From assembly GCF_021134715.1 (NCBI RefSeq), contig NC_060025.1:1240001-1304000 (forward strand): DNA of 64,000 nt, read 5' to 3'. The DNA comes from Daphnia pulex. Its lineage: Eukaryota; Arthropoda; Branchiopoda; Diplostraca; Daphniidae. The translations under genes and the position numbers were made by a program. Below are positions 1 through 64,000 of the stretch, piece by piece; within the stretch, counting starts at the first letter, position 1, and every line of letters begins with the position of its first letter. The notes beneath the pieces were generated by a model. It was not told the origin of the DNA. It was given only the letters and a program-made list of their open reading frames with translations, and made no database searches.

Positions 1-553
1 ACCATCGCTCCTCTGACGGCACCTCACCGTGCAACTAAAGACACGAAACTTCTCGGCTACAACATCCCCAAAGTAAAAACTTTAAAATTCAAATTGTTTA
101 CAATTACATTCAGAATTATCTTAATATCATTAATGTTTATAGGGAAGTATACTGTCAATCAACATCGACTCGGTGCTTAATGATGCCGACACCTGGAAGG
201 ATCCGCACTGCTTCCGTCCCGAACGACATTTGAATGTCGACATGACCAAAATTGTTAAGAATGAAAATCACATCCCCTTCGGCGTTGGTACATAGCCTAA
301 GCCAAATTACCCAATTCTTAATTTTTACGAAAATTGTATAATTTAATTAATTATAGGCAAGCGGATGTGTTTGGGTGAGCCGTTGACGAGAAACAGTTAC
401 TTCCTGTTCACGTCGGCTCTGGTCAAGACGTTCGACTTTAGCGCCATTCCCGGACAGCCTTTACCGACGCTGGAACCCGTTGTTGGCTTCACGTCAGCCT
501 ACGATGGATTCAAAGCCGTTGCTAAACCCCGATCCGGAATTCCGACTTTTTAA
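1..553 (+). CDS. Cytochrome P450, C-terminal part (5' end outside window)
   Basis: Three exons are visible: 1-72, 143-287 and 357-553, joined by GT-AG introns of about 70 bp in consistent phase. The translation carries the FRPER segment (meander, ERR-triad partner) in exon 2. The haem-binding loop PFGVGKRMCLGEPL is split by the second intron; its cysteine would be the axial thiolate ligand. The C-terminus, ending GIPTF, is typical of microsomal P450s. The spacing and the CLGE loop resemble CYP2-clan enzymes, so the likely role is NADPH-dependent monooxygenation at the ER membrane. The substrate cannot be inferred. The N-terminal anchor and most of the catalytic domain lie off the left edge, so family assignment beyond 'P450' is uncertain. 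Confidence 0.93.
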
Positions 554-1521
554 TTCACCACCAAAATATAATAAATACCCATTATAATATCGCTGACCTG
601 TGTAAAACCACGACCTCAGAATTTGGTTGGAAAATCAAATTTTATTCTATCAATTTGCAAAATCAAAATGTCGTTTGAGACCACCAAAAGTTCGCAATGC
701 AAGTTCATCGGCCCCCGTATCTATATAACCTCTTTTTGTCTAACCGAACAACCCAACAGCTGATTCTATTTTTGGCGAAACAACAAATAATGTTGGAGCT
801 ATAGGGTCAATGGACACGGGGCTGATCTTCCAACTCAATCAGCGAGTTGTTACTCCTTGATTTTGTTTGTTCTTATTTTATATTTAGTCTTTTACGTTCT
901 ATATTCCTTTAACGTTCTCGGAAAACCAGTTTTGATTTTAGTTGATTTTTTGTTTGACTTTATCTCTCACAGCTTGCTTTTGTTATTTCCATCTTGGGAC
1001 GAGGTACATTTTCTTAAACAGAGAAAACGAGTATAGTCTCTCTCTTCTATAATTATTACTTATGTAATCGCGCTATATCTATGTTAATTCTCTTTTTTCG
1101 TTTCTTTTTAGGCTATGTTGCATCAGTCTATAATATATATATCTTCTATCATGAATCTACCGTCTAATTAATTATGCAAAAGAAACAACTCATTTCCAAA
1201 TTTCGAATAACCTAACAGCTGCAAAACTTTAATATTGTGCAGTAGATCAGTCCTGTTGGCAAGGATGAGCCTGGGGGCTGAATAACGAGCCCATTCATCA
1301 AATTATCTCGATCGTCCATTCACCAACAACAAATCGATGTGATCTGAATGAATTTAACACGCAAATGGGTCAATAACAGTCGTTGGCCAACAGCTATACG
1401 AATTGTAATTTAAATAAATGGTTCTTGTATTTAATTTTAGCTGTAAAATGTCTTAAATAATAATTTGGTCATATATAAGTTAAATAGCACATGTTTGACG
1501 TTCAGGATGATAATAGGCGTT
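554..1521. other. Intergenic, AT-rich, no gene seen
   Basis: The stretch holds the 3' flank of the P450, with an AATAAA-like signal near 568, and the 3' flank of the minus-strand gene that follows. I see no sustained coding frame, TIRs or RNA gene. Confidence 0.6.
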
Positions 1522-2223
1522 TTAAACGGTGGCGATTTTCTTGACGCTGGACGAACGGTTCGGTTGTTGCGAGCGCAGCCAGTAAGGTAAAACAGCAGGG
1601 GATCGGTAGATGGGAACAGCCATGGTGGTTGAAGGAACCACTTCAGCCGGGGCGGAATAAACTGGGGCGGAATAAACCGGGGCGGAATAAACCGGGGCGG
1701 AATAAACCGGTGCGGAGTAGGATGCTGTTGGCGGGGCAGCTACATATTCCGGCTTCTTATAGGCCGGAGTGCTGCTGGTGTAAGAGATGGTAGTAGTAGA
1801 CTCCGGCTCCTTGTAGTATTTGGCGGATTGGGTTTCACTTTCGTATTCGGCCTCAACATCATTTTCTTTCTCTTCATTCCCGTGAAATGACTATAGTAAT
1901 AAAATAATTAATTAAATTCTAGTTAATTTGAATTAATTTTAAAATTTCAATTAATTTTAATTGATTTAAATTTTTTAAAATTAAATGAATTAACTTTTAG
2001 TATTTTTAAAAATTTATTTGACTTATGAGACATTTACTTCTTCCTCCGATGCGGGGTAAGCCGGAGCAGAGTAGTTGGATGCGGAATATGTATTCATTTC
2101 AGATGAAACTGGCTCGGAAGAATCCGGTTCGGCGTAGGTAGTAGAAGATGACTTGTTGTAGGATGCGGTAACTGATGCGGCAATCAGAGCGGCCAACACA
2201 ATCAAATTGGAAATGATCTTCAT
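1522..2223 (-). CDS. Secreted VYSAP-repeat protein (YSAP family, member A)
   Basis: Two exons on the minus strand, 2223-2038 and 1890-1522, give a protein of about 184 aa. It starts MKIISNLIVLAALIAASVTA, a clean signal peptide, so the product should be secreted. Serine/tyrosine-rich and acidic regions follow, then four or five copies of the pentapeptide VYSAP, and a tail containing LPYWLRSQ before a basic end. The same plan recurs in the genes at 3299 and 5538, including the WLRS tail in the latter, so these are paralogues. The head-to-head position with the gene at 3299 suggests an inverted duplication. Tyr/Pro/Ala repeats of this kind are common in arthropod cuticle, carapace or adhesive secretions, but no chitin-binding R&R domain is visible and the function is unknown. 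Confidence 0.85.
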
Positions 2224-2304
2224 GGTGGTTTGTGATGGCGGAGTGATTTTAGTTGTTGACTGAAGCAGTTATCGAACTGATCCTTCGGCAGCTGTTCATC
2301 GACG

Positions 2305-2311
2305 ATTTATA
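2305..2311 (-). promoter_or_regulatory. TATA box of YSAP gene A
   Basis: TATAAAT on the minus strand lies about 85 bases upstream of the start codon at 2223. The paralogues at 3299 and 5538 have a TATA box at a similar distance. Confidence 0.6.
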
Positions 2312-2319
2312 CCAAATTT

Positions 2320-3215
2320 AGCAGCTCGTTATTGCTGGCCACACGCAGGAATTTTTTGCAGATTAATAAATACATGTATGATTGATTTGGCGAAAGGGGG
2401 TTACGAACCAAGCCAATTCAGAAGGCCAAAATGAAATTGTATAAATATAGGATCAGACTATTTGACACGGGTGAAGTAGGCGATTCATTTTCTATCTGAA
2501 ACTCACCTCGCGTCCTTAACACGAATAATATGTGCACTGCAATATGAATCGTGATATTCACTAGATTACTTCACATTTGTTGCATTCTATATTTAGAAAA
2601 GTACTCCCAGCATGAAATGGATAGCGTAGGAAAAAAATAAACCGATTTGACTTGCGTGTTTGACAGATTGGGTATTATAATAGTTATACACAATTCCACC
2701 TGTTTACCGCATTTTGTATCTAGTCGAAAGATGGAATTGCTTTGTCATCGAGATGTTAATTTCCTTATTCGTTCGTGACTATAGCGTGATAAATATTAGT
2801 TTCTGCTGTCAGCAGGAAGCGAAATATGAGAGCGACCTTCGTGCCAGAGAATGCAACACTGACGTGATCCGATGGTCACCTTTTGAGCCAATTGAATATT
2901 ATACACTATATAGCGCAATAGGCAACGAATGAAATAACTTGTTTATCCACATCGTGAATCAACGTTCACTGTGTTAAGGACATAATGCGTCATTTCGAAA
3001 ATTGAAAAACAAAATGGGCCAAGCAATCCCCCAAAGCAGATGACCCTGTAACTTCAAATGGGAAGCAGCAACATAGTATAGTATACCGCTGTAATTGGCC
3101 TTTTACATTCATTCTAATAACCTCCTTACCTCATTACTTTCGTTTGAACCTGCCATATGAAAATGTATCTCTTGAATGGATGCCGATCATTTTCATTGAC
3201 ATCAGCCCTGGAATT
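2320..3215. other. Shared upstream region of divergent YSAP genes A and B
   Basis: This is the intergenic stretch between the two TATA boxes. It holds a short inverted repeat (GTCCTTAACAC at 2512-2522, its complement at 2971-2981). I see no coding frame that I believe. Confidence 0.5.
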
Positions 3216-3221
3216 TTTGGG

Positions 3222-3228
3222 TATAAAA
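3222..3228 (+). promoter_or_regulatory. TATA box of YSAP gene B
   Basis: TATAAAA lies about 70 bases upstream of the ATG at 3299, with a plausible start site near the ACATCAGTT at about 3251. Confidence 0.65.
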
Positions 3229-3298
3229 TGAAAGAAATTTTGGCCAAGAGACATCAGTTATCCTACAGCTGTCCAAGCCATTTCACAACTCTTTCAAG

Positions 3299-3774
3299 AT
3301 GAAGGTATAAATAATACACCTGTCATTTCATTTCAGATTTAAATATCATTTGGGGATTATGCAGTTCCTTATTTTCGCTGCTCTGTTTGCTGTCGCTGCC
3401 GCAGCCTACATCAAGACTCCCGCAGTTGCCGTGTCTTCCGAAGAAACTGCTTCCGCCGAACTCGCTTCTTCCGAACCATCCGGTTACGCATCTTCAGTCA
3501 ATTCCGCCACTACTTACTCCACCACGGTATAAGTCTACTCTTTGCATTCGTGATCTTATTCAGATTAATTTTTTAATACGACTACAATTTTCAGACTGCC
3601 AAATCCGAAGTTGAAGAGGAAGATAACGAAGATGATGAGGACGATAATAATTCGAATGGCAATGAAATTACACCAGTTTACACCAGCACTTCAACTTACC
3701 CCACTCCAGCTGTTTATTACAAGGCTCCCGCTTACTCTGCTCCGACATACAAAGCTGCTTACCCCAAATACTAA
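3299..3774 (+). CDS. Small secreted Tyr/Ser-rich acidic protein (YSAP family, member B)
   Basis: Three exons: 3299-3304 (only ATG AAG), 3365-3526 and 3595-3774. They give about 115 aa. The two-codon first exon is shared with the paralogue at 5538 and decides the start. Across the junction the protein reads MKFLIFAALFAVAAAAYIK, a signal peptide. A Ser/Ala/Glu-rich stretch follows, then an acidic run of Glu/Asp/Asn, and a Tyr/Pro tail with a single AYSAP unit rather than a long array. AATAAA at 3814-3819 is the likely polyadenylation signal. Secreted; the cuticle-associated role is inferred only. Confidence 0.85.
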
Positions 3775-5476
3775 TCACTTTCCTTTTAACTTATTGTGAA
3801 ATTTTAATTTTGAAATAAAAAGTATTCACATTTAAATGGCAATGTCGTGATTATTATTTCGATTTGAAAACGAGGTAGGCGTCGTCTGCTCTTGCATAAT
3901 TTTTCTCTCAAGTTTGACATCACGAAAACTGCCGATTCTGAAAAATTCATTCATTTAATCGGCTACAGAATACAGGAATAACACGAACGTACGATTGCTT
4001 TGAAGCGTGAGTATCATTGCGTGACTATACGTTCAATGTGGAAAAGTGTATGTGACTCTGGTGTGTACTCAGCTCTGGCAAGTCAATTGGGAAGTAGGCC
4101 ATCGCTTTTTTTATTCAGAATAATGATAATAATATAGTTCAATATCCCCTGGCAAAGCCGGTTAATTTAGGACACCCCGTGCAAGGTCGCTTGAAGCGTG
4201 ATGGAGTGACGAGTTAATCAAGCAGATAATACCCAGAACATCTGGTCGATTCCCTATTGCAAGCTGGGCTTGTGATGAGAAGAGATGACCTCATGTAACT
4301 CCTCTGTATTGTTGGTGTTATCTAGTTTCTAAATCGGGCAAGATAATCAAAGAGGTATGCTACTCCTTGACTCGCAGCAATATAGGCCAGGTGAGTAAGC
4401 AGAATGTCTGGCTGATTTTTCTGAATTCTTTCGACAATGCAAGTTCCTTTCCCCCCACTGATAGCAAACTGGTTTTTTGAAGGTTGTCTCCTTCTTGTTT
4501 ATCTCTTGGATTTACCCAATCGATTCTTGATAGTATTGTTTGAAAAAGTTGCACATAGTACCATTAGGCCTGACAAAGGATTTATTCTGAAAGTTACTAT
4601 TTTTTTCACTTCAAACTCTACACAAAATATGAGCAAAAAACGAAATAGATCAACCGGGGAAAACCTCAGAATTTCTAATGAGTATAACAAACTGGTTTGT
4701 CGAAATGAAAATAGAAATTTTTGGAAATCTTAATCGTTATAGACTCATAATTGAAGATACTTTGAGATTGGCATTGGCACCGTTCATCTGATTTAGTTTG
4801 TTGACCCCGTACAGTCGTTTTCCGTGCGAGTGATTTATTATTTGCAATTTATTTAGTTATCATTTCTAACTTGTAGTTTTCTTTGATAGAACATGCAGTA
4901 ACTGGTGTCTAGCTGTTCCCTCCCATCGTTCAAACTTGTGCACATGAATGAGTTTTACTTTATTAATTACGTTTCAACGCTTTTGCGATTCTCAGACAGA
5001 TTGAATAATAGTCCAATTATAATCTTCGGCATTGGCAATCAATCTTCGATTAACCTCTCATTAAGCAAGTACGTACGCAGCTCGCACCTTTTATTTTTTC
5101 AAGTATTTTTTGTTTAAAATTCTTTTCTAATTCTCGTAAAATGTCTCTGAAAAAATGTTGAATCTGAGACAAGGACTTTTGCCCGTCGTGAAATCGTGAA
5201 CGCGTGACGCGTGCTTAAACGGTTGTCTAAACATTGAGAATGTCCGAGCCTGTCCTGTGTTTTTACTGTCGCCGCTCGCGAAACTGGTTCATTTGACACA
5301 CTTCAACTGATTATGTATTGGCGAATTCTCTGTAAAAGAGTGGAAAGGGCGATGACAACAATAGGTTTGTCCTTCTCCGGTGCATTCCCCCTAACAATCC
5401 GGCCCTTACCCGATTACTTTCATTTAATCAAAGAAAGTACCTCCCACGACTATGCAGTCTAATCGCTGTCAAATGC
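3775..5476. other. Intergenic, no gene seen
   Basis: Open frames near 4360-4730 exist on both strands but lack splice context, a signal peptide or any recognisable motif. I treat them as chance. The last 100 bases are the promoter of the gene at 5538. Confidence 0.5.
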
Positions 5477-5483
5477 TATAAAA
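5477..5483 (+). promoter_or_regulatory. TATA box of YSAP gene C
   Basis: TATAAAA sits 55-61 bases upstream of the ATG at 5538, followed by an initiator-like TTCAGTCATC near 5509. Confidence 0.65.
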
Positions 5484-5537
5484 TCGTCAATCAACTCCGA
5501 TGGAGGTATTCAGTCATCTACATTTACTCTTGCCAAC

Positions 5538-6291
5538 ATGAAGGTAAAACACCAAGTGATATTCTTTTTTTAAATTTTGAATTTAATTAATTCACAAATC
5601 TTTTTGACATTTCAGTTTATCATTTTTGCTGCATTGTTCGCCGTTGCTACCGCTGCCTATGGTACGACTTACTCAGAGCCAGCTTCATCTGAAATTGCTT
5701 CTTCCGAAGGGGCTTCATCCGCACCAGTTTACTCCGCATCGGACAAACATGTACGTATTTCTCGAAAACCTAGACAGACCTTTTCTATGTTTTTTACATT
5801 TTCTGATTGCTTATCAGTACGATGGCAACAATGAAGACGACGACGATGATGATGAAGATGTCAAAGATAACACTTCGGATGAGACTAAGGACACAGCTAC
5901 CTCATACAATTCAAAAGTTAACAGCAAGGATTCCGAAAAGTCGTCATCGGAAAAGGCCAGTTCCATAACGCAGGAGGATACCAAATCCACATACGATGCC
6001 AACTTCAACGATGAAACCGAAGAGACTAAATCAACGACTGTCTCATACGTCACCCCAGCTTACTCTGCCCCGGCATATTCTGCCCCGGCATACTCTGCCC
6101 CGGCATATTCTGCCCCGACATACTCTGCCCCGGTATACTCTGCCCCGGTATACTCTGCCCCGGAATACTCTGCCCCGGAATACTCCCCTCCGGAATACTC
6201 TCCTCCTGATTACTCCGCTCCGGCCGCTCCTTCCTATGTAACCCCGGGCACCCTTTTGCCTTTTTGGCTACGATCAAGAAGTCAGTACTAA
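5538..6291 (+). CDS. Secreted YSAP-repeat protein with acidic domain (YSAP family, member C)
   Basis: Exons 5538-5543 (ATG AAG only), 5616-5750 and 5818-6291 give about 204 aa. The signal peptide is MKFIIFAALFAVATAAYG. Next comes a Ser-rich stretch, an Asp/Glu run directly after the second intron, and a Lys/Ser/Thr/Asp-rich region. It ends with 11 or so tandem pentapeptides of form xYSAP/xYSPP and a tail ending LPFWLRSRSQY. The tail matches the LPYWLRS of member A. The layout (signal, acidic linker, YSAP array, basic aromatic tail) suggests an extracellular structural or matrix protein. Tyrosines in the repeats could be cross-linked, but this is inference. Confidence 0.88.
6058..6225 (+). repeat. 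Coding 15-bp minisatellite (YSAP array)
   Basis: About eleven tandem 15-bp units of type TACTCTGCCCCGGCA encode the YSAP pentapeptides of gene C. The first units are almost identical and the last diverge toward YSPP, as expected for slippage-driven arrays. Confidence 0.9.
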
Positions 6292-6711
6292 ATTATTTAC
6301 TATTTAAATCCTGTGTGCTCTTTGCTGTAACCATAGTTTCTACAAAACAAATTATTTATAATAGATATCTTTCATTCAAGCTTAGCAGAATCCTGAACAC
6401 CAGCGTCAATTTCTCGCATATAACAAAAATCATACTTTCAGGTCGTACTGTACCTGATGCTGTTAGTGATTTTATGTTTTGTTCTTTTAATGAAAGACAA
6501 GAAATTCCATCATGGGGGCATCGTTCAATTAAGAATAGGCCCCTATTGCGGACGACGAGTTATAAAAGGAAATTCAGTTTGTGTGTGTATTTCTATCCAA
6601 CTGTGAATTTTCAGAAATGAAAAACAAATTGAGCATTCGGTTGTTCTTGAGAAGATCGTGTTAGTTGAGCTTGTTGCAGCTTCAATCGATGCAGCTGCCA
6701 ACAAAGAGTTA
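6292..6711. other. Convergent 3' flanks
   Basis: The stretch lies between the stop of the YSAP gene C and the stop of the minus-strand gene ending at 6712. I see nothing else supportable in it. Confidence 0.5.
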
Positions 6712-7108
6712 TTAGCCTGCGAACACACCGACTCCGTAGGACGGGTAAGGACGGTAAGGGTATCTAATTGGCAAATTGAAATTTATGAATTTTCTAAAAT
6801 TGTCTAATGGTAATGCAACTAACTTACCCATAGGCACCACCGTAACCAGGAGAATAGCTAGGATAGCTAGGATAAGCGCTGGGATAATATGATGAAGGGT
6901 AACCACCGAAACCACCTCCGAATCCGCCGGGATAAACTGCCGGCAAGGCACCAGCGTACAGGCCAATGTTTCTCTCATAGCCAAGATGATGAGTGGCCGC
7001 TACTTCCATGTCGTTTTCGGCATCAGTAGGAACCAATTCAACGGCCGGCTGGATGGGCCCTGCAGCAGCCGCAGCGACGAAGAACATCAGAATGGCCAAT
7101 TTCATCAT
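6712..7108 (-). CDS. Secreted Gly/Tyr/Pro-rich protein (PSY repeats)
   Basis: Coding exons 7108-6828 and 6763-6712 give about 110 aa. The exon begins after an acceptor (GATGGTAG) a few bases upstream. I therefore start at 7108 (MMKLAILMFFVAAAAAG, a signal peptide) rather than at the in-frame ATGs at 7120. A 5' UTR exon with donor GTAAGTTAAC lies near 7190. The mature part has an acidic segment, then PGGFGGGFGGYPSSYYPS and repeated YPSYPS units, and ends YPSYGVGVFAG. Composition resembles low-complexity cuticle or egg-case proteins. It is not obviously homologous to the YSAP genes next door but shares their small-secreted, TATA-driven plan. Function unknown. Confidence 0.82.
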
Positions 7109-7272
7109 TTCTACCATCACAACAATAACAATTTAATTGTTTAAATTTTAAGGTAATAACTTAACTAGGCAAGAGAACAGTTAACTTACCGAAATGTTTT
7201 GAAGAATCTTTTGAGTTGCAGCTTGAAGACGGTTGAAGAAGATGTGATGAAAACAGATGACCACCGCTCACC

Positions 7273-7279
7273 TTTTATA
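7273..7279 (-). promoter_or_regulatory. TATA box of Gly/Tyr-rich gene
   Basis: TATAAAA on the minus strand lies upstream of the non-coding first exon of the gene ending at 6712. Confidence 0.55.
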
Positions 7280-8173
7280 CCAAAGATGTTCCTCTCTGTT
7301 TGGACTGCAACAAAGAACTTTCTCTTCGAACCCGGAAGAATGGACACGAGTTAGGAGACCTACGCTATTTAGTAACAGTCACTCTGCTGGTTACGAAATC
7401 AATTTGGCGCATCGACCTTTGGAGTTCATCGACCATTACGTAAAGTATGTAGGCCTATTTAGACTGTTTGGATGTCAGGAGGGATCACTGACCTGGACTA
7501 TATTTAGAGCCCACGCTCCCCTCATACCGGAACAAGTCTTCGTCGCAACAGTTATTTTAGAATAAATAATCGGTTGGAAAATCGCAGGTAGAAAAAGGAC
7601 ACAACGCAACAGCAGGTAGGTAGGTCTATTACAAAAATAGCCTACACAGACCCTTCCTCAACATGTTTTTTCTTGAGGGTCAGGTTTGTTATTGAAAAAG
7701 GTCGTTTTTCTTTCTTATTCTATAGAATGACAGAAAGAAAATTTTAGTATAATATTATTAGATTACGCTTCAATATCTTTGGCTTAAATCGGTAGCCTAT
7801 ATTTATACTACGCATTCAGAATTTCGCGATGAACACAATTAGATTGAATTGTAACTTGAAGGTGATTAAAATTTAATTGATGAAAACTACTTGAAATTTT
7901 TGTTTGCAGGTAATAACCTGAGTGATTAAATGTCCACCTCTGAGCCACCCCAAAGGACATGGTCGCCAAAGTTACGGCCATCCTCAGCCAAATCCTATTT
8001 AATTAAAAGGATATTCATATTATTAGGACTTAATTTTATGTGAAGTATATGTGAAATAATCTAATGAAAACTAATCAGAAACTATATTCAATTAATTTTT
8101 ATTTCAATTAATTAGAAAATCGAAAAACGGTGGTTTTGTTGGCTTGTTTGTGCTCATGCACCAGCCCATTTGT
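7280..8173. other. Intergenic, no gene seen
   Basis: A chance plus-strand frame at 7257-7565 overlaps the promoter of the minus gene and shows no motif. The rest is AT-rich without features I can support. Confidence 0.5.
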
Positions 8174-8232
8174 TATATAAAGCCTAAGCAGAACATCCAT
8201 GTAGTGTCAGGAAAAGTTCTCCATTTTCAAAC

Positions 8233-8793
8233 ATGGCGTCTAAAGATCATTTTCTCAGCCAAGTTCCCGAATACCAGCCGTGGTACAAAAAGTGGTTGGA
8301 GAAAATACGTTCCGGTCATTCCGGTAAGAAAAATAAGGCTCCGGATACAGCAGGTCCACAACCGCCCGCCCGCCAAGCTGCCGATCAGAATGCCAGAATG
8401 CAACAAAGTCTACAAAATGATCAGCATTTCTCGTATTGGCACCATCATCATCATTATTTGAATGAACTACAGTCGTCCCCATCGAGCCAACAGCTGCCTG
8501 CACTTTCGAGCCCTGAACCAAACCAAAATGGCTTGAAAAATGCTGATCAATCCGGATTTGTCGAGACCGCAGGAATTCAACAACCAAACGTGAGCGACTG
8601 TAACAACGTCCCTGATTCACGTGTTCTTACTCCGCCTCAAGACTTTTCCATGGAAAACACTGGACGTGCTGACGTTTATTGTGTGTCGGGCACAGGAGAT
8701 TGTCAGGCCACACAAATGTACCACTACGCGGATGCAACACCTGATTTTTATTCCGACAGTTACTGTTCCGATTCGTTCGCTAGTGCTGATTGA
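8233..8793 (+). CDS. Uncharacterised 186-aa protein, single exon
   Basis: One open frame starts MASKDHFLSQVPEYQPWYKKW. TATATAA at 8174-8180 lies about 55 bases upstream, and AATAAA at 8848-8853 lies downstream. There is no signal peptide or membrane segment. The N-terminal 50 residues are basic with aromatic residues. A five-histidine run (WHHHHHY) lies near residue 74, the middle is Gln/Ser/Pro-rich, and the C-terminus is rich in Tyr, Asp and Ser (DFYSDSYCSDSFASAD). I do not recognise a family. The TATA promoter and lack of introns suggest a stage- or tissue-specific gene. It could be an intrinsically disordered regulator, but nothing proves this. Confidence 0.75.
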   Translation: MASKDHFLSQVPEYQPWYKKWLEKIRSGHSGKKNKAPDTAGPQPPARQAADQNARMQQSLQNDQHFSYWHHHHHYLNELQSSPSSQQLPALSSPEPNQNGLKNADQSGFVETAGIQQPNVSDCNNVPDSRVLTPPQDFSMENTGRADVYCVSGTGDCQATQMYHYADATPDFYSDSYCSDSFASAD

Positions 8794-8859
8794 ATCTCAT
8801 CCTGGGGAATCAAAACTTAATGATACCTATGTCCTGATATGGAATTGAATAAAACAAAA

Positions 8860-9966
8860 ATTTCTGATAATTTACAATCTCGTTATTGATGCTTCTAAGT
8901 TTAAGTTTTCGAATAGCGTGGTTCCACTACCATTGGGCAGCATCGAGTTGGGTAGTTGGGTAATATCGTTTATCGGTTTCAACATGTAAATTCTAAATTT
9001 TTCTACGGGATTCTGTACAGTCTAATGAATGTAATCCAATTCAATTTAATTTAGTCTAATTTAGTTTCTGATGACCCAATAAGGGTCCCTAAACGTGCCC
9101 CCTCCCCAAAAGGTTTTTACAAGTATTAGAGGGGTCTGGGCGTCTGGCCTCTGTCAATCCACTTTATGAAGGGCAAAAGGCTAAATTAATCATATTATTT
9201 TCTAGTCCTATCTGAAAACCCATGACCTTATGGCTATGGCGTGGGGGATCCGGGGAAGTTAAATCACGCTATTTTATCCTGTCCTGTGGTCCACTGTGAG
9301 TTAAAGTTGTCACGCTATTTTATCCCTGTCCTGTGGTCCACATTGAGGATTATCTATAAATGATTAATTATTTGATTTTGCCGCTTTTTTCTTTGCCAAA
9401 CCTTTATAATGTGAGTAATTAAATAACTGTAATATTTTATATTTATTATCATGATTAATTTTTAGCTGCACGAATGCTAGATTAATAAAAAGTTAAAAAC
9501 CACTTAAAATTGATCATGATGTTTTAGGTTTTACCAATAGGTGGCGGTGGCGTCAATCTTTAAACACGCCCATCTAAACAGGTTATGATTTTGATTTTTG
9601 ATGAGTTAAACTGGTTAAACTGCCTTACTCGATAGTCGATACTCTGTACATTTTTGATATCTTCTGCAAAGAAAACTAAAAAAAATATTCTAAAAAACAA
9701 ATGTAATTCAATTTCCATAAGCTATAGGGCTATCGTGCAGTCAAAAATTTAAATAGTTAACTCGGTAAGTTTATCAGTTTAAAGCATCTTGATGCTTGTC
9801 GATTTCGATCTCCACCTGAAGTAATGTGATATGTTGTAACACATCTCCACTATTCTATTTACATTACATATCTTAATTAAGCCGTCTCAGTTTACAAGAA
9901 AGGATAGGGAGCATAAGAAGCACATTAGTGCCTATTGTTTAAAGGTTCTGTTTGCTTGAGCTGAAA
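8860..9966. other. Intergenic with a short direct repeat
   Basis: Apart from the 31-bp direct repeat at 9264-9341, I see only AT-rich sequence and the promoter of the gene at 9967. A GATA/ATCGAT-like cluster lies near 9630. Confidence 0.5.
9264..9341. repeat. Direct repeat, 31 bp, two copies
   Basis: TCACGCTATTTTATCC followed by TGTCCTGTGGTCCAC occurs at 9264-9294 and, with one extra C, at 9310-9341. It is a small local duplication of unknown role. Confidence 0.85.
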
Positions 9967-11366
9967 ATGTTGGGTGTCAATCCATCTGGACGCTATTTTC
10001 AACATGGTCCTGGTCCTCAACATTACAACCCTTATCCACCCATACAACATGGACGGTAATAATCATTTATCTAGCCATTAAACTTTATGTAAACACAGTC
10101 TTTGCTTATTTGGCAGTCTTCCGTCTCTACCTTACCATCCTACTGCCCCATTCCACAATCAAAGCAGTGTTCATCCCACATTTGATGAAAGAGCTCACTC
10201 TACAAAACCTCGTGCTGGAGGATTTAATTTTCCCCATCCTGAATCGTCATTTGCTGAGTTACAAACCTTCTGTAACAGAACTAGACAAGCAACAGCATCA
10301 CTTTCACGTCCACCAGTTCATCAGTCTCAGTGAGTGTCTTTTAACTGCATCTTCACCAATAACATAGACACTTCTAATATTCATGATTTATAGGCCCCGG
10401 AAAATAACAACTTTCCCAAAACCCCATTCTTATGGCCATTGTTATTATGATGAAGAAGAAGCTGATTGGTTTGATTTTGGTGATGAAATTCAAATTCTTG
10501 AAGGGGACTCCCAGATCACGGAACCAAGGTTTGAAATGTTTCCTGTGCCCGAAGAACCTGTAGTGCCATTCGAACAATTGACGGTCGCCTTGATGGATGA
10601 TTACGAATTCTATTGCGATGATAAAGATTTTATCCAGGTCTACACAGACGGATCGTACATTAACGGTCGTTTTAAGCTGATCGATTCTGTTTCTGCAATT
10701 GGAGTCTGGTTTGGACCAAATCATAAATTGTGGGTTTAGTTTTGTTTAAATTAGTTGCAAGAAAATCTTGTGAACTTTTATTATATTATCTTGCAGAAAT
10801 GTCAGCCAGCCCACTCGACTCGGTGGTTACAACAGTGATGGGGCAGAGTTAGAAGCCATCATTGAAGCAATAAAAATTGTCTGCTCCTGTGGTATCGTAT
10901 TTTTACGCATTTAAGTGAATAGTGATGCTAGATTTTTTGTGCTTTTCAGGTGTTGACAAGGTTCAAATTAACACAGACAGTAAAAATTCTGTTAGATTTG
11001 TGACATATTTTATCAGTAAATGGGAAGCTAATGGATGGCGGAATATTAAAGGACTTCCTGTTCGAAACCAAAATCTAATTCGCCAACTGTACCATTACAC
11101 ACAATTGGTTACAATTAAATGGGTATACAAATAGCTCGTATTGACTTTCTGGTGCATCGCATTTTTAATAAATTTTTATTTGCTAGAATTATGTGCCATC
11201 GTGTGGAGGAGTGCACGGGAACGTCGAAGCGGACCGTCTGGCACGGATTGCATCTGCCGCTTGTGCAGGAAAAGGAAAAAGACAAAATTTATCAATGAAG
11301 CGAACATCAGAAGATCCGCCCAGTCGAATTAATAACCGAAAGCTGCGGAGATATTGCCCGTATTAA
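9967..11366 (+). CDS. RNase HI-fold protein with full catalytic set (copy 1)
   Basis: Six exons (9967-10055, 10117-10329, 10394-10729, 10797-10891, 10950-11122, 11187-11366) give about 361 aa. The N-terminal 100 residues are Pro/His-rich, with the conserved patch FPHPESSFAELQTFCNR, followed by an acidic DEEEADWFD motif. The C-terminal half is an RNase HI fold: VYTDGSY (first Asp), GAELEAIIEAI (Glu), QINTDSKNSV (Asp) and GVHGNVEADRLA (His loop and last Asp), ending in a basic tail. These match the metal-binding D-E-D-D set of RNase H1, so cleavage of RNA in RNA:DNA hybrids is plausible. The usual RNase H1 hybrid-binding domain is not seen, and the long N-terminal extension is unlike RNASEH1. 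It is tandem with a related gene at 12069. Confidence 0.86.
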
Positions 11367-12068
11367 ACAAATTTTTGTTTCGCTCAACGCTTGGGTAAAT
11401 CTTCACTTCGAGCTTCACCCAGCTTGGTTATAATCTCAAGAGTAGACGACTTGTTTTCTTTCTGATTTTATTTTACCAGTCTCTGGACTGCTTGCAAATT
11501 TCACTTCGCGATTGTTGTCTTTAGTTTTATTAACAAGCAGTCAAACACTCTTTTGTTTATGTATTAAATTTATACTTTAGTAGACTGTGTGTTCTAGTTC
11601 ACATGCAGTTTTCTTTTGCCTCTCCGTTAAAAGATATGTATGAATGTATGACATCCTTTTTACTTCAGATATGTATGGGCCTTATTACAAATTTGAAATC
11701 CTGCGTCTGGTTTGTGAAATCGATTCACGAGATCAAACTATAAACAAAGCTGGATAATCGGATTAAACTATCGATTTTTAAATGGCCGCCACCACTATTT
11801 TGCCGCTAGGGGTCTCGATAGAATTCACAATCAGACGAATCAGTATTGTTCTCGAAGCCTCGATAGAACAGTCGGTAGTTTAATGTTTATCATTGTGTGC
11901 TCACTGTTCGTGAAAGATTAAACTTAAATTCATTATTTTCTGAGAAAAGTATTCGTAGAACTAAGTTATTTTTTATAACAATCAAGGTAATTGGTATTGT
12001 GAGTCAGAGCCTAATACCTAATCGATAATCTGAAAATTTCTTTGTGAACACGTGGAAACGTTTATAGG
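11367..12068. other. Intergenic between the RNase H-like pair
   Basis: The stretch holds the 3' flank of copy 1 and the promoter and 5' UTR of copy 2. TATCGATT at about 11769 and two further CTCGATAGAA motifs near 11815 and 11860 resemble the DRE/DREF site of arthropod housekeeping promoters. A 5' UTR intron probably ends at 12068. Confidence 0.5.
11769..11776. promoter_or_regulatory. DRE-like site (TATCGATT)
   Basis: It is a near match to the DREF target TATCGATA, 300 bases upstream of the copy 2 start. It is followed by GCCGCCACC-rich sequence typical of non-TATA promoters. Role inferred. Confidence 0.4.
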
Positions 12069-13753
12069 ATGTCGCACAGAGCATATACGCCATGTTCTCC
12101 TTCGATGGCTCACTATCCATATTCTCCATCTTCTAATTATGGGTAAACTTTGTAAACGTTTTTGTTAAAAAGATAGTTGTAATGCGTGAATCTACTTCAG
12201 TTTTCCAGTGGACTATTATAGTGATTCAAATGCTCCCAACTATCCTCATCCTGATGCCTCATTTGCTGATCTGCAAGCATTCTGCAACAGGAGTAGGAAT
12301 TCTACAGCAGGAAGTGCATATGCTCCATCTCTTCCGTAAGTATTTTTAGTTATGTGTTGTTATTGTTTTGTTCAGCAAATTTGAAATCTAGGTTTGAAAA
12401 TTCAGAGGCAGTAAGCATGAATTAGTAAATCTTTTGAGGTTCTGCCGTGTTCTGTTACTCAATATATTTCATTTTGAAGATCCACAGATTAATTTGGTGT
12501 AGAGCTTCACTGAATATTGATAATAACATTTCGTCTCTATATTTTTAAAGGGACTCTGATGTACAATCTCAGTACTTTGTAGCTGATTTGGTAACAACCA
12601 ATGATGCTTGCTTTCCCAGGAGCAGAAACTCCATGGCAGGAAGTCTTGCCAACTCCCTTCCGTAAGTGTCAGTAAAAAGTTTGTTGTAGACTTCTTGGTT
12701 TTGATTCCATGAACTTAGCCTATTTATCATATTTGGTCCTTTTTTTGTATAATTTTTGATCACTGTTAATTCATTTGATTAGGGATTTTGACACATCACA
12801 ATATGAAACCAATGATGACGGCGTTGATTACGGCTACGTACCTGTGGGCAACGAAAATGGCGGTGAAGATGAGGACGATGATGATGGAGCGGATTGGTTT
12901 GACATGGAAGCTCTGACTGGTTTAAGCATCGATGAATTAGACGAGAATGGTTTGGGCGATCCTTCATGGAGGTTTGAATTCCCTCTACCTATGCTTCCCG
13001 TCGTGCCTGTGTTGGAATTGAAGACGGAAATATTTGATGGCCAAACTTTTTACGTTGATGATGAAGGATATGTACAAGCATATACCCAAGGAGAGTGTCG
13101 AGTTCCTTTCACTGGAAAAGCATCCATCGGAGTTTGGTTTGGACCAAACCACCAAGCGTAAGATATATCTTGTAAAATTTTGTTATAATTTTAATTTCTG
13201 AAATTAAAACTTCAGGAATGTAAGCGAACGTCTTCATCGCGGTCGGCGAACTCAAGAAGCAGCTCGTTTTGCTGCAGTAATTGAAGCCATTAGAGTAGCT
13301 GGAGCCCACGGGATTAAAAAATTGCAGATCAATACGGATTATGAAAATATAATCCGTTTCATGATTTACTTCATCTTGAAGTGGGAGCAGAATGACTGGA
13401 TGACATTGAGAGGACATCATGTCAAGAACAAAGTGCTGATTCTGGAATTAGACTACTTTTCACGACTTCTTGATATTAAATGGGTAAGGATTCCGGCGTA
13501 TTAGAAATGTATTTTCCTTTGTGTTCTTAAACGTTTTTCGTGTTACCAGAATTATGTCCCCTACTACGAGGGTGCCGAAGGCAATTTGGAAGCAGCTCAT
13601 CTTGCACTGGAGGCTCATGATCTGCAATTACCACAAGTGAGAAAAACTGCAGAAGAGATGGAGATGGACGTTGTTCAGGATGAGCAACCTAAAGGATCAA
13701 CTTCAAACGAAGAGGTTACGAAAAAGCGACGGTTTGTTCCTATTGTGTATTAA
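12069..13753 (+). CDS. RNase HI-fold pseudoenzyme (copy 2, catalytic residues lost)
   Basis: Six exons (12069-12142, 12201-12335, 12551-12661, 12783-13157, 13216-13483, 13550-13753) give about 388 aa. It mirrors the gene at 9967: YPHPDASFADLQAFCNR, an acidic run ending GADWFD, then the RNase HI fold. The key positions differ. TDGSY has become TQGEC, the helix Glu position reads Arg (EAARFAAVIEAI), and GNVEADRLA has become GNLEAAHLA; only the QINTD Asp remains. The hydrophobic core and the shared motif IGVWFGPNH are kept, and the frame is open throughout, so this is a maintained protein rather than a dead gene. It probably lost nuclease activity and may bind nucleic acid or a partner. Exon 3 repeats part of exon 2. 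The tail is acidic, then basic (KKRRFVPIVY). Confidence 0.86.
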
Positions 13754-13806
13754 GTTCTGTGTTTCGGTTATCGTTGGATGCCCGAAATTGTTTCTTCGTT
13801 TTAGAA

Positions 13807-14153
13807 ACATTGTGTGCTCCAATGTTAACAATTATTTGCTAATTTAAATCCAGCCTAACCAATCCTGGTTAATTCGTAATCATTAAGCGTCTGGTAACAG
13901 TTTATATTAACCAAGAAATTGTTTTTGTTATTATTTTTGAAAAAATACGTGAATACCCAACAGAGGAATTGCTGTAATTAACATTGTGTGCTCCAATGTT
14001 AACAATTATTTGCTAATTTAAATCCAGCCTAACCAATCCTGGTTAATTCGTAATCATTAAGCGTCTGGTAACAGTTTATATTAACCAAGAAATTGTTTTT
14101 GTTATTATTTTTGAAAAAATACGTGAATACCCAACAGAGGAATTGCTGTAATT
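13807..14153. repeat. Tandem duplication, 174 bp x 2, identical
   Basis: 13807-13980 is repeated immediately at 13981-14153 without a mismatch that I can find until the last base. It lies in the 3' flank of the RNase H-like copy 2. It is either a very recent duplication or an assembly artefact. Confidence 0.95.
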
Positions 14154-15828
14154 TTCATTACCTTATCAGGTAAAAAAGGAAAATACATTTTCAGTTGTGA
14201 TTAAATTTTATTTTTGGGATTTCTTTTTGAAGATTTCTTTCTGTTATTATTTATTTAGTGTTTCTATAGGGATATAGTCCTAAAAGTTCCGCCTTCTTGT
14301 TTCTGGCCGTCTTATTAGTAAAACACCAACAGAATATTATTGACGTTTACTACGCCTACCTCAAAAATCTCTATTAAAGGTAGATATTGTAAAATTGTAA
14401 CAAAATGGGCAGAAACTTCACGTAGAGTTACACTAAGTTTCACGGAACTTTTTTTTTCATTCTGCCGAAGGATCAGATAATAGCTGAATGCTATATTACG
14501 ATTGTCCTTTGACAGCAATTGGGAACATTGACAGAAGCGCAATGTAATTTTCCTGTGTGCAATTTTCAAACACGATTGACAAATCATGTCTTCATGTCAG
14601 CTTTCGACGTAAACTTTTTCGAGTGCCAAATGGGATAAGAATTAAGAACACGTCAGGGCCGTAAACAATTCAGACTATGACATTTTATTTAGCAAAACTA
14701 TTGTGCCTTTTTGGATTTTAGATTTTGCAATTCGTGACTACATCAGTACATTGAGAGACATTTTTATTATTTACGTTTAAATATTTGAATCTCTGCGTTG
14801 CCACTTGCCAAAAGCCCGGAAGTGATACATAGCACGCCTCTGGTGGTCAATGTTGATACACTTGATGCGCCACAGCGGTGACAGACTGACAGTGCCATCG
14901 GGTTGTTTTCCCTTTTACTTACTGTTCCACTATTGCCTTCTCCATTATTTTAAAAGAAAATAAGTTTTTTTTTTTCGGTCAAGTACTCAAGTTAATGTTT
15001 CAAGTATAACAGATAACAGACAGATAGGCAACAAACTCAACACAACATTGGCTGTGTTGTGTGCTGAAAGTAATGCACCACATTTTTAGTTACTTCCCTG
15101 GATTTTTGAAGACATCTTGTCTACAATTTAAGGTGTGATTTACTTTAGTTAACCCAGTAAGCTATAAAATGAAAAAAAACTATGAATTTAGCATCAAACA
15201 GTTGGAGCATCACTGGCATGTTTCTCTGTATTTCAGATCAAATTCTCTACTTATTTATGTGTTTGTCACCGTGAAATTTCTTTTAAATCAAAGACCTGCC
15301 CAAATCCATTTCAAGTGTAACTTATCACATCATACCATAGACTATACAAACTTCAATAGCTCACTAGGAAGATTAATCAATAACTTTGCTCACACCTGGT
15401 AATTCTAAATTGTAGTTCAAAAGTTGATGATGCAGTCACTCATCATCTAATGGTAAATTTACTGATTTATTCATGGTTGTAATTGTCTTTCTCTTTCAGT
15501 ACTTTGTGTAGTATCCATTAAAATCATTAATATAGTAACTATATATTTTTTACTTTATCAATGTCATCTTAAAATTTTTATCATTATTTACTAGGGTCTG
15601 TAAAGCCAAATCACTGACAGACTGCAATCCCACTTTCACACCATCTATAAGAAACATCATCCAACTCGTCCAGAATTTAACCTGTCAACAGTATTGTTAA
15701 ACTGGTAAAATCAAATAAATATTAACCATATAATATAGTAATAAGTAATAACATGTGTGGCAGTTTTCTATTTGGTTTCAAATTGTAATAACCATTTATT
15801 TTTCTATTTATTATAATCTAGAAGAAAA
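14154..15828. other. Intergenic and probable 5' UTR of the BTB gene
   Basis: No coding frame I trust is present; those at 14315-14587 and 15169-15402 lack motifs. Sequence near 14900-15130 (a CTCTGGTGG-type promoter region) followed by AT-rich intron-like sequence up to an acceptor (AATCTAG) at about 15822 suggests one or more non-coding first exons of the gene at 15829. Confidence 0.4.
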
Positions 15829-16893
15829 ATGTGTAACGCCAGTTCCAATGTTCAGGTAGAAGAATTACGAATTGGATTGTTTCGTGTGCACTGGGATTTA
15901 GAAAAGAATATGCGAATAAAGAAATGCGGTTTCTTCAAAAATAAGCTTCATTTGCATGGATCCCAGTCTGGCCGAATTTACAACATCTTCTATATATTTG
16001 AATCACAAGATTTTGATGCACTCTACCCTTACAACTTCGGTATTCGACTCGAAGAGATATCGTGCATTTGTGATTCCAGCGTTGCTGAAACTAATGAATC
16101 TGCTGCGAAATATCAGCAAAAGGCAGAACGCCAAAAGTTTAACGATACTTCATTTCTCCCCACAGAGACTGAAAGAAAAAACGTACCTCCAGTTCGTGTG
16201 TGGTTTGAATTTGAAGAGGCTAATACCACCACTGACTTAGAATTGGAGTACGACAAGGATGATAATCACTGGAAAGTTTATTTTTTCGGTCAAAGACAAC
16301 CGTTTGGTATTACATTGTTTATGGATTTTGGGACCAAGGAAATGGACGAGAAAATAATCATTAACGGACTAGAGGGAATGTTTGTCACCCAAACTCTTTG
16401 TGACGTCCATTTCCAGTTTAAAGACGGACAATCTGTTGGTGCCCACATCGTAATCCTTTCGGCCGGAAGTCCCGTTTTTTCAGCCATGTTCCAGTCAGGG
16501 CTTTTAGAATCAAAATCCCGAATAGTGGACATCGACGACATTGAATTTGATGTGTTCCGGCAACTGCTCATCTATTTGTATACAGGAATGGCTCCCAAAG
16601 TGACAGAGGAATCCATCACTCAGTTGCTCTTCGTGGCGTCTGATAAATACGGCGTGGAAGCTCTCAAGAATAAATGTGTTAATGTGTTGAAAACTCAACT
16701 GAAAATCAGCAACGCGATCTCAATTTTGGTTTGGGCTCACTTCCATTCCATTCCAAAGCTCTTAAAAAAAGCTATGAAATTTGTGTTGATAAATTGCAGT
16801 AAGCTCTCCCGTCAGCCCGAATGGATGGAGTTGATGAAGAACTATCCGGAACTATGTCTCGACATCACCCAACGCATCAGCGATCTTACATGA
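15829..16893 (+). CDS. BTB/POZ domain protein (SPOP-like C-terminal half)
   Basis: A single coding exon of 354 aa directly follows an acceptor site. A BTB domain lies at about residues 183-290: LCDVHFQF, then AHIVILSAGSPVFSAMF, then the IYLYTGMAP helix. A BACK-like helical region follows, with the usual DKYGVEALKNKC segment. BTB domains dimerise and bind Cullin-3, so a substrate-adaptor role in ubiquitination is plausible. The N-terminal 170 residues occupy the place of a MATH domain but do not show clear MATH motifs, so the target-binding region is diverged or different. Arthropods have expanded families of such proteins. Specific substrate unknown. Confidence 0.88.
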   Translation: MCNASSNVQVEELRIGLFRVHWDLEKNMRIKKCGFFKNKLHLHGSQSGRIYNIFYIFESQDFDALYPYNFGIRLEEISCICDSSVAETNESAAKYQQKAERQKFNDTSFLPTETERKNVPPVRVWFEFEEANTTTDLELEYDKDDNHWKVYFFGQRQPFGITLFMDFGTKEMDEKIIINGLEGMFVTQTLCDVHFQFKDGQSVGAHIVILSAGSPVFSAMFQSGLLESKSRIVDIDDIEFDVFRQLLIYLYTGMAPKVTEESITQLLFVASDKYGVEALKNKCVNVLKTQLKISNAISILVWAHFHSIPKLLKKAMKFVLINCSKLSRQPEWMELMKNYPELCLDITQRISDLT

Positions 16894-18279
16894 ACTGTTA
16901 TTTTTGTTTTTTATTTTCGTATTATTTTTCCACTACCATTAGAAGTGTCATTCCAATGATAAATATGAACTCTTAAATTTGGCTTTCCTAGATTCTGAAT
17001 AATTTGTTTCGCCCATAATATTGTTTGATGATAATCACATGATTCACATCCATGGTATTCAGTCCGAAAGTTGTTGGATATAACTAGGTGAATAGAAAGA
17101 AAGTCGATTTGTTTGGTGATAGTATTTTGGTGACTTTACGATTCCATTTTGGAACTCCCTAAATCTGCATTAAACTATTGCTTATAAACAGAAGATACGT
17201 CACCATGAAACCCAAAAAATTTATGGCCTGACAGAAGAAGAGTGTCGGAACTCAAAGGAAAATACCACAGAAGACAGAACGCGATCGGTAAACGAGATGA
17301 CTACAACTACATTCATTTCATTGTATCTTAACGACTTAACGTTAACTATAAACATTTATGAATATTATTGATAGGTTGCCTTTACAATAGTCGGTTTCTG
17401 GAAATTATTGTTTGATCATAGCCTGCCTGGTTAAGTTATTGTAAAATCTAAAATATCTTGTACATTTTTTGTTCGAATTTTAAAATGTCCGCCAGTACTT
17501 CTTCATAACCACCTAGTGTTGGAATTATGTACTTGTTTATCTTGTCAAGTTCTAATCCGTTGTCTGCTTTGTTCCTCGTGTTCTGCTGTGCTGTCCACGC
17601 ACGTGGTTTTCCTTCACGAATAAAGATTCTGGCTTTAAAATTTCTTCAATTCTAAAGTTATATTTTCCTTTACATTTACCGATAACTTAAGAGTACCGCC
17701 GGCTGATTTGTTATTATCTAATAGTGTCTTAGCAAATCAAATAGATTTAATGTGATAATTCTCTTTGAAATATCACATATGGAAAGTCCAATTTCGTCTC
17801 TTTAAATCATATTATCTTAATAATGAAATCCATGTGAAATTGAATATTATCTTGTGTTATTTCTTATTTGTGCAATTTATGTGTTGCTGGCTTTTGCTGC
17901 TATAAAGCAAATTTTTTGTATGAGGAATTTTAGTTAACACTGACCAGAACGCTGACCCATTCATACTGTTGTTTTCGAGACCAAGTCTAATATTCTGGCA
18001 AAAATGATAAATAATAGCATGCAACCCTTTAAAAGTTTAAACATTAGATTTTACATTTGTGTGTTATAGTTCACTAGCCTAATAAATTTTTTTATTTGTT
18101 TCACTTTTCAAGTTACTCCTAGAACTCTTCAGCCAAACTGCCAAAGGACGATGGGGAATCAACTGATAAGAACCTATGATAAGAACTGATTATTCAGAGG
18201 CAACAAATTGTGCCCATTTTCCGCGCAGATCATCCAACGTCTTGATCATCCGAAAAAGGTAAAGATAGCTTTTGTATTT
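16894..18279. other. Intergenic, no gene seen
   Basis: AT-rich sequence with an AATAAAG signal near 17620 that could end a transcript. No coding exons or element ends recognised. Confidence 0.5.
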
Positions 18280-18600
18280 TGTTTGAAATCGTCCGTTAAG
18301 CGATGGATAACATACGATCCTAATGTTCCAGATGAGTTGCTAATTCTTTTTAATTTAAAAGTATGAAGATTGTTTAGTATGTCCTGGTATAAAGGGAAGA
18401 ACTGGTATCCTCCACTAACCAACTGGTTATTTTTAGTGGAAAGTTGTGGATCCAAGAAGAAAGTTCGCTTCCCACTGTTGTGCCTGCTAGCATCTCAATA
18501 TCTCATGTCGGAAAACCACACGAAGTAGGCCTATTGCAGTTATAAAGGAGAATATTTTATCATGGTAGAGAAGTATCGCGTATCTTTTATGCTCTCTAAT
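18280..18600 (+). pseudogene. Decayed 5' partial copy of the FLYWCH-type gene at 19116
   Basis: GATGGATAACAT, GATGAGTTG, TGTCCTGGTA, CTGGTTATTTTTA, GGAAAGTTGTGGATCCAAGA and CATGTCGGAAAACCACAC recur in the same order as in the first two exons of the gene at 19116-19450. This copy lacks about ten bases after its start, carries several indels and substitutions, and stops resembling the gene after about 18600. It is a 5' fragment left by a local duplication about 0.8 kb upstream of the intact gene. No protein is expected. Confidence 0.8.
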
Positions 18601-19115
18601 TGGATTTTTAACTGTGTAGCATGCAGCAGCCTTAATTTTCTTAAAATGTATTTTTTTTACAGGATGTGTAATCTGGGATGTGTATAATTTAATGGAATCA
18701 TGATTGCCAACTGGATTTCTCGGACAGGTTGATGATTCGACAGACCTCCCCGTATTTCAATCGTATCCAATATTAGTGGAGTCCATACAAGTTATATAAA
18801 TTATGTTTGGGTTTCGCTAATATTGAAAGCGACTGATAAGACACCATCGATATTCATTGCTGATTATGTAGTTGCCCACACCTTATTTTCCGATTTCCTT
18901 TTGGGAATCGGATCAGCTCCTCCAAGGCCATATGCTTCAAACACTATTGATGATCCCCTTATCTTATTTAAACTTTCAAGGTTAAAACCTTGATCATTTT
19001 TTTGAAGTTTACAAGGAATTTTCTCAGCGTCACACCAGTTGTAGTGCAATTTTTGGATTAGTAGGACGTTCCGTGTTGATCGCTTTTGTGTGTTGTTTGA
19101 AATCGACGGTTGGCG

Positions 19116-20306
19116 ATGGACAACATGTTGACAGAATACGACCCTGATGTTCCTGATGAGTTGGTAGGTAATACATTTAAAGAAGTTCAAGAATGAAGTA
19201 AATTGATTTGAAGTTTATTCTCTTCTTTAGAAGTACGAAGACTGTTTAGAAAGTCCTGGTAAAAAGGGAGGAACTGTTTTCTTTCATAAACCAACCGGTT
19301 ATTTTTACTGGAAAGTTGTGGATCCAAGATCAAACTTCGTTTCTCACCTTTGTGCCAGCAGGCAGTTCATGTCGGAAAACCACACAAAGTATTGCAGTAA
19401 TAAAGGAAAAGATTTTGTCATGACAGAAAAGTGTTGCATATTTATCGGTTCCGGTGGCCGTCATAGTCATCCCCCGCCCAGCAGATTCAATATGGAGCTA
19501 ATGGTTTTCAAATGGGAAGCCCAACTGACGCAGATCTTAAAGGCCAAGACGGTGAACGATATCTGGATCATCAATAACATGTATCAAACATGGCCTTTTG
19601 CTCTGGTTTTCACTAAACCACGGCTGAAGAATTTGTTAAGAATATCACTCAACCATGCTCGTCGTATAGGTTTGGCAAAACCTGGAAGTAAAGATAACCA
19701 AAACAGTCAAATCTTTTACGATAAATTTGACCTGGTCAAAGTTAAGGCCATGAAATCGTTATTGCTGACATCCGTGAAATATTGGGGTCCACCTTTGCCT
19801 CGTAGGTTTATTTAATCTAAACATTTTTAAATTTTTTGCATAATTAATTTATATCAAATCGTTGAAAATGTAGTTGATAATCGGACTCGTAAGGTCAAAT
19901 GCTTCGAATGTTGCAAGGAAACCTTAAATATTACTAAACGTAAGTTATTGGTAAATTTACTGCTGCTGATTTGTTATTGAATTTTCTTTTGTTAAATTAG
20001 GTAACCACAGTAATTCCTTGGATGACGATTCACCACTAATATTAAAGGGCGGAAAAAGAAAATGTCGAATTATTGTAGATTCTGACAGTGAATCATCTTC
20101 GGTTACGCTTAGAAAAGAGAAAGGTGAGATACTTGTTAGATTTCTTACCGATCACAAGTAAGTTTTTCTCCTTTTCTGCAGTGAACAATGGTCCTAGTTC
20201 TAATGGATTACGTGATGTGCCCCGGAAGAGGCTCCAGCCAAAAGAATCCAGTTTTGTTATGGAAGAATCCCCACCACCTAAAGGCGAGTTTTGGTTCTAT
20301 GCTTAA
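19116..20306 (+). CDS. FLYWCH-type zinc-finger protein
   Basis: Exons 19116-19163, 19231-19801, 19874-19939, 20001-20123 and 20182-20306 give about 310 aa. Residues 17-90 look like a FLYWCH-type finger: GYFYWKVVD, then SHLCASRQ, then a Cys pair and the closing GRHSHPPP (His-x-His), the pattern C..C..H-x-H of the family. A 110-residue helical middle follows. A CFECC cysteine knot lies near the exon 3 start, then an acidic/serine segment and the basic VPRKRLQPK, possibly a nuclear signal. FLYWCH proteins usually bind DNA or protein partners; many relatives derive from transposase-linked fingers. The 3' end is ambiguous, because an alternative last exon exists at 20368-20495. The preceding pseudogene shows the locus has duplicated. 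Confidence 0.75.
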
Positions 20307-20367
20307 ATTTTTACATTTGTCTTTATTTAAAAACTGGTGTATTCTTCTTTATTTCTTTCACATGTAG

Positions 20368-20495
20368 TTAGGGATGGTCGATCAGCCAAGACTTCTCCAT
20401 TCCGTTCTGGCACTGGCTGCGGTAAAAGTTCTGCTATCTGTTACTTGGAAATCCCAGACTCATTTTGGGTAAAAATTGCAAGTTTAGAACAGTAG
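20368..20495 (+). other. Possible alternative last exon of the FLYWCH-type gene
   Basis: An acceptor (TTTCACATGTAG) is followed by 42 open codons in the phase expected if exon 5 ends at 20283 with a GC donor (AAAG|GCGAGT). The encoded tail starts VRDGRSAKTSPFRSG and ends TAG. Otherwise the gene stops at 20306. Confidence 0.4.
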
Positions 20496-23115
20496 AAACA
20501 TAGGACTTAAATTTTCATTAACCTTTATCATTATTTCCTTTGATCGAGTAAATATGGCTTCTTCAAATATGCTGCCTATACTGAATGAAAATTTTTTATC
20601 TTGAATTAAAAAAACTTAATTTTTCCTTTTATCAGTTGACTACTTTTACTACTTTTTGTAAAAGAACTCGGTGCGTGTAAACGCAGTATCTGTATTTACT
20701 ATTTAGGAGGCTTCAAACAGTGTTTGCATTCTGATTGGCTACCAGTAAAACTGGTCCTTAACTCCTTATGCATCGAGGATGCAAATAATTAAAAACAAAA
20801 TAAAGTATAGATTTATTGTAATTTGTTTTTAATGGAATTTTCGAATTTATTATTATTTATTTAATTTCCATCTCCTTTTCTGATGGAAAACAGATTGTTA
20901 GGATTTGAAAAATTCGGTAAATGTCTCCCACTTGTTTTTCTTGGCTAATGATGAACTTATAAAAAGAAAGATATGGGCGATTTAGGCATACTGATATTTT
21001 GTTGGCGAGGAATCCAAGGATCTCTAAAATTAAATTACCATTTTGAATTCGAAAAGTGTTCAGTTTAGGAATCTTGTGCCAGATGCTACTCGCTATATCT
21101 ATCCCAGTCCGGTAGTCCCAGACGAAGTTGTCCAACCTCCACCATCCGACAAGATCGAAGGGCTTCAGTCGTTTTTATAATTCAACTAACACTTAAGCCA
21201 TCTCATTGTTGCGTGAAGAAAATATCATCAGTGCCAATTCTATTCATTATCTGATTGGATATTTAAAAATTCTATCATTGTAGTAACACTTCAGATGTGA
21301 TATGCAGTCTGCTATTCTTGCTTTGTTGAAAAATATCTTTCTTAACTCAAGCTCAAATAAGGATATTCATAATATTACAGATTTGCCCTAGTCCTAGACC
21401 TAGATTCATATGCAAAGATCAACCATAGAACTACATTGAATGTTTTAATGTTCGAAAATATTTTAAATGTCCGACAATAGATAGACAACGATTTTAAAAC
21501 TATTTTCATGTCCGACAGTAGAACTCAATTGAATTTTAAATATCTCAAATTTCCGACAAGCCATCCATCCATCCATCCTTGTTCCTTTCCGTACATCAAA
21601 CGTGGTAATCGCGGAGGAATCTTTTGGCTCCGTCAGTAGGTGGCTAAAATCAAGTTGTCCCCCAGCCGCCAGCAGATGACGCGAGTGTCTTTGAGAGGAA
21701 GAAATTTTCGCCATTTTGTTCCGATACGTCAAAAGAAAAGGTATTCCAAATTCGTTACGGAATTGCAGTGTCGATCTACATTTTCAGCATTGAAATTTAA
21801 TGGTAAATTACTAAATTCTAGTTTGGATTTCTCAAATTCAATTAATCATAGACGTTGCTGTGTGAATGTACAGGCAATCTTGCATATAATTTCCACTTGG
21901 CCAAATAATCGATCACGTGGACTGAAACTGCTTTCCATTTTGCGGTTTTGCCGAAATGTCGTCCGTTGTTAGCTGTACTTGTTCGGATGCACGTCTAATC
22001 TCACGCAGAAACACTACAGAGGTAGTAGAGCAATTTTGTTTATCAATTTTTCTGCGATGATGCAATAGATTTTATAAGTTGGTGTTCAGGTTGGAGATTC
22101 CATTGCTTAACTGTTGCAGAATGTGAGAACTCAACAAATTCTGAGCTCCATGGCTGGCATCATGGCCACAGTGGTTTTGTTGCAGCCAGCTGGTGAAAGA
22201 CGTGATCGAGTCAAGTTGAGCTGCAGCTGCTGCATGCAGTTTATCGAGCTGGTGTTATCCTGAAGTGTCATTGCAGGAAAACTTTTTGAAATGGTAAGTT
22301 CATTAAATTTATTGGTTGTAACTTGGGAAGTCTTGCGTCTTTTTTAAAAATTCAACTGACAATTAAACTCTGATCTGATGTAGACAATAAGTGGTGCTAT
22401 TTCTTGCTTCCAAGTAATAGTTTCTGGGAAAGATATCAGATAGCAATCAGCTTCCTTTGAGTTAACAACTTTCTTCTGATCGAACTTGAACACAAATTTC
22501 CACTCTGTATTGCAAAATTTTTGCTTTTTCTTACACTTCAGAATTAGATGTACAGAATTCTCTTTTCCTGGGATTAAATCTCCATTTAAAATTTCATTTC
22601 TAATGGAATCTTGTAAAAATGTCTTTTATTTGTTTTACACAATTTCTTTTGCATCTTATGTTTGATAATGGAAAATAATACTCCTTTTTCCCCATAGGAC
22701 TTGGTGATATTTAAACTATGCCTGTGCAGTTCAATGTGCAGTGGTTTTGCCGCCTGTTTCCAGTTGAGAGATGTGATTATGCAGCTGATACAGAATTGAA
22801 GAAAAAAAACTGAAGTAGCTGTGCTGGTGTTCTCCTGAAATTGCTGTGCCACAGGAGTTGCAGATTGTGTTTGGTTTCTCATGGAAGTTTATTTAAAGAG
22901 TTTGGAGATGATCAGCCACTTCTTACTATAACTTATGTAAAACTTCAAAGTTGTAAGAAATATACCAGTCAAGTGCTAAACATGATTTTATTTTAAGTTA
23001 TAAGACACAGCAAACAAAAAACTTTAAAAGGAATTGCTTTATTGTCCCACCTCCACCCACAATTCCACCACATTTTACAATCACATACATGCAGAAATAC
23101 ATACATACACTTAAG
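20496..23115. other. Gene-poor stretch
   Basis: AT-rich sequence. It contains the orphan exon-like frame at 21064-21180 and GC-richer, exon-like patches near 21650-21740, 22097-22300 and 22698-22880 whose ends look like splice sites (for example GAAATG|GTAAGT at 22295 and CCCATAG| at 22697). These could belong to a non-coding transcript. No protein recognised. Confidence 0.4.
21064..21180 (+). other. Orphan coding-like terminal exon
   Basis: After the acceptor GTGTTCAG there are 38 open codons and a TAA. They encode a proline-rich tail including VPDATRYIYPSP, VVPDEVV and PPPSDKIEG, with codon use like neighbouring genes. No joining upstream exon was found. The antisense strand is also open across it (107 codons down to 20857). 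It may be a gene remnant or the end of an unrecognised gene. Confidence 0.35.
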
Positions 23116-23119
23116 TTAA

Positions 23120-23322
23120 CCCGTTGGCTGCCACGCCATACAACCCGTAGGTTGTTCTCTACTCTCTACGCGCCATGTCTGAAGGATCCATGACCAAGGT
23201 GGGACTTGCCATTGCTGACAAGTCCGGGGTGACAGGGGAAGATGGAATGCACGCCATTAGGAGGCCTCTAGGAGGCCCGTGCTAAGGAGGTAGGGGGGAA
23301 CAAAGGCGTGACAGTCAACGAG
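23120..23322. mobile_element. TTAA-flanked MITE (piggyBac-like), 203 bp
   Basis: TTAA at 23116-23119 and at 23323-23326 flank imperfect terminal inverted repeats. The left end reads CCCGTTGGCTGCCACGCC, and the complement of the right end reads CTCGTTGACTGTCACGCC, 15 of 18 matching. TTAA targets with C-rich short TIRs are the signature of piggyBac-superfamily elements. It is too short to encode a transposase, so it is a non-autonomous DNA transposon copy. Confidence 0.8.
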
Positions 23323-23573
23323 TTAACTAACACAAACACAAATATTACCAACAAGTCAACAACAAATGATGATCCTCGCTGACATTTTGGAGATAACGGA
23401 GATGTTTTGGTGTCCATCTTCTCGACGTCTCCTCTGCATTACCTGAATAAAAACAAAACAATTATTATTAAATTACATGTAGGTACATTGATCTGGTTTT
23501 TATGCTCAAAACTTTATAGGCGCTTGAAATTTTGCTTATAATTAGCTTTCAATATTAAGAGAGCTGTACACAG

Positions 23574-23963
23574 AACAAAGCTCACTTGCTACTTTGATGA
23601 AAAAATTTCCGGAAGTAAACCGGAAGTAACCACAGCGCCTCAACCACTGAGCTGTCATAAAATTAAACCACATATTCGTGATCTCCATGAAATTTGGGGT
23701 CGATTAGGTGTGATTTGAACGAAATCCAAAATTTTGCCAAAATCGAGAATTTTCCTGAACTATAGTTCAAGAAAATTTTCAAAACCGGAAGTACGAAAAC
23801 GTACAAAACAAAACATGAACTTTATCACAAATTTGACGAGGATCACGAATTTGTGGTTCTTTTGTGCGTCAAATGAATATTTACTAAACTACTGACTGAA
23901 ATCAGGAAACCGGAAGTAGAAAAAAATAACACATTATTAAAAATCTAACAAGTGAGCTTTGTT
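23574..23963. mobile_element. Non-autonomous TIR element, 390 bp
   Basis: AACAAAGCTCACTTG at 23574-23588 is perfectly mirrored by CAAGTGAGCTTTGTT at 23949-23963. The interior repeats ACCGGAAGTA-type motifs (about 23611, 23624, 23785 and 23910) and is AT-rich without coding capacity. A target duplication is not obvious, so the superfamily is not assigned. Confidence 0.75.
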
Positions 23964-25706
23964 GGTGGAATAGTTATCGTCAGTTTTCACAAAAAAATTT
24001 CCACACAACAGCTGCCCATAAATGTTTAAAGAGATTTGAAAGTAACTGAAACTGACTGTTTTGACAGCTGACAATTATCGAAAAGCCATCTAGCGTTAGA
24101 AAAAAACGTCTAAGTAACAATATGTTTGCGCGCAAGTAGGGCCTGATTTCGGAATTATTACAGACACAAGTAAGTATACTATTAGAATAGATAATCTACG
24201 AAAATAAGTTAATTTTCGGGTACCTGGGCATGATCCCGTGGTGAGTGATTGTGGGTGTGTAACAGCGGCAAGGAAGCGACCACTGAAGTGTTCCAACTCG
24301 TCAGTGAGGAAAGACAAGTTGTATTTTTGTGTACAAAGCGATGAAGCAGAAGCTGGATGAGCTTACGTCGGGAAAATAAGGATGGAGCAGAACGTTGGTC
24401 ATGGACAAAAGCCAGCGTTGGCTCAAGAATATCCGTGCCAGGACCACACGATTCCACAAAGAAACTGCGTGCTCTGTAAAACAAAAAAATATTTTACATT
24501 AATTAAAATATAAAAATGAATAAAACTTATCAATCTTTACTTTTTCTAAGAAGCACTCTGAAAAGTTCATGATGACAAAACCGTAAAAAGGAATTCACAG
24601 CAACCAACAGCATTACTCTGCATTATGAGATAATTTTTATGATGCTAAAGAAAGTTCATGAAGTATTGCAGTAGCGTGGTGATAGGTGGTTCACTTCACA
24701 CTCTTCATGTAACTGAAACTCTAAGTGGAAATGGGACAAGGAAATTCTCTATGTTATTACCAATTTACACAAATTTGCCTATTACAAAATAAAACTCTAC
24801 CTATCTCTTAGCTGGGTTACCTTCTAAACTGAAGTAAAAACAGCCATAACAACAAACATGCTGTTGAAGGGTACACCACCAAAATTGCGAGATTTCGAAA
24901 AGATCCTATGGTTCATAAGCAAGAATATCTATGTTATATGAATCTGAATTGTAATGGTCTGGTAGCACCGTAGCAGTAATGGGGAAATACCTTATCTCAG
25001 CACATTTATATTCCACTATATGTGTGCTTCAAATCTGAGTTTTAGGCTTTTGACAGCATGAAGATCTAATGGATGGAAATTGACTGAGCCCTAAGTCAAC
25101 TTGTTGGAATGACTAACAGTATGCATCTAGAAATTGAAGAAATAAGTTGGTACAATAAAAAAATAAGAACAAAATAAGAATAAAGATAAACCATTTAAAC
25201 CTACATAAGATACGAAGTTCAATTTGGTATTTGAAATCACAGGAATAAGTATAAATAAGCAACAATTTGTTTCGCTCATTTCGCCTCGTTTCACCATGAA
25301 AGATCAACATCGGCGACTCTGGCGACATCTAGTAATGAGTTTTTGAATCTTAAGTTGATTGCACAGTCAATCACAGACAGACATGACGTTACACGTCGTA
25401 ACTTCATAAGTTACTTAAAAAGTTTAACAACGGAGATCGGATAACTAGTTAATTGTTTTTAAGTTATAGATAAAACATTTTTTAGCTAAAAATTCTTACT
25501 GCATTCTTGACTAACTTATACTACTTCTTGACTTTCATGTACCTGGCCAACTGGGTACAACTGCTCGTGACAATAGAAATGAAATGGTGAATGGTCTAAT
25601 CCAAAAATGCAAGCTCACAACCTATGTCTTCTGAAGCAAAATCATTTCTGTTGCAGGTTAGTTATTTTACCAAAAATATTTTGAATTACTGTTTTTCAAG
25701 ACAATA
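23964..25706. other. Gene-poor stretch
   Basis: It contains one exon-like segment on the minus strand (24473-24224) and otherwise AT-rich sequence. No protein family recognised. Confidence 0.4.
24224..24473 (-). ncRNA. Candidate spliced-transcript exon
   Basis: On the minus strand the segment starts after TTTTACAG and ends before GTACCC. It is GC-richer than its surroundings and stays open in one frame, but without a known motif. I call it a possible exon of a non-coding or fast-evolving transcript only. Confidence 0.2.
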
Positions 25707-26338
25707 ATGCTCACATTAATTTTTCCCTTTCAAGTTGTAAATCTTCAAGATATTGATGCCTTCGCCAGATCTAATTCTTTGATGCTATCTATTTTGCGAC
25801 AACAGCAAGAAAATGCTGCTACTCATAATTTTATGGTTACCACTTACCACCAGTCACCACTTTGTTCTAATTTAGGACAAGGTAAGATTGACAGATTTAA
25901 GATTGATAGATTAAGGTATTGCTGATTCAAAAAGCTTGCTTTGAACTGACTCTGAGGTTCATCTGAGGTTTCATAGTTAGGCTATAGTTCTACTTGTGTC
26001 ATTTTTGTTATCGTCACATGAGAATTCACTGCTTGTAAGTAATTGATTTTTTTAAAGCAGAATTAACATCCAGTTAAATTCTTAGCTTCTCTTTCTTCTT
26101 TGTTGTAGTTTAAATCACACATCTTGTTAAGTTTCAACAATAGCTATGATCAGATATTGTTTTCAGAATTTTTTTGTTTAACTAAAACCACTAAAGCTAG
26201 AGTCATTAATTTGTGTTTTCAGACAGCATTTCCATTGATAGTGAAGATTTAATTAATTTCATTTCGGTTACAGGTTTATCTTGTATGTTCGCGTATTTGC
26301 TGTCCGCTGTGGTACGTTGTTTCAGCCTATGCTGGTGA
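25707..26338 (+). CDS. Small hypothetical protein
   Basis: An open segment 25707-25881 ends at a GTAAGA donor and joins in phase to 26223-26338, for about 96 aa. The first part reads LQDIDAFARSNSLMLSILRQ and has a helical look; the second, DSISIDSEDLINFIS, is acidic and ends in a hydrophobic/cysteine tail. The start is uncertain: an acceptor lies at 25734, so the ATG at 25707 may be intronic and the true 5' exon upstream (a candidate near 25605-25654 does not match in phase). No family recognised. Confidence 0.3.
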
Positions 26339-27442
26339 TAGATCTTTCTGCATCAAATTCAATTAGCCGTTCCTTAGTGCTGCTGTCGTGTTACCAAAGT
26401 TACATAATTATTTAATGTAGTTCACAGTTAATATGTTAAGAAGGAACAAAAAAGAAATATCCGGATGCTTAATTGTTTGTGTCCAACAAGTAATAAACAT
26501 GTTTTCGGGATTGGGAAAGGAAAGTGGAGGATGTTGGAGGGAGGGGGTAATTCAAGTTTGGATAAAAAAGTTAATTTATAACCCTACAAACTTTTCCCTA
26601 CCAATTCTTCAAGCCCCACAAACATACACCTTTTAATCCTCAAAATTATACCCTAAACCACGTAAACCAATGTTAAAGCCAAAAACAATGTAATGCAAAA
26701 TGAATAAAAAAGTTATATTTCAATTCAACTTAAATCAATAATTCAATAAACAGAGCGTCCGGTTCAAAACGTTTTTCTACTGTACGAGTTTATTGCAAAC
26801 CCGCCACCACCGCTGCGGCAATGAGACAAAAAACGATAGACTATTTGTACGGAAATCTGCGTGACTGACGCAGATGTCCGCAAAACAAATCCACGGCTTT
26901 TTCTTTCATTGGGTAGTGGGCTGCTTCTTATAAACTCGCACATGCTGTTATAGGTTTTGTCTACGGCCCCCAGAGATATGTATCTGGACCGAGAAGAAGA
27001 GAGAAGAGTGCGAGGCAAGTTTTACTGGGGAGCGATTAGTCATAATAGGCTTCCGGGTTAGACTCATGACCCTCCAAAAGTTTTCATCGGATCATGCGCC
27101 TTCCAAGTCCCCGTTCGACCAGAGCCCTCCCCTCCTCCTGGTTTCACAGCGGGTGAGTGACCACCGGCGGGCGTTGGTTAGTGGTTAGTTAGGGAAACGG
27201 GGCCACAGAAAAGAAGGGAGCCCAGATATGCACTTGTAATTTAACTAACAATACAATTTATCAGTCTTGAATAACAGCATGCTCTCAAGGTTGGTTTCCA
27301 GCAATGGTTGAAGTCCACGATAAGTAGCGAAGGATTACCCTGTAAGCAAAACGAACATTTATTTGGATGACAAAAATTTTTAATAACATTTCAGCGACAG
27401 AAAACATTACCTCATATCAAGAGGGCCCGTTTAAGGAAGTAA
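26339..27442. other. Non-coding stretch with a GC-rich island
   Basis: 26760-27220 is markedly more GC-rich than its surroundings and holds TATAAAC-like and CT-rich motifs. It could be a promoter or first exon of a transcript. A minus-strand frame at 27018-26764 shows no known domain. Confidence 0.35.
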
Positions 27443-28718
27443 AAGGGGAGAATCAAGGGTAGCAGCCATTAGGTTAGCAAACAAGGGACCTAGTTTTCTT
27501 TCTTGAAAGGACATTTCTTCTGATAAAGTCTATTATCATTTAGAAACCTGTAATTTGGAACCTGTAAATAAAAACAAATAAATGTCACCTTGTTTAAAAT
27601 TTATGTCATCAATGTGCTTGATGTTTATGATCTGAAAGAATAATTAAACAGTTATCGGTATATCGAAATTGCCTCTAAACATTAGATAAACGTAAGTGCA
27701 GATCAAAACTTTTAAAACATATTAGACTGCAACGAAGAAAGATCATTAACATGACAAGTGAACTTACAGGTTCTCTTCAGTTATCCAAGGTTCTCTAGAA
27801 GATGGAATGAGAGATTGGTCCATGGTAAAGGGCAGCATGAAATCGCCCCTAAATATTAGATAGACATTAGGTAGACGTCCTTGAAATGCTCGCAAAACTT
27901 GAACAGAAAGTAAACTTGAAAACAAACACATCCCTGCTCTACCTCGTCGACATTCAATTCACAAATAACAATGACATAAAAGACAATATAAAGATCAGAT
28001 ATTAAATACTCACGCAATATTTTTCTCTCTAAAATCATCATCTCGTCCAAGGAAACGTCATCACACATCGCGAACAGCCAAAAATTTAAAGGGTAAAAAC
28101 TCCGTGCTGTGTTGAGAGCAGGGTAGTAGAAGCCGGTTGGGTAGTCGAATGATGCTGGCCGCCTATATGATGTTCATCTTCTCGGTCATTACCCAAATGG
28201 CTAAATCAAGAAACAAAATGTAAACGAAATTTAAATTCAGTGGCATGACAAGATGAAGTTACACAGGTAACGCCAATCACGTTTCCTGAGCAATCCAGAA
28301 ATTAGAATGAGTCAATTTCGATGACAATACAAATGATCCGCGTTGAACGTGTAGTCATTGGCCTCATTGCCTTATTTTGGAGTGACAACCAGACATTTGG
28401 TCTTACAGGCCATATCTAAATAAGAAACCAAACAAATGTTAACATTGTTATTAGGATGACAACTTCTCTAAATTGAAAGTAAACACAAGTTCCATTTATG
28501 ATAGCTTGATCATAATATGAACCTCTTTTATGGTTGTTGACAAACAGGGAGATTCAAGGGTGGCAGACAACAGGTTAGCAAACAAGGAATGTTGTTGACT
28601 GTGAAGTCCTTGTCCTTTTTGAACGAAGAAAGTAACATGATAAGTGAACTTACACATGAAACCACCAATCAGTTATCCAAGATTCTCTAGAAGATGGAAT
28701 GAGAGATTGTTCCATGCT
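27443..28718 (-). repeat. Local segmental duplication with exon-like blocks
   Basis: Two blocks recur in the same order: 27443-27488 with 28546-28588, and 27731-27825 with 28622-28718. The second spacer is about 210 bases shorter. Read on the minus strand, the second block ends in a conserved GTAAGTTCACTT donor. It carries a short frame, MDQSLIPSSREPWIT in one copy (27823-27764) and MEQSLIPSSRESWIT in the other (28715-28650). It looks like duplicated exons of a transcript; coding status is unproven. Confidence 0.65.
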
Positions 28719-29525
28719 GGAGTTGGTGATCTAGCAAGTCCAATAGAAACAGCGGACATCTAAGATGAATCCTAATAAAACATGAGAAGAATTTAGGTTT
28801 CAGCATGTAATACAGCTAGTGTTGGTTGTTACCTGTATCATTTTGATGGCACATTCAGTAGAATAGAATGAGTTTGAACAAAATAGTTGAGGGTAGGCTG
28901 CACGACTTTCACGTTTCCCCAGACTCTAAGTTGAAGAAAAACAATAAGGTTATCCAACATATACACGGAATAGAACACATCACCGACAAGTTACAGACGA
29001 AGTTACTAGAATTTAACATTGGTAATTTTCGAAGATATGATCCATAATCCATCAGCACACAATTCAGGTAAAATCAAAACCCTAATCAGAGGAAAATTGG
29101 CGTCCCATTCTTACAAAGCACCCACACTTCAACTGTCAAAGAAAGAAGAAAGAACCAAGAAGATTAGGGGCTAAAGGGCTAGCATGCGCCAAATAAATGA
29201 AGATAACTCTGACCGCCAGATGGCATTTTCAGTGTCAAAGTATGAACTAACCACTCAGCACCAGCCATGACCATATAAAAAAATCAGGAATAATAATAAT
29301 AACGACCAAATTCATCAGGATTCAGGACTCAGGAGGACTTGATTATACTAACTTGGCTTTAAGCAGAGCGACTGATTTGTAGTAAAGAAAAGGGAACGGA
29401 CTGCATTCACTTCCACTTCATCTTCGCTCAACATCTTGCAAAACATAATATCACAGCATAAATTCTTATTATTCGAACTTAATGGTAAAAAGAAACCAAA
29501 GCGCGGAGGATTTAACGGGGCTTTA
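28719..29525. other. Non-coding stretch
   Basis: AT-rich, with short minus-strand exon-like fragments (for example a frame near 29440-29350 beginning MFCKMLSEDEVEV) but no supportable gene. Confidence 0.35.
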
Positions 29526-29780
29526 TTAAACAAGCGAAGGGTAAGGCGCAATCACAAGTTGGTTGTTATTAGGCTCAATTAGAACGTCGCATATTTTGCC
29601 AGCGAGATACGACTCTCTAAGTATTTCACACGGCCAAAAACTTTTCTTAATTACATCAAACTGAAGTGACTTACACAACTGAATTATTCTAGGGAATTTT
29701 AAAGAAGAAATGTTAAAAAGCCCCTCTGCAAACTTTTTTAAACAAATTTTGGTTTTGTGATTTGAGTATTCAATTTCCAA
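29526..29780 (-). CDS. Small hypothetical protein, 84 aa
   Basis: An uninterrupted minus-strand frame starts MEIEYSNHKTKICLKKF and contains SFWPCEILRESYLAGKICD. It lies 126 bases downstream of the LRR gene's stop. It has a hydrophobic/basic mix without a signal peptide. It could be a small gene, a remnant of an LRR relative, or chance. I do not recognise it. Confidence 0.25.
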   Translation of the reverse strand: MEIEYSNHKTKICLKKFAEGLFNISSLKFPRIIQLCKSLQFDVIKKSFWPCEILRESYLAGKICDVLIEPNNNQLVIAPYPSLV

Positions 29781-29905
29781 AACATTTCACGGATGAGAAA
29801 ACATTTAGATAAGTAAATGTCTTACATTATCAAAGAATTGAAATTGAAATATTTATCAAACGTACAAAAAAACGGGGGACAAATTATGTAACTTAAATGA
29901 TCGAC

Positions 29906-31773
29906 TTAATCGTTTTCAGGTATAGGAATCTCTTGAAACACAATACAGCCAAACATGAAATTCCAGTCGTTTTGAATAGCTGTGTTTTTCCATGTGACAA
30001 TATTATCCAACGTCAGTTTACTGCAGCCAATTAGCAAGATCTTCTTGATTCCATTTTCTTGCATAAACACATTGACACTTCTGTTGGTGATGGAATGGCA
30101 ACCACCTAGTACCAGTTCCTCCAGATGCAAGAAAGGATTCGATTGTGCAGCTGTTAGTAACACATCATCTGTGAGCGTATCGCAATTTCGTATGTCGATT
30201 TCAACAAGTAAAGGTGATAATAAGAGAAACGCCAGATTTTCGGAGGGAATACAAGAGTTGGGATTGGGACCACGGCAACTAGCACAGCAGGATCCAAGGC
30301 ATAATTTGACGAGATTCTTTAGTTTCGGAAGGTCCAATTTGATTCGTTTGGGTCGAGAGGAATTCCACGTGGAGGTAGTGTACTTGCGATTACCCGTGAG
30401 TGCTAGGACGTCAAGATTTGGGCATAGCTCGCAGATGGTGTTGATATTGATAGGGATGCCAAGATCCTGAAGTTTCAGTACCTTCAAATTTCGTCCTTTA
30501 GCTTCCAGAAGGGGAGTAACGCCATCATCGAAAGTAATTTCACTTGAATCTTCACATCCTTTGATGATGAGCTCACATAGTCTTTCAACAGAAATAAGGG
30601 ATAAAAGGTCTGCGTTCTTCAATCCAGCTATCGCAGTAATGTGCACTTTTAACAGGGACGGACAAAGAGACAACACCATCTTGAGTGAACCCCAAGTGTA
30701 AGGAGAAGAGTACTTTTTCTTGAGTTTCAAATCAACGAAGGAATACTTGGGAATTTCCAGCTGCTCTTTGCTCCGGAAGTCCCGCTGATGCATCTCCGCC
30801 AAGATTTGAATTGAGGCCATATCACAGTATTCCAATTCAGGCAAATTTTTAATGGCTACTTGAATGCCGCTATTGGTTACTTGGGTTCCATTGGTCCATA
30901 GTTTAACAATTGATTTGCATAGACCCAGTGATTCATTTTTGTTTCCCAAATGATCAACACTGACAAACAATGATGCTAATCCAACATCTGTAACTTTAGA
31001 GCAGAATGAAACATCCAGTTCTCTAAAATAAAAACAAGAGAATTTAAATTATTACAAATTTTAAGTGAGAAAAGCAAGTTGAGAAGTGCTAAACCTCAAA
31101 TCTTTGCAAAAAGCACCAAGAATTTCCAAACAACTGTCCCCAATTTCACCATCTCCAATGTTCAATACTCTGAGTTGTTGAAATCTCTGGAGGTATGGTT
31201 CCAGGTTGTAAGGAAAGATATCACATCCTGGAGAACGAATGACTTCCAAATTTTTCAACAACTAAAAAAATGTAAATTTAGTCATGATGTACAACAAAAA
31301 GGGTAACTTGTGCAAATTGATTTCTAACTGGACATCTTTTCGAAGCAACTTGAAGAAACCCATCAACGTTTTCAGCTGTTTGGTTGACCATGGCGATTCC
31401 TTCAGATATTAGCATTTCCAGGTAACACCACAGCAACTGATTTCCTTTAGACCTCTCTTTCTGGCGGAATTTGAAAGGAATAAGCTTTGTGATATCCAAC
31501 AATAGTGTTGATGCTGAAAAGGGGGATCAAAACAACACATCAAATGTTTGGTTTACCAAATGTAACATTTTGAAACTTACGCAATAAATCAAAAAAATTC
31601 GATACACGTTTGTAAAGCTCATCATCTTCTCCTTTTTCCAGTAAATCAATGACAGTAGACCCACTATCACTTACTTTTTCAACTAACAACCGATTGATCC
31701 AGTCATCGACAGCCCTCTCTACTTCGTCTAGACATAATCCTTTAAGGGATTTCATTTCCCTGGCGCGAGGCAT
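29906..31773 (-). CDS. LRR protein, AMN1/F-box-LRR-like (paralogue 1)
   Basis: Exons 31773-31581, 31513-31308, 31261-31095 and 31022-29906 give about 560 aa. It opens MPRAREMKSLKGLCLDEV, followed by a helical N-terminal region of about 130 residues. Cysteine-containing leucine-rich repeats run through the rest, for example RELDVSFCSKVTDVGLASL, LVEIDIRNCDTLTDDVL and LEELVLGGCHSITNRSV. These LxxLxLxxCxxITD repeats are the AMN1/FBXL type, which form solenoids that recognise protein targets, often in SCF ubiquitin ligases. A canonical F-box is not obvious; the N-terminal helices may replace it, somewhat like ZYG11 proteins. A close paralogue with the same four-exon structure lies at 39070-41041. 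Confidence 0.83.
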
Positions 31774-32682
31774 GTTGAATTGGGTTAATACTCAGAAACT
31801 TTAAAATATTCTCTTTTTAGAACAACCCTTTTGAGCTTCGACCATCCCGTTCCATACACCACGCTGTTTTGTTTCAGTACTATGTATCCTGCTGTGTTAA
31901 ACTCAACCTCCCAACCTCTAATAAAACAGACAACTGTAGATTGCCAAACTTACTGAATTTGAGCTCAAGTTGTCGCTTATCTTTTGTCTGGATCAAATTA
32001 AAGATAAAGCATAGATAAAGTGATTGAAGTCAAATTAAAACAATGCAAAAAATAATTTTTATAATGCCCACAATTTTTGGTTCACGTCTTAACGTAAGAT
32101 TAATCCGAAAATAGAGCAACAATGAAAGGCGTGATTGCCGATAATCAGCAAATAAATCAACACGGTTTATAAAAAGCGTTTCAGAACTTATTGCACATTT
32201 AAGAAACCGATTAAATCAATTAAATCATCACCAAGTTTTCTGTTTCCAACCAGGCAACCATGATGCAGCGATCAGTGGGTTCCATCAAAAAATTACTGTC
32301 GGGGATGATAAAACTTGAGCAATAGGGCTAATAAGAATGCCATAGAGTATTTATTTAAAGACTAGGGAAGTGGAACACTGTGGACATGTACGTACTAAAA
32401 CAATCAGTAGATTTTCCGGGGTAATAAATTTAATTAAATATGTGAACTTTTGTTTTTGTTAATCAAATTTAAAAAAAAAATGTGGCTGACTGAATTTGAA
32501 TACCAATTTTTCTGAGTGGAAAAACTCAAAAAAGCAACACGTCATTAAGGGACTAAAGGTTGCGTTAAAAACGTGATAAATCGAAAGGCAAAAAATTTAA
32601 AAAAAAAACTAGAAAATTATAATAATTTATTACGAGATAATTTATGATAATGTATGGTAACCCGATCATAAAATAAATAGTG
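31774..32682. other. Promoter of LRR paralogue 1 and 3' flank of the GMC gene
   Basis: AT-rich. No independent gene recognised. Confidence 0.5.
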
Positions 32683-35244
32683 TTAATGTTGCTTCTCTTT
32701 TTCATTTTCTTCAACAAGCAAAGTCTCTTCTTTGAGCTGAGAAACATCTTCCTTCTTTTCCTTTTTTATTTTCAACCAAGAATTTTTAATCATGTCCGAG
32801 ACTTTCTCTCCAATCATAATCTAAAATAAGCGAGAAAAAAAAAATAATAAATAAATAAACATTTCAATGGAAGAAAAACAACTAAGAGTCTCACCGCTGG
32901 AGCGTTAGTATTGCCCGACACTATCACTGGCATGATGGAACAGTCAGCCACTCTCAAACCCTTGATCCCATGAACTTTCAATTGATGATCGACGACAGCC
33001 TTTGTATCTGTGGACGGGCCCATCTTGCACGATCCAGACGGATGGTATCCGGTGGACGAAGTGTAACGGACGAAACAGCGCCAATAATCATCCGTCCACG
33101 GGGTGAAGCCTTCACAGCCTGGGAATATCTTATCGTAGAATTTTGTCCCCAATTTTTTGAACGCTGTTGTTTTGACCAAAGCTAAGGCGAATTTCAAAGA
33201 CTCGATGATAGTGTCCATATCCGCTGTTTCGCTGAAATATTTTGGATCGATCAGAGGAGGAGCGTAAGGATCGGATGAAGACAACCGTATGGTTCCCCTC
33301 GACAGAGGGCGAAGTAGCCAAAGATGAAACTGCAACATGTCCGTATTGACTAACGGCTTGAAATAGCTATCCCAAATTTCATCAGTGAAACCAAAGTTGT
33401 GACGCAGGATTCCGCCGCTTTCGGATGCGGCAGTTCCGGAGAGAAAAGTGAGTCCGAGATCCGGCCAATCATCGTCGTCAGTTGGTGCGTATTTGGATTT
33501 AATCCAACCAAGACCCTCGCATCCGCCCAACATCGACATGGGCCCATTGGAGTTGAGGGTATAATTGAGAATCGTTGGTAAATTATAGTACCGTGTTTCC
33601 ATCATCCCGTAAGGCTTTTGAAAAAAAAAAAAGACAAATCAATACAATAGAACACTTAAATACGGGTTAAGTTGCACGAGTATAATTAATACCTTGTCGA
33701 CGTTAAAGACCATGCCCATAATTTCAGGGTGGTCTTGAAGATTGTCGCCGACAGCCAAGTCGGCAATCAGAGGAATACCGAATGATTTCAGATGATCTGC
33801 TAGACCCACTCCGCTCAACATCAACACTTGCGGACTGTTGATGGCTCCAGCCGAGACGACGACTTCCTTGTTAACTTTGATTTGGTAAATTTTGCCTTTC
33901 TTTTCGAAGCGGACAGCAGTCGTCTGCTTGGTTACCGGGTCGATGATGATCTTATGGACATGCGAATGCATTGAAATGTGAAGATTCGAGCGTTTGCGCA
34001 CCGGTCGAAGAAATGCTTTGGCCGTTGAGCATCGCGCTCCCCTGCGAATCGTTCCTTGCACACTGGAGAAACCTGAAAACTTTTCAATCACGTGATATTT
34101 TACTCATTCTATAAGAAACAAGGGAAAATATCAGACAGACCTATTTGCTGATGCGCGTTAGGATCAAGATGTTGGTATCCCATCTCGACGCCTCCTTCAA
34201 TGAAAGCGGTGACCAATGGCGTCTTGTACGGTGGCTCTTGGACTGTCAAATAGCCACCCGTTCCGTGATATTTTGTATTGGCCGCTACGTACGGGTTGCG
34301 GTTGTCTTCCGACTTGATGAAATACGGCAATACATCGTCGTAGGACCATCCAGGATTCTCCTTACTCCATTCGTCATAGTCTTTTTTGTTGCCTCTAATG
34401 TACATCATGTAATTGAGGACGGACGAACCACCGAGAACTTTGCCTCTTGGCCATAAACACCTGTTTTAAAATCAAACTGAGTTAGTTATCGAATTGTATT
34501 TAACCATTGTCATTTTGCATCACCTATGGCCTTCGATGGAAAGACAGGCTTGAGTTTGAGGAACGGTCTTGTAATTCCAATCAACGTTGCTTCGTTGGAG
34601 GAAAGCAGCGGTTCCAGGAATATCGGCAGCCATTGGCTCATCTCCACCTGCCTCCAGCAGCAAAACGTTCCAATCCGACACTTCGCTGAGCCGGTTGGCC
34701 ACCACCGCACCAGCAGACCCGGCTCCAATGACGATGAAATCATATTCCGTCAAAAACGTCTGAAAAATGGAATTAAAAAAAGATCACAGTAATCAAACAG
34801 GTTCAGCTGGTTTTTTTTTTGTTTTTGTTTTTTAGGGATAGATGATACAAAGAAACAAGAAATGGTCGACCTCTTCATTGCAAACCAAATAATAACAGAG
34901 AAACCTGTTTTTCCTACCCAAATTAAGCTTCGCGCAAGCTACGTGACTAGAAGCCGTTAACCTCTTTGAGGTTAATATTTCTTTATTCGGGTGATATTGA
35001 ATTAAGACAAAAATGGAAACGTTGGTAGAACTGTGATCACCGATAAAAATCTTCAAACACGACATTTTCAATTGAAAACAATGGGAATTAATAATGACTA
35101 AGAAATTTGTGAAATGCCTACGGGAACATCGGTGACAAATCCTTCCGGGTTGCTATTTTCAAACATGCTGTAGTAGAGATAGGTGGCGAGAAAGGACGGA
35201 ATTGATGCCCACAAACTCAGGGACCCGGTCACCTGTGATAACAT
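32683..35244 (-). CDS. GMC oxidoreductase (glucose dehydrogenase [FAD, quinone]-like)
   Basis: Six exons (35244-35122, 34759-34524, 34460-34141, 34072-33693, 33614-32895, 32820-32683) give about 638 aa, full family length. A hydrophobic N-terminus ([16 protein letters not shown]) is a signal or anchor. The FAD-binding Rossmann motif [19 protein letters not shown] comes next, then the GMC signature [15 protein letters not shown], and the second signature [13 protein letters not shown]. The C-terminal catalytic motifs are [10 protein letters not shown] (active His) and VSGNTNAPA. The tail is Lys/Glu-rich. Such enzymes oxidise alcohols or sugars with FAD; in arthropods they act in cuticle formation, immunity and ecdysteroid metabolism. 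Substrate not predictable. It lies between two LRR paralogues. Confidence 0.95.
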
Positions 35245-35569
35245 GTCGAGCTACGGGGTATTCAACGCTGTTCTCTAAATAGCATCCACTCGAGTCCACT
35301 TCGAAACAACAACTGACCGTCGACTGCGTATGGAATTGAACTTTAAGGTTCGCTGTGTACGTGCTACGTGGTCCCCTTTTAAGTTCAACCCGCTAATTTT
35401 TTAAAAAAGAACATACGTGGGTATGTAAATATTAAATTTTCCAGTTTTTAACGTAAAACACAAACTCCTTCGTTGATCTTGATTATTCTAGAACGCCAAA
35501 AAATCTGAACAGGTTCCGACCCCAAATTTTGAGCTTAGCCAAATGGTGAGCTGGTCGTGGTGGTAGAAA

Positions 35570-35900
35570 ACAAAAAGAAGCAATCTTGGCTAGCAAAAAC
35601 TGAAGAATGAATGCGGCCATGACTTTGGCTTCAAACTGTTGGCCCTGATCCAAGGACAGATCTCGATGATTGGGAGCTGCACTATTTCAGCAAAGACAAG
35701 AACACTTGATGTACCTCTTATGACCACATAACCGAAAATTCAATAAAATTGCATAATGTATCTCTTCCTGGAAGTTTTGGCTTGCTGATGGCCATTTTCG
35801 GCAGGAACAACGTCCATACATGACCACGTATGCGTGATCTTGATGGGAAAATGACCATTGCAAGCAAGTCGATGATTTCAATAAATGCACATTAGGCGTG
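35570..35900 (-). mobile_element. Fossil fragment of a Gypsy-like LTR retroelement (integrase region)
   Basis: Short minus-strand stretches resemble the catalytic core of a Gypsy/Ty3-type integrase, including a DQGQQFEAKV-like segment. The element is broken and only a few hundred bases remain; no LTRs were found nearby. It looks old. Confidence 0.4.
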
Positions 35901-38900
35901 TTGCTTACCCTGCAGCATTAACGTCTTGCGGACCGACGATTACCCGGGGACATCGCCAAGTTAAAACATTTGAAGGTCAACCTACAGAAGAATAACGGAC
36001 CTGTTAATATCTCATTGCTTTGATCTCTTTAGTCTTATCCAAGTACCTACCATTTATTCCCTTCTCTAACGAAACGATCCGACTTTGATCCTCATTTGTT
36101 GGCTCTGCTGGATAAATGTATCAAGGTAAACAGTGAAATTTAGAACATAAACCTAAAATTAGACGCAACAAAAAAACAATTAAAACCAAAACCTTCTAAT
36201 TGAATGATTTTAAGATTTAAAAATGTTTAAATTAATTAAGTTGGCGATTTTTCCCATTTGAATACAAGGGGTCAAATAATAACTATAAATTGGTATAAAA
36301 AAATGTCTGGGCATGCATCGCAATCCAACGGTATACACGCAAAAGGTACAGAAGGAAAAAAAAGGCAACGTCTACGGCGATGCCTTAACATATTTGGCAC
36401 ACTCGACCAAGGAAATTCTTGTAGCCTGGAGATAGTAAAGGAATCGCCGCAAAAGACGCACGCAACTGTTACCTAATTCACCCTACAGCAACGAAGCTGT
36501 TTGATGCAAGTCTACCCGACAACGATCCAAAAACTCACTCATCACGCGATGAAAGTCAATCCTGTTTGACATTTGATTGAAATCCTTTAAAAGGGCTCCT
36601 TGCACAGCTATTTTGAACAACTCGATTTTTCACGATGAGTCTATTGGGTGAGATCTAAATCAATTTTTCGATCGTCTTCAGGTAACTTTTTAAATGTAAG
36701 CGAAGTGTTATTGGATTAGGCGTTTGTCTAAGAAAATTGTGTCTGGAGCAATCGATGGCACGTAACACGCGAGTCTTCTTATTTTTATACGAACGCCATG
36801 TAGTATTCAAACCTGTTCTCGATGACGGTGCTTCAAGATCCGACAGCATTAGAACCGGAATTTGTCCGATTCAATCATTCAACCTTGGCTCAAAATAATT
36901 CCAAGCCGACATTACCCCACTCATTTGTTGTATGCTGTAGAACAGGATAAAAAGCCAAAAGGTTCTTTGTAACGGTTTCAAATTGCATTAACATTGTCAT
37001 CAACCCAATAAATGCTGGGTATTTCCCGCTTATTGCGAAAAACTTTAATAGATATGCGATAACCCTTTACTTTAATGAGAATAATTTAGTTGTTGAAATC
37101 GGAGGGTAATGCGGCTAATGCATTACCTGAAAAATAAGCTTGGCAGGAGTGAGGAGCAAAATTCAAAGATGAAAGAAGTGGAGATTGATGATCACAACAT
37201 GTGGACAGCCGTGAAGTTGTAAGAAGGTGACATCTTCTGGGGTAGAAAACAGTAGATTTAGTTTTGTCTAATAAAAGTGAATAGGAAAATAATAGCACCC
37301 AGACATATATAGGATACGAAAATAACCTGGAGCATAATGTTTTCTTTTTCTTTTTTCTCCTTTCCTCGAGTTGACTTGAGACCACTAAGAAACCAGTTCA
37401 TTGCCGAGTTTCGCTATGCATTTATTGCCTAGAAAAAAAAAAAGTAAAAGCATTAGAAACAAAACATGAGTAGGCTACACAGATCGTTAAAAAAACTCGT
37501 CCATGGTTACCCACTTTTATATTTATAACTTGTTTGTTCTTTTTATTGGATGAAGTATAAACGAACACTCGTGGGAGGATAAGATAATGCACTCGTTTCT
37601 CGCACTCGGAGTGTTAAAGGAAATTTGGTTCCATATAATCAATGCGGAATCGTTCTAGATAGTGAAAAATTGCGGAAAAAAGGCATTATTACGCTTCAAA
37701 ACCCCATAACAAGTGGATGAATAGGCTAATGAAAATAAAAAATACTTTTAAAATTATGAATTTTCCTTAATACACTAATTCCCTCAAATTCAATTGAATA
37801 TAAGGTAAATCAACAGGTATTCAACACTAGTATACTATAGCTGACTATCACAGTAAATAAAACAAAAAGAATGTTCAAAAGGACTTGTTTTGGACTTTGG
37901 TTGATGCTTAAGTTTAAGCGATTTCACTTCTAAGCTGAAATAGGTATTCTAACAAATAGGAATCTACCTCAGTCAAAGTACTGGCAACTTTCTAGTGGTT
38001 GTGGGGCACTATTGGGCACTGATGAGGAGATCTTGTGACCAGATACACAGCTCACATTATCTAATGTGTACGTAACACAGCTGACGCAGATGTTCTTCCA
38101 TCATATGCTGAGACAGAACTTACTCAAATTAAAGATCAATAAACAAGTTCTTTACAACCCTTAACATCTCTTCTATAGTTAGGTATTAGAACTAAGAGAT
38201 TGATGCTGCTCGTATTCGGCTCTGATATTTCTTTAGATCCAATAGTTTCTAGCCAAATATCATACAACAAAGATCAAAGTAAATGTTAGGAGTGACTTTA
38301 CGCCTGTTATTCTAGGCATTTCAAGCAAGTGGTTTAAAGAATTCAACAAAAATGTTTTCAGTTCTTCTTAAATTCTACGATTTCTACTGTCAAATTTGCC
38401 TTCAGAGTTCAGGCACATTAAATTAAAAAAAACAAAAGCGGCATTGACATACTTTTATCATTTGTCACGTGATCGAAAAAGCCACCTATGAGGTATATAA
38501 TGCACTAAAATTCACCGCGAGTGTTTGAAAATGTTCCGCTTTTATTGTTATACTACGAGTACGGCTAATTGGCTGTCAGTAAATATTTAGTTTTTCACTT
38601 AGAAAAGAAAAAAAAAAAAAAAATTAGCGAAATGTGCTTGATGCGATTAACGTCAAGTATTGAACTAAAATAAAAACAACTCCACAACCCTCACGAGCTG
38701 ACAGTTTTTTTTAGCCTTCCCGAGAAACGGATAAATAGATAACCTGAACTTCGTAATCGACATGAAATTTTCCTAGAAGTTCAATTTCTTTGTGTTTTGG
38801 GTACTAAATTAAATGGGCAATGAAAGTAACTACAGAGAACCTAAAATATTGAAGTAGTTGGCGGCCTTGGCGCTTCGGTCTGCCGTATTATTGGAAATTT

Positions 38901-39069
38901 TTTACATTTTGCTTGACGAACGAACATTAGAATTACAGAGGTGGATTTTATAAACAAAACATGGAATAGCAAATGCATCGACAATTTTTTCAAACTTATT
39001 ACTCTAATACTATCCAATTGTTATTTCATCTTCACTTTTGCGTTCTTATTGTAACTTTTTTTCTTGCTC
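35901..39069. other. Long intergenic stretch, no gene seen
   Basis: AT-rich with an A-run near 38609-38626. Small frames at 36258 and 37086 lack motifs. A TTTAAAAGG-type promoter-like motif near 36586 precedes a five-codon frame with a donor, but the downstream frame ends quickly. Confidence 0.45.
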
Positions 39070-41041
39070 TCAGACCTCAATTTCGCCTTCTTCTTCACTT
39101 TCTTCTTGGTCTCCTTCTTCTTCATCCGACTCACAAGGCAAAAACAGGACAGATAATTCCCAATTCTTTTCGACGGCTTTGTTTTGCCAATTTTCAACAT
39201 CCTTTTTGGTTAGCTTTTTACAGCAGTTCAAATTGATTTCCGTGAGAGGGTTGCTTTCTGTCATGAACAATTCGATACCTTTCTCAGTCACAAAATTACA
39301 GTCGAACAAGTCTAGTTTCTTAAGATGGTTGAATTCGTTCGATTGGACTGCCTCTTGAAGGACATGGTCTGTGAGTGCATCACAACTCCGAATTTCAATA
39401 TCCGTAAGTGAGGGAGAGGAAAGCAGGCATATCCAGTCTGTGGATAGAATTTCACCACATAATGTAAGCTTCTTCAGTTTCTTAAACTTGAAATTTTTCA
39501 ACTTGATCCGTTTTCGTTGATTCATTCCCGTCCTTTCTTCCATCCATCTGGTTGTCGTGTAAGAATTCCGCCAGAGTTTAAGACAGGTAAGGTTAGGACA
39601 AAATTTGATAAGAATGGGTATGTTCGTGGAAAACCTTGGGATTGGGCGCAGATTCAAAAGTTCCAGTGACGTCAACGAATTTCCTTTAACACTTAAAAGA
39701 GGAACTAAACCGCCAGAAAAAGTGAGGATGTCGGATACCGTACAGACGATTTTGAGTTCGGTGAGTCTTTCCAGGGTCGATAGGCTTAAGAGGTCACGTT
39801 CTTCTTTTAATCCAATTGACCCAACATTTACCCTAGTAAGTGCAGGGCACAGAAAAGCAATCAACTCTAGGCTGCCAGCCAAGTAGAGGTAGGAGCCATT
39901 ACGAGGAGGAATATCCAAAACAGTCAGGGAATATTTAGGCTTGTCCAGCAATTTTTGGCTCATAAAGTCTGCTTGATGCATCTCTGCCAAGTGATGAACA
40001 GTGAGTACATCTAACTCTTGAAGCGCTGGCAAATTTCTAAGGGCGAGTTTGACGCCTTCCCGAGAAACGGATGATCCATAAACCTTTAACCTTCTAATTG
40101 ACTTGCATTTGCCCAACAGTTCACTTTCCGGTCCGGAATTAACAACACTGACACACAACCCTGCTATTCCAGCATCTGTAACCTTTAGGCAGCCTCCAAC
40201 ATCCAGGTCCCTATACACACACACAAATTAAAATAAATATAGGTTACTATATGTTATCAGATACATTTCGTTCAAGTTTATGACACATTTATTCAGTATA
40301 CTTTATTTTCACTATGTATTTATAAAAGTACTCGATCATGTCACCATGTCCAATTTATTAGCAATATACCTCAAATCTTTAAGAAAAATTCCAATGTGGA
40401 TCAAACAGCTGTCTCCTATATCAGAATGCCAAAAGCATAATTTTTGTAAATACTGAAATCTGTGAATGTTTGACGAAACATGCAAGTTAATGTCTTCTTT
40501 CACTTCAGCTATTCTCAAAGATTTCAATTTCTGTAATTCACCAAGATGTTGGAATTAGTAAAATTATAAAAATGTATAGAGAGCTAATTATAGCAATTAG
40601 TTTCTTAACTGGAAATCTTTTCGAGGCAATGTCAAGGAATCCACAAACTATTTGTTTTTTTTCCATATAAATGCTTGCGCTATCCCTTGTTATCAACATT
40701 CTAAGATAACACCACAGTATCCTATTTCCTTGGCATAGTGGTCTGATGTGACGCAGGGGAAGTTTCAACAAAAGTGTAAAAGCTGAAAAAAATAATCAAA
40801 TTACAAATTTATTATGTTACTATTATTTTACTTTTATTAAATAACCATAAAGCTTACGTAATAAATCCAAAAAAGGCATGAAACTTTGGTTAAGTTCGTC
40901 ATCTTCTCCATTTGCCAACAAGTTAATGGCATTTTTTGCAGTAGTGTCATCAATCAATTCGTTGAACCTATTTGTCAATGAACTTCGGACAAACAATGTA
41001 CATATTTCCTTCAGAGATTTTACGTTTCTTGAACGAGGCAT
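39070..41041 (-). CDS. LRR protein, AMN1/F-box-LRR-like (paralogue 2)
   Basis: Exons 41041-40858, 40782-40610, 40530-40370 and 40210-39070 give about 552 aa. The start MPRSRNVKSLKEIC, the first-exon end FLDLLR, the join RDLDVGGCLKVTDAGI and the repeats (LTDIEIRSCDALTDHVL, LKKLDLFDCNFVTEKGI, LTEINLNCCKKLTKKDV) parallel paralogue 1 at 29906. Intron phases are identical. Differences: exon 2 ends about seven codons earlier, at a GTTAAG donor, and there is an acidic tail (ESDEEEGDQEESEEEGE) absent from paralogue 1. Probable target-recognition subunit, as for paralogue 1; function inferred. Confidence 0.82.
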
Positions 41042-41886
41042 AATCGAAGGTAAATAAATTTACATTCATAGATAAATGAGAATTGATTTGTTCAGTAAGC
41101 GATGCAAGTTCAAGGTGGCATGGCAACAGAAGCAAACAAGAAACAAATGAACACATGCATGAACATGAGGTCGGGCTTTCATATAAATATTGGCGTTGCC
41201 AAATTTCATTTATTCGTTCAGTTTTTTTTAAATTGCTTATTTGTTATTTGTTAATTGCTATTTGATCATTTTAATTTGTAGTTTGTTTGTTTGTATTTTA
41301 AAATCTAAAAACGTTTATTGTTCTTATTATAAATTTTGCTAAGCAAGGAAGTATTTTTATTTTCATGTGAGAATAAGTCAATAAGAAAAAGTAGCTTCTA
41401 GCTTCTTAACATAGCTACTTCAGAAAATTACAATTGCTAAATTGGGAAAAAGTAAATTAAATTAGAGATTGCTGCCTGGTTAAAAATTAGAAATGGAATC
41501 AATGTGGACTTCAGAAGCATGTATTTCAATTTTACAAATAACTGACCAATTCTTTTCGATTATGGGAGAGTTTTCCATTCATTTCATACCTTCTAATGGT
41601 CGCGAAAAGAAGCAAAAAAAAGTATGCAAATAACATGTAAATGGACTTGTTTTGAAGGAGCTTGACGGATTCAACAATTTCTCCTATAATCCGACCATTT
41701 CTGCAATCCCAAACGGTCAGTAGGGAAATAAAGAGAATCACATTTACATCAGTGTAGTGGGGTGGAAAGGTTTTGAATGTGGGGGGTAGAAGTGGGTTTA
41801 AAGGAGTGGAGATAAAAAAGTGGTTTTTATTTACTTCATTCCACACAGCAAAACTGCATTATTTCACATGGTCATTCAGTTTGTTA
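41042..41886. other. Promoter of LRR paralogue 2 and 3' region of VPS4
   Basis: AT-rich. An AATAAA on the minus strand near 41826 would fit the VPS4 polyadenylation signal. A 104-codon minus-strand frame (41846-41532) begins just downstream of the VPS4 stop and has no known motif. Confidence 0.45.
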
Positions 41887-43689
<1,803 letters not shown>

Positions 43690-44224
43690 CGCCAAACAAA
43701 TAAAGAATGAAAATTTCACTGACAGCTAAAGCAAATTCAGCAGTAATGCAACAACAATTTAACTGTCACAGCTTCCACCTTTCAATATGATCGCCAGTCA
43801 AAAAAATCGATGCCAAAAATTAGGACAACCTGAGGAAATAAAAAGGACAACACTAATCTCAGAGCAATAGATCCCTGGTCGGTTCTCGGCTGTGTTGGCT
43901 TCCCTATCCCGGTTTCAGGGTAAACGTGGTCCGATTTGGAAAAAATGATGAGCGCCTCTAGTGAGTGTGTCAGCTACTACGTGAAGCCAGCCAATCAGGA
44001 AGGGTCTATGAAAAACTCATTGGCCAATCACAGCTTACTTTTCTACATGAAGTGAACAATAATAAAAAGGTAGAAATATCCAACTGTCAAACCTCTAAGT
44101 TTCAAGCCGAATTTATATTCGATTTTGAATAGCCGGTTGTTTTCGCACAATCCTAAATTAATTTGCCGTAATTTATAAAATGTTGTACTATTTTCAATGA
44201 ATGTTTTTACTTTCCAACTATTAG
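43690..44224. other. Intergenic between VPS4 and OSCP
   Basis: The stretch contains CCAAT-box motifs (GCCAATCAGG near 43991, GGCCAATCAC near 44022) and the left arm of a widely spaced inverted repeat (43861-43926). A first exon for the OSCP gene would be expected here, but I could not find one with a start codon, mitochondrial leader and fitting donor. Confidence 0.5.
43861..43926. repeat. Inverted repeat, left arm
   Basis: Its complement is found at 46275-46341 with two mismatches and one length difference over 67 bases. Weaker similarity continues inward to about 43970 on this side and outward to about 46200 on the other. Confidence 0.9.
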
Positions 44225-45012
44225 GCTCGTAACTTCAGCACCAGTTCATCATCCCAGCAGTTGGTGAAGGTAAATCATGTGAGTGTGGTACAGGTACATT
44301 TTAACCTAATTGTGTAATTGTTATAGGCTCCAGTCCAAGTTTTTGGGTTGTATGGTCGCTATGCCTCAGCACTCTACTCTGCTGCTTCCAAACAGAAATC
44401 TTTGGACAAAGTTGAGAGCGAGTTGAAGGACTTTCATGCAACTATTGCCAAAGATCTCGTTTGGCAGAATTCATTGCCAACCCCACTTTGAAGAGATCAC
44501 TTAAGAAAGATGCTCTTATTTCAGTTGCCAAGAAATTGAAAATGAGTGCTGTTACAGGCAACTTCCTTGGTAAGTTTTTCTTTTCTATTGGTTTTCACTT
44601 CATTCTAATTGTTATTCATATGTTTATGATTACAGAACTCCTTGCTGAGAATGGAAGACTTAACAAATTGGATGTTGTCACTGGCCATTTCTTTAACATG
44701 ATGGCTGCATTCAGAGGTGAAGTTGTATGTGAGGTCACCTCAGCCAAGGTAAAATATAAATCTAAAAAACATTAAACAATTACATGTTTAAAAAAATCTA
44801 TTCTTATATCAAGGCCTTGGATGCTGCTACATTGAAAGAGGTTACTGCCGCTCTTTCTGGATTCTTGCAGAAAGGACAGTCTCAAGATTTCAACCAAGGT
44901 GGATCCCTCCATTGTTGGTGGACTTGTAGTTGTCCTTGGAGATCGCTACATCGACATGAGTTTGGCATCAAAGATTGAACGTTACACCACTCTCCTTAAA
45001 CAACCCGTCTAG
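44225..45012 (+). CDS. ATPsynO: ATP synthase subunit O (OSCP), mitochondrial; frame interrupted, first exon not found
   Basis: Exons near 44225-44269, 44327-44569, 44637-44748 and 44814-45012 encode [111 protein letters not shown] and [16 protein letters not shown] joins F1 to the peripheral stalk of mitochondrial ATP synthase. The frame breaks twice: one base seems missing near 44458, and two bases near 44882. The exon with the start codon and leader is not visible. Introns are kept, so it is not a processed copy. Either this is a recently disabled duplicate or the sequence has errors here. AATAAA at 45092-45097. Confidence 0.85.
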
Positions 45013-45151
45013 AAATTTTAAGTTGGCTGCGTTATAGTGGGAAACAAATATGTACATCTAATGGCAAAGAAATGCTGTAGTGGATATGAAAAATAAAAGA
45101 AATCGTATCACGAAGTTCTCCTTGTATGCAAACAAAATTGTCATTGTTATT

Positions 45152-45846
45152 TCAAACACCACATTCAGCTAAAGACAATAATTTGTGCACATTATATCTG
45201 GTTGAAACATTTGTCTCTTCTTGGTCCATAAGTTCTCGCATATACCTGTGTCTTCGTTCCCAGTTTCGACTAAGTTCTGTTGGGCAAGCCGAGGATTTCT
45301 TTTTGGAACTTTCAACTACTGCCAAATGATCCTTTAGATCGGGAAGATTACTCACAAAGCGGGATGAGACTTCAACGAGCTGTCGCATCAATTTAACATT
45401 CAGCATGCAGGGAGGGGTAACAAACCAGACGGTCTTCAAATCCTTCTCCTGAGCTGCTTGAATGATGCTTTTGGATTCGTGAATGTGTGAAGCGACGGAG
45501 CATAATACTCGGGCGTATTTGTTAAACGTAGCATAGTTTGGCTCAGCTTCATAGAGTACATGCCACAAATTGACCATCAACTGCATTAGCTCACACATGA
45601 TCCAGGGAGCTTCCACTACAATATATATTCAAGAATTGTTATTTAATATTAAACAAAATAAACATATGTAAAAATACCACTTACGTTATTTCTCCATTTG
45701 AAAACATCAACATTTTGCATTACTTGTTGACTAGATGTATCTAAAATGAAAATGGTTCGGTTTCTGTGCATTACAGATTGTACAGAACATACAATATTAC
45801 TACCATTTAACAGAAAATGTTGGTTTCCAGGGCATTGCTCCAGCAT
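45152..45846 (-). CDS. Uncharacterised protein (C-terminal exon firm, 5' part uncertain)
   Basis: The last exon, 45615-45152, is open for 154 codons: helical, with EAPWIMCELMQLMVNLWHVL, CMLNVKLMRQLVEVSSRF and a charged end including RNWERRHRYMRELM. Upstream, 45846-45685 encodes SNIVCSVQSVMHRNRTIFIL and ends at a GTAAGT donor. The phases of the two exons do not agree, and a second frame just upstream of 45850 (FHPYKRWTLNAGAMPWKP) also looks coding. So either the exon model is wrong or there are indels, as in the OSCP gene that overlaps its 3' flank. I do not recognise the family. Confidence 0.5.
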
Positions 45847-46274
45847 TAAGAGTCCACCGTTTGTAAGGATGGAACACGTTCAAAATTTCAATCCCTGTTT
45901 GAAAGTCACTTTCGTTAAAATGATGGGAGCAAATATGTACTCGTCAAATTACTACATGGAATTAGTTCTCGCCATTTTGATAATGAAGTTTTAGGAATTG
46001 CAAACAGGGTAACCTCGTTTTCTTTTTGATTTCCTTTGAAATATGTTGATTTACAACCAGGAACAGCACGCCTGCCAACCATTTTTACAGAAATTATGGT
46101 TAGGCTTCATTCACGTAATACACGATGATGGCGAACGTATTCACATATTACACAAAAATGGCCGCCGAAAGTATTATTTGAAAGTCAACGTCTTATCACT
46201 AGATGGCGCTGATTCATTTTTCCACTTCACAACTTCTGACAAGCTCCGCCCTAAAATGTCTGAAAATCGGGGAT

Positions 46275-46341
46275 ACGTTTACCCTGAAACCGGGATAGGG
46301 AAGCCAACACAGCCGAGAACCGACCAGGTATCTATGGCTCT
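46275..46341. repeat. Inverted repeat, right arm
   Basis: The complement of 43861-43926 (two mismatches). The pair encloses the OSCP gene and the minus-strand gene at 45152-45846. Confidence 0.9.
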
Positions 46342-46651
46342 GCTAATCTTACTTTCGGTAAAGACTGATAGAAATGAAGGCCATGTATCTTACTACCATT
46401 ATGCGGAAGTTATGGTTCATGAAAATGCCGTACATGGCGCCACATAGCTGTAATGAAAAGCATTCAAACTTCAAAATGTTGAGAAATAAAATTTTAATAC
46501 TGTATTGTGTGATAAAATGCGCTCATCATATACATAAAATTTGCAAATAAACAATCAAGAATCTAAAATCATATCAATTTCTTTTCGACACCATAAATTT
46601 CGTTCAGTGTTTAAAATAAAACGTGAGTAGTCTCTCAAAGGACTAGATTAT

Positions 46652-47862
46652 TCATGCTGTTTTTGCAGGAAGTTTGCTGGAGATTTGGCTGGTAAAATTG
46701 CTGCTAAATGTCGCTTCCACTCTACCGCTTTCCAATGTGAAATCTAATACAGAATAAAATATTAGCCTTCCCTTCAAATTTGCAAAAACATGATTCCTTA
46801 ATTTACTTTTTTGATTGCCAGCAGTTAGCTCAGCAGCAGTGGTAGCCAACAAAGTGCTATTATCACAGCTGTCAAGCAAATAGTCGCATATCGTCGTCTC
46901 GTTCAATACCGGTAACTTACTTTTCGCGATCCACAACGGCTTCGACACGACTGGAAAAACAATTGAAATAAAAGCGATTGTCTTTTTGGTAACGAAGATC
47001 AAAAAGTAAAAAAACAAATAAACCCTTACATTCGATGTACATTGCGATTCCAATAGCGACTAGTCCGACTACTGCGAGGCAGATGAAGAAAATGCCAATC
47101 ATGGAACACGCCGACATTCTTTTCTTGGACCCATGCACCCCAGCTGATGGTCGTCCAGATTTGACTGGATGCAATTCTAAAGGACTTTCACTCATGTCGA
47201 CTCGGTGGTGATCACACTTTTCTCTTGTTGGATCGACACTACCAGTAATAGCCCGTGTTACGCAAATCAGACCCGATCTATCAGTTCAAGAAATTTCAAT
47301 TAAAACACTAAAAATACCATAAAGTTATGGAAAGAAAAATTTACTTGAGATCGAAGCAACCAGTGGTTTGATGGCTAACATCGGAATTCCAACTCGAATC
47401 ATTATCGCCAATAGATGATCTAGCGGTTGGATGATTTGGGCCGCCAATATCGACGGAAGTGAAGCTGCTCTCCAATCCTGACGTGGCCAAGCATGGCGGC
47501 ATCGCACCACCAGACACCACAATGACTTTTTCTCTCGACTGTCGATTCAATTTTCAATCAATTAGTTTAAGCAATACAACAAAACAAATTGCTGCACAAG
47601 TAAACTCAACTGGAAAGTAAACTGGGACGGAAGGTGAAATCGGCGTCGACGGTTGTTGGCAAAGAGAGAGGGGCGTGACATAAGCGTCGACATCGGGTTT
47701 GATTATGCCGAAACTGGTACACAGACTCAATGGCGAATGACAGTTGTTGTTGTCTTGGATCTTTAGTGTATACGATGGTGGAGACTGAAATTCCAAACGA
47801 GTCTGAATTCGGTCGACATCTTCCACGACGATTGATGGTGTCGATTGCAAATGTCTAGCCAT
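46652..47862 (-). CDS. Uncharacterised single-pass membrane protein
   Basis: Exons 47862-47611, 47538-47345, 47277-47030 and 46950-46652 join in phase. A further 63-base intron (46806-46744) is probable within the last. The product is about 310-330 aa. The first 210 residues are Ser/Pro/Thr-rich and lack a signal peptide. A transmembrane helix follows (SMIGIFFICLAVVGLVAIGI) after a basic KKRMSAC patch, then a C-terminal domain with NETTICDYLLDSCDNST (two cysteines, N-glycosylation sites). Positive residues before the helix suggest a type II orientation with the C-terminus outside. No family recognised. Confidence 0.7.
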
Positions 47863-48668
47863 TTTCCTTGTTAACCTAACACCTCGTGGAATAATTTAAT
47901 AACATTGCAAATAAAGTAATGAGAAGAATTGATGTACCTTAAATTAAATGCCAAAAGAACCACCGATAAAACTAGTACCAATTGGAATTAATAAAGGTGA
48001 CACGTGACGACGCTCTTACAGCGCGGCGTTTTTCGACTGCAATCTGTAACAAGGGGCGAGTAATAAACTAAGATTATTTTCTTTATGGCAAATCAAGGGA
48101 TGGGTTCAATAAAAATTAAATTTGTCAGACAAAATTTGGCAACTCTGAATCCGTTCTTAATTGCGCATGGGGCATGGGGTCCGAAGTTCTCTTTTGTTAT
48201 AGCCTTATCGGTACGATGAGTAACAATTTTGTTTTGAATAATTTGTTAATTACTACGAAAGCCTAATGATAAAAGAGTTCGTGGAATTTTAAAGGGTGTT
48301 CCATGACTCATTCCCATGTCCCATCAACATGCTGTTTTGTTTGTTTTCAAATGGTTTTCCAACCCTATTGAATTAATTAAGCTTAATTAATTAGGAAGGC
48401 ATATTTCCGCGAATTACTTCCACGTTGTCTTAACATTGTTCTGGGTGCAGGGTATGTACAAAACAAACTAAGAAAATATCAAAGAAAGTTTACCTTAAAT
48501 TTTGAAAATTGGCAAACTGGCAATACAGCATTATTTTTTGTTTTTCTATGTTTGATATTTCGTCTGCTACCGGGGTAGAGTTTTAGGGTGGAAATTGTTC
48601 GTAGTTTTGTTTTGGCTTCTCATGGTTTTTACACATTGTTCATCATCGCCCTTGAAGTTAGAAAAATA
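47863..48668. other. Divergent promoter region
   Basis: The stretch separates the start of the membrane protein (minus) from TRAPPC11 (plus). AT-rich; an in-frame ATG at 48588 lies upstream of the chosen TRAPPC11 start. Confidence 0.45.
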
Positions 48669-51600
48669 ATGAGCTCGGATCTCGAATTACCCGAAGAGTT
48701 GGTGGATCGACCGTTAGCGTTGGTCGGTCTGACGGGACTGAATGTTGAAACGAATCAGACTCACCTGCTGATATGGAACTCTTTCACGTCATCTAATCGA
48801 AGCGAGAGACCTCCCCTCCATTTCGTTCTTTTTGGAGTTAATCATGCATTCCCCCTGGCGAAACCTGATGTAATTTATCTTTTAGGTTGAGAGATCAAAG
48901 TTTTTTTTAAATGTTTGTTTTTCACTCATTTGTTTTAGAGAACGTCATATGAATGGTACATTCCTAAAGGCATCCTCAAAAGAAAATGGATGTCCAAACA
49001 CCTGAAACAGATTCCAGGTGTCTTGGTTCTCTTCTATGATTTGGAGTGGGACGATCCTGCATGGAAAGCTAAACATGCAGAATGTGCACATCTAATCCAA
49101 ACAACTCGGTAAATCATTCAGTCATAAACTTGAACTCAAATATTTTGTTATTAACTATAATTTTTCTATCCAGTATGAAGCTTATGGGAAGGGGTAGTAA
49201 GCTCTGCCTAGTCCTCTTACAAAATAGCCCTCCATTACCTTCCAGTGAAGATATTTTGGCAGCAGATAGAGCTGCAGCTTTGTGCCAAGTGTGTGAATTA
49301 CCACCTAAATCGCTCTTTGTCCTTCCTTGCCGTAGCGATCATCTACAGGGATACACCTTGAGGTATCACGTTATTTTAAATGTAGTCGTGAGTTATATAA
49401 TGTTACACTATACTACGAAACAGGTTGGAGAGCGCATTTTACGAACTTTGTCAAAGTAGTTATCATTTGTCATCGAGGGCCGTTCGCTCCCACCGCGACC
49501 AATTGAACCGTACAAATCACGGCTACTTGTTTGTGAGACATCAGTTTAAAATCGGATTTTACCACGAGCTTAAGCAGGACGTTGCCATGGCGCACAAGCA
49601 TTACAGCCAATCGTATGCCCATTTGCTAGAGCTTCGCATCACAGATGCCAATGTCACTGAAGTGAAGATTGTCGCTGGATACATCGGCTACAAGGTCTGG
49701 CGTCTCTCGTTCTTGCTCAATCTGCCTCGCGAAGCTATCGCCCATTTCAGGAGTCACATGGACTTTTTTCGGCTGCGGATTGGTAACCCTTTGAGCAAAT
49801 TCGAACATCACGCCTGGCTGGCTGCCCAGTAAAATTAAAATAAAATTTATTTCAAAAATTATTTTTCATTAAATTTTACGAATTCTTTTGTTTAGATTTT
49901 CGACGTTTGGCAGTTTGTTTGACGATGCGATTGAGTTAGGACTTCCGGCAATCCAGACTCAACATCCTGGCTTCTTCTACCAACAGTCTGCGCAGCAATC
50001 CATCCTAAGGAAGAAGGCTTGCTACCAAGATTACGATGCTCTCGACGAAACTGTCATTAATAACTTGACTCCATTATCGTTCGGCGAATCGTCACAATTG
50101 GAATTCTTCGGTCAAAGACCCTGGCGACCTAGTCGGTTGAGTCTTGAACCAGCTGATATGAAAGCTGAGAACGACGGGATTGCTGCAATGTTAATCCGCG
50201 AAAGACATCAAGTTGATCTCACGGTACTGCCTTTTATTAAAACATTTCCTATTTTGATAAGCGATTTTAACTTGGTGTGTAGGGTATGATCGTTGCTGCT
50301 CTTACAAATGCAGTAAATCAATTTAAAAATCACCGATCTCCTCGGATGAAGCAGTATTTATGTAATTTATCACTTACACTTTTAAAAGTCAGTATCAGAG
50401 CAAACTAAAATTTTTCTTCTCCTAGTGGTACAAATGGCGGAAGAATATTGCCGATCGGAAAACTTTGCGGAAGCCCTTACGTAATAAAAATTGACTTCAA
50501 CTTTTATTTTAATTTATTATTAATGGAAATTAACGCTTTGTATAGGTTGCTCGAACCTTTGCTCTGGGATTACCGCAAAGATTTCTGGTGGATGCCACTG
50601 ACATCTTTACTCCAGTTGGGTTTGCGTTGTGCTTTTCTTTCCGGTCGGCCTGCCGAATACTTCACATATGCCGTAGAATTGTGTTCCCGGGTGACGATGA
50701 AAAGCCAAGATGAAAAGGGCCAATTATTCGATAATCTCATCGGAATCCTACAAAAGAGGATACCACCGCCGCCTCCCGACTCTACCGCGGTTTCGTTGGC
50801 TACTCAACTATGGGCTGATCAATTTGCAAGTTTGGCCAGCGGCGCCTGCGTAACCACGATCGTTACCAACACGATTTCGTCATTCGTTGAAGTCAAGGCC
50901 ACTTTTACTCAAAAGCAATTTGCTGCCGAAGATGTTGTCGAACTCGAAGTTCACGTTAGGTAAAGAGTTGGAATTACTCTTGAAATACAAATTTAATAAT
51001 AACTTTAATTTCATAATAGTTATACGGGTCCAAAGGCGATACAGTTCACCAGTTTACACGTGGCTCTCAACAATACTGCCTATTTGCCCTTTTGTCAAGT
51101 GAAGGATCCGGAAGAGTTGGAATTTGAACCCAATCAGATCCGACACTACGAGTTTGAATTTGCTGCGCAATCTCAAGACATTGGTGCGGAACTTCAAGTA
51201 GGTTTAACTTTGATTGGCAATTGAAGAAGAGAAAGTAATTTCATCCATCCATAGATTGTTTCAGTCACGTTGGAGATGGGGCATGACCTTGTGGCTTATT
51301 TGCGATGCGAAGGATCTTCCAGTGAAGAATTTGGGTCATCACGTTCTGAATTTCCTTCGGCTACAGAGAAAGGTTTGTCCGGTTTGTTTGTATTGAACAC
51401 GGCCGAAATTCTGCCCCGGACTGCAAACGTTGAGCTTTTGATCCGACATGACGCCCCGGCCCTTCGTGGTGAATGTTATCCGCTTCACCTTGAATTGGTC
51501 AATCGGGAAAAAGAAGATATTAGCAACGTCACGGTGACTGTGACGACTAGCAGCACTGACGGCCGAGTTCACGACCAGCCTAAAATCGACGGCAATTTGT

Positions 51601-52757
51601 CGGTTCAGTTGAAGAGCGAAGAAATCGCAACCGGGCAAACATGCCAATGGAACGTGTTTACTCAAATGGAGCAGCCTGGTAAACATTACGTCACGTTTCA
51701 GGTCAATTACGAAATAACCAGCGAGGTGTGCAATAGTAAATGCACTTACAAGAGTCAGTACGTCAAAACGCTCGAGCTGGAAACGGTCCAACCCGTCGAG
51801 TGTGAGGCTCAGTTTCAGACGATCCAGTTCCAGCCATTGAGACAGATCCCCGTAGGAGAGCCTTGTGTCGCTGTGATGACGGTGACCAACTTGTCGCCAT
51901 TTCCTTTACTGCTGGAGCAAGGCGTTTGGAAATTTGACCCATTGCTAACCAATCAACCCATGCCCAATAGTCAGCTATCTGGGTTGACACTTCAAAAAGG
52001 AGAAAAAGCCAACGATGTGGCCGTACTTTCACTTTCGAATGGGGACAATCGCCATATAAGGACAGGATCCTACTCTTTGAAATGGAAAAGGTATTAATCT
52101 TTCAAGTCACTGTTGTTGGCACTGGAAATTTTTGACTTAACACGGCAAATTTAGGGCGAATCAATCAAAAGTGGAAGGATATAAAATTCCTTACTCGGCC
52201 AGTTCGTTCGACTTACCCGAAATGGAAACCTGGAGCATTCCGTTGCGAATTCAAGTCAAACTACCTGCTCACGGATACGTTCGAGAGTCAATGAACATGG
52301 CTATCATCATTCACAATCCAGGCACTAGCTACGTTGAACTGGATGTCTACATGAGTTCCAATGACGCTTTCATGTTTTCTGGAAACAAACAAGTAAAGTT
52401 TTCCAAAACATTTTTGTTCACAATGTTCACAATTTAAATTGTCTGGTTTTTGTCATTTTAAGATTAAGATTCAGATTTATCCAGAAGATGAGTACGAACT
52501 CAAATACAACTTGTATCCGCTGTTGTCCGGTTTTGTGGCTTTGCCTCCACTCCAGTTGAAAACCACGACGTCGGCCATCGATCAAGTAGCGGAGATGGAT
52601 CAGACGGTTCTAGATGAGCTGGTCAGCCGTTACGTCCCTACCCACATTTATGTTTTGGTAAATTTTCGGAGATTTCAATCACGTTTTCAATTTGTTCTTC
52701 AATTGGCGTTTCCTTTTTTCGTTTTTTTAGCCGCAGGCGAAGAATGGCAACAAGTAA
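48669..52757 (+). CDS. TRAPPC11: Trafficking protein particle complex subunit 11 (TRAPPC11, gryzun)
   Basis: Thirteen exons join in phase: 48669-48869, 48939-49108, 49174-49362, 49424-49828, 49896-50223, 50283-50361, 50426-50480, 50546-50959, 51020-51197, 51255-52090, 52155-52392, 52463-52677 and 52731-52757. They give about 1,110 aa, matching the family. The N-terminus [18 protein letters not shown] and [18 protein letters not shown] match TRAPPC11. The foie gras domain includes [17 protein letters not shown] and [14 protein letters not shown]. The C-terminal half is beta-rich (gryzun region). TRAPPC11 belongs to metazoan TRAPP III, acting in ER-Golgi transport and autophagy. I prefer 48669 over the upstream in-frame ATG at 48588 on homology. 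Confidence 0.96.
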
Positions 52758-53188
52758 CGTGCTACGTTCCGACTAAAATAAAACTAAATCGTTTGTTAAT
52801 GAATGAAATTTCAAAGGGAAAACACACATTGCAAAATATATAACAAAATATCTATCAAAAAAGTGCAAAAATGGTTTATCTTTTTTCTATCGACATAGGA
52901 TTATTTTATATAAAGCACCGACTGGAAACACAACGCGGGATAGAGGCGGGAGTAGGATGGATGAGGGGAAGATTCAATCAAGTGGTCCAAACACGTCGCA
53001 AATAACAAAAAGAAAAAGGGGGAGAAAAATAACCAAAAAGGTCTTTGGTTGATTGACGGGATAGAAAAACGAAAATATGAAACCGCGTCTGTTCGGTCTT
53101 TCTTACATTTAACGAGATAATACCCTCTATGATATACTCTGTCTTTTAACGGGAAAAGGAAGCAAAAAGGAAATAAGGCATGGCATTT
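52758..53188. other. Convergent 3' flanks of TRAPPC11 and the TBC gene
   Basis: A- and G-rich UTR-like sequence; nothing else seen. Confidence 0.5.
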
Positions 53189-55090
53189 TTAATTGCCTTG
53201 AGGGGAAGAAGCAGCTTTCTTCCTTTGCTCGACTACTTTCTTGTGTACACGTTCCATCTCTTCTTCGTTGATGGGCAGCTTCAACATCTATCAATCGCAA
53301 TAATTCAATTAGATAATCAAATAGATTTTGTTGAAAGGTTATGCAAATTACGCGAGGAACAAGAACGTTTTCTTCCGTGACGCTCGTATGGAGGTGACGC
53401 AAGACTTCCATCGATTCGTACATTGTCGGGCACTCCTTCATCGTCTTGGGTTTCATGAAACTGTACTTCAAGATGACCAAGCCAACCCGGAAGAGCACTT
53501 TGACCCCTAAAGACACATTGCAAATTTAAAAAAAGGCGGATAAAATGCCAGCGGTTAGAAATACCTTCGCAGAAGAACATGTCCCAGACGCGGAGTACAG
53601 AGGACCAGGGAAGCGTACGGGTGTAGATGCACATGAACCATTCCATCATGAAAAGCACAGGATCTAATTTTTGTTTCGTCTTTTATAAAAATACAAACAA
53701 GATAATTAAAAGATGACAATTCTGAAATTTACTTGAATCATGTGCTAATTATTACTAAATGGCGATGGATGGAAGGTGATACTTTTCTCAAAAGAGCTAC
53801 CAGAACATCACCGTCGATTTGAACTGCTTCCTAATGTTAAAATTCCATTTAAAAAAATAAATTTTAGGCATGAAATTCAATAAAATCTAATTACTAGGCC
53901 TTGGCTATAATATCCGGGTAAATAACGTTCACAGATTGCAACCATACACCAGAATGCTTCCTCTGCAGGCATGTGCATAACGAGCATAGCTGCAACAGGA
54001 GCCTGCCCTTGAAAGTAACCATCCACAGGGTTGAGAATCGTGTAGGCTTTTAGTACCCGAAATAATTCCACCTGACTAAATTTAATTTAAAAAAACAATA
54101 GTAGAATGTATACTATAGCGATAATTGAGAAGCATTATTGCTTTAATTACCCAGGTCCATTGGAATCGGCAAACATCTCGTGCATGGGGAATTGTCGATG
54201 TAAATCTTTTCGGATGTCATCCAGCCATTTGGGATCTCCGGGCTGAGCGAGTAGATCGTCGAACACGCCTTTATTCTTTTCCATTAGAACACCACCGCCG
54301 CACAAATATTGCCACGCTCTGGGACGGATAGAACTGGGTATTCCTTTCCTACACCTGTCTCTTACCTGTTGATTACAAATAATTGGGTGTTAATAGAAAC
54401 ATGAAAGACAAGAAAAATAAAAGATATTGCCAAACCTTTTTGTATTTGTATGTCATATACTTTTCCCAATCATCTAACATGTTTAACCACTTCAGCTCTC
54501 TTTTGCGAAAAATGGCAATCATTGCTGGGTTTCTAAATTGAATTCAAAATAAGCAAATACAATAGTGTTAAACTAATAGGGGATTCAAGGGAAACAAATA
54601 AAACTTACATTTCAGTGTCATGACTGAACTGAGATCCTCCAAAGAAACCATATCTGTCGGGGACTGTTGATGCTATTGATCCACCATAAATAACACTGCT
54701 GACATCATCATCAACATCGGTTTGATTAAGGGAACCATTCATTGATTGGTTCTTTGTAAGAAGCTGTCTTTCCTGAGATTGGAACTGGGCAATGTCAGGA
54801 GCTGATAACACTGCATCATCAACTCCAAGGATCTCTCTGCTGAGCCTGTTTTGTCGTTTTGCTAGCTTCCTATCTCCACTAGGACCCTGTTCACATGAAG
54901 GCTGACGGTAGACTGATTCAGAACTAAAGGGTTCTAAATCAATCATATTGATTCGTTCAAGTCTTTCAAGACTTTTTCGAAATGTACGTCTTTCCACAGT
55001 TGTTGCACTGCCATCATGGGCTGTTTCGACGTTGCGAAGGAACGGAGATGTTATCACTTGAAGTGATAATGGCTCGTGACGAGTGGCCAT
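53189..55090 (-). CDS. TBC1 domain family member 10-like Rab GTPase-activating protein
   Basis: Eight exons (55090-54609, 54532-54436, 54365-54151, 54075-53895, 53830-53756, 53679-53565, 53506-53352, 53287-53189) give about 470 aa. A 160-residue Ser-rich, acidic N-terminus precedes the TBC domain: [30 protein letters not shown] (IxxDxxR with the catalytic arginine), [20 protein letters not shown] (YxQG with the catalytic glutamine), [18 protein letters not shown] and [20 protein letters not shown]. The order and wording match the EPI64/TBC1D10 group (Whacked in flies), which inactivates Rab27/Rab35-type Rabs. The short tail ends ASSPQGN. It is head-to-head with SNAP29, 495 bases between start codons. 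Confidence 0.93.
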
Positions 55091-55585
55091 TGATTATTTC
55101 AAATATTTCGCAATTATTTTATCAGGAAATAAGGCACTCATGATACTGACACGTTCTAAGGACAGTTGCGTGACTTCACACGTAGATATTTTGATCACGG
55201 GAAAACAAGTGAAGTAAGTAAGAAGGGCTGCTATGACGAGAAAGAGGTGGGCTGTTCCCTCAGCCTGGTGAAGCCTCGCAACATTCCTTAAATTAGCTAA
55301 TTTTATTAAATATTACTGATTCATATGAATGAATAATAATAGAGAATTATTTTTTGAAATTTTTAAATGAACTTAAAAATAATAATATGTTTTAATTGAT
55401 TTGATTTATGTTACTTACAATTTTATTAAATCATTACTTTTGTCGTCGCTAGAGGGAAGACATCAAACCTTGGTTACGACTCTCGGCAGTCTCTTTAAAG
55501 GCCTTGACAGCTTCGGAGGGCATGCGAAAGTGAGTGAGCAACAAATAATACATACAAGGAAAAGTGTATTAGTGTCGAAAAAACT
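55091..55585. promoter_or_regulatory. Bidirectional promoter region TBC1D10-like / SNAP29
   Basis: 495 bases separate the two divergent start codons; there is no TATA box at a usual distance. Both genes act in vesicle traffic, so co-expression is plausible but inferred. Confidence 0.4.
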
Positions 55586-56575
55586 ATGGCTGGATCCAGT
55601 GGGCGTTACGTCAAGTCTAAAGGTTCAAATCCATTTTTTGACGATGAAGACGACGTGGACGACGAAGAATTTCTACAAAGGGCACCCAATAGGTTCAATA
55701 ACTTTGGAGGAAAATTAGCCAATAGTTTGTCGGGCGGAAATAACAGTTTCCAACCTCTGGACGGAGGAGAAAATCAGAGCGCCGATGAACGTAGACGACA
55801 ACTTCTTATGGAGAAACAGAAAATAGAAGAACGTACTTTGCAGGCTTCAGGGCGAGCTAAAGGAATGTTGTATGAGACTGAGCAGATTGGAATCTCCACC
55901 GCTGAGGTTTGCACATAAGCTTACATTAGAAAACCACTTAAAACTTGATTCATTTTCCCCTTGAAAATACCCAACCAGGACTTGGTAAGGCAGAGGGAAC
56001 AGTTAGAGAGAACTGGGAGCCGACTGGATGAAATGAATAATTCATTGAGGACTTCAGAGAGACACATACAGAATATCAAGGTAGTCTATCTATATTTTAT
56101 AGCATTGGTTGGTTGTTTTTTCCTTAACACAGATTTCATTGATTTTTAGAGTGTGTTTAGCAGTATGAAGAACTACTTTTCTAAGCCTTCAGAGCCACTC
56201 AAAAACTCTTCTGAAGGGTCTTTGTTAAAGCCTAGTTCCAGTAGTAGTAGTAGCAATCTTTCCAAGGTACTTGAGCAAACATCATCACCGATTGACCGAG
56301 ACTCACCATCACAGCAACAGCACCCAGCATTGAGGATTAAAGGACTTGAAAATGATTTTAGTCACAAACCTCTTTCCAATGTCGACGAGCAGCTAGAGCA
56401 AGATCTGGGTGACATGAGTTTGTCCCTGTCCCGTCTGAAAGGTCTCGCCCAGGGATTGTCGACTGAACTGGAAGATCAGAACACGTTGATCGATCGGTTG
56501 CAGACTGGTGCCGACAAGGCTGACTGGAGAATCCAGCGTCAAAATAAAGATATGGAACGTCTTCTGAAAAAGTGA
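55586..56575 (+). CDS. SNAP29: Synaptosomal-associated protein 29 (SNAP29)
   Basis: Exons 55586-55906, 55979-56080 and 56150-56575 give about 282 aa. An acidic N-terminus carries an NPF motif (GSNPFFDDED), which in SNAP29 binds EH-domain proteins. The first SNARE helix (Qb) spans EERTLQASGRAKGMLYETEQ to SERHIQNIK, with a serine-rich linker between. The second (Qc) spans EQLEQDLGDMSLSLSRLKG to QNKDMERLLKK. There is no palmitoylated cysteine cluster, as expected for SNAP29 rather than SNAP25. It drives autophagosome-lysosome and other membrane fusion with Syntaxin 17 and VAMP7/8 partners. Confidence 0.94.
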
Positions 56576-57101
56576 AAACCCCACGAGTCCATGTTGTTTC
56601 CAACTTGTGATACACAAAGAATTAGAATTGAATGAAGAAAAAAAAACTCTTTTTGTTTTAAATAAGAAAATCTGTCCCCCTCTTTTTGCGCACCAAGGTA
56701 AATTGCCAGCACACTCCCAGTGTGTATATATATTATATATTCATGGAATAATACATTTAGGTGAAACACGGTCTGATAAAAAGAAAGAAAAAAATGATTA
56801 TTTGCATGAATTCAATTGGGGATAAGTTTACTAGGTATTTTATTAGTATATGAAAATTTTTTCCTGAGAGTGTTTAATCATCCGCAAGGAATTTTGCAGA
56901 TGTTGTGGAAAGATGAGCGGACGTGGTGATCGTGTTATTGCCTGTTTCACGATTCGATGATCATGAGAACGAAACGAGCCGGACGGTATGAATGGCAATT
57001 TTTTTTTTCGTTTTGAGAAACTTGTTTTAGTTGACAAGAACATATCCACACAATGTCCTGATGGGCCAGCTTGTCTTTGCGGATGTCTGCACCAGCTGTT
57101 A
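56576..57101. other. 3' flank of SNAP29
   Basis: AT-rich with a short TATATA tract near 56726. I see no independent gene. Confidence 0.45.
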
Positions 57102-57479
57102 TTACGGTTCATTTGTTGATTTTAGCCGCACACTAAATTGCCATTGTCTTCGTTTGGCGACTGTTTTCTGTTTCCGTTTTACAACAGAAGACCATTGGTC
57201 GGAGTTCCAGTTCATACAAACCGCAAACGTAGCACCTTGAAATGTGGAAAAAGGGGAATTGGCCGCACATTTATCACAGTCACAGTCCTTCTCTTCTAGC
57301 CAATGTTTCCGGATTCGATGGTAGATAACAACCTTGTGGAAAGGCATTTTTTGATAATTATTGCAGAGAGGCTTCAGTGGTGGTGGCAGGAAACGCCATA
57401 ATGGGGATAATGTGCAAACATGGCCAACCAAATTTACTTGTAGCCGTGATATCACAATCAGAACTTTGCTATCATTCGG
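57102..57479 (-). CDS. Coding-like terminal exon of an unrecognised gene
   Basis: After an acceptor (TTTAATTTAG at about 57480) the minus strand is open for 125 codons to a TAA. It includes DSKVLIVISRLQVNLVGHVC, PFHKVVIYHRIRKHWLEEKD, the cysteine motif CDCDKC, and a basic end, VVKRKQKTVAKRRQWQFSVR. A second open piece, 57624-57560, reads YLDADVIISVGADEVIA. The phases do not fit directly, so the gene model is incomplete or decayed. It lies downstream of the ZNF839-like gene on the same strand and could alternatively be part of its 3' UTR by chance. No family recognised. Confidence 0.35.
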   Translation of the reverse strand, partial: PNDSKVLIVISRLQVNLVGHVCTLSPLWRFLPPPLKPLCNNYQKMPFHKVVIYHRIRKHWLEEKDCDCDKCAANSPFSTFQGATFAVCMNWNSDQWSSVVKRKQKTVAKRRQWQFSVRLKSTNEP

Positions 57480-57624
57480 CTAAATTAAACAAATTATCAT
57501 TTAAGAGTAGAACAAGGAAAGTTTGAACTTTAAGAATCAACCAAAATACTTGCTATTACTTCGTCTGCACCAACCGAAATAATAACATCAGCATCCAAAT
57601 AAGATTTGGAAATAAAAAGATGTC

Positions 57625-58194
57625 AGATAATTGAACTCCTATGCAACAGAAAAAAAAATTATTAAGAATATCTCAATTAAAATCATTCAATGTAAAATGA
57701 AATGAAAGAGAGAAAAATTCCAACGAACCGTTGCGACTTTGTTTGTATTCATATTGGATTGGGGATGGGGGGGAGGGGTATTCAGCTCACTGTCAAATGC
57801 CACGTAAGATGTGTGTGTGTGTTTTCAATATAGGGGAGAAAGGGAAAACAAACAAGACGGAGGTGGAAACAGGAATTAGATGGAACTGTACTGAGAAAAA
57901 TAATGAAGAAAAAAAATCTGACAGGCAGAAAAAAAGATTTGAAAAGAAAAGAGAAGAATAGGGAAAAAAAAACCTAATTATAACTTGAACAAAACGTAAC
58001 TTGCCAGGTTGCTCCGCGTTTTGGCTGAATTAAAGACACCAAAAAAATAGGGAGAGGACAAAATATGGCGAGAGCACTTTTTTCTCATTTTCTCCTTCTG
58101 TATTTTTAACATTGTCGGCGTTTAATGACTCTCGCACTTTTTCTGGATAAGGGATCAAAATGGGGTAGTGGGTGTTGTCATTGGGGTCGACATT
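57625..58194. other. Purine-rich 3' flank of the ZNF839-like gene
   Basis: Long A/G-rich stretches on the plus strand (57840-57980). No gene recognised. Confidence 0.45.
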
Positions 58195-61100
58195 TCAAAG
58201 AGGAGAAGGAGCCTGAGAGCCACCCGTTTGGCCTTCAACCACTTGATTGACGATTTCATCCACTTGCATCAGTTCACTGTCGACGGCATCGTCGTCTGCT
58301 TGGTCTCCATCGGGTCCTCCGCCAATTCCGGACTCACTGCCTGCCGTCGGTGGCAAGTGATCGGCTTCTTCCAGCTCCTCCCACAACTTTGAAGCGGCCG
58401 CTGCTGCTGAATCCGCCTGGATCGCTTTCAGTTGAGCCTCGTCTTCTTGCTGCTGCTCTTCTTGTTGTTGAGTCAAGTCCTCCGATTGAGGGGGGACGAC
58501 AACGGCCGCAACCGGAATCTGCGGCTGATCTTCTATTACAGCAATTAATGCGGTTGCAGGAGGGACGGAAGTTCCGTCGACCAATGACGAAGCTGTCTGA
58601 GACAAATGAGCCGAATTGACCGCGTCTTCCTCCAATAACTTGCGTTCGTCTTTGCTGATAAAATAAGTGCCACACTGGAGGCCAAGCAACCGGGCCGTCT
58701 CAGGATTCGTCAGCTGGTAAGGCTCGTGTTCTTCTCCATTCCCACCACCGTCGCCGCCGTTACTATGAGGATGCAAGTGGCGGGCAGTCATGCTAGAAAC
58801 CCGGTCAAATAAGGAAGTCACTTCGTTGAGAATCCGCGGGATAAGCGGAGCGCTACTATTGCCTTCGTCTTCCTGTTGCACCCTTAACAACAAATATTCC
58901 CAACTTGACATAGCGGCTGAAAGTCTAGGGCCGGCAACATCCACCACTTCTTCATCCGTGCATACTTCCAAGGCCTAAAATTGAAATTCAGATGATGTCA
59001 AACCGTGTTTTAAAAATCAAGTCAGATCACTTTACCTCCGCAAGGCGGATTTTCCTCTTTTCTGAAAGTACAGCCGGCGAGCGAATCAAAGGAGGTCGGC
59101 CAACCCCTCGGCCTCGTCCCCTTCCTCGACCACGACCGCGTCCGCCTCTCCATCCACCTCTTCCCCTAATAGTGCTGGCAGCAGTTGACGTCCTGACAGT
59201 CCGTTTGACAACTTTCTCCGTTTCAGTAGAGTCTGACTCTTCTTCGGCATCTGGTTCTTCTCTATCATGCTGCCCGTTTTTCTTTTCGATGGCCGATGCC
59301 GAAACAGTTGAACTACGACGGGTTGTCACATTATTACTGTGGTCGGGAAACTGCTCAAAATGTCTCGATAACCTTCAAATAAATATGATAAATCATTCGC
59401 AATTCAACTTTAATAAGGTTCCAGTGTTGGCATACCTGTGGGGAGTTGTATATTCGCGTTTGCAAGTGGCGCAATTGAACGGGGAAGTTGGTATGACGGC
59501 TTTGATAGGTTCTTTGGAATCTTCCGAAGAATCCTCGTTGCTTTCCTCGTTCCCAACCACCACGTTGGGCGACAAATGATCGATACGGTAATCTGAATAG
59601 CCACCATCAGAGTCATCCAAATCCGGCTGGGCAAAATCTAAATGGTGCAGTCGTTTGTAATCCTTGACCATGTGACGGGGAGGTTTAGACACTCGACCAG
59701 ATCGTGTTCGCGGTAGCAGCTTCTTCTTGCCTTCTCGCTCCTCCTGAAAACCAATTGAAATTTGTTATTCAAGTCATTACCAATATCATATGTTAAAATT
59801 TTACCTTAGACATGTCTATGCTGGTGCTGACTGCATCATCTTCCTGCACATCTTCCGAGTCCGATTCTTCTGTGCTTGCGGGCTTGCGCTTTGGAACGAA
59901 GGGTATTGTGCGTCCGGGGGGTCGACCTCGACCTCTTCCACGTCCTCTGACAACTGCCGGAGTTGTAGTCGCTGCCGGTGTTAAGGTGACGGAACTTTTC
60001 ACGGCGATAGGAGTGGTTATCGTACCATGGGTGGTATTGGTGACTGTAGTCGTCACTCCCACTGTTGAAGGTGTTTTCTTCAATTCGCCAGGAGTGACGA
60101 CTCGATAGACGATCCTCGTGTTGGACTTGGCATCGTAGACAACGCGCCGTTTGCCCCCATCGCCTTCTGAGCTGCTGGCGATGGTACCGCTCCCGCCTTT
60201 GCCGTCGCCAGACAGGATCGCTTGTCGGTTTTGTTTTAACACCGAAGCGATGTGTTTTAACTGATCCGGGGTGAGCGGCTGAAGACTACGGAAGCTGTTG
60301 CCTTCTTGGACCAGCTGGATGGGGTTTTCGGTGCTGCCTAAAGGTTTCTTTGGTGGGTTGGAAACGGGCGTCACTGTTAACGAGGCACTCGGAGTCGTGG
60401 TCGACGTGGTACTGAAGAGGGAGGCCAGAAAAGGTTTCGACGAGCTTTTAACGGGAGAGGACATTAAAGAGAAAGAACTGCTATTCGGTAAAGTGTCGGG
60501 ATCGAGTCGTGCAGGACCTGTAGTTTTCCCGCCCGAATTGTTGTTGGCTATTTGTTGCGATGTAGAAATTTTCACGACTTTCGTTTCTTGATGGATAACG
60601 GATGCGGAATTGGCAAGGCTAGTGACGAAACTGCCGGCACTATTCGATAGAGAATTGGGTGGGATAACGATCTTGATCTTCTTCGGGATACCGCCTTCCG
60701 TGAAGGAATGAGCTAGTGGGCTTCCCGTTTGTGCCAAAAGAGCGCTGGCCGTGCTGGCGGGCAGCCTGAGACACAATTTGCGCTTGCCACCCACCATCCT
60801 AGGAACAATCGAAACGTTTGATTGATTTGGCTCATTGGGATTGAATAAAGACTGGATGATGTTAGATAGAACATCATTAGCTGAGCTGTCACCATCGCCA
60901 GCGTCTTCAGCGAGCTGTTGCGAAACCGCATCCAAGGACACCGTCGTCGTGTGCATTTCTTCATCTTCTTTCGGAACTTGCTCTTTCGTTTTTACTTCTG
61001 GGATTTGCGTTTCCATCGGGAGAACGCTCTCATCAGGTACTGATATGGCTTCTGGAACCGGCGTATCAACGTGTGGTTCCAATTCGGCATCCGTTACTGG

Positions 61101-61914
61101 GAAAGGTTCTTGACTTTTAGGTTGAAGCTCTGGGGGAATTTCTGGTTGGATCTCTTCTCCCTGGTTTGTGGTTTCTTGGAGATCTTGCTGCAGTTCAGCT
61201 TGGAGTTCATCTTGCTGCAGTTCATCTTGGAGTTCATCTTGCTGCAGTTCATTTTGCTGCAGTTCATCTTGGAGTTCATCTTGCAGATCATTTTGTAGTT
61301 CAGATTGAAATTCAGCGTGCAGTTGGGATTGAAGATCTGATTGAATTCCAGCCTGCAATTCTTGTTGGAATTCAGACTGTTCAACATTTTCAGCGTTATA
61401 CTCAGTCATGTCTTCTGTTTGCTGCATGTCAGACTCTTGATCCACTTGTTCCGTCATTCCCTCCAACTCTTCTGTGGAAGTAACATGACCTTGCTCATCT
61501 TCTACAGGCTGCTCAACAGGATCCAACTGTATGCCTAATGCTTCTGCATCCTGCCGACTCAGCACCACCTAAATAAAGCTGTGGTTAAACAACTATTATG
61601 TATGGGTTAGATTCAATGAAAATACCGTTTGAGGTTCTCCATGTTCGTTTTGAACTATAGCGATTATGCTGCATGTACCAAAAAAGTAAATATTATGGGT
61701 TGGACACTCGCTATGACTTGATTCAAATGCAATACCTGTCTTCACTGACAGTTCCACTATCCATCAGTTGCTGTAGACTCTGTTCATCTAACACGGTTGT
61801 CGTGTGCACTTGGCCCTCTTCCATTTGCATCGTTTCATCTGTCTCTGCTCCCGGTTCTTGTTCACCGATATTGGTGTTGCTGGTATCCTCTTCCATTTGA
61901 TCTGTCTCCATCAT
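58195..61914 (-). CDS. ZNF839-like nuclear protein with AT-hook-like motifs
   Basis: Six exons (61914-61736, 61668-61626, 61568-59805, 59743-59436, 59372-59036, 58974-58195) give about 1,136 aa. The order is: an acidic N-terminus; a Leu/Gln/Asp/Glu repeat region (LQDELQDELQQNELQQDEL); a conserved block GGKRKLCLRLPAS with IPKKIKIVIPP; a basic RGRGRGRGRPPGR AT-hook-like motif; and the block RTRSGRVSKPPRHMVKDYK. Next is a single zinc finger CATCKREYTTPHRLSRHFEQ split by an intron, a second RGRGRGRGVGRPP motif, and a helical C-terminus with GLQCGTYFISKDERKLLEED. The RSGRVSKPP...MVKDYK block plus one finger points to ZNF839, a poorly studied nuclear factor. DNA binding is inferred from the hooks and finger. 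Confidence 0.82.
61183..61345 (-). repeat. Coding minisatellite (ELQ/DELQ units)
   Basis: Imperfect 12- and 15-base units (GTTCATCTTGGA / GTTCATCTTGCTGCA on the plus strand) encode the DELQ/DELQQ array in the ZNF839-like protein. The periodicity fits a coiled, highly charged helix. Confidence 0.85.
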
Positions 61915-62424
61915 CAGTTCAGTTGTTTTGAAGGAAATCTACTTGGATAAGTTTAGTCATCAACCTCGCGAACCAGAATTTCATTTATCTACGTTTTCAT
62001 TCAGTTCCCGGGTTTTTTTTACGGAAAACTAATACAGAAATATCACACGCCTTCCAGCTCAGACAGCGTCTGTGCATACTGCGTTGCCACGTGTTTTTCA
62101 TGCTTTGCAAAATATATTTCTGATTTTCAATAGACACAAATTCTAAAAATTTTAAATAAACAGTAACCTTTTTGAAATTAAATAAACAAATTCAAATTTT
62201 TTTTCGTAAAAAAATTTGTGTATTTTGTTTTGTTTTGTACATTGCGACACCGTTCTTTCAACTGTCATACGCAATTCGATCGAAATCGACTGACTGACAC
62301 AGGAGTGACAGGACACAGCACCCCATCCCTATGTTTACCATTTAAGTACTATGGCAGTTGTGACAAATAGTTGAATTGCCGCCCATTACTCATTTGGATA
62401 ATTTCACTTCCTGTAATAGTGAAA
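61915..62424. promoter_or_regulatory. Bidirectional promoter region ZNF839-like / TMEM179
   Basis: 510 bases separate divergent start codons. It is TATA-less near both starts and contains short AT-rich runs. Role inferred from position. Confidence 0.35.
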
Positions 62425-63487
62425 ATGAATGTTTTACTGGTCATTCAAATTACTGTTTACATCTTAGCACTAGTCTTAGCCTTGTGTATATCCGTTCCCG
62501 TTATTATTCATCAAAAGGACTTCAAGTACGTTTGGATTACACACACAGATAATTTGTGATTTTTCTGAAAACATTTTGTTTTTCTTTTAATCAGGGGTCA
62601 TTGTTTGCTGTTTTCCAGAGGAACTTGGAGGGAAACTGATGGTTGAACTTAAATAATGTAATTAGCGAAAAATTCAAAACTATAATGATTTTTGTTTTGA
62701 ATTGAATTGCAGGCCAGTTTGTGATCACATGGGCTCCTAATGCTTACTGTGTGTTTGTTATAATATCTGGAGTGATCTCACTTACAGCTTGTTGTATTCA
62801 AATTCACAGACTTGGCCATTTCCTTTATAGAGGGCTTGACAGGTTAGTCTTTTAAAATATGGTCATCATACTTGCAATAAAATACCTCTTTATTATTTAC
62901 AGCTCTTTCTTGTCAGCATTTGTTGATGCTGTTGGCAGTGCCTTTCTCTGTTTTCTTTCTTTAGCATCTGCCATGATTATCACTCTTGGATTTGGCACTT
63001 GGTGCGGAGACATAACCCAACGATTTGAAGAGTAAAGAGTTTGTCTCATAATAACAATAAATATCAACCACATACTTTTATAAAATCACAGATGCAGTTA
63101 TGCTGAAGATGAAAATATCGACCAAGTGGATAATATCAACACCTCTGGATTTTACTTGTTGTTGGGAACTGCACAGGTTTTTTTTCCTTTAATTTTCATT
63201 AAAGAGATGAATAATAATAATCAGTTGATTTTATAGTTTGGAGCTTGGGCCTCCTGGGCATGTTGGGTGGGATTGGCTGTCTGTGCAGTTCTTAAGTTAT
63301 GTCGTTATCACCAACGAGAAAATATTCGAGTCAGCATGGCAAAAGAGCGGTATGTCAATTAATTTTAATCGTGTTCGGAAATTTTTTTATAAAAGAGATG
63401 TTTTTGTTGTTGTTTTCTTTTAGGAGACGTTTGTTGACAGATGGACTTCCACCGCGAAGCTCTAGCGACGAAGCGATGCTCGGTTAA
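62425..63487 (+). CDS. TMEM179: Transmembrane protein 179 (TMEM179) homologue
   Basis: Exons 62425-62525, 62595-62641, 62713-62842, 62903-63031, 63092-63176, 63237-63349 and 63424-63487 join in phase for about 222 aa. Four membrane helices: residues about 2-25 (VLLVIQITVYILALVLAL), a second around YCVFVIISGVISLTACC, a third at CFLSLASAMIITLGFG followed by TWC, and a fourth at QFGAWASWACWVGLAVCAVL. The motifs FKGHCLLF, SSFLSAF, TWCGDIT and QFGAWASW match TMEM179. The C-terminus is cytosolic and Ser/Arg-rich. Function is poorly known (mostly neural expression in vertebrates). AATAAA at 63564-63569. Confidence 0.93.
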
Positions 63488-64000
63488 AAAGTTTATAATT
63501 TGTACATTGTCCGTTTCCTTCGCAAAGCTATGTATTGGCTTATGAATCTTCTTTTTACCTCTCAATAAATGTATCAGAATATATCCCCTTGCAACGTAAA
63601 ACGTAATTAATAATAATACGTGTTGTTATATCATATGCACCGGCTGCACCGCCGATTGTAGAAAAAGCGAAATAAATCACATTAACATCACTTTTTTTTT
63701 CGTAATAATACCTTTGATTCTTTCCCTCTACAAATGATGTCCGCCCAACCAACAGTTCATTATGACTTAATTTTTTCCTGATCACGTGAAGCTTGATATA
63801 TCGTGAACGAAATAATTATTTTTTATTTTTCCGTGAAAAGCGACGTGAAAGTCATACCGAAATCGATTATAATCTTCTATATCGATAGTGGATGGTATCG
63901 ATTATAACTGCTTAGGTTAAGCAACTTTTAACACAAGGAGGCGTAGAGGAGTTTGCTGTTCGTCATATTCAGAGAAAAAAGGGGCTGCTGTCCGTCGTTA
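63488..64000. other. 3' flank of TMEM179 and promoter of an off-window gene
   Basis: No coding exon is visible before the right edge. The DRE-like cluster at 63862-63905 suggests a promoter, probably for a gene to the right. Confidence 0.4.
63862..63905. promoter_or_regulatory. Cluster of ATCGAT/TATCGATA (DRE-like) sites
   Basis: ATCGAT at 63862-63867, a perfect TATCGATA at 63880-63887 and TATCGATT at about 63896. DREF binds TATCGATA in arthropod housekeeping and replication gene promoters. Three sites in under 50 bases are unlikely by chance. Confidence 0.6.

Follow-up and report, generated by a model that had tools for sequence, protein, structure and literature searches.

The window, by which we mean the whole 64,000-nucleotide stretch of Daphnia pulex DNA analysed here, holds two neighbouring genes (copy 1 and copy 2, Table 1) that appear to be an old tandem RNASEH1 pair. 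The interpretation towards which we lean, as somewhat better than an even call, is that copy 1 is a weak or re-targeted nuclease and copy 2 a maintained pseudoenzyme that binds nucleic acid without cutting it. What makes the pair notable is that it seems to have changed the active-site His and the recognition positions, and that one copy would then have lost its metal ligands yet stayed intact. It thus offers a natural experiment on the role of an RNase H domain without cutting.

Table 1. Positions of the two genes and of the features discussed in the text, numbered from the first base of the window.
Feature	Position	Strand	Remarks
Copy 1 gene	9967..11366	+	361 aa, six exons; RNase H domain at about residues 179-324
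Copy 1 exons	9967-10055, 10117-10329, 10394-10729, 10797-10891, 10950-11122, 11187-11366	+	
Copy 1 N-terminal segment	10223..10279	+	FNFPHPESSFAELQTFCNR
Copy 1 acidic-aromatic motif	10461..10475	+	ADWFD
Copy 1 first metal ligand	10647..10649	+	Asp (human D145 position)
Copy 1 active-site His position	11202..11204	+	Cys (human H264 position)
Copy 2 gene	12069..13753	+	388 aa, six exons; RNase H domain at about residues 203-343
Copy 2 exons	12069-12142, 12201-12335, 12551-12661, 12783-13157, 13216-13483, 13550-13753	+	
Copy 2 N-terminal segment	12241..12291	+	YPHPDASFADLQAFCNR
Copy 2 exon 3	12551..12661	+	Like the 3' half of exon 2: 22/28 bases identical; RSRNSxAGS and SLP common to both
Copy 2 acidic-aromatic motif	12889..12903	+	ADWFD, within a strongly acidic stretch
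Copy 2 first ligand position	13087..13089	+	Gln
Copy 2 second ligand position	13265..13267	+	Arg (human E186 position)
Copy 2 active-site His position	13565..13567	+	Tyr
Copy 2 fourth ligand position	13595..13597	+	Ala (human D274 position)

Gene structure and ancestry

RNase H1, an ordinary and widely conserved enzyme, clears the RNA out of RNA:DNA hybrids. A preliminary description of this DNA had proposed two tandem genes with an RNase H domain, and it is borne out by their coordinates, their six-exon structures, the match of the copies to each other (E 1.3e-58) and their matches to PF00075 (RNase_H) in Pfam, which give E 9.6e-20 and 71.6 bits for copy 1 and E 2.6e-13 and 50.8 bits for copy 2, both above the curated cut-off of 25.8 bits. 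Human RNase H1 in the PDB matches copy 1 at 4.2e-20 and copy 2 at 6.2e-18. The RNase H fold of both copies is assigned by sequence homology. Among the NCBIfam models only those for prokaryotic RNase HI matched, far under their cut-offs, and a PADLOC search with copy 1 as the query returned no match.

All ten introns of the pair are GT-AG, and copy 2, as had been claimed, is open over its six exons with an intact frame. The intron phases are 2,2,2,1,0 in copy 1 and 2,2,2,2,0 in copy 2, so the proposal that they are common to the two genes holds only in part, copy 2 being devoid of the phase-1 intron that lies within the RNase H domain of copy 1. Compared with copy 1, copy 2 has one extra N-terminal exon (12551-12661), likely an internal exon duplication to judge by its resemblance to exon 2. 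In the tree the two copies cluster together with an ultrafast bootstrap of 94%.

The RNASEH1 family comprises at least 12 intron-bearing loci in this genome, a count that takes in the pair and one partial locus. Its RNase H introns fall at alignment columns 65 (phase 2), 102 (phase 1) and 163 (phase 0), and all three are common to copy 1, L051, L052, L054, L055, L056, L057, L059 and L062. Of these introns, copy 2 has the first and the third and L058 the first only; the last two are visible in the partial locus L053. Matches to a hybrid-binding-domain exon lie upstream of L051 and L052. Judged by these introns, because they match in position and phase, copies 1 and 2 are descendants of a host RNASEH1 that arose by duplication at the DNA level and not from a retroelement. 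We searched the genome with PF00075 and obtained 56 matches, unsorted by kind, many of them within long, retroelement-like open frames, which would suit a pair of domesticated retroelement RNase H domains. However, introns at RNASEH1 positions and phases rule such an origin out, as they are common to the genes with upstream hybrid-binding-domain matches, and the best PDB matches of both copies are human RNase H1, far above reverse transcriptase entries; we give this alternative next to no chance.

N-terminal regions

The N-terminal patch and the ADWFD motif that had been quoted from both copies are present in each. The preliminary description had also called the N-terminal architecture unlike RNASEH1 and unfamiliar from other animals, and our searches agree: Pfam contains no known domain for the N-terminus of either copy, neither copy matches the hybrid-binding domain PF01693 even at E up to 1, and in the PDB the N-terminus of copy 1 alone matches nothing, with the whole of copy 2 giving only a chance-level E of 0.46 there. 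Within the genome itself, the good matches to the N-terminus of copy 1, beyond the pair, are broken fragments on C8 only. In place of a recognisable hybrid-binding domain both copies have an acidic N-terminal region, and in addition a basic C-terminal tail. The N-terminus of copy 2 is strongly acidic, with a net charge of -30 across 209 residues.

Catalytic and recognition positions

We number residues after the human enzyme, anchored on what we take to be D145, and assume for residues 148, 151, 179, 181, 182, 213, 221, 225 and 240 the roles that they have in the human RNase H1 crystal structure, N182 presumably being an RNA contact. As first described, copy 1 holds all four metal ligands (TDGSY, AELEA, NTDS, EADRLA) and copy 2 reads Q, R, D and A at these positions, keeping one of four. 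The scaffold of copy 2 appears to be retained despite this loss, again as proposed, given its PF00075 match and its conservation at 27 of the 36 remaining positions conserved in the family vs 1/4 ligands, a difference that is not significant (Fisher p 0.073). The contrast between one enzyme and one pseudoenzyme is thus right as to the three ligands lost from copy 2, but a plain pairing of an active with a dead enzyme oversimplifies, because Cys stands at the active-site His position of copy 1 and other conserved positions have changed in both copies. A conserved residue is changed in both at 156, 159, 182, 187, 221 and 264, and at position 213 both have Asn where the other 11 of the 13 alignment rows have Phe or Tyr.

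In copy 1, His264 is replaced by Cys, T181 by Asn, N182 by Ser, W221 by Phe and C148 by Tyr. Copy 2 is changed at 151, 182 and 264 and retains the human residues at 179, 181, 225 and 240; the Arg at 179 is absent from every other paralogue row, so its retention may be a coincidence. Both copies have lost N182, and copy 2 also N151, which is evidence against ordinary hybrid binding. The protrusion of copy 2 has a net positive charge. The net charge of its whole RNase H domain is +2 and tells us little, because the four-ligand paralogues L054, L055, L057 and L062 themselves range from -1 to -3. L062 has Ala at the His position, yet keeps all four ligands. This His is conserved among metazoan RNases H (PMC5603734).

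Constraint on copy 2

We estimated omega for the pair at 0.069 over the full length (326 codons) and at 0.035 over the RNase H domain (162 codons), and a value of 0.5 was rejected in both cases (2dlnL of 41.4 and 35.2, respectively). An omega of 1 on the copy-2 branch was disfavoured with each of three outgroups in turn (2dlnL 5.95, 4.17 and 5.29) and would require 0.61-0.67 neutral changes per codon. These comparisons were made within the genome of one species. Because of saturation at synonymous sites, the omega values can be taken only as rough and the copy-2 branch test only as moderate evidence, which counts against the interpretation that we prefer. Copy 2 has zero stops, frameshifts or broken splice sites over its six exons. 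In simulations of neutral evolution none of 400 copies was stop-free at 0.2 changes per site (mean 9.3 stops), while 27 of 400 were at 0.05 and 115 of 400 at 0.02; the 27 stop-free copies at 0.05 fit a recent release from constraint and likewise weigh against the interpretation that we prefer. The decayed fragments on C8 that derive from the same N-terminal region do carry stops. Within these limits, the comparisons speak for constraint on copy 2 in the past.

Gag-fused paralogues

Outside the window, in L056, L057, L058 and L059, the open frame in which the RNase H domain starts also encodes a retrotransposon Gag capsid domain. The Gag portion is the C-terminal part of the capsid, longer in L059, and the N-terminal frame of L059 finds nothing in the PDB at E up to 1. 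For the capsid part of the L056-L059 pair an omega of 0.5 was not rejected (2dlnL 1.1); L057-L059 and L058-L059 were left out of the six capsid comparisons. L054 and L055 differ too little in their RNase H parts for an omega test (2dlnL 0.1). Profile comparison and BLAST did not detect the Gag capsid domain in copy 1 or copy 2. A Gag remnant in their N-terminus was considered and rejected: the only alignment from hhalign lay at the beginning of the RNase H domain (probability 6.4%), and the matches from BLAST were all weak, the best, at E 0.026, again falling at the RNase H start. For this reason ADWFD is not tied to the AEWLVD of the capsid domain.

It is conceivable, if quite unlikely, that the RNASEH1 family works against retroelements, in which case the captured capsid of L056-L059 would place RNase H in retroelement particles, and the degenerate copy 2, L058 and L059 would serve that pathway as decoys or binders that do not cut. 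L056-L059 would then be naturally occurring counterparts of the engineered Gag-RNase HI antivirals. To our knowledge, a capsid-guided nuclease has previously existed only as an engineered antiviral design. The fused paralogues suggest that an animal may have evolved one naturally, which may matter more than the pair itself, and they are directly testable genes. Neither an expansion of RNASEH1 in Daphnia nor a naturally occurring fusion of Gag with RNASEH1 was reported in the titles and abstract openings of the open-access matches listed. In the search for relatives outside this genome, viral contigs searched with copy 2 gave 15 pattern matches, and genome contigs from a collection without eukaryotes, searched with a ten-row family alignment, gave 32; none of either set was confirmed.

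Interpretation

The course of events that we find most plausible would begin with the duplication of a host RNASEH1 at the DNA level, giving the old tandem pair. The active-site His, recognition positions and some other conserved positions were probably altered before the copies split or soon afterwards, and copy 2 would then have lost three of its four metal ligands. Copy 1 would most likely have ended as a weak or re-targeted nuclease and the RNase H domain of copy 2 as one that holds nucleic acid without cutting, its very acidic N-terminus perhaps recruiting partners or keeping cutting enzymes away. Copy 2 would probably be a non-cutting binder or adaptor.

A reading that overlaps with this one, and that we regard as a real though less than even possibility, is that copy 1 is also inactive or has another substrate, so that the pair would be two non-classical proteins. 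The five substitutions listed for copy 1 speak for it, but copy 1 keeps its four ligands, and L062 is likewise without the His and has four ligands. Rather unlikely, in our judgement, is that copy 2 has lost nucleic acid binding and acts through protein contacts only, for instance by joining copy 1 or RNase H1 as a subunit or by inhibiting one of them. The loss of positions 151, 182 and 264 together with three ligands and the strongly acidic N-terminus would agree with such a role, for which inactive RNase H domains with other functions provide precedents (Prp8, the reverse transcriptase connection region; PMC5603734); the human residues retained at 179, 181, 225 and 240 and the net positive protrusion argue the other way. 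That copy 2 is dying, long constrained and recently released, we hold to be very unlikely. Brief neutrality does leave frames open, as the simulations at 0.02 and 0.05 changes per site indicate, but the six exons are undamaged, constraint extends across the pair, and decay in the related C8 fragments looks different.

Comparison with known systems

Like eukaryotic RNase H1, both copies have an RNase H domain by homology and introns placed as in the RNASEH1-type genes of the same genome. They differ in the absent hybrid-binding domain, the new N-terminus and the His gone from both, and copy 2 also in its three missing metal ligands. Human D210N is reportedly a catalytically dead RNase H used as an R-loop sensor. 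The E. coli RNase HI ligand mutant D10N loses nearly all activity with Km unchanged and R-loop binding kept (PMC11594918). Copy 2 resembles these sensors in having lost ligands with the scaffold kept; theirs, however, is a single engineered change, while copy 2 is natural and carries many more changes, including recognition positions. In Prp8 and the connection region, as we would read copy 2, an RNase H fold has been preserved in nature although catalysis is gone (PMC5603734); theirs are domains inside larger proteins, whereas copy 2 belongs to a tandem duplicate of RNASEH1. Finally, in capsid-targeted viral inactivation (PMC5035972), engineered Gag-RNase HI proteins have the Gag part N-terminal and RNase H C-terminal. 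L056-L059 have the same order, but those antivirals were engineered with E. coli RNase HI, whereas L056-L059 are natural genes.

An intact RNASEH1-derived pair

The window corresponds to C9:1240001-1304000 of a genome of 133,188,837 bases in 13 contigs. The tandem RNase H pair claimed in the preliminary description is borne out: copy 1 and copy 2 each have six exons, an intact frame and introns that are all GT-AG, both match Pfam RNase_H above the curated cut-off, and the best PDB match of both is human RNase H1. Their RNase H domains share 42.6% identity across 162 columns; for either domain, identity to ten paralogues is in the range 32-41%, and identity to human is 37%. Basic stretches at the C-terminal ends of both proteins (KGKRQNLSMKR, RKLRR; KKRR) may act as nuclear signals.

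To place the pair, the D. pulex genome was searched with PF00075, copy 1 and copy 2, and 14 stretches, a selected subset of the matches, were fetched. The RNase H domain set comprises ten loci (L051-L059 and L062); L049 and L050 hold N-terminal fragments only, and L060 and L061, whose match to copy 1 is a single block interrupted by a gap where the protrusion lies and which look retroelement-like, were left out. Across all loci, introns interrupt the RNase H domains at alignment columns 65 (phase 2), 102 (phase 1) and 163 (phase 0). All three occur in copy 1 and in eight loci (all of the ten except L053 and L058), while copy 2 lacks the one at column 102, L058 has just that at column 65, and the partial L053 has those at 102 and 163. 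Because hybrid-binding-domain matches lie directly upstream of L051 and L052, we took the three-intron pattern to be RNASEH1's own. In the tree, copies 1 and 2 pair with 94% support; the other branches, the two near-identical pairs excepted, had 49-77% support and were not relied on. We judge the pair to be a genuine and somewhat unusual tandem duplicate of RNASEH1 descent, whose degenerate copy has been kept intact.

Two sets of hybrid-binding-domain exon matches (C9:2747493-2748049) precede the one RNase H domain of L051, so this canonical RNASEH1 may have a doubled hybrid-binding domain; L053, on C7, is a partial, near-identical copy of it. More such matches over the cut-off lie at C8:6891437-6891651 and C3:11641414-11641542. 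L054 and L055 are near-identical to each other and lie on opposite strands with about 88 kb between them; in both, the loop surrounding the active-site His is shortened (VPSHYNKAD), and no N-terminus was found for them.

Both N-terminal regions carry FxPHPxxSFAxLQxFCNR-like and ADWFD motifs, with net charges of -13 over 186 residues in copy 1 and -30 over 209 residues in copy 2. This architecture had been called unfamiliar and remains so, as a Pfam search with both regions matched no family and a PDB search with that of copy 1 matched no chain. Beyond the pair, the copy 1 N-terminus matched its own genome at L049 and L050, in two pieces each, and at two further weak places (E 0.026 and 1.05). 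At the DNA level, the L049 and L050 fragments share 75-78% identity with copy 1, and at each locus one of the two covers exons 2 and 3 plus the intervening intron; the loci themselves are 93-94% alike over several kilobases.

Loci and other features discussed in the text (bare coordinates refer to the window)
Feature	Coordinates	Strand	Description
L049	C8:3998500-4007500		Inverted segment pair with L050; two stop-bearing fragments of copy 1 N-terminal exons
L050	C8:2713500-2722500		Inverted segment pair with L049; two stop-bearing fragments of copy 1 N-terminal exons
L054	C5:9101000-9110000	minus	RNase H1-like
L055	C5:9189500-9198500	plus	RNase H1-like
L056	C5:9294000-9303000	minus	RNASEH1-derived; Gag capsid domain in first RNase H open frame
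L057	C2:821500-830500		RNASEH1-derived; Gag capsid domain in first RNase H open frame
L058	C12:9678500-9687500		RNASEH1-derived; Gag capsid domain in first RNase H open frame
L059	C6:3805000-3814000		RNASEH1-derived; Gag capsid domain in first RNase H open frame
Repeat array	6053-6223		15-base repeats encoding PAYSA/PEYSA-type repeats; long open frame, acidic stretch before
Tandem duplication	13806-14153		174 bases, perfect (100%), just 3' of copy 2
BTB/POZ frame	15817-16893		Long open frame; BTB/POZ domain, E 7.5e-23
Leucine-rich frame	29906-31048	minus	LRR_6 match below cut-off only
Leucine-rich frame	39070-40227	minus	Similar-looking to the preceding frame

The duplication beside copy 2 is either very recent or an assembly artefact, and the two leucine-rich frames are perhaps a local duplicate pair.

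Active site and constraint

At positions 145, 186, 210, 264 and 274 of human RNase H1 (264 being the active-site His and the others metal ligands; the human PDB row has N at 210), the residues are D, E, D, C, D in copy 1 and Q, R, D, Y, A in copy 2. All five residues are kept in L051, L052 and L054-L057, and L053 keeps four, the only ones within its partial row; Ala replaces the His in L062, and the five positions are D, E, E, P, K in L058 and gap, M, S, K, R in L059. By these readings the family has three degenerate members, copy 2 among them, and copy 1 is not fully canonical. Of the proposed enzyme and pseudoenzyme, the ligand loss in copy 2 stands, but copy 1 has Cys for the active-site His.

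Among 40 columns conserved in at least six of seven reference rows, copy 1 keeps 4/4 ligands and 25/36 other positions, copy 2 1/4 and 27/36 (Fisher p 0.073), L058 2/4 and 26/36, and L059 0/4 and 18/36. Since both copies depart from the conserved residue at six positions (156, 159, 182, 187, 221 and 264), recognition and the His seem to have been altered ahead of the ligand loss in copy 2. We infer this order even though the two copies share a new residue only at 221 (Phe), and even though 182, 221 and 264 are changed in L058 and L059 as well.

Could copy 2 simply be decaying? Using a codon maximum-likelihood implementation written for this analysis, we obtained a dN/dS (omega) of 0.069 for the pair (326 codons) and 0.035 for the 162-codon domain, sizes that mean little beyond their direction, as synonymous changes are saturated by a wide margin and the fits pushed several branch lengths to their bound. 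An omega of 0.5, the value approached if copy 2 were neutral and copy 1 conserved, was rejected (2dlnL 41.4 and 35.2, respectively). On the copy 2 branch, three-sequence fits disfavoured omega 1 with L051, L057 and L052 (2dlnL 5.95, 4.17 and 5.29). When neutral evolution of its coding sequence was simulated with substitutions only, 115, 27, 3, 0 and 0 of 400 runs stayed stop-free at 0.02, 0.05, 0.1, 0.2 and 0.3 changes per site. With none surviving at the two highest values, a long neutral history is very unlikely, while a short recent one is possible.

Capsid-fused paralogues

The wider RNASEH1 family, its capsid fusions above all, is a more surprising result than the pair. In L056-L059, an upstream domain lies within the open frame that begins the RNase H domain. 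In L059 this domain matches Retrotrans_gag in Pfam (E 3.4e-5, 24.4 bits, cut-off 24.1) and 56 other places in its own genome at E <=0.01, many in long open frames and the L057 and L058 loci among them; a PDB search with it found no match. A Pfam search with the shorter domains of L056, L057 and L058 found no match to Gag, but they match that of L059 at E 6e-5 (partly across the linker), 1.8e-11 and 6e-9, respectively, beginning at a stretch which we take to resemble the major homology region of capsid proteins. Among these three loci, omega 0.5 was disfavoured for the capsid parts in 3/3 pairs (2dlnL 11.1, 4.7 and 9.5) and, in the two pairs for which they were compared, for the RNase H parts (22.1 and 49.8), so both parts look constrained. 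In the capsid comparison of L056 with L059, omega 0.5 was not rejected (2dlnL 1.1), and the RNase H parts of L054 and L055 are too similar for the test to discriminate (2dlnL 0.1). The active site is complete in L056 and L057 and incomplete in L058 and L059.

Discussion

We propose that copy 1 would be a weak or re-targeted nuclease, and that copy 2 would not cut but serve as a binder or adaptor. At 179, 181 and 240, the phosphate-pocket positions of human RNase H1, copy 2 agrees with the human sequence. Against hybrid binding by copy 2, positions 151 and 182 are lost, and its Arg at 179 is absent from every other paralogue row. The net charge of its domain (+2) does not appear diagnostic, because L054, L055, L057 and L062 have -1 to -3. 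Ligand loss alone need not abolish binding, since E. coli RNase HI D10N is almost inactive with Km unchanged and still binds R-loops (PMC11594918).

No Gag domain was found in copies 1 and 2 by profile comparison or BLAST, so an anti-retroelement role common to them and the Gag-fused paralogues can be offered only as a hypothesis. As in the reading proposed for copy 2, the RNase H domains of Prp8 and the reverse transcriptase connection region are natural, inactive and have other roles (PMC5603734). Engineered Gag-RNase HI fusions inhibit murine leukaemia virus and have the same layout as L056-L059, the Gag part followed by RNase H (PMC5035972).
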